A DNA stretch of 25,113 nucleotides from a virus. Below are positions 1 to 25,113 of this stretch, piece after piece. A program made the position numbers and the translations under genes. The stretch's first letter is position 1. Every line of letters begins with the position of its first letter. The notes beneath the pieces are model-generated. The model saw nothing but the letters and a program-made list of their open reading frames with translations, had not been told where the DNA came from and did no database searches. The stretch covers positions 1 through 25,113 of the IMG/VR virus record IMGVR_UViG_3300027980_000092. One strand, 5' to 3'.

Positions 1-459
1 GATACTTACTTTTCTCTTCTGGTATTAACGCTAAGTATTCTGACATCCGCCTACGTTAATACTTTCAGTTTGACATAACTTGCCAGCCGAACATTGGCTA
101 CCCGATAGACTGGAGTTAAAAGGCTGACTATTGAGGATTAAACCTGCTTAGGTGATTGAGCTAGGATTCGACTAGCTCATCTGTGCAGAGGTAAAAAGGC
201 AAGAAACACTCTAACTCAATCATTTAAACAGGCTTATGCTTTGAAGGGTGCCTGAAGGTTAACAAGGCCAACACTCTCGAAAAAGTGAAGATTCGACAAG
301 CCAAGCTAACAAACAGGCATAAAAAAGCCCTTAAAAGCAAAACCTCAGGTGGTAACAGCTCATTAGTTTTAAACAAGGTGAAAACAACTAAGGCCTACTG
401 AAATTCTGCTTTTAAAGACTCTTATTACCTTGTTTACTTAAGCTGATTACCACATCAGC
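1..459 (-). ncRNA. Candidate large structured non-coding RNA, 3' end outside the window
   Basis: No credible gene lies here on either strand, yet a near-consensus promoter at 466-495 fires into it, giving a predicted 5' end near 459. The minus-strand RNA holds many complementary segments (plus coordinates): hairpin 454-459/442-447 whose six-base loop 448-453 is complementary to 349-354; a 10-bp helix 427-436/370-379; an 11-bp helix with one G-U, 407-417/329-339, which interlocks with the previous one; 314-319/249-254; a hairpin 282-287/272-277 with a UUCG loop; an 8-bp helix 229-236/139-146 stacked over an 8-bp helix 215-222/153-160; a hairpin 172-179/157-164; and 54-62 plus 66-68 pairing with 19-30. 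Structure continues to the edge. Large phage RNAs such as GOLLD and ROOL have this character, but I cannot assign a family from sequence alone. Open frames inside lack good starts. Confidence 0.6.
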
Positions 460-465
460 AATTAA

Positions 466-495
466 ATTATACTACCTCCTTATTTTGATTATCAA
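466..495 (-). promoter_or_regulatory. Sigma70-type promoter for the left-end RNA
   Basis: On the minus strand TTGATA (490-495, five of six matches to the -35 consensus) is followed by an 18-base spacer and a perfect TATAAT (466-471). The start would fall at about 459, exactly at the first base of a 6-bp hairpin. The spacer contains AGGAGG (475-480). It does not look like a ribosome binding site, because the nearest ATG downstream is followed by one codon and a stop. The site sits just past the last gene of the tail operon, so it serves the RNA to the left. Confidence 0.65.
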
Positions 496-497
496 GT

Positions 498-704
498 TTA
501 ATTTTGACTTGTTGATACGCCGCCTTTAAAAAGGATGCCGCTTAACACCATCAATCCTAAAGCCTGCAATAATGTTATCTCTGGCAATCCAAATATTTCA
601 GGCATCAACCAATCCCATAAAAGCATCACTGGAATAGCCATGACCAAACAGAAAATCACAAAACCTAAAATTACCCCGATTGCACCCGATATTACTTTAA
701 TCAT
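498..704 (-). CDS. Small two-TM membrane protein
   Basis: A 68-residue protein with two hydrophobic stretches, about residues 4-30 and 43-60, joined by a short segment with the motif WLMPEIFGLPEITLLQALG. Small phage membrane proteins with a similar loop occur widely, but their role is not known to me. The ATG directly abuts the TAG of the preceding gene, with no gap, and both lie in the same frame. It is the last protein gene of the operon. A holin-like role is possible from size and topology, but there is no lysis enzyme nearby to support it. Confidence 0.6.
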   Translation of the reverse strand: MIKVISGAIGVILGFVIFCLVMAIPVMLLWDWLMPEIFGLPEITLLQALGLMVLSGILFKGGVSTSQN

Positions 705-962
705 CTACTCTTCCTCCTTTAAAACATCTGGATCAAAAACAGCAAGCCACATTAAACAAAACTGGTTTAGCTCGCTTACTTTCATTTCCTGGCCTGTAAC
801 ACTATCATCCGCCTTTAGACCAACCACACAATTGCCATTATCACCAACTAATCCGGCCAGCTTGCCAACATAAACGCCATCAATCTTTAAGCCGTCAGGG
901 TAAGTGCTATCCATGATATAGCCTTCGTTTTGGCTGAAATCGACGTTAATTACTTTGCTCAT
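705..962 (-). CDS. Hypothetical protein, 85 residues
   Basis: An acidic soluble protein of 85 residues with no signal peptide or membrane segment and no family I recognise. Alternating hydrophobic stretches around VYVGKLAGLVGDNGNCVVGL suggest a small beta fold, and the C-terminus ends in a run of Glu. Its ATG overlaps the stop of the gene before it (ATGA, 959-962), and its TAG touches the ATG of the membrane protein after it, so translation is probably coupled on both sides. Confidence 0.6.
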   Translation of the reverse strand: MSKVINVDFSQNEGYIMDSTYPDGLKIDGVYVGKLAGLVGDNGNCVVGLKADDSVTGQEMKVSELNQFCLMWLAVFDPDVLKEEE

Positions 963-1138
963 TTATCTTTTCTCAACCGTGAAATTTCTTCCATAAGCTC
1001 TTTATTTTCCTCAATAAGCTCGTTAATCCAGTCTCTGGCCAGTTCAGGGAAAGAGTCTAGAGAGTAATATCTATTAAGGGACTTCTCAAAAACCTCTTTC
1101 AATTTTTCCTCATACTTGCCACCAGTGCTTTTTGCCAT
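959..1138 (-). CDS. Hypothetical coiled-coil protein, 59 residues
   Basis: A 59-residue frame starting MAKSTGGKYEEKLKEVFEKS. The C-terminal half, around WINELIEENKELMEEISRLR, has the spacing of hydrophobic residues expected of a coiled coil, which would fit a small oligomer. The ATG overlaps the previous stop (TAATG at 1138-1140 region) and its TGA overlaps the next ATG (ATGA, 959-962). Both junctions and the sensible amino acid composition support it as real. Function unknown. Confidence 0.6.
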   Translation of the reverse strand: MAKSTGGKYEEKLKEVFEKSLNRYYSLDSFPELARDWINELIEENKELMEEISRLRKDK

Positions 1139-1254
1139 TATCTATAATCTCCAATCAACGAAACCACCAAAACAACCAGCAATACACTCAATATAATAGT
1201 GCAGGTTACTATCTTAAATAATACAAAGCCGGATATATAGAATAAGTCTTTCAT
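1138..1254 (-). CDS. Single-TM micro-protein, 38 residues
   Basis: A 38-residue frame beginning MKDLFYISGFVLFKI and dominated by one long hydrophobic segment (about residues 7-33, Val/Leu/Ile rich), ending GDYR. The start overlaps the previous stop as ATGA (1251-1254) and the stop overlaps the next start as TAATG. A membrane protein this small could be a regulator of a membrane process or part of a lysis system, but nothing specific shows which. Confidence 0.55.
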   Translation of the reverse strand: MKDLFYISGFVLFKIVTCTIILSVLLVVLVVSLIGDYR

Positions 1255-1478
1255 TGGATTAGTTTTTCAAGTTCTTCAAGAAGAATGCCCAAAGGAGCCG
1301 CGTCTTTAAACTTAAACTCCTTAACTTTCCATCTGTCAATCAATCCTTGAATCTGGCTTTTGGGGATTGATTGATAATAAGGGCTTATAATCTCATCGAG
1401 TTCTCCAGATGCACTAAAACTCAAATCGTGCTTATCACACCAATCCACAATATCTTTAACCAATTTTAACTCACTCAT
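1251..1478 (-). CDS. Hypothetical protein, 75 residues
   Basis: A 75-residue soluble protein, mostly helical by composition, with MSELKLVKDIVDWCDKHDLS at the N-terminus and an amphipathic C-terminal helix around ILLEELEKLIQ. A good ribosome binding region (GGTGGTGAG) lies just before the ATG. It follows the 41-residue basic gene after a 9-base gap and overlaps the next gene by ATGA. No family recognised. Confidence 0.6.
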   Translation of the reverse strand: MSELKLVKDIVDWCDKHDLSFSASGELDEIISPYYQSIPKSQIQGLIDRWKVKEFKFKDAAPLGILLEELEKLIQ

Positions 1479-1487
1479 CTCACCACC

Positions 1488-1613
1488 CTAATGTATTTGC
1501 CGTTTAAGCCGTTTCTTAGCCTGTTTAAGAGCTTTTTCGTATTCCCTTGAGGATTCCTTTAGCTCTTTCATTAATCGCTTGCTAAGGGCTTCTCTATCTT
1601 TGTTGTTCATCAT
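1488..1613 (-). CDS. Small basic helical protein, 41 residues
   Basis: A 41-residue Lys/Arg-rich frame starting MMNNKDREALSKRL and ending with a strongly basic helix around KALKQAKKRLKRQIH. The first of two tandem ATGs overlaps the preceding TGA as ATGA (1610-1613), which favours it as the start. The charge pattern suggests nucleic acid binding or a partner to the acidic small proteins nearby; this is inference from composition only. Confidence 0.5.
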   Translation of the reverse strand: MMNNKDREALSKRLMKELKESSREYEKALKQAKKRLKRQIH

Positions 1614-1828
1614 TCGTCCTGTATCATGTATTTCAATACTTCACTACAGCGTAATTTTCCCTTTTCCTGATTCATTCTTAACAAGATATTCACCTGTAAG
1701 GCTGCAAAGTCTAGAAAATACATCCAGTGTTCGTTTAAATCCCTCTCCCACTCTTCAAGTTCCCAAACATCGATTAAGTATCCTTTTCTCCATATGTCCG
1801 GCTTTCTTTCATGAGAGTTGATAGGCAT
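1610..1828 (-). CDS. Hypothetical protein, 72 residues
   Basis: A 72-residue protein rich in Trp, Glu and Leu, starting MPINSHERKPDIWRKGYLID. A GGAG box six bases ahead of the ATG supports the start. The middle (WELEEWERDLNEHWMYFLDF) is an amphipathic, aromatic helix. No family recognised. It is spaced three bases from the previous stop and coupled by ATGA to the next gene. Confidence 0.55.
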   Translation of the reverse strand: MPINSHERKPDIWRKGYLIDVWELEEWERDLNEHWMYFLDFAALQVNILLRMNQEKGKLRCSEVLKYMIQDE

Positions 1829-1831
1829 AAT

Positions 1832-2059
1832 TCACTCCGCTTGCTTTTTCAATAAATCTGGCAATTCTTCGCCGATATCGATATTTAGGTTAGGTAATTT
1901 GCTTTCGTGGGCCTCTATAATGGTTTTTAGTTGGTCGGCGCACACAGAAAGCATGTCGCTAGCCATCTCCCCTTCAGGAGTGTTCTTTTGATAGTATCGG
2001 CCCGCCATGCCCTCCCATTCGTAGACGAGCTGCCTCGCCTCTAGCTTTAATTCATCCAT
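1832..2059 (-). CDS. Hypothetical acidic protein, 75 residues
   Basis: An acidic, helical 75-residue protein with no membrane segment. The pattern LEARQLVYEWEGMAGRYY followed by a Cys-containing helix and an acidic tail does not match a family I know. Its start overlaps the stop of the previous gene by one base (TAATG). It belongs to the same chain of coupled small genes behind the tailspike. Confidence 0.55.
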   Translation of the reverse strand: MDELKLEARQLVYEWEGMAGRYYQKNTPEGEMASDMLSVCADQLKTIIEAHESKLPNLNIDIGEELPDLLKKQAE

Positions 2060-2208
2060 TATTTCTTACCTTTGGTAAAGTTGTTAAAAGTGAAACGCTG
2101 GTTTTGCTTGTCTTTGACGGTTGATACCATTGATATCGGGCCGTTTAAGCCTTTACGATACCAGCCGTCCCTTTCGATTTTATCGAGTTGCTGCGCTCTT
2201 GTTGTCAT
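2059..2208 (-). CDS. Hypothetical basic protein, 49 residues
   Basis: A 49-residue basic frame starting MTTRAQQLDKIERDGWYRKG. The start overlaps the stop of the 29-residue membrane gene by ATGA (2205-2208), and the stop overlaps the next start by TAATG. The body (MVSTVKDKQNQRFTFNNFTK) suggests a small beta hairpin. No function can be assigned. Confidence 0.55.
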   Translation of the reverse strand: MTTRAQQLDKIERDGWYRKGLNGPISMVSTVKDKQNQRFTFNNFTKGKK

Positions 2209-2294
2209 AATATCCACCATATAAATAACCAAAATAAGGCACCAAATAAAAATGCTATCCAGTACGCAATAGCTTTAAGTTTTCTTTTCTCCAT
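2205..2294 (-). CDS. Single-TM micro-protein, 29 residues
   Basis: A 29-residue frame that begins MEKRKLKAIAYWIAFLF: a short basic N-terminus followed by one long hydrophobic, Trp-rich segment to the C-terminus. The positive-inside rule would put the N-terminus in the cytoplasm. GAGG in the preceding gene can serve as its ribosome binding site. It overlaps the upstream gene by 20 bases in another frame and the downstream gene by ATGA. Small size keeps this tentative. Confidence 0.5.
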   Translation of the reverse strand: MEKRKLKAIAYWIAFLFGALFWLFIWWIL

Positions 2295-2451
2295 CCTCTA
2301 TACCCTCTCGTAAAGCGTCCAAAAATCGCCCTGGTGATGGTTTTTGCTTCTCTAACCATATTAGCGTGGCTGGAGCCACAACAGCCTGGAATCGCTTTCT
2401 ACGGTCTTTATCGCTCATCCGCTTTGGGCCTCGTTTGTTTTCTACTCTCAT
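2275..2451 (-). CDS. Small ribbon-helix-helix-like DNA-binding candidate, 58 residues
   Basis: A 58-residue basic protein starting MRVENKRGPKRMSDKDRRKR. After this basic arm comes a short strand (FQAVVAP) and two helices around ATLIWLEKQK and SPGRFLDALREGIEDG, the layout seen in Arc/CopG-type ribbon-helix-helix repressors, where the strand pairs in a dimer and contacts DNA. It is the first gene after the tailspike, and the 93-base AT-rich gap just upstream has two palindromes that could be its operator. Fold call is inference from pattern, not a match. Confidence 0.5.
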   Translation of the reverse strand: MRVENKRGPKRMSDKDRRKRFQAVVAPATLIWLEKQKPSPGRFLDALREGIEDGEKKT

Positions 2452-2544
2452 TTAATGCTCTCAATTAATTACTGTAGTAAAATAATAACCAAACAAAAGA
2501 CCTATGTACAATTGTTATATACTATAAGTATTTTTGTTTAATAG
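2452..2544 (-). promoter_or_regulatory. AT-rich gap with two palindromes before the small-gene operon
   Basis: This is the longest gap between genes on the left side, very AT-rich. It holds the inverted repeat ATACT/AGTAT with a three-base centre (2519-2531) and the perfect palindrome ACAATTGT (2508-2515). Several AT boxes resemble -10 elements but none has a convincing -35 at proper spacing. It could be an operator or weak promoter for the small genes that follow. No strong terminator is visible after the tailspike. Confidence 0.3.
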
Positions 2545-4479
2545 TTAGATTGGAGTGTGTACGCCAGTACCGCTCGCATCTCTCCAGATATCCCCCGCGG
2601 CGCTGCCTGAAGAGAAAACCATTTGGTTAGTGGTAGTGTTTTTAACCATCTTACCGTTGAATTTAGCCTCAGTGTTAATGTCTGCAGTAAGACTTGTTAG
2701 TTGCGCTGTTGTGGCAGTTGCGCCAGTATGTACAGCAAAGTTTAACGCGCCAGAGTCGATTGATAGTATTCCAGCGCTTGTTCTTCTCACTAATGTGTCT
2801 GCAGCGCTCGCACCATCTCCAAGCCTAAAGAAACCATCGCTATCTATCTCAATTCTGGGGTTCGTTTCAGTTCCTCTAAATATTTCAATGGCCGGTTGAG
2901 CTGTAGCGTCATCAAGAAAGATTTGCATGTTTTGAGAACTTCCCGATGACGTTTTAGGGAAAGCTATTGCATTTTGCCTAGAAAAATTAGCGTATTGGTA
3001 AGGAATGGCTGTTGCTTTGGCTCCACCCCAGCCGCTCGGAAGGGTTCCACCAAACAAAGTGTCTAGTGAGTCGGGATTGAAATTTTGAAAAATCACAGAG
3101 GGAGCCGCTCCAGTTCCATCCATATAAATTAAGCTATCTCCTGATGTTACATTGCCTGTATCTTGATATGTTAGGTTTTCTAGTTGTAATTGAACGCAGT
3201 CATTGACATTGGTTGTTATTACAATAAAGGCCTTATTACCGGTTAGTGTGGCGTTGTTTTCGTATCTTGCATCGGCAAGCCTCAAAGTTCCAATATTAGA
3301 CAATCCTGCCGTATTATCAATTAACATAAATCCCTGGCCAGTTGAACCGGACATATGATCTGCTGTCCAATTAGAAAGGTTAAATGTGCTTAGGTTTTGC
3401 CCTGCTGATGGTGTTATTCTTATGGCATAATCGTCCCACTCATCAAAACGAAGGTGTGACCAATGAGCATTAACATAACCTTGTATATCTAATAGGTATC
3501 TAGAAGCGCCTCTAAATCTTATCTCCCTTAATCTAAATCCAAAATCGACACCAAAATTAGATGCATTATCCTCTATTAATAACCAGTCTTGCGGTCGCGT
3601 GTCTCCTTCATATAAAGAAAACCCTTCTATAAATGTAGCTGAGTTACCCCCTCTCGCTGTCGCCCCATCCTGGACAATCACAGGTATATTGGTAGCTCCA
3701 TTCCATTTAATAGTTGTATTGTCAACGCCATCACCTACCCATGGCGCTGATTTTTTGGTGATTTGAGCGGCTATAGCGTATGTCCCAGCGGGAAAATAAA
3801 TTTTAGGGGCGGCTATACCAAAAGTCGATTGGACTAAAGTTTGTGCATAATCGACAACCCTTTGTATGCCTGTAGACTGATCACCAGTCCCATTGTTAAG
3901 GATGCCCCACTGTCGAACATTAAATATATCGCCTCTTCGTAAAACAAAACTAATGGATGGATCTGCTACACCTTGAATAATGTCGAATCCATTAGGTGTC
4001 ACACTCGAAGTCAATACAGCATCATAAGTACCGCCACCACCGTTACCGGTTGAGAATTCGGCGGTTCTGTGGGCTTCTCCGACCGATACACCTGCAGTAT
4101 TAATCATAGTGTCAACGGTTTCTTGGTTAACGATATCATTGCTCACATCTGAGGTTAGACCTTGAGAATAAGTCAATCCTGCACTAGTGGCGATGTTAAT
4201 ATAGCTTGCTGAGGTTCCACCCAATACGTTCAGATCGATAATTCCCGACTCTTCCACCATTAACTCAAATTCATTCCCTGACGCGTCAGACATTTTAATA
4301 TCGTTTAGCGCCAAAGGATCTTGAGAGGCCGCGATAATATTACCGGTCGCCTTCCATCGAGATCCACCAACACCGCCCAAAGAGGAATAACCATAGGTCT
4401 TAATCACATCACCTGCAGCATAGCCCGATGAATTAACGTGATCACTAATAAAGTTACTGGTTGTATCAAAATGTTCCAT
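2545..4479 (-). CDS. Tailspike with pectate-lyase-type beta-helix
   Basis: A 644-residue receptor-binding tailspike, likely a trimer that binds and may cleave host surface polysaccharide. The region from about residue 185 has the pectate-lyase-superfamily opening (FNVRQWGILNNGTGDQSTGI, then IYFPAGTYAI and a VGDG turn) that starts right-handed beta-helices in phage depolymerases. N-terminal residues 1-150 look like linker and small beta domains, and residues from about 555 (FFRLGDGASAADTLVRRT) form a C-terminal tip. There is no P22-type head-binding domain, so it probably attaches through the adaptor at 4848-6020. An AAGAGG ribosome binding site sits in a leader shared with that gene. Catalytic residues cannot be named from the sequence. 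Confidence 0.85.
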   Translation of the reverse strand: MEHFDTTSNFISDHVNSSGYAAGDVIKTYGYSSLGGVGGSRWKATGNIIAASQDPLALNDIKMSDASGNEFELMVEESGIIDLNVLGGTSASYINIATSAGLTYSQGLTSDVSNDIVNQETVDTMINTAGVSVGEAHRTAEFSTGNGGGGTYDAVLTSSVTPNGFDIIQGVADPSISFVLRRGDIFNVRQWGILNNGTGDQSTGIQRVVDYAQTLVQSTFGIAAPKIYFPAGTYAIAAQITKKSAPWVGDGVDNTTIKWNGATNIPVIVQDGATARGGNSATFIEGFSLYEGDTRPQDWLLIEDNASNFGVDFGFRLREIRFRGASRYLLDIQGYVNAHWSHLRFDEWDDYAIRITPSAGQNLSTFNLSNWTADHMSGSTGQGFMLIDNTAGLSNIGTLRLADARYENNATLTGNKAFIVITTNVNDCVQLQLENLTYQDTGNVTSGDSLIYMDGTGAAPSVIFQNFNPDSLDTLFGGTLPSGWGGAKATAIPYQYANFSRQNAIAFPKTSSGSSQNMQIFLDDATAQPAIEIFRGTETNPRIEIDSDGFFRLGDGASAADTLVRRTSAGILSIDSGALNFAVHTGATATTAQLTSLTADINTEAKFNGKMVKNTTTNQMVFSSGSAAGDIWRDASGTGVHTPI

Positions 4480-4505
4480 AATCGCCTCTTAGTTTGGTTT
4501 TGGCT
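4480..4505 (-). repeat. Duplicated leader, copy 2 (tailspike)
   Basis: The 26 bases just before the tailspike ATG match the bases just before the adaptor ATG (6021-6046) at all but three or four positions. On the minus strand both read AGCCAAAACCAAAC, then AAGAGGC and a short AT stretch before ATG. AAGAGG can act as the ribosome binding site; the C/A-rich part upstream may be a translation enhancer. Confidence 0.75.
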
Positions 4506-4848
4506 ATTCTAAAAATAAAAATTCCACATTAATTGTGGTCGTGACTGTAGCGGCTAAATTATCTTCAACCTCTACCTCATAAGTGGCCTGTAAATCACCA
4601 CCCCCTGAACTAGCGTTAAACGTGACGACTTGAGCGCTACTATCCGAGATCCCAATAGGGCCACCGCTTAATTTGGTCCAAGTAAAGGTGTATGGCTCTT
4701 GACCACCCGTCACATTAGCGGTTACCTGCGAGGATGTGTGAGATCCTGGTGGAAGATTATCGGTAATAGACTCAGTAGGCGTACAAAAAACCGTATAAGC
4801 CACTCCGGCGGCTGTCGATCCTAAGCCTTTTAATGATCCTAATGGCAT
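4504..4848 (-). CDS. Free Ig/PKD-like domain protein
   Basis: A 114-residue protein that is almost entirely one Ig-like beta sandwich: residues 38-110 show the typical run of TANVTGGQEPYTFTWTKLSG, a Gly-rich turn (SSGGGDLQATYEVEVEDN) and a last strand TTTINVEF. Such domains decorate phage heads and tails and are thought to bind carbohydrates weakly. Here it is encoded alone, between the adaptor and the tailspike, coupled to the adaptor by TGATG. It may be a tip or collar protein of the adsorption apparatus. Confidence 0.7.
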   Translation of the reverse strand: MPLGSLKGLGSTAAGVAYTVFCTPTESITDNLPPGSHTSSQVTANVTGGQEPYTFTWTKLSGGPIGISDSSAQVVTFNASSGGGDLQATYEVEVEDNLAATVTTTINVEFLFLE

Positions 4849-6020
4849 CAGCTAAAATCCTGTCCCACCGTGACACCTTCCCAAGTAGATCCAGCATCAT
4901 AGGTTGTGAATATAAAGCGATCAATTGCACCTATAGCCCCCGTCACTGTCGGAGCGGTCGCACCAGGCCAAACTATTGTAGCGCCAGTCCAAGACACCCC
5001 CCAACCGCCAACACCATCTTGGACAACTCTCAAAGACACTGTGCTTGATAAGGTGTTATCAGGGTTAAAATTGGCAAAAACCACACTTGAGACATTTTCA
5101 GTCAATGTGACAGACTGATTAACCCCTTCGTCTAGGTCGACCGTTAAAACCCCGGCGTTAATCGTAGGGGTTCCAACAACCTCAACATAGTTTTGAAATC
5201 GGTAATAATTCGATTGGAGTTCGAGCTGTAAAGTACCGTTTAAATCGATATAATTAACGCCGTCATTAGCAAAGGCTGTAGTGATAACATTGTACTTATC
5301 ACCCCCTAATCCATCCCCTGAGCTTGCGTTGCCATTTAGGGTTACTGTGTCCCCTGCTTCGATATTTCCGTTTGTAGCGGCTGTCTGGGCGGCTGTAACG
5401 TCATTAAAAACAAGGAAGGGTACAGTATCCTCATTTACCTCTACAAGCTGACCCGCGGGATCCCATTGTCTAAATTGAATAATATCCCCTATATTCCGAG
5501 ACGATGTTAGGGTGATTTCCTGCGCCCCGGTTACCGTGTAGTCATCAGGTGAGTACAGCCAGCCTTGATCGCCAACCCCGCCTTTAGGGAAGTAATAAGG
5601 AACAGATTCGTTTGCGCCCAGGTTGGTTAAGGTAACAATAAGCTGACCCGGTGCGGTTAAAGTTACATCTTCGGTAGCAACAACCCCGCTGAATCCCGCG
5701 CTACCATCTTCAGGGTTTTCGACTCTTGGAAAGTAATAAACTTGAGTATCGTCCTGTCTATCTGCCGCGTAGGCGTAATCTCCGTCAATATCCAGAATAA
5801 CGACAGAGCCGTTATAAGTAGGACTACCACCTGAATTGGTTGATATCGGTTGTGACAGGTTAACTATAGATCCGTTTTCCTGAATACCTCTGACAAGCTT
5901 TTGATTGGCTTCAATTCGTGGATCTTCATCAACAACACCAAAGTATAATTTGCCATTAAATACAGCGCGCGATGTCACTGTATCGTTTACATACATCGGC
6001 TGGTTGGTTATTTGTGTCAT
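4848..6020 (-). CDS. Tailspike adaptor with P22-type head-binding domain
   Basis: A 390-residue protein. Residues 1-105 resemble the P22 tailspike head-binding domain: FNGKLYFGVVDEDPRIEANQ, then GSIVNLSQPISTNSGG, SPTYNGSVVILDIDGDYAY and a closing YYFP match the order of conserved strands. In P22 this domain joins the spike to the tail hub. The rest lacks a beta-helix; it has two small beta modules and a C-terminal domain around SVSLRVVQDGVGGWGVSWTG ending GQDF, common at fibre tips. I infer a branching adaptor that carries the Ig protein or the beta-helix spike. It has its own AAGAGG site inside the duplicated leader. Confidence 0.75.
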   Translation of the reverse strand: MTQITNQPMYVNDTVTSRAVFNGKLYFGVVDEDPRIEANQKLVRGIQENGSIVNLSQPISTNSGGSPTYNGSVVILDIDGDYAYAADRQDDTQVYYFPRVENPEDGSAGFSGVVATEDVTLTAPGQLIVTLTNLGANESVPYYFPKGGVGDQGWLYSPDDYTVTGAQEITLTSSRNIGDIIQFRQWDPAGQLVEVNEDTVPFLVFNDVTAAQTAATNGNIEAGDTVTLNGNASSGDGLGGDKYNVITTAFANDGVNYIDLNGTLQLELQSNYYRFQNYVEVVGTPTINAGVLTVDLDEGVNQSVTLTENVSSVVFANFNPDNTLSSTVSLRVVQDGVGGWGVSWTGATIVWPGATAPTVTGAIGAIDRFIFTTYDAGSTWEGVTVGQDFS

Positions 6021-6046
6021 ATTTGCCTCTTGGTTTGGTTTTGGCT
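6021..6046 (-). repeat. Duplicated leader, copy 1 (adaptor)
   Basis: Direct repeat of the leader at 4480-4505, ending immediately before the adaptor ATG. It lies in the short gap after the stop of the large ejection protein. The match covers the ribosome binding site and about 18 bases upstream of it, and it does not extend into either coding region. Confidence 0.75.
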
Positions 6047-6050
6047 TAAA

Positions 6051-8162
6051 TTAATCTTCTTTAACTGTTTCCTCTATCGCTGGTGTAGCTGCGACCGCTG
6101 GAGAGGTTAACCACTCAAAAAAACCACTGTTTGCGATCTGCTCTTGAGTTGCCTTATCAAGCCCATCAAACCACGACTGATAGGCTTTTGAATTGGCTAA
6201 AACGGCCTCTGGATTGCCTTTGTTCATCGCTCTGGCTTTGGCGGCTTGGGTAAATTCTTTAGATGTGATTAATTCTTCGGCTTTTTCTAGCTTGGATTTT
6301 CCCTTAGCTCGAACCACTTTTGAGGCAATCCCTCTGGTTCCTGGTGGGGCCGTTTCTTCTGCTGTAAAGGCTAGAAGGTTTCTTAACGCGCCACCCTCAT
6401 CCATTGCGGCAAATAAGTCTCTCGCTGTCTTGGAGTTGTTTTGTAGGGCTTTAGACCTAATTAGTCCAGTCCATACTCGGCCTATATCATCTAATTGCTT
6501 ACCTACTCCTTTGGGAAGTTTTGAGTAAAGTGTTTCCTTAGCTCTTTTATTCTTGTTGAGCTTGGCAAAAGCCTTAACAAACCCTTCCCCCAAACCGTCC
6601 GCTGTTCTTGAGCCAAATCCCAAAACGCGATCTAAAATTAACGCTGATAAATCGCCGTGAAGGTCTTTAGGGACATCTTTTAGTAGTTGATTAAATTTCT
6701 TAACATTACCTTTCACCAAGGCATTAGCTGCACCATCGACCTTTGGAGCTAATGCGCCTGACTCCGCATCTCTACCAAACAGCCTAATCATTGAGTCTTG
6801 AATGCCCTTTCTCTGCTGTGTGAGCTTTTTAGCGCCCTGGTATGCGGTTAATAGGTTTTCATCAATACCACCTATAACGCCCTCTTGAATATCTGTAATT
6901 AAATTATAAACATCATCAAGGCTTTTTGTGGCTTCATCTTTAAATGCTCCGGCTTTTTGATATCCTTCTCCAATGGATTTTCTTAGGGCGTCTAAACGCT
7001 CATAAGTTATCAAGTTTCCATCTTCTGCTTTTTTAACCAGCGCATGTAAAGCCTTTTCAGGTTTTGATAATCCTGTCGCATCTCCGCCAAGGTCGGCCAA
7101 TCGCTCCGATATATAGCTTGTTGCGTTTGCCATGTTGACTTCTCGACGCTTACCAACGGTCTCTTTAACGGCATTATAAGCCCCTTTTTCAGATTGTTTG
7201 ATTTGGTCAATGGTTTTGGTGAACCTTTCGCCTAAGTCAAAATCGAACCCAGATACATCCAAGTCGCCGCCCCTGAGATCTGAAACCAGGTTATTTGCTA
7301 TATCTTGAGTTTTGGCGATTGCTGCCGCTTCCTGTGCTAATAATTCAGATCCAGGTAAAAACTTCGTTGATTGCGCCGCTTCCTGAAACGCCTTATTTTG
7401 TGAGGCTGCAGATATAGGAATATCGATATCTAATCGTTCTGCTGATTGGATAATAGCAGGATCTAAATCTGCTGTAGCTGCGGCCTGAATATCTTTCTTT
7501 GCAACCTTTTTAGTGACTTCTTCAACTGGCAAATCTTCGCTTTTGGTGGCTTTTTGATAAACATCGGTTCCTTTTTGAGTCACCATTCCCTTATCATCGA
7601 TCAAACCAGCTTTTTGCATTTTGCTTACTTTAGACGCTTGAGTTCCCTTAAATCCTAGCATCTCTGGGATTGCGTTTAACATGGTTATATTGGCCGCGGC
7701 GAAAGCTGCCTTTGCTTCTGGGCTTTTTAAGCCTAAATTCTCAGCAAGAGATAGAGCATCTTCACCTAAGTCATCTTCTAAGTCAGTCCAAAAGCTAAAT
7801 ATATCCCCAAGCTTCCCTATGGCCGCCTGTCCTTCTTGGGTTCTTGGCTCGTACGTAAGAGATTGGGATACACTTCTGGCGCGCTCTGCGCCCCGATAAG
7901 GATCTAATGTGGCGATAGATTCGCCTATCCCCTCTAAACCGCCGGCGATTTGACCGACAACACCTGATCCAACCGTGGCAAGACCTTCTAAGGCTCCCAG
8001 CGCATCCATGCCCAATTGCTGCATAAATCCGCGATCAGGCAATTGAGCTTGCGGGACTGCTCTCTGCTCCTTAATTCTTTCGGCAAACCTTTGGGCCGCT
8101 GCAGTATCTCCAGCCGCATCAGCTTTTCTTAAGGCTTCTCTTAGCTGTTCTTCAGTTGCCAT
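6051..8162 (-). CDS. Large DNA-ejection protein, gp16-like position
   Basis: A 703-residue helical protein in the place of P22 gp16 (609 residues), an internal virion protein that leaves with the DNA and helps it cross the cell envelope. The N-terminus (MATEEQLREALRKADAAGDT) is a short helical motif with ADAAGDTAAAQR that is common at the start of phage ejection and internal proteins. Residues 45-75 are Gly/Ala/Val rich (GALEGLATVGSGVVGQIAGG) and could insert in a membrane. The rest is Lys/Glu-rich helix, with no lysozyme or protease motif that I see. It is coupled to the previous ejection gene by TAATG. Confidence 0.7.
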   Translation of the reverse strand: MATEEQLREALRKADAAGDTAAAQRFAERIKEQRAVPQAQLPDRGFMQQLGMDALGALEGLATVGSGVVGQIAGGLEGIGESIATLDPYRGAERARSVSQSLTYEPRTQEGQAAIGKLGDIFSFWTDLEDDLGEDALSLAENLGLKSPEAKAAFAAANITMLNAIPEMLGFKGTQASKVSKMQKAGLIDDKGMVTQKGTDVYQKATKSEDLPVEEVTKKVAKKDIQAAATADLDPAIIQSAERLDIDIPISAASQNKAFQEAAQSTKFLPGSELLAQEAAAIAKTQDIANNLVSDLRGGDLDVSGFDFDLGERFTKTIDQIKQSEKGAYNAVKETVGKRREVNMANATSYISERLADLGGDATGLSKPEKALHALVKKAEDGNLITYERLDALRKSIGEGYQKAGAFKDEATKSLDDVYNLITDIQEGVIGGIDENLLTAYQGAKKLTQQRKGIQDSMIRLFGRDAESGALAPKVDGAANALVKGNVKKFNQLLKDVPKDLHGDLSALILDRVLGFGSRTADGLGEGFVKAFAKLNKNKRAKETLYSKLPKGVGKQLDDIGRVWTGLIRSKALQNNSKTARDLFAAMDEGGALRNLLAFTAEETAPPGTRGIASKVVRAKGKSKLEKAEELITSKEFTQAAKARAMNKGNPEAVLANSKAYQSWFDGLDKATQEQIANSGFFEWLTSPAVAATPAIEETVKED

Positions 8163-9343
8163 TAATCAATACCGTATTTAGCGTCTAACTCTTCATCGGT
8201 TAACTGGGTCGACTCCACTCCCAATTGAGATTGTTTAGTTTGAATATCTCTCATTTTTTGATCAATAAAAGCATCCAATTGAGCCATTTTTTCCTCTGGG
8301 GTTGAGTCTGGGTCGCCCATCGTCGCCCGCAATGCCTCACCTTCTTGAACGGTAAAAGCTGCACCAAAGGTAGGCTTTAATAATGGAAGTACCTGGTTGT
8401 CAATGATAGCTATAAATTTCTTTCTCGCGGTAGCGCCCTTTGTCGATCCAAAGCCAGTTTGCTTTACTGCTTGATCAAATATCTTTCCGCCGATTGTGCT
8501 TGTCGCGATGGGGGCTAGCTCTCTTAATTGACCAATAGCGTTTTTTAGGCCAGGAAGTGCCGCCTCAGCCCTCTTAAGGTCGTTTAAAACCTCGCCTCTT
8601 TCGGCTGCTTCCGCTTGAGCAAGAGATACCGCTTTTTGTATTTGGGGTTTAAACTGAAGCTCCTTTTTAAGCTTTCCTTCTTCCTTGGCTCCCGCAATCT
8701 TCCCCTCTGTTTCTGCGATTTTTTCAGGATCAACAACAATGTCGTATTTATCTGTGGCTGGATTCAACCGATAAGTCACGCCGCCAATCTCTTTGAATTG
8801 ATCCTTTTCGTATCTCTCCAACACTCCAGGGTCGCCGGTTCTTTGGAATTCAGAAAACGACTCGGTTGTGTAGTCTCTCGGATTGTAAGTGCCGATAGAT
8901 GGCCCCTTCTGGGATAATCCTTGTTTATGCAAAAATAGATTAGTGGCGAGATCTAGTTGCTCATCCGTCATATTTTCTTCGTCGTCACCAAAATCTATCT
9001 CATCCGACAACATGAATTCTTCTCTTAGGAGCATTTTTTGATCTGGATCTGTAGCTCCAGCCCATCGTATCGCTGCATCAGTTGTCGCCCTGAGCTTTCC
9101 TTGATTTTCTAAATCTTTTATCTGGCCCTCTAACTTGAATCCTAGATCTGGATTCATCGAGTAAAGCTTATCCAGCGCATCAGCATCGCCTTTTCTTGCA
9201 GCTAAAACAGCATCTTGCATTTCTTGACGACTCTTCTTTAACTCTTCTTGCTCTTGTCTGCGCTCAATAGTCTGCCCTAGCTGCTGGATGCCAGCACCAA
9301 GATTGAAGCCGCCTAATGGAGTAACGTCGAACTGATTAGCCAT
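8162..9343 (-). CDS. DNA-ejection protein, gp20-like position
   Basis: A 393-residue, mostly helical protein in the place of P22 gp20. It starts FDVTPLGGFNLGAGIQQLGQ, then has a Gln/Glu-rich coiled coil (residues 25-45). Residues 275-350 carry a block (TIGGKIFDQAVKQTGFGSTK, then IIDNQVLPLLKPTFGAAFT and LRATMGDP) that I recognise as recurring in structural or injection proteins of many phages. It would be packaged in the head and ejected with the genome. Start and stop overlap both neighbours by one base (TAATG). Confidence 0.7.
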   Translation of the reverse strand: MANQFDVTPLGGFNLGAGIQQLGQTIERRQEQEELKKSRQEMQDAVLAARKGDADALDKLYSMNPDLGFKLEGQIKDLENQGKLRATTDAAIRWAGATDPDQKMLLREEFMLSDEIDFGDDEENMTDEQLDLATNLFLHKQGLSQKGPSIGTYNPRDYTTESFSEFQRTGDPGVLERYEKDQFKEIGGVTYRLNPATDKYDIVVDPEKIAETEGKIAGAKEEGKLKKELQFKPQIQKAVSLAQAEAAERGEVLNDLKRAEAALPGLKNAIGQLRELAPIATSTIGGKIFDQAVKQTGFGSTKGATARKKFIAIIDNQVLPLLKPTFGAAFTVQEGEALRATMGDPDSTPEEKMAQLDAFIDQKMRDIQTKQSQLGVESTQLTDEELDAKYGID

Positions 9344-9906
9344 TATTCACCACCTAAAACACCAGGCAAGCCAAGAACGCCAAGCGTCCCACCCAATAAA
9401 TTACCTATTCCAGATTGATTTGCTCTAGCCTGAGCAATGCCTGATTGACCAGCGGTTTGCCCCATATTCTGTAAAATGCCAGTAATGCCAGAAGTGCTAA
9501 GCTGCGGGCTGGATAGCGCTTGTAAGCCACTCAACTGTTGACCGACTAACCCTTGAAGTACATTTTGATTAACTCTTGAAAGGTCGGCGGCAACGTTCCC
9601 TGAACGGGTTAACCCCATTTGGCCCGCTCGACCCAAAACGCCCTCTTGACCTGTTTCTATTAACTGGCTGTAAAAGGGGCTAGCCATTGCTCGGTCGACT
9701 ATTTCTTGTTGAGCTGCCTCATCGCCAGTATAAAAGCCAGAAAGTAACGGCAATGCCTGACCTCTAGCCTCAATTAATGGCCTGTCTAAATCTTTAGCGT
9801 AGTCTAACGCTTCACGCTGGAAAGCTAATTGTTGATCGGCAGACCGCCGAATATCTTTGCCTGGGTCACCAAATAAAGCCTTGGAAATTCCGCTAAACAA
9901 GCCCAT
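9343..9906 (-). CDS. DNA-ejection protein, gp7-like
   Basis: A protein of 187 residues from the ATG at 9906. A GTG nine bases upstream is in frame, but AGGTGA is well spaced only for the ATG. It begins MGLFSGISKALFGDPGKDIR and has the block FYSQLIETGQEGVLGRAG, GLTRSGNVAADL, NQNVLQGLVGQQLSGLQAL typical of small phage DNA-transfer proteins. The C-terminus is Gly/Leu rich (LLGGTLGVLGLPGVLGG) and may be membrane-active. Position matches P22 gp7, first of the three ejection proteins. Confidence 0.75.
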   Translation of the reverse strand: MGLFSGISKALFGDPGKDIRRSADQQLAFQREALDYAKDLDRPLIEARGQALPLLSGFYTGDEAAQQEIVDRAMASPFYSQLIETGQEGVLGRAGQMGLTRSGNVAADLSRVNQNVLQGLVGQQLSGLQALSSPQLSTSGITGILQNMGQTAGQSGIAQARANQSGIGNLLGGTLGVLGLPGVLGGE

Positions 9907-9948
9907 AACACTCACCTATAAGATTAAATTTTGTATAGTTTATCACAA

Positions 9949-10233
9949 TTACGGCACACTTACCCAGCCCGTATCCGCCCCGAAAGTATCGTTAAAATAG
10001 AGCACATTCGGCCCGCTAGTATCGATGTACAAGAGAGAATAATTGGCTTGAACTACGCCTTCAGGGCTTCCGGTTCCGCTTTGCGGGGATAAATCACCGT
10101 TATTTAACAAGTTGATAAGCTCGTTAATATCCTCATGCTTACCCATGTAATCCTCGGTCATGTTCTCGGTAAATTGAGGATTCTCGTCGGTGCACTCACC
10201 GTAAGTATAAATTGTTTGTCTTGTTTCGATCAT
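9949..10233 (-). CDS. Small tail-tip-like protein in the tail-needle position
   Basis: A 94-residue protein between the gp10-like hub and the ejection genes, where P22 has the tail needle gp26 and gp14. The last 40 residues (GSPEGVVQANYSLLYIDTSG, then VLYFNDTFGADTGWVSV) are the beta motif often found in phage tail and fibre proteins, of the form SPEGVV..A..G.LY.DT...LY.......GW. A short helix (HEDINELINLLNNG) precedes it. It is much shorter than gp26 and has no long coiled coil. It is coupled to the hub gene by ATGA. Confidence 0.6.
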   Translation of the reverse strand: MIETRQTIYTYGECTDENPQFTENMTEDYMGKHEDINELINLLNNGDLSPQSGTGSPEGVVQANYSLLYIDTSGPNVLYFNDTFGADTGWVSVP

Positions 10234-11648
10234 GAGAAATCAATCACCATTCTGCTTAATGCGGTTCGCCCATTAGCTACAATTCTAAATTTAAAACTCA
10301 CTTCATCCCTGACAAACCCTAACCTTCTAGCAATAAATCTAAGATTGTAATCAAACTTTCTAGAAACCTGGACAACAACCTCTTGGCCGTAGGTTACCCC
10401 ATCATAAGAAAGTGAAACAAAGCAATCCACACTATCCGCTGAAAATCCAGGCAAAGAGTCGATTTCAAGCATGTTAATACTAACTTGTTCTAATGGGACG
10501 ATGGGCGTGTATAAAATTTCTTCGATTTTCTCCCCGTACTGTAGGTTGGTGGTGTTATCTAATCCCCCAAGTCTTGAGTCGAGCGAATCACCGTAAATCC
10601 ATTTGGAATTTCTTGGATCAAACACGCCGTTTCTAGCTCTCCATGGAGAATCGCCATCAATATCAGTCTTTAGGATGGTCCACGCGTACTTAATGCCAAA
10701 CTTTAAAGCTATAGCGTGATTATATAGTAAGACGTGTCTTGATAGTCTGACTATAATAAACTTGTCTCTGTCTTGAACTCTTGCCTCTAAGACCGCGCTC
10801 GCTAATTCTGATTCATTGTATTCAGCGATAATTTTATCGATTTCTCGGGTAGCGATTGTGTTTTGATTACCACCTGCCAGTATATGGACAGATGGGGATT
10901 CTTCTTTTCGGTTTCCAAGAATGAATATTTGCCCGTCCATTTCGGTTTTTGCATGAGTGCCGACAATGCCACACTTAACGCTTTTACCCTCAATTCGTCT
11001 GAACCTAAATTGTCCAGCTTGGGTAATGTCTCCGCGATCAACAAACCACTCAGTAGAGAATCGATTGAAAACCACCATTTGATTTTGCTTGTTTTTTAAA
11101 ACGCCTAAAGTCCTATCGGGTGAAAACTCTGAGGTAGCAAAGGCTTGTGGTTCTATAGCCGTTTCGCTCGCCGCCGTAGTATGATAAAGCGTTTCGCCAT
11201 CTGTGAAGAAGTAAACACCATTAATCCAGTCGGCATCGATGGGCGCACCTAAATCTGGATCTAAAACCTCGGTCAATGTGGTCCCATCATAGAGCCAAAA
11301 CCTACCGTTAGAGACTATTCCTTGAGTTTGAAAAGAATAAGGCAGGGAAGTCTGACCACTACCAGGGATGACACCTATAACACTCGTCAAACCGTCTGTA
11401 TCGACCTCGATTAGAGAGTCGCCCGATACTCTTAAATGGTTTCTTTGTCTTGCGTTATAAATACCGCCGCGATCAATACCTTCAGCAGTACCGTATTGGG
11501 TGAGGCCAGAATGGGATAAAGTGTAGCCTTGATCGCCCTTTATGTCTCTAGCGACCATGATTCGATTAACTAATAGGTTATCACGATAGTCTACGTTGTC
11601 TGCAGATCTATCTCCCAGCGAAATCGGGACTTCTAACTTATTGCCCAT
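10230..11648 (-). CDS. Tail hub / packaged DNA stabilization protein, P22 gp10-like
   Basis: A 472-residue protein, about the length of P22 gp10, which forms the hub that plugs the tail and receives the tailspikes. It shows the family layout: an N-terminal KLEVPISLGDRSADNVDYRD, repeated beta strands with Gly-Asp turns (RFWLYDGTTLTEVLDPDLG; INGVYFFTDGETLYHT), then FNRFSTEWFVDRGD and IEGKSVKCGIVGTHAK. It follows a 25-residue gene and is coupled by ATGA to the small protein after it. Confidence 0.85.
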   Translation of the reverse strand: MGNKLEVPISLGDRSADNVDYRDNLLVNRIMVARDIKGDQGYTLSHSGLTQYGTAEGIDRGGIYNARQRNHLRVSGDSLIEVDTDGLTSVIGVIPGSGQTSLPYSFQTQGIVSNGRFWLYDGTTLTEVLDPDLGAPIDADWINGVYFFTDGETLYHTTAASETAIEPQAFATSEFSPDRTLGVLKNKQNQMVVFNRFSTEWFVDRGDITQAGQFRFRRIEGKSVKCGIVGTHAKTEMDGQIFILGNRKEESPSVHILAGGNQNTIATREIDKIIAEYNESELASAVLEARVQDRDKFIIVRLSRHVLLYNHAIALKFGIKYAWTILKTDIDGDSPWRARNGVFDPRNSKWIYGDSLDSRLGGLDNTTNLQYGEKIEEILYTPIVPLEQVSINMLEIDSLPGFSADSVDCFVSLSYDGVTYGQEVVVQVSRKFDYNLRFIARRLGFVRDEVSFKFRIVANGRTALSRMVIDFS

Positions 11649-11686
11649 AGTAGCACTCTATCAAAAACAATAAGCCATATTATCAT

Positions 11687-11764
11687 TTAATAGCCTTTCT
11701 TCATAGGTCGCGTCTTTTTGCCTTTGCCTTTTCTGCGGCCTTTGCTTTCAGTCGAATAACTCAT
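11687..11764 (-). CDS. Basic 25-residue micro-protein
   Basis: A frame of 25 residues, MSYSTESKGRRKGKGKKTRP followed by MKKGY, with eleven Lys or Arg residues and five Gly. GGAG lies seven bases before the ATG, at the very end of the previous gene, and the frame fills the gap in front of the hub gene. The composition suggests binding to packaged DNA or RNA. Short Lys/Gly-rich genes ending KKGY seem familiar from other phage structural operons, from memory only. Confidence 0.6.
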   Translation of the reverse strand: MSYSTESKGRRKGKGKKTRPMKKGY

Positions 11765-11766
11765 TT

Positions 11767-12075
11767 TTAACTCCAGCTTACTTGGATGGTTGATTCATTA
11801 TAGGGCTTGCTTTTTATTGAAGCCCTATACCCCTTTTCATCTAACGCCAACAAAAAATGCTCTAATGTGATGCTGGAGCTATCTGAATGCAAAATACTGA
11901 CCACGCCGCCCTCCTCTTTTGTCTGAAAGTCGATAGAAACGGTGTATTTTCCTCCGGCAACCGCCGTTGAAATTGCCGCATCTAACGCCACCATAGACTC
12001 CTCGTTAAAGGTGACTGAGTGTTTTTCCACTAGATCAGAATTTGATTTTGCTGTTGCTGCGTCTTGCAATGCCAA
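11767..12075 (-). CDS. Small structural-operon protein, 102 residues, TTG start
   Basis: A 102-residue protein with a helical N-terminal half (FNEESMVALDAAISTAVAGG), a strand (KYTVSIDF) and a C-terminal helix-strand pair (LEHFLLALDEKGYRASI, then IQVSWS). This alternation resembles small phage proteins found near neck and decoration genes. No ATG lies near the N-terminus; the start is TTG at 12075, with AGGAGG eight bases ahead. The TTG follows directly after the TAA of the previous gene in the same frame, so read-through would fuse the two. Confidence 0.6.
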   Translation of the reverse strand: MALQDAATAKSNSDLVEKHSVTFNEESMVALDAAISTAVAGGKYTVSIDFQTKEEGGVVSILHSDSSSITLEHFLLALDEKGYRASIKSKPYNESTIQVSWS

Positions 12076-13806
12076 TTACACATCCTCCTGCCAGCTAATA
12101 GAAACATCCATATCTGCCGCCCCACCACTAGACACCCTTCCCGATAGGCATAAAATATCGCCCGGCGCAACAAATGTATCAGTGTTTGGCTCATCATTAA
12201 AGCTCACCGTGACGGAAGCGCCAGACGAGGCCGTTACTGAACCAACCAGCCTCCCGCCCGTTATCGTCACATTATCCTCTGAGAATTCCGCTATAGAATT
12301 CTCCTCATCAATATAACTAAAAACGACATCACTAGAAAACGTGGGGTTAAGAATGAGGCGAAAAAAGGATGCTTTATTACTATCAGTCGATACGCTGATA
12401 AATCTTGGCAGTAGTTCGGCGCGGTTTATTCTATCACCAAACTCTATTCTATTTCTGATACATAAAAGACTTGTATTTACCAGCCCTATACCTAATGCGG
12501 CAGAATCCTCCGCCCTAATGCCAGAATCAAAGCGCTTTTCCCCTTCGACAAAGCCAGAGGCAGATGCGCCAGAGACCGTTAAATCGCTTGTATTGCCAAG
12601 GTTTCTCGCTATCCACCCGCACCTAAATGACGGAGTGGTGACAATCGGCGTAGCGCTGACGTTGACAGATGAAATATAATGTACATCCCTTATATCTCCC
12701 TCATTGTCAATAATGCTAAATCTACATCCCGAATAAGTGAATTCAATTTCAAAAGCGTTTAGGGTGGTTGGATCTAAATTAAAATCTGACAGGGTGTCTA
12801 TATTCCAATTTGCCTGAGGAATAAAATCTACCGTCACATTGGCTCCGGCATTTACCTGCACCCATGAGGCAACCGCTGTAGCCGAAGTAAACGCAAAACT
12901 CCCCTGTGGACCACTAACAACCGCTAGCGCGGTAACTTCTGCGTTATTGGCGCTGAATCGATAGTTTGGTACCTGAGTATTCAGAGAGCCAGCTATTTCA
13001 ATAGCATTATGGCTTGCGGTCCCTGATGTGAGGGGGACAGTATAACCAATCCCATCAACCGTAATGGTTGCGTTTTCTGAACCCGCAGCGGGAGTTGTTA
13101 CCGTTAACTCCTGGTATTCCACTTCTCCGTCACTCGCGTAAAGTATACCAAATTGGTCATTAGCAAAACCAAAGGTGAAAGAGTTTTCTGCATTGATTAG
13201 CCCCGCCGCCTGTTGACTATTTGCAACGCCAGAGGTAAATTCCGCTGTAAACCTGGCTAAAATACCCTGCCCAGCCCTGAATGTTAATTCTCTCAATGTT
13301 AAAATCGTAGCCAACCCATCAGCCGCAGTACCAGTTTGACAGATAAATAGTGAATTATTTGAGGAGACACTGCCGGACGAGCCAGAATCAACCACTGTGA
13401 ATATATTTTCCCCTAAGCCATATTGGGCTGTTATCTGCGTTAAGGGTGTCACCTGGGCGTTTCTAACCTCCCCTGACGCGGTTAAGGGTGTTGTTTGCCC
13501 GGTGTCGGCGAATGATGCTGGAAGTATCCCTGATTGGGATAACTGAAGCGTTGTCCCTGTGTTTGAGTATGCCCACAAACCAAGAGAGCCTTGTTTATTA
13601 GAGACGAATTCGCATGGCTTGACGATATTGAATCCGTAATCTTCTGGCGGTGGTGTTCTAGGTTCAGCCTCAGCCTCAACAATACTTACTTGAGACGAGC
13701 CGATATTTTGAATAGAGACCCTAGATCCTTTCGGTATTCCGGTGTTTAAATAGAGATCAACCCACTGCTTTGCAGGGACCGCAGTATGAGGGATAGTCTC
13801 ACTCAT
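12076..13806 (-). CDS. Large beta-rich virion surface protein, 576 residues
   Basis: A 576-residue beta-rich protein in the neck region. Residues 10-85 (KQWVDLYLNTGIPKGSRVSI, QNIGSSQVSI, then GSLGLWAYSN) form an N-terminal module seen in several phage structural proteins, perhaps the virion anchor. Residues 150-430 (GQGILARFTAEFTSGVANSQ, ENSFTFGFANDQFGILYASD, FIPQANWN, LDPTTLNAFEIEFTYSG) match my memory of a conserved uncharacterised module in phage and giant-virus structural proteins. The C-terminus is a small jelly-roll-like domain. Likely a decoration, collar or fibre protein. It is coupled to the gp4-like gene by TGATG. Confidence 0.6.
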   Translation of the reverse strand: MSETIPHTAVPAKQWVDLYLNTGIPKGSRVSIQNIGSSQVSIVEAEAEPRTPPPEDYGFNIVKPCEFVSNKQGSLGLWAYSNTGTTLQLSQSGILPASFADTGQTTPLTASGEVRNAQVTPLTQITAQYGLGENIFTVVDSGSSGSVSSNNSLFICQTGTAADGLATILTLRELTFRAGQGILARFTAEFTSGVANSQQAAGLINAENSFTFGFANDQFGILYASDGEVEYQELTVTTPAAGSENATITVDGIGYTVPLTSGTASHNAIEIAGSLNTQVPNYRFSANNAEVTALAVVSGPQGSFAFTSATAVASWVQVNAGANVTVDFIPQANWNIDTLSDFNLDPTTLNAFEIEFTYSGCRFSIIDNEGDIRDVHYISSVNVSATPIVTTPSFRCGWIARNLGNTSDLTVSGASASGFVEGEKRFDSGIRAEDSAALGIGLVNTSLLCIRNRIEFGDRINRAELLPRFISVSTDSNKASFFRLILNPTFSSDVVFSYIDEENSIAEFSEDNVTITGGRLVGSVTASSGASVTVSFNDEPNTDTFVAPGDILCLSGRVSSGGAADMDVSISWQEDV

Positions 13807-14558
13807 CAGCTACCATCCAGGGTATTGTTGTTCTCAATATTAAAGTTAACAATTCTAACATCCCTATTTTCTGGGGTAGATACATCAGTAACAATTGAAA
13901 TAGTAATTTCTTGAACGCCGGCTTTAACTGATTTAACAGTAAAATCAATACTCCTTGAGTCAGAGCCTATACTTGATGCAGTAACTTCTAGCCCGTTGCT
14001 TGGATCAGCCTCGAATGAAGTGATAGTTTCCCCGGTAGGTAAAGTAGTGTCCCACGTTTCAGTATAATCTCTGATCGTATTGAGTGGTTGGTTGTTGGTT
14101 TCGCAAGATATAACCACATTGGGATCTTCAGGAAAATATCGTCTCCACCGATTCCACCTAAATGTATTTCCTTGCCCCATTGGTTGCCGTCTAGGGTATT
14201 TAGTCTCATTAACGACTGCGGTCGAATTCGTCGCCCAGGATAAGCTCTGAGTGGCTTGTTGGAATAATGAAGGGGTTTCATTGGCCGTTTTACCAAAGCT
14301 TGCTAATAGCCTGACAGCAAGGTTAGTCGCTATCATGTTATTGTAAGGTCTTTGGACATTAGCGTTAGTGGATGGATCTGGAGTCTCTTCAAAATTATAA
14401 TTTAAACAGATATTTCGATCTTCTAACTCCGCCATCATATCCTCAAGCGAATCTAGGGCAATAGCGTTTTCTTCGGGGGTAGCGTTAACCGTTATCCCTG
14501 AGATTCTAAGCTCGGTATAAGCCTTATTAATATGTTCGCCTTTAGTCTTCAGTGCCAT
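13806..14558 (-). CDS. P22 gp4-like tail accessory factor fused to an Ig-like domain
   Basis: A 250-residue protein. Residues 1-150 (KTKGEHINKAYTELRISGIT, SLEDMMAELEDRNICLNYNF, then an NLAVRLLASFGK helix and YPRRQPMGQG) resemble P22 gp4, which binds below the portal and starts tail assembly. P22 gp4 is about 166 residues; here residues 155-245 add an Ig-like domain (TGETITSFEADPSNGLEVTA, then EITISIVTDVSTPENRDVRI). In P22 gp4 also has peptidoglycan hydrolase activity; I see nothing that proves it here. It overlaps the previous gene by 17 bases. Confidence 0.75.
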   Translation of the reverse strand: MALKTKGEHINKAYTELRISGITVNATPEENAIALDSLEDMMAELEDRNICLNYNFEETPDPSTNANVQRPYNNMIATNLAVRLLASFGKTANETPSLFQQATQSLSWATNSTAVVNETKYPRRQPMGQGNTFRWNRWRRYFPEDPNVVISCETNNQPLNTIRDYTETWDTTLPTGETITSFEADPSNGLEVTASSIGSDSRSIDFTVKSVKAGVQEITISIVTDVSTPENRDVRIVNFNIENNNTLDGS

Positions 14559-14859
14559 TTTCTATCTCAGCTAATGATGCTTCGATTTTAGGGATAAGAT
14601 TGTCAATCTTCATATTGTGATAGTTACGAATGCCTAATTCTTTAGCCTTCTGCCTGAAATAAGCCTCTTTATCATCGTCAAGCTCTTCCGCTGCTTCGAT
14701 CATATCCTCCTGCTTTTCCTTAATCTCTTCGTATTCTTCGATGATTTCAGGTAAAGGTTTGTCAGGGTTTTGAAGTGAGTAACCAAGTGCTAAGTGATTA
14801 TCGATGAATTCCGGTTCAATACGAACACATCCACCGTCTTTATACATTACAACTGCCAT
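14542..14859 (-). CDS. HeH/LEM-like domain protein, 105 residues
   Basis: A 105-residue protein between coat and neck genes. Residues 1-30 (MYKDGGCVRIEPEFIDNHLA) form a short beta motif seen in phage neck-region proteins. A charged coiled coil follows (residues 38-62). Residues 64-95 (KEAYFRQKAKELGIRNYHNM, then KIDNLIPKI) fit a helix-extended-helix (HeH/LEM-like) domain, a small nucleic-acid or protein binding fold. CGGAGG lies about seven bases before the ATG. Possible neck or head-completion role. The strong terminator just upstream implies read-through or a separate promoter. Confidence 0.6.
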   Translation of the reverse strand: MAVVMYKDGGCVRIEPEFIDNHLALGYSLQNPDKPLPEIIEEYEEIKEKQEDMIEAAEELDDDKEAYFRQKAKELGIRNYHNMKIDNLIPKIEASLAEIENGTED

Positions 14860-14893
14860 AAATATTCCTCCGGGTTTTGGAGAATTTTAGCAT

Positions 14894-14918
14894 AAAAAAA
14901 GCCCCGCCGAAACGGGGC
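14894..14918 (-). terminator. Intrinsic terminator after the coat gene
   Basis: On the minus strand GCCCCG (913-918 end) and CGGGGC (901-906 end) form a perfect 6-bp GC stem with a six-base loop, directly followed by a run of seven T. It starts 14 bases after the coat stop codon, so it would end coat transcripts and also protect the mRNA 3' end. Confidence 0.88.
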
Positions 14919-14931
14919 AACACACTGGAGG

Positions 14932-16203
14932 TTAGAAAGAAACCGCCACGCCAACCCGTCTTGGGTCGCGTATTGTAATGCCATACCAAACAAATAGACG
15001 ATATCTAAAGTCCATTGTGGCAATATCACCATCATAGACCATGTACATCTTTTGCCCGTTAGCCATTGTTTCGGAGATGACTTTTTTACCATCGAACTCT
15101 TTAAACAAGTTAGCAGGGATGTTACCGCCTAATACTTCAACTGCATCCTTATCCCAGAACAAGTTAGCTTTCGCTGACGCATCGGTATTAATGCGATTCA
15201 TTGTTGCTGTGTTAAGGATCTGAGTATCGATATTGGCATAAGCCTGTTCAAGAGCGCTTAAACCCGGATCATCTGCTGCAATCGGCTTAGGTGAAACAAT
15301 AACACTTGTACCATTAGGGATTGCCTTAATAGTGAAGGTCATCGCCTGGCCGGTGTCAGTCTTGTCGTCTAAACCTAACGCTTTAACCGTGGTTCCGCCG
15401 TTTGCGAAGGTCACTTTATCCCCTACACTGTAACTAGCTGAAGCCGCTACAGGGATGGTTGCGTTACGATAATCGACGTTAGTACAAACACCATTAGCGT
15501 CAACCGTACCGCCTTCAGGGGCGAAAGATTGATCACCTGTTACGGTAGTTGCTGGATCTGCACCACCCGCCAGATTAGGCAGGAATGAACCAGTAAATAC
15601 ATCAAACTCAGCTACCATCGAACCAATCTGACCTGTTTTCCAGGTATCTTCTGGACGGCCTTTAATGGTTTCGCGGCTTGCTAAATCTTTAGAGTATTTA
15701 AGGTTATCGCGATCATTTAACAGAAAGCATCGCTGTGTATGCTCGCCCTGTCGCTCATTCATAATTGCTTGACCTTCGGCGATGAAATCAAAGCCTGAGG
15801 TTGCATTAGAACGATAGAACAAAGAGCCTTGATTGAGCATTGCGCTAGTAATTGCTTGGTTCAACTCAGATACCTGACGGCGACCGGCTTGTTGGCCTCG
15901 ACGCTTCCAGAATTGAGTATCACGTAAATCATCGGCGCGTTGCTTAACAAAATCATTCTTTGGCTCACCCAATACTGCTGGGTAAGTTTCTTCAATGATA
16001 TCGGTTTCTTGGCCTGTTAAATCCCAACCAGTAATGATTGGTGCGTGTTGTTGGACTGGACGCCAAACAAAGTTGCCCGCGTTCTGCATCGATGCGCCGT
16101 CAGGCTCAAAGAAGTCAGTTAACGGAATAAGCATGTCCTGCGTTTCATAAGTTTCTAAGGCATTTTCAAATAACACCTCAACGATTTTACCCGTACTTGC
16201 CAT
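14932..16203 (-). CDS. Major coat protein, P22 gp5-like
   Basis: A 423-residue protein close in length to P22 coat (430 residues), which forms the icosahedral shell. N-terminal landmarks fit the family: KIVEVLFENALETYETQDML, the FEPDG and NAGNFVWRPVQQ strands, the PAVLGEPKNDFVKQRADDLR stretch and the QSQ-like helix start RRQVSELNQAIT. The middle (about residues 215-300) is a Gly/Thr/Val-rich beta insertion, as expected for the telokin-like I-domain of P22 coat. GAGGT lies eight bases before the ATG. It follows the scaffold gene closely and is ended by a strong terminator. Confidence 0.9.
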   Translation of the reverse strand: MASTGKIVEVLFENALETYETQDMLIPLTDFFEPDGASMQNAGNFVWRPVQQHAPIITGWDLTGQETDIIEETYPAVLGEPKNDFVKQRADDLRDTQFWKRRGQQAGRRQVSELNQAITSAMLNQGSLFYRSNATSGFDFIAEGQAIMNERQGEHTQRCFLLNDRDNLKYSKDLASRETIKGRPEDTWKTGQIGSMVAEFDVFTGSFLPNLAGGADPATTVTGDQSFAPEGGTVDANGVCTNVDYRNATIPVAASASYSVGDKVTFANGGTTVKALGLDDKTDTGQAMTFTIKAIPNGTSVIVSPKPIAADDPGLSALEQAYANIDTQILNTATMNRINTDASAKANLFWDKDAVEVLGGNIPANLFKEFDGKKVISETMANGQKMYMVYDGDIATMDFRYRLFVWYGITIRDPRRVGVAVSF

Positions 16204-16216
16204 TGGTTAGTACCTC

Positions 16217-17251
16217 TTACCATTTCGAGGTATCAACTCCAGCTTTTTTAGCTTTTCTCTTAATGCTAATTCGCTCTGCTACATCTTCAGACTTCTTATA
16301 AGCCTTGTGGTAGTCCGAACCTTTCCTTATGGTGTTATCACCTTTAAGGTCTTTTGCTGGTGCTGGTGCCTCACTACGTTTTTTAGGAACCGGCTTAGTA
16401 GCTTTTTCTTGGATTCGTCCAAGCATGCCCATCAACGTCAATCCTGTTGGGTCACTTTTAAGTGAGGTAGCCAACTGATTTAATGCTGTCGGGTTATTAC
16501 CCAGGTAATACCAAGTTTTTTCACTGCCATCGCCAATATTACTTAGACTGGCAATTATTTTGTCGGCCATTTCATAACCTTTACCGGGAACAATAACGTC
16601 TAAAGTATCTCGGATTAGCTCATCTGCGCTTTTCCACTTTTCGACAGTTATTTTGCCCTCATTGATAAGGTTTGAGGCGCGATCATACATGCCATCAACG
16701 GCAGATTCTCGGGCTTGGATTTCTGCTTGCTGTTGTTGAGTTTGTTGAGTGACCTGATTTTGAGTGGCAAGTTTAGCGTCTATCTGTCGATTAAAATAAT
16801 CTAAGGTAGCTTGCTGGTACTTTGCCTCATCGTAATCATACTGCTCCATCGTTGGCGGTCTATCGTCAACAGGGGCAGGTTTAGCCATTTTCAACGCGTC
16901 AATTTCAGCGCGTAACTTTTCAAGCTCTCCCTGGTTATCTCTCAAATCCTGCTTTAAGGCTTTGTTTTTTAATCGCAAAGCTTTAGCGCCAGCATTAGGG
17001 ATAAATCCAGGCTTCTTGCCGTCTTGCGAGTCCTCTGAATCCTCGCTTAGCTCCCAGGCTTCAACGGTTTCTGAATCTTCAGCCTCTTCTTCATCCTCAT
17101 CCTCTTCAACTTCTTCAGTTTCAATAGGCTTTTCGGTTTCAGGGTCAACCTCGATATATTCGTCTTTAAGCTGCTCATCTTCTAGATTTTCATCTTTAGA
17201 TTCATCAGCCTCCGCATTCTGAGCCTTAAGCTCTTTCAGAGATAGTTCCAA
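16217..17251 (-). CDS. Scaffolding protein, P22 gp8-like
   Basis: A 344-residue protein just before the coat gene, the usual place for scaffold. The first 75 residues are extremely acidic (runs such as EVEEDEDEEEAEDSETVEAW). Residues 90-125 and 155-185 are coiled coil, with a Gln-rich stretch, and the C-terminal 60 residues are strongly basic (DYHKAYKKSEDVAERISIKR), as needed for binding the acidic inside of the coat. P22 scaffold is about 303 residues. There is no ATG near the N-terminus; TTG at 17251 has GAGG about eight bases ahead and is taken as start. Confidence 0.8.
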   Translation of the reverse strand: MELSLKELKAQNAEADESKDENLEDEQLKDEYIEVDPETEKPIETEEVEEDEDEEEAEDSETVEAWELSEDSEDSQDGKKPGFIPNAGAKALRLKNKALKQDLRDNQGELEKLRAEIDALKMAKPAPVDDRPPTMEQYDYDEAKYQQATLDYFNRQIDAKLATQNQVTQQTQQQQAEIQARESAVDGMYDRASNLINEGKITVEKWKSADELIRDTLDVIVPGKGYEMADKIIASLSNIGDGSEKTWYYLGNNPTALNQLATSLKSDPTGLTLMGMLGRIQEKATKPVPKKRSEAPAPAKDLKGDNTIRKGSDYHKAYKKSEDVAERISIKRKAKKAGVDTSKW

Positions 17252-17333
17252 GTTTTTATCCTCGTATTGGTAACGATAACTATAGGTAAAACCGCCTATA
17301 TTCGGGGTGCGTTTACTCTCGCCAGATAGAATG

Positions 17334-17363
17334 ATTATATATCAGATTGGTTTGAATAGGCAA
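17334..17363 (-). promoter_or_regulatory. Sigma70-type promoter before scaffold and coat
   Basis: In the 115-base gap between portal and scaffold, TTGCCT (17358-17363, four of six) is separated by 18 bases from a perfect TATAAT (17334-17339) on the minus strand. The start would fall near 17327, leaving a leader of about 75 bases before the scaffold TTG. It would boost coat and scaffold synthesis over the portal and terminase genes upstream. Confidence 0.6.
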
Positions 17364-17366
17364 ACA

Positions 17367-19448
17367 CTATGCTCGCTGTCTTAAATCTCGACCAGTGACC
17401 TTGTTGACGTTATCAATTCTTTGGCCGTCTGTCTGGGCTTGCTTGTACTGGATGTTCATGCCAGCTTCTTGAGCCTTGATAGTCGCCTCTAATCGTTTGG
17501 TGTCTGCGTTGAATTGGTCTGTCTGTGCGCTCAATCGTTTAGTTTCTGCGTCCGCTAAGTCTGCTGAGGCTTTTTTATCCTCTGCTATCGCGGCTATGGT
17601 CATTGCGTCAGGCTGTTGAGCTTGTTGTGCTGCGGCTTGTTGGGCTTGCTGTACCATTGCAAATTCTTCTTCAGTCTCAGGCTTCTTGACACCCATCATA
17701 ATTAATTCTTTACGTGCATAATCTCTAATATCCGATGCTGCGATACCGTCCATAGTGGCTGACCAGGTAAGCATATAGATAGCTCTCATCGGGTCGTCAG
17801 GCTGCATAGTCATGATCATATCTTTTAGCTCTTCGCGGTTTTGCTCTTTAACCGACGAGTAATCAGGTCCAACTTCCGCATAAACCTCAAAGGTTGTATC
17901 TTTAATATTGTTTCGAGTGACCAGTTGAAGCGTGTTAGGGTCGACCTCTTGTTGATTGATCGTTTCGGTTGTTCGGGTTCCATCAGGCTTTGTAAGGGGT
18001 ACTCTTCTTTCAGTGTCATAGACTACTCTAGCCATACCAGCCCAAATCTCACCATCTCTACGTTGGGCATACTTCATGTTGTGCTGATAGATATATGACT
18101 GCATATCAAACCGCTTCTGAAGCTGGCTTAGAGCCTTTCCGCTTAAGTTTGTATCGGTGATATCTTGGGGCAAATCAGCGCTTGCTACATCGTTTATAGC
18201 TTTCTCAATTAATGGGAATGACTGCAATAAAGCTGAGGGAGCACTCTGCTCTGGCATTTCACCTATTGCGCCCATTGGTAGGGCGTTGCTGTTACCGTCA
18301 AGTCTATTTTGTAGTAAGTAAGGGTAATTATTATCAGAGCCGTTAAGCTCGTACATAAACTCAAACCCGGCGATTTGCTCTTGTAGGAATATGGGTTTCC
18401 TTCGTGGGGATTTAGAAACAATGTCGGCTAAGTATGACATTTGGAAGTTTCTGAGCCTTTGTGGATCTTTAGCTAACCGGGTAATTCCCTCGTAATGCTC
18501 TTGTGATTCGACAAACGCGCGTTCGCCGTACATTGGGACCACGGGGATATTATCACCTGCTATGACTTCCTGATAAAGCACATCACCATACCCACCAACG
18601 ATATACATGGTCACCTGAAACTCTTCCAACTCAACCTCACGGACCAAATCAAATCCGCCGTCGACTAATTCATCTTCTTTATCGTCGATTAAATCTTCTC
18701 TCACTTCCATCTCCGAGCCAACGATATCGGCGAATACATAGATCTTTGCCTTAACCTTTTTGCGGTGGTAAAAGCGGGTCATATAATAAACCTCATCCTC
18801 TACAACCCAGGGGAATACGTAAGAATGCTCGGGGAATGAAAAGGAACCTGGGGTAACTGAGTCTGGATCTACACCGGTAAGGTCAGCAACTTCTTTTTTA
18901 TACCCGTCTTCACTGTATGCAACTAAGCAGGAAACGAAATCGGCGTCTGATTTATCGATAAGTTTGGCATTTGGATCCCACAACACCTGGTTATTGGCTT
19001 CAAACAGTGGTCTGCGCTTAATAACTTGAATGTTGTCGCCTTCTCGATTCTTCTTAAAGTCGGTGTATAACTCCCAAGCGCCATACCCACAGATAATAGA
19101 CTCGGTTGCGGCGTTATCAACACTCTCTAAGGCTTGATTGTTTCTCATATCAGTTCGATACATACCGTCTGCTATTTCTGCGGCTGAGTCGTCTGCATCG
19201 TCATTAGGTTCAAAATCTACTTGGACTGGGTTTGACTTTAGGTCTGACATGACTTGCCTACCAGCCTTTCTAATCATGTTGAACTCACCGCGATAGGTTA
19301 AATCACAGCCGTTAGTGAAGAAATTATCATCCCAATTGGTAATCCAATAGAATAAAAGGTCGTCGGCTGCTTTTTCTCGGGTCGATTGACCGTGTTGATA
19401 GGCTTTATCGTGAAGGTTTCTTATTTCGTTTGCGGTTAATCCTGGCAT
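17367..19448 (-). CDS. Portal protein, P22 gp1-like
   Basis: A 693-residue portal, close to P22 gp1 (725 residues), which forms the twelve-subunit ring for DNA entry and tail attachment. The N-terminal region (RNLHDKAYQHGQSTREKAAD, then a Trp-rich DLLFYWITNWDD) and the segment QVMSDLKSNPVQVDFEPNDD are typical, as is the WDPNAKLIDKSDADFVS block. The C-terminal 80 residues are Gln/Ala-rich helix (MVQQAQQAAAQQAQQPDAM), matching the barrel that projects into the head in P22. It overlaps the TerL stop by one base (TAATG). Confidence 0.9.
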   Translation of the reverse strand: MPGLTANEIRNLHDKAYQHGQSTREKAADDLLFYWITNWDDNFFTNGCDLTYRGEFNMIRKAGRQVMSDLKSNPVQVDFEPNDDADDSAAEIADGMYRTDMRNNQALESVDNAATESIICGYGAWELYTDFKKNREGDNIQVIKRRPLFEANNQVLWDPNAKLIDKSDADFVSCLVAYSEDGYKKEVADLTGVDPDSVTPGSFSFPEHSYVFPWVVEDEVYYMTRFYHRKKVKAKIYVFADIVGSEMEVREDLIDDKEDELVDGGFDLVREVELEEFQVTMYIVGGYGDVLYQEVIAGDNIPVVPMYGERAFVESQEHYEGITRLAKDPQRLRNFQMSYLADIVSKSPRRKPIFLQEQIAGFEFMYELNGSDNNYPYLLQNRLDGNSNALPMGAIGEMPEQSAPSALLQSFPLIEKAINDVASADLPQDITDTNLSGKALSQLQKRFDMQSYIYQHNMKYAQRRDGEIWAGMARVVYDTERRVPLTKPDGTRTTETINQQEVDPNTLQLVTRNNIKDTTFEVYAEVGPDYSSVKEQNREELKDMIMTMQPDDPMRAIYMLTWSATMDGIAASDIRDYARKELIMMGVKKPETEEEFAMVQQAQQAAAQQAQQPDAMTIAAIAEDKKASADLADAETKRLSAQTDQFNADTKRLEATIKAQEAGMNIQYKQAQTDGQRIDNVNKVTGRDLRQRA

Positions 19449-21058
19449 TATCTCGCACCCATAACTTGCACCGGTCTAGGAATATAAGGTTTGGCGCTTA
19501 TTGTAACATGATTACGCATTAACATCATAACTGAGTCGCCAGCGTTGGGAGATGGTATATTGAACAATCTCCGCATCTCATCCTTTGTGTATAGTTGAAT
19601 TAGCCCGTTAGCATTTGGTTTTAGCGGTATTCTACAAAGTTCAGCTCGCAACTGAGACAATATTTCAATCTCTGAGCTAAAGCTTATTAGCTCTTCTGGA
19701 TCATGGTATTCGCCATGAATTACAGCCCTATAAGTGTTATAAACCCTATCCCTCAAGGATACATAATACTGAGCTCTCTTGTTTTTGAATACCTCTTTAT
19801 TGGTTTTTTGCCCCTTAATACCACTGATAGCGACCGGGTTGTAAATTGCGTCTGGATTGTCTGGCGCTTCTGAGCCCTTAAACATTGACACGTCTATTGA
19901 CTTGCCCTCAAAAGCTTTATCTGTCTGCCTAGCAAGCCCAACACCCATACCGTCACAATCCCAGGTGTAACGGTCAGCTCTTAGCTGAATTGCTTTCCCG
20001 GTAGCCCAATCACCTCCCTGGTTTATAGTTCCAACACTAGACGTGTCTACAATCTCAATAACTGAGCCATGCCGCAACGCAAAGCCTTTATCATCTGGAC
20101 CGGTATCAGATGGATCATGTGACGCGAAGCGAGCCCCAATTGGCTTGAAACCAAGCTTTTTGTGAGCATCTATGCATGCATCGAACCATTCCGCCTCTAT
20201 CAGTGCATTTTCAACAGAATCATTATAATCACCCTCCCAAACATGTCGATATAGGGCCGGCGGCATATTTACCTTATCTCTTCGTCTTTCTTGATCGAGA
20301 GTTTTGGGGAACCAGGGGTTGTCATCGTGATTGATTTCGATGATTAAGTGCATATCATCTTTGTAGATGCCGTTCTTGAGGAGCTCTTTCTCAAACGGCT
20401 TGATATATTTTTGGCAGATTGGATCTTCTGAGCTCATACGGTTCATTGTAAACCATATCTCAGACCCCTCTTCTCGAAGCGTTGGAGTTAATAGAGTTAA
20501 AGAGTTTTGACTGGTAGCCTGAGCCTCTTCACCCCAAAAACGCTTGAACCCAAACATAGATTTGATTCCGTCAGGGTTGCGAGAAAGGCCTCTAAATTTA
20601 AACTCAGACCCGTTCCTATGCTCGATGTTAGTATTGCCGGGATTAAAATCCAGCAGGCCTAACTGATTTATCTTACCCTTTAGGAGAGCATGAACAGAAT
20701 CCTCAATAGAGTTTTGGTATTCGCGGAAACAGCATGTTTTTTGTTTATAATCCTTAGCCTGACTTACAAGTATTCCACCAACCGTTTCTGATTTGCCGCT
20801 ACCGCGACCACCAAACACTAGCTTAACCCTGCATTTCTCTAAAATTAGAGGCTCGAGCTTTTCCATTACAAAACAGGTTGGCTCTTTGTCTACTAGCTTA
20901 AAATCTCTCTTTCCTGTTTGGTCTTGCCAGCACCTTAAGAGCTCTCCGGTTTTGGAGTATATGCCGTATACAGTGAACTCATTAGAAGCTCGCTCCCTTT
21001 TTCTTCTCTGAAGCTCTCGTTTGATTAGGACTTTGCGTTCAAGGGCTTTTCTATCCAT
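19448..21058 (-). CDS. Terminase large subunit
   Basis: A 536-residue packaging ATPase-nuclease that pumps DNA into the procapsid through the portal. Walker A is GGRGSGKS at residues 83-90; the Walker B and catalytic Glu region is FWGEEAQ (174-180); a coupling motif follows at FTMNRMSSEDP. The nuclease domain shows ASHDPSDTGPDDKG (Asp315, Asp318) and TWDCDGMGVG (Asp367, Asp369), with a last conserved block AGDSVMM. The motifs fit the PBSX/terminase_3 type. About 80 residues precede Walker A, including a short beta segment (FTVYGIYSKTGELLRCW) that is longer than usual. Overlaps the one-TM gene by eight bases. Confidence 0.92.
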   Translation of the reverse strand: MDRKALERKVLIKRELQRRKRERASNEFTVYGIYSKTGELLRCWQDQTGKRDFKLVDKEPTCFVMEKLEPLILEKCRVKLVFGGRGSGKSETVGGILVSQAKDYKQKTCCFREYQNSIEDSVHALLKGKINQLGLLDFNPGNTNIEHRNGSEFKFRGLSRNPDGIKSMFGFKRFWGEEAQATSQNSLTLLTPTLREEGSEIWFTMNRMSSEDPICQKYIKPFEKELLKNGIYKDDMHLIIEINHDDNPWFPKTLDQERRRDKVNMPPALYRHVWEGDYNDSVENALIEAEWFDACIDAHKKLGFKPIGARFASHDPSDTGPDDKGFALRHGSVIEIVDTSSVGTINQGGDWATGKAIQLRADRYTWDCDGMGVGLARQTDKAFEGKSIDVSMFKGSEAPDNPDAIYNPVAISGIKGQKTNKEVFKNKRAQYYVSLRDRVYNTYRAVIHGEYHDPEELISFSSEIEILSQLRAELCRIPLKPNANGLIQLYTKDEMRRLFNIPSPNAGDSVMMLMRNHVTISAKPYIPRPVQVMGAR

Positions 21059-21248
21059 TCCGGCGAGATTTTAGTTTTCTTAGTTCTTGCTTGAATATCC
21101 TATCGACTTTCGCTTTATATTCTTCGCTTGGCTCGCAGAAAAGCCATTTCTTGCATTTAGAAATAAAACACTCGGCAATACTTGCGGCCACTACGCACAA
21201 AAAACCAACAGCGCAGGCCATTATAAATACTTGCAAATCCTCACTCAT
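21051..21248 (-). CDS. Single-TM protein between the terminase genes
   Basis: A 65-residue protein with one hydrophobic segment (residues 7-28, FIMACAVGFLCVVAASIAEC) followed by a Cys-containing basic stretch and a charged helix (YKAKVDRIFKQELRKLKS). It overlaps TerS and TerL by eight bases each, so it is translated together with them. A membrane protein at this place is unusual. It could be a late membrane protein that merely hitchhikes, or a membrane tether. No family recognised. Confidence 0.6.
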   Translation of the reverse strand: MSEDLQVFIMACAVGFLCVVAASIAECFISKCKKWLFCEPSEEYKAKVDRIFKQELRKLKSRRNG

Positions 21249-21642
21249 CTCTATTTAACTCCGCTTCCAATTCTTCATCTGACATTTCAGTGATATCTCT
21301 CATGTTGTGAGTAACCTCTCCAGAATGCTCTGTGTGCTGCCTTTCACTGTAACCATGCTTCCCTAAGGCTAACTTAACAATCGTTGCGTTAAAGTCATTT
21401 GTAAGCCCTTTATTAAATAAAACCTGCTCCTGTTTGGCGAGTATTTGACCTAATATGTCGGAAAAATCTTGCTTCTCAATCTGGCTCGACCAGTCATAAA
21501 CTGTATCTCTATGTATTCCCAAGTACACAGCAAGCCCGGCAATACTTGGAATCATATCACCTATGCTCTCGTAGTTATCAAGGTAATACTGAGTCTTTGA
21601 TATTGTCTCTTCGTTGTATTTTGAGGGCCGTCCTGCAGGCAT
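21241..21642 (-). CDS. Terminase small subunit
   Basis: A 133-residue protein that recognises the phage DNA and hands it to the large subunit. The ATG at 21642 is chosen over the TTG at 21654: it has GGAG at good spacing and gives the common TerS start MPAGRPSKYNEE. Residues 38-58 (IPSIAGLAVYLGIHRDTVYD) form a helix-turn-helix. The C-terminus has VKLALGKHGYSERQHTEHSG and an acidic tail (MSDEELEAELNRDE) that may contact TerL. The GRPSKY motif is AT-hook-like. Confidence 0.88.
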   Translation of the reverse strand: MPAGRPSKYNEETISKTQYYLDNYESIGDMIPSIAGLAVYLGIHRDTVYDWSSQIEKQDFSDILGQILAKQEQVLFNKGLTNDFNATIVKLALGKHGYSERQHTEHSGEVTHNMRDITEMSDEELEAELNRDE

Positions 21643-21788
21643 TAATATCTCCAATACTCAGCTAATAGATGCTTGTAAACATCAAACATACATTGCTTTA
21701 CTTGGTACCTTGGGAGTATCCATTGCTTTCTTACTCTTCTTTGCATGTCTAAGCAATCTAGAAAAGCTCTTGGTGTTTTACTGTTCAT
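21642..21788 (-). CDS. Small basic protein before TerS, 48 residues
   Basis: A 48-residue frame starting MNSKTPRAFLDCLDMQRRVR. Its ATG overlaps the previous stop by ATGA (21785-21788) and its TAA overlaps the TerS ATG by one base (TAATG). It is basic and aromatic (RRVRKQWILPRYQVKQC; LLAEYWRY). The tight coupling to TerS is the main argument that it is a gene; the function is unknown. Confidence 0.55.
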   Translation of the reverse strand: MNSKTPRAFLDCLDMQRRVRKQWILPRYQVKQCMFDVYKHLLAEYWRY

Positions 21789-22141
21789 GACTTGTCCCTC
21801 GCCCAATATCCGCGCCAAACGTGATCATAAGCCATTTTTTCGCCAGCATGACTAAATTCAGGTTTAACCTCCGTGCTTGGCATGTCGTACCAGTTAACAT
21901 CAGACGTCATTGGAAACGGCGTATTATTAAGTATTTCTTGGTCTGGCGAAAAAATGGTTATAGACTCGCCACCAATCAACCCAAAGTGCTTAGCTATTGC
22001 TATAGCATCTGATTTGCTAATGGCAAACCTGTGCGCTCCGTGGTTAAAAAATATAAGCTCTCCAGATATCGGTAAGCTACAAGTGCCAGCAACCTCTATC
22101 TGTGAGTCATCCCACTCATGTTCCTTAATATCAAAACTCAT
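21785..22141 (-). CDS. Hypothetical protein, 118 residues
   Basis: A 118-residue acidic soluble protein. N-terminal strands (IEVAGTCSLPISGELIFFNH) precede a helix (SKSDAIAIAKHFGLIG) and a Trp/Asp-rich C-terminus (MAYDHVWRGYWARDKS). No family recognised. ATGA overlaps join it to genes on both sides. Confidence 0.6.
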   Translation of the reverse strand: MSFDIKEHEWDDSQIEVAGTCSLPISGELIFFNHGAHRFAISKSDAIAIAKHFGLIGGESITIFSPDQEILNNTPFPMTSDVNWYDMPSTEVKPEFSHAGEKMAYDHVWRGYWARDKS

Positions 22142-22380
22142 GCTAAATCCTCCTCCAGAAATTTAATTAATTTATAATCTCTAACCTTGTCTTTATACTG
22201 CTTTAAAGTTAGGTGCGATAAGTGCCAGAACCCACATTTGCAGCATTGATAGGCTGTTTTAAGCTTTCTCTTGGGGTTTGTCGCTCTTTTCATCACCTTC
22301 TTTGCTTCTTTCTTTGTTGTGAATGCTTTTTTGTAACAACTGCCAATATACTTAGTTCCATAGGGAGATTTCTTTATCAT
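22138..22380 (-). CDS. Small zinc-binding-like protein, 80 residues
   Basis: An 80-residue very basic protein. Residues 44-57 (YQCCKCGFWHLSHL) place C46-x2-C49-x3-H53-x2-H56, a compact zinc site of a type often seen in small phage proteins with YxCxxCxxWH. The N-terminal half is Lys-rich (TTKKEAKKVMKRATNPKRKL), so nucleic acid binding is plausible. GGAG lies nine bases before the ATG. It is coupled by ATGA to the next gene. Confidence 0.65.
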   Translation of the reverse strand: MIKKSPYGTKYIGSCYKKAFTTKKEAKKVMKRATNPKRKLKTAYQCCKCGFWHLSHLTLKQYKDKVRDYKLIKFLEEDLA

Positions 22381-22420
22381 ATCATCCAGCTCCAGGTGTA
22401 ATTAGCGAATATACTTACAT

Positions 22421-22510
22421 CTAAATCAAGATAAATCGGATTCATTTTTTCTTTTTTCCAAATATCTTCTCAAACTCCTCTTCAAATTTTTTGCGATCTA
22501 ATTTATCCAT
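22421..22510 (-). CDS. Micro-ORF, 29 residues
   Basis: A 29-residue frame starting MDKLDRKKFEEEFEKIFGKK with strong GGAGGG just before the ATG, which overlaps the stop of the preceding one-TM gene. The product is a charged helix. The ribosome binding site and overlap support translation, but a frame this short may arise by chance. The 40 bases from here to the zinc-protein start hold only that gene's ribosome binding site. Confidence 0.4.
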
Positions 22511-22787
22511 CTTGCCCTCCAGGTTCGTGTGATAATAGTTTTAGTTTATTAATCTCTTCTTCTAATAGTTTGACTCTTTCTAATAAGTCGTTGTCTGGCT
22601 TATTTAATATTTCAGCCTCTCTTGCTTTAGCGTCTGCTCGGATAACATCATCATAACCAACTACCGCAAGACCTGATGCAATGGTTTGGATTAACATCAT
22701 AAAGCCAGCACAAAAAACAATAATAAACGCTGGAGCTTTGCTCTTAACGTATTCATTGCTCATTAGCTCGTCCTGGTTATCGCTCAT
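22503..22787 (-). CDS. Single-TM protein with C-terminal coiled coil
   Basis: A 94-residue protein with a hydrophobic segment at residues 17-42 (APAFIIVFCAGFMMLIQTIA) and a coiled coil at 67-86 (NDLLERVKLLEEEINKLKLL). One membrane pass plus coiled coil is also the plan of i-spanins and of some regulatory membrane proteins, but no o-spanin or endolysin is visible beside it. It overlaps the previous gene by 11 bases. Confidence 0.6.
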   Translation of the reverse strand: MSDNQDELMSNEYVKSKAPAFIIVFCAGFMMLIQTIASGLAVVGYDDVIRADAKAREAEILNKPDNDLLERVKLLEEEINKLKLLSHEPGGQDG

Positions 22788-23043
22788 TCTTAAACGCCTT
22801 TGGACGCCTCAATGTCACTACATTAGAGCCGGAAAACTTCCTGATTGCTACGTATTCGGCACACACTTCTCTAATTGAATTTTTAAACGGCTTTAAATAC
22901 CAAGGGATATCTATATTAGCAAAAGTCTCCTTAAATCCTTTTTCTGGATATTCAAAACTGTCGAAAATTATATTCCCATCAAAAGACTCTAAAAGCTTTT
23001 TTTGGATAAGATTTACACTCTCTTTGGCTAATTTATCTTCCAT
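22777..23043 (-). CDS. Hypothetical protein, 88 residues
   Basis: An 88-residue soluble protein beginning MEDKLAKESVNLIQKKLLES, with aromatic residues in the centre (NIIFDSFEYPEKGF; DIPWYLKPFKNS) and a basic C-terminus (TLRRPKAFKNER). No family recognised. Its ATG lies inside the 3' end of the HTH-like gene (11-base overlap), so the two are translated together. Confidence 0.55.
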   Translation of the reverse strand: MEDKLAKESVNLIQKKLLESFDGNIIFDSFEYPEKGFKETFANIDIPWYLKPFKNSIREVCAEYVAIRKFSGSNVVTLRRPKAFKNER

Positions 23044-23197
23044 TCTTTACCGCTACACAACCAGCAACAACTACTTTAAATAGCTGAGGGTTGGATTTAT
23101 ACCAATTCTCCAAGGTTTTACGAGGTTTATTAGAGATAACTGATAGTTCAATCATATTCTTTAACCCCGCTTCTTTAGCTTCTTTCGATGGACTCAT
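23033..23197 (-). CDS. Small HTH-like protein, 54 residues
   Basis: A 54-residue frame starting MSPSKEAKEAGLKNMIELSV. The pattern LKNMIELSVISNKPRKTLENWYKSNPQLF, given here in two parts (LKNMIELSVISN; KPRKTLENWYKSNPQLF), fits a compact helix-turn-helix of the kind found in small phage regulators, with NWYK at the end of the recognition helix. It lies 27 bases after the previous gene. A TATAAT-like box sits seven bases before the ATG but has no good -35. It could regulate or bind DNA during packaging. Confidence 0.55.
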   Translation of the reverse strand: MSPSKEAKEAGLKNMIELSVISNKPRKTLENWYKSNPQLFKVVVAGCVAVKNGR

Positions 23198-23224
23198 TTA
23201 TCTATTATACGCTATATGGGCGCA

Positions 23225-23488
23225 TTATAAAACAGATAAATCAAGAGCCGTATTACTTCCGCCATTCTCAACCTTAGCAAATAAGGTCTGGCCAGTCTTA
23301 CCATTAATAGTGAAAGGCTCGGAGCTTCGTATTGTGCGAAACTCTGTCTTAGTTAAAGCGTCTGCCTGAATACTCAGTTTGATAACCGCGCCGTCAAATA
23401 CGCCACTTGGCACGACTGAAACGCTACCTGTTAATGCAACACTTTGCTCTGCGTCTGCTTCGGTTGCTGCTGTCAATAAAGCTGCCAT
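23225..23488 (-). CDS. Small beta-rich structural-type protein, 87 residues
   Basis: An 87-residue acidic protein with alternating strands (VALTGSVSVVPSGVFDGAVI; PFTINGKTGQTLFAKVENGG) and few charged helices, like a small decoration or tail-tip protein. GAGG before the ATG lies in the end of the previous gene, one base away. Its place after two virion-type genes supports a structural role. No family recognised. Confidence 0.55.
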   Translation of the reverse strand: MAALLTAATEADAEQSVALTGSVSVVPSGVFDGAVIKLSIQADALTKTEFRTIRSSEPFTINGKTGQTLFAKVENGGSNTALDLSVL

Positions 23489-23489
23489 T

Positions 23490-24767
23490 TTAATCCTCTA
23501 TCATGTTAGTAATCATGGGTTCTATGGTTGATTCTATCATTTTTTGACCGCCTACGCTCGGGCCGCCGACACCACCAGAAGTATTAATAACGACTGTTTG
23601 ATCTGCAGCCGCTCCCCATCCGGTCCCATCATTAACTCGGACTTCGAAATGGCCGCTTGATGGGATTGGGTCGTCACCAATCGTTATGAGAAAGGTGCCG
23701 TCATCAAAAACCTCTACCGTGTGATCGGTAGGTGTAACCCCGTCATAAACGATGTTGTCATATCTAACCTGGTCGCTTGTTGCTAAGTCACCCGCCGCCG
23801 TTACCCTATCGCCCGAGGTTGCTGGTGTGCCAATATTCACGTAACTATGTGTGGATATTGGATTAGTGACTTGCGCTATAGTGTCGCTATTGCCGGAATT
23901 ATTGGTTAACTCGACAACATGAGAGCCGTACTTAAGGACCGACGATTCAATATCTAAGGTGTATTGAACGGATGTGTCAGACCATGATGATTCTGTAACA
24001 TCCTCACCACCTACCGTTACTGCGCCAGTGCCTTGCGTTGCTTCAAAATCAGTGCCGGTAATCGTGGTTTGTGTATTAGTGACTATCGGCGTGGATATGC
24101 TTGATATGCTTGGTGTTGGACTACCGCCTGCAGCAGCCTTTAAGATGACAACATAGTGATGACCGATTGCCGAAGCGTTGATATTTCCAGCGATAACCGT
24201 TGTTTCAGTCCCGTCCAATTCCTTATAAAAAACAGACGCGTTGTCTAATTGGGAGTCCTCGTTAGCAAGAAGATAGGCGGTCGACCAGCCGGAGGGCGCG
24301 GTCATCGTGGTTGATTGGCTATCCGATATGACATAAACGCCTATATCTCCACTCACATGGCCTGATAAGGTTCTAGCCGTAGAAGCTCCAGCGGCAAACC
24401 CTTGTTGACTAATACTACCTACAGGTGTGGTTTGGTCGATGCCACTACATAATATTGCACTACCCCAGAACTCGTTCGTCATTGAGGCATTCCAGGTTAT
24501 CGCGTGAGCTGTTGATGCCTCGGTAATATTGGCGTCTGTTTGACTCCCTACTACACTATGGACAGATGGCAGCGAACCTGCTGGAATGCCTGGGGTATGA
24601 TATTCAGCCGTTAAAGCCGCCGTTCTCGTCCAGCCTGTTATGTTTCTAGCGGTATTACCCGATTTAGCTTGTCCGACAATAAATAAGGCATTATTAGAGC
24701 CTGACTTAGTGACTGCAAAGGCGGCATTATTCCTGATTACACTTGATACTGAAATTACGCTAGCCAT
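23490..24767 (-). CDS. Beta-rich virion protein with IPT/TIG-like domain
   Basis: A 425-residue protein. Residues 1-212 form a Ser/Thr-rich beta domain of jelly-roll character ending YVVILKAAAG. Residues 218-300 (PSISSISTPIVTNTQTTITG, then FEATQGTGAVTVGG and YGSHVVELTNNSG) fit an IPT/TIG Ig-like domain. A further beta part (VEVFDDGTFLITIGDDP; HFEVRVNDGTGWG) and a Gly/Met-rich tail follow. Probably a fibre or head-surface protein. It overlaps the gene before it by one base (TAATG). Confidence 0.6.
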   Translation of the reverse strand: MASVISVSSVIRNNAAFAVTKSGSNNALFIVGQAKSGNTARNITGWTRTAALTAEYHTPGIPAGSLPSVHSVVGSQTDANITEASTAHAITWNASMTNEFWGSAILCSGIDQTTPVGSISQQGFAAGASTARTLSGHVSGDIGVYVISDSQSTTMTAPSGWSTAYLLANEDSQLDNASVFYKELDGTETTVIAGNINASAIGHHYVVILKAAAGGSPTPSISSISTPIVTNTQTTITGTDFEATQGTGAVTVGGEDVTESSWSDTSVQYTLDIESSVLKYGSHVVELTNNSGNSDTIAQVTNPISTHSYVNIGTPATSGDRVTAAGDLATSDQVRYDNIVYDGVTPTDHTVEVFDDGTFLITIGDDPIPSSGHFEVRVNDGTGWGAAADQTVVINTSGGVGGPSVGGQKMIESTIEPMITNMIED

Positions 24768-25113
24768 TATGCCGCCACCTTATATCCGTGAGTGCCTTCG
24801 TTGGGAGCCCAGCCATTAATTAAATCGCCATTAGCGTCAATATCTGTCGTGCTCGAAGTCGCAGTGAGATTCGCGTTAACTGTCGTTTGTATTGTGGTAT
24901 CCCAATTTGACAAACTGTCATTGACTATCACATTGCCGTCAGTCTCGTAATTCTCGACACCGGGGAATCGATTGTTTGCCCTACCACCAACAAAGGTATT
25001 GCGATACATGTAAGAGTTGTAGGTTTGACCTCCCCAGCCGTTGCTCATCGCCCATAAGATAATGTCTTGCCCAGTATCAGCAAACGGGATAACGCACTGA
25101 TTCCAACAGGCTT
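24767..25113 (-). CDS. Beta-helix-type protein, N-terminus cut by the window edge
   Basis: The frame stays open to the right edge, so the true start lies outside; the ATG at 25048 is probably internal, since the 21 codons before it (ending DTGQDIILWA) read sensibly. The visible 115 residues have YMYRNTFVGGRANNRFPGVE and NYETDGNVIVNDSLSNWD, the Asn/Gly-rich rungs of a right-handed parallel beta-helix. It may be the C-terminus of a polysaccharide-binding or -degrading spike, or a surface protein acting with the IPT-domain protein that follows. Confidence 0.6.
   Translation of the reverse strand, partial: ACWNQCVIPFADTGQDIILWAMSNGWGGQTYNSYMYRNTFVGGRANNRFPGVENYETDGNVIVNDSLSNWDTTIQTTVNANLTATSSTTDIDANGDLINGWAPNEGTHGYKVAA

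Follow-up and report, generated by a model that had tools for sequence, protein, structure and literature searches.

A gene-free region at the edge of a phage contig

What does a phage encode in a stretch of its genome where no protein can be found? The question is raised by the left end of the window analysed here, a 25.1-kb contig fragment from IMG/VR (25,113 nucleotides; base 1 is the left edge of the contig) of a P22-like podovirus, whose portal protein shares 48.6% identity with that of Vibrio phage 1.275.O and 47.2% with that of Pseudomonas phage AH02. A preliminary description of this DNA had seen no credible gene in positions 1-459 and a promoter pointing into them, and both observations are borne out: no open reading frame of at least 60 aa overlaps the region on either strand, and a promoter matching 11 of 12 positions occupies 495-466 of the minus strand. 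The minus strand of the region folds at -138.6 kcal/mol compared with -112.5 +/- 6.5 kcal/mol in dinucleotide shuffles (z -4.05; 0/100), the plus strand giving a z of -2.63.

1..459, minus strand: visible 5' part of the proposed non-coding RNA (no open reading frame, fold z -4.05, 10 sequence homologues)
466..495, minus strand: sigma-70 type promoter, TTGATA-18-TATAAT, with AAGGAGGT in the spacer (11/12 match)

The same description had offered two identities for the region, the 5' part of a GOLLD- or ROOL-like RNA or that of a new class. Comparative analysis supports the latter: the region appears to comprise the promoter and the 5' ~460 nt of a new, uncatalogued class of structured phage RNA, found in at least 11 phage contigs, and not GOLLD or ROOL, neither of whose models matches it. 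We assign it to a new class because its helices are kept by compensatory change, it has no Rfam match and its fold recurs in other phages. Transcription probably starts at about position 459, and the RNA leaves the contig at base 1. In the homologues the RNA extends beyond the window's left edge, and the 3' domain of the window's own RNA would be expected to the left of base 1; what is visible is the core, P5, arm A and helices B and C. The helices reported from the window itself are present, the one of 10 bp as the GTATTAACG/CGTTAATAC pair (62-54 / 30-22) and the one of 11 bp as part of arm A (235-211 / 164-140). The 5' pseudoknot, the U6 run after P3 and the continuation past the contig edge had not been visible to that first reading.

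All 19 loci examined have a promoter-like site upstream of the core, agreeing with the consensus at 7 to 11 of 12 positions. For nine of the 11 sequence-related members the -10 box stops 7-8 nt short of a conserved CTGAT; in G051 and G052 the site is ~60 nt farther upstream, with two additional hairpins in between. Many loci have a AAGGAGGTGAT-like sequence in the promoter spacer. In the window (466-497) and its homologues this spacer sequence, AAGGAGGTGAT, is complementary to the 3' end of 16S rRNA, and the upstream gene (..KEVI*) ends inside the region in some contigs.

Homologues in phages with different head genes

We gathered 80 relatives from IMG/VR through alignment of portal proteins. 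Comparing the window RNA with the whole records behind 50 related loci gave one clear homologue, G005 (IMGVR_UViG_3300022690_000657; E 2.8e-9), in which helix P2 is exchanged base for base on both sides. Pattern scans of IMG/VR with strings shared by the two added G051-G057, L123 (G426) and L129 (G427), to give 11 members including the window. Two models, R1 (sequence only) and R2 (a covariance model including P3 and P4), score all 11 far over background, as is expected when most members were used in model building. A related portal is present in only 2 of the 10 homologues and a related terminase in 4 of the 10, and the RNA therefore travels among phages with different head genes.

Other routes to relatives were less productive. 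An exact scan of IMG/VR for one hairpin had no match, protein-based searches with two tail genes found no relatives, and BLASTN of the window, G005, G057, G056 and G054 RNAs against INPHARED returned only tRNA-like or chance matches. BLASTN with the core alone had no match in phages or plasmids, and the core pattern was absent from 369 genomes in the class of G003. We rejected the IMG/VR match L108 as coding, and most of the extra matches of the last pattern scan (L118-L122, L124-L128 and L130-L138) as unrelated terminator-like sequences.

A pseudoknotted core ending in a U-run

The first 140 nt of the RNA form a pseudoknot, in which P3 crosses both P1 and P2, a topology that ordinary folding programs are unable to draw. 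The order of elements is the same in all members: P1a, P2a, P3a, UUAGUU (P4a), P2b, AACUAA (P4b), P1b, P3b and U6-8.

318..458, minus strand: conserved 5' core, pseudoknot domain (100.5 bits with model R2, the window being among R2's building sequences)
441..453, minus strand: P1 5' strand GUGGUAAUCAGCU, partner 349-360 (swap test 0/100000)
349..360, minus strand: P1 3' strand AGCUGUUACCAC (swap test with 441-453)
427..435, minus strand: P2 5' strand AAACAAGGU, partner 371-379 (swap test 0/100000)
371..379, minus strand: P2 3' strand ACCUUGUUU (swap test with 427-435)
398..420, minus strand: P3 5' strand, inside the P2 loop, 23-bp helix with 326-348 (swap test 0/100000)
326..348, minus strand: P3 3' strand, crossing P1 and P2 (swap test with 398-420)
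386..391, minus strand: P4 5' strand UUAGUU (invariant across sequence-related members, by eye)
363..368, minus strand: P4 3' strand AACUAA, pairs with 386-391
321..326, minus strand: terminator-like U-run adjoining the base of P3 (11/11 members have 6-8 U)

MAFFT misaligns P1 and P2 by one base between members, so we dropped column-wise counting of covariation and used an alignment-free swap test instead. With conserved anchors as the cutting points, we hybridised every 5' strand to its own 3' strand and to those of all other members. Across the 11 members, own pairs were more stable than swapped pairs for P1 (-13.8 vs -7.5 kcal/mol), P2 (-14.0 vs -7.2 kcal/mol) and P3 (-27.4 vs -19.4 kcal/mol), with 0/100,000 permutations in each case; these figures are not strict probabilities, because the test preserves column make-up and not kinship. 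Three usable control pairs of strands not proposed to pair gave no excess, and a fourth (up x p3a) was unusable.

A stronger argument for the helices than the swap-test numbers is, we suggest, the wholesale replacement of P2 across the 11 members, in which both strands are exchanged together (CCAAUACAC/GUGUAUUGG etc.). Similarly, P3 in G055 and G056 carries compensating insertions, AACUUA opposite UAAGUU. Judged from these comparisons, the P1/P2/P3 pseudoknot, and with it P5 and arm A (below), is shown to be kept by compensatory change, a pattern that favours an RNA over codon-type conservation.

Structure downstream of the U-run

The 320 bases of the window that follow the U-run carry further helices.

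249..320, minus strand: hairpin P5 (320-300 / 269-249), immediately 3' of the U-run (anchor-based swap test, 9 members, 0/100000)
238..248, minus strand: conserved CCCUUCAAAGC, complementary to the P3 3' strand (from sequence)
140..235, minus strand: arm A (235-211 / 164-140) (swap test, 9 members, 0/100000; strands picked by eye)
82..128, minus strand: helix B (128-122 / 88-82) (from sequence)
22..62, minus strand: helix C, GUAUUAACG/CGUUAAUAC (from sequence and minimum free energy fold)

For P5, own pairs gave -18.8 and swapped pairs -9.6 in nine members with anchored strands (0/100,000). P5 and arm A thus covary downstream of the U-run, and the RNA is therefore structured on either side of it and would function past it. 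The CCCUUCAAAGC string at 238-248, present in many members, resembles the P3 5' strand, and it is possible that it could replace P3a as the partner of P3b. The apex of arm A, GCUAGUCGAAUCCUAGC, is somewhat like a tRNA T-arm. Arm-like sequences (TATATGTGGTGG...) also occur away from or upstream of a core, at L115:1526-1641 and L159 ~6886-7000, and may be truncated or additional copies of it.

In the homologues a variable linker of ~20 to ~600 nt separates the 5' domain from a 3' domain, and tRNA genes or tRNA-like pieces lie at about the position of helix B. Intact tRNA-Ser(GCT) and tRNA-Ser(TGA) genes are found in the linkers of G055 and G427, and Rfam-level tRNA matches in those of G053 and G054 (46.5 and 32.2 bits). 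By eye, G056, G057 and L123 have degenerate tRNA-like pieces; several such pieces are degenerate or have no recognisable anticodon, one being listed as 'tRNA-???'. No tRNA was seen in G005, G051 or G052. The pieces at L112 (~2845-3650) and in L123 have intact D- and T-arm-like strings and CCA with a distorted anticodon region, and are Leu-like in G057. The 3' domain begins with an AUCAGC-AAAU-like string in G005, G052, G054-G057 and L129 (by eye), and with a less exact one in G051 and L123.

The fold in phages without sequence identity

We used a structural descriptor, consisting of P3 ending in a T-run together with P2 and P1, to look for the architecture independently of sequence. On 1.5 Mb of fetched phage DNA it gave 15 matches, namely all 11 members and four others, all scoring at least 66.2, compared with five matches and a top score of 63.8 on 6.0 Mb of shuffles. 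With a slightly looser descriptor on 2.2 Mb, the convincing further loci are two in AH02 and those of L164 and G021 (L159). Vibrio phage 1.275.O and G015, which has two copies, form a separate family with a common sequence; the fold of 1.275.O was found by eye and the sequence model misses it. By eye, the P4 site holds GGGC/GCCC in 1.275.O and UCUCCU/AGGAGA in AH02. The fold recurs without sequence identity in two cultured phages, 1.275.O and AH02.

The looser descriptor also matched a GC-rich repeat inside a coding gene of lambda at a score of 70.4, and the low-scoring loci identified by architecture only (L053, L090 and L152) are therefore weaker. The descriptor found no match on P22 and, on lambda, matches only within that coding repeat. 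P1 is weak in the second AH02 locus and in L164, and P2 is weak in L053.

Several of these loci, in AH02, L164 and L053, are copies of the core only. In the left operon of AH02 the U-run ends 16 nt ahead of an HNH gene's start codon, and in the right operon 18 nt ahead of gp51; a RecT-like gene, so named by inspection of its translation, begins 16 nt after the U-run of L164, and in L053 an ATG follows soon after it.

Comparison with known RNA systems

The region matched no Rfam family at the gathering score, and at E<=10 it gave only chance-level matches; the positive control for the search was the ROOL of pMP118 alone, which was found at 1.1e-26. The GOLLD model (RF02032) matched none of 50 related records at E<=1, the window itself being without the 3' domain, nor at E<=3 to 5 in L097, L104-L107, L109 and L110-L117, nor at E<=1 in L123, L129, L159 and L152. 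The ROOL model (RF03087) had no match in the region or in homologous loci, including L123, L129, L159 and L152.

The universally conserved part of GOLLD is its 3' region. ROOL is a large RNA of phages and prophages with pseudoknots and a variable linker, features it has in common with the RNA described here, which differs in having no match to its model. Like GOLLD, the new RNA is large, elaborate and phage-borne, with 5' and 3' domains and, between them, a variable linker in which tRNAs may lie, a common layout that does not in itself prove kinship; it differs in having a conserved 5' pseudoknot with a U-run after it, and in lacking a covariance match. GOLLD has been described as having separate 5' and 3' domains and a variable linker with tRNAs inside in some cases (PMC12286853). 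The most abundant transcript of phage ICP1 is an unclassified non-coding RNA of ~800 nt (PMC7567579). It is likewise an ORF-less phage RNA beside a sigma-70-like promoter, and it has TCAGCGTAAAT in common with the 3' domain of G056; it contains no core pseudoknot and no model match, and kinship is unproven. The ICP1 RNA (L139:90-1110) also has ACTATAATCAGCGTAAATCATAG, which resembles the ACTATATCAGCGTAAATAATC of the G056 3' domain (L111).

Attenuators and riboswitch platforms offer a different comparison, with a promoter, alternative helices, and a terminator-like hairpin and U-run just before a start codon, as in AH02. Here, however, the alternatives are linked by pseudoknot topology and not by common bases, and the cargo varies by phage. 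The put RNAs of HK022 are short structured antitermination RNAs near the early promoters of lambdoid phages. Both are structured phage RNAs affecting, or here proposed to affect, termination; put is set apart, by description, in being short, near early promoters and without a U-run.

We rejected three further candidates. Type III toxin-antitoxin RNAs are tandem pseudoknot repeats before an endoribonuclease toxin, whereas here there is a single core unit and the downstream genes are HNH, RecT-like or unassigned. An intron does not fit an RNA that follows complete, differing upstream genes and has its own promoter, and HEARO has no Rfam match here, though HNH genes are often nearby. A search of PubMed Central found no paper describing this RNA class.

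A possible attenuator and its rivals

The reading that we favour, and to which we give somewhat short of an even chance, is that the core is an attenuator, in which P1 and P2 compete with the terminator-like P3 and so gate transcription into a tRNA-bearing RNA or a phage gene. Transcription would start at the RNA's own promoter, and P1 and P2 would form first, before P3b is made, keeping the P3 5' strand inside the P2 loop. P3 is 21-28 bp long, at least two helical turns, and its 3' strand, while tethered to the polymerase, should be unable to wind through a closed P2 loop. By this topological argument P1/P2 and a full P3 would therefore be alternatives during transcription. P3 with the U-run would act as a conditional terminator, and retention of P1/P2 would let transcription continue, to give a long RNA that includes the linker, tRNAs and 3' domain or, in the core-only loci (AH02, L164 and L053), a protein gene starting 16-18 nt after P3. 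After release, P1, P2 and P3 may coexist as one pseudoknot.

The helix followed by a U-run that an attenuator calls for is present, as P3 and 6-8 U, in 11 of 11 members, and a U-run of terminator form just before start codons in the core-only loci is what would be expected of one. The alternatives are of similar mean strength in the 11 members, at -23.0 kcal/mol for P1 and P2 together vs -27.4 kcal/mol for P3. Against an attenuator, the two energies show no correlation across 19 loci, and P3 has a long loop and a high AU/GU content for a terminator.

Another way to view the locus is as an ornate scaffold of the GOLLD/ROOL kind, a single long transcript in which the U-run is internal, the domains build a possibly multimeric particle and the linker tRNAs are cargo. 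The layout of 5' domain, ~20 to ~600 nt linker and 3' domain with its AUCAGC-AAAU-like motif is what such an RNA would have, as are the tRNA genes or Rfam-level matches in the linkers of four members, recalling those carried in some cases by the GOLLD linker (PMC12286853), and the covariation on either side of the U-run. It is nevertheless difficult to reconcile with a terminator-like U-run in 11 of 11 members, it leaves the core-only copies 16-18 nt before start codons unexplained, and neither sequence nor covariance searches gave a match to GOLLD or ROOL; we consider it a serious but unlikely possibility. The core-only copies in AH02 would also fit a phage small RNA of ~140 nt, with a promoter 7-8 nt ahead of the core, P3 as an ordinary terminator at the core's end, and a separate tRNA array or gene downstream. 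Since compensatory change maintains P5 and arm A, immediately downstream, to the same degree, and we found no separate promoter for them, we regard this as improbable.

That the RNA is the leader of a phage tRNA operon, serving only to deliver tRNAs after processing, is suggested by the intact tRNA-Ser(GCT) and tRNA-Ser(TGA) genes of two members, and is very improbable given that no tRNA was seen in G005, G051 and G052, that several tRNA-like pieces are degenerate or have no recognisable anticodon, and that core-only copies occur without tRNA. Compensatory change in every tested helix, with 0/100,000 swap permutations, leaves next to no room for untranscribed intergenic DNA that folds by chance, a reading refuted as far as sequence can refute it.

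Returning to the attenuator, we propose, more tentatively still, that the core is a portable RNA device of phages, equipped with its own promoter and with an attenuator that works by topology, pseudoknot against long terminator helix, and placed in unrelated phages before varied cargo, either recombination or endonuclease genes or a giant tRNA-carrying RNA. To our knowledge no function has been assigned to the large phage RNAs GOLLD and ROOL, and very few such classes have been described. The RNA described here would be a class independent of both, with the same layout and tRNA cargo and much clearer functional clues, because in a cultured phage its short copies immediately precede start codons. 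As two cultured phages, 1.275.O and AH02, carry the fold, termination, tRNA release and phage fitness are open to direct testing.

Genes beside the RNA

The gene immediately upstream of the RNA in the window (498-704) matches phrog_705 and phrog_2169 (membrane protein), and the DNA at 583-626 within it is 86% identical to Synechococcus phage syn9. HNH endonuclease genes, often HNH plus AP2-like, adjoin the RNA in several unrelated phages.

L101:8592-9059: HNH gene by the RNA
L097:4547-5041: HNH gene by the RNA
L129:10651-11154: HNH gene by the RNA
L003 ~22062-22535: HNH gene by the RNA
L053 ~2101: HNH gene by the RNA

In G051 the RNA and its HNH gene are directly followed by an RNA ligase domain (L101:9108-9641; PF09414, 3.2e-16), and RNA or tRNA repair would suit a tRNA-bearing RNA.
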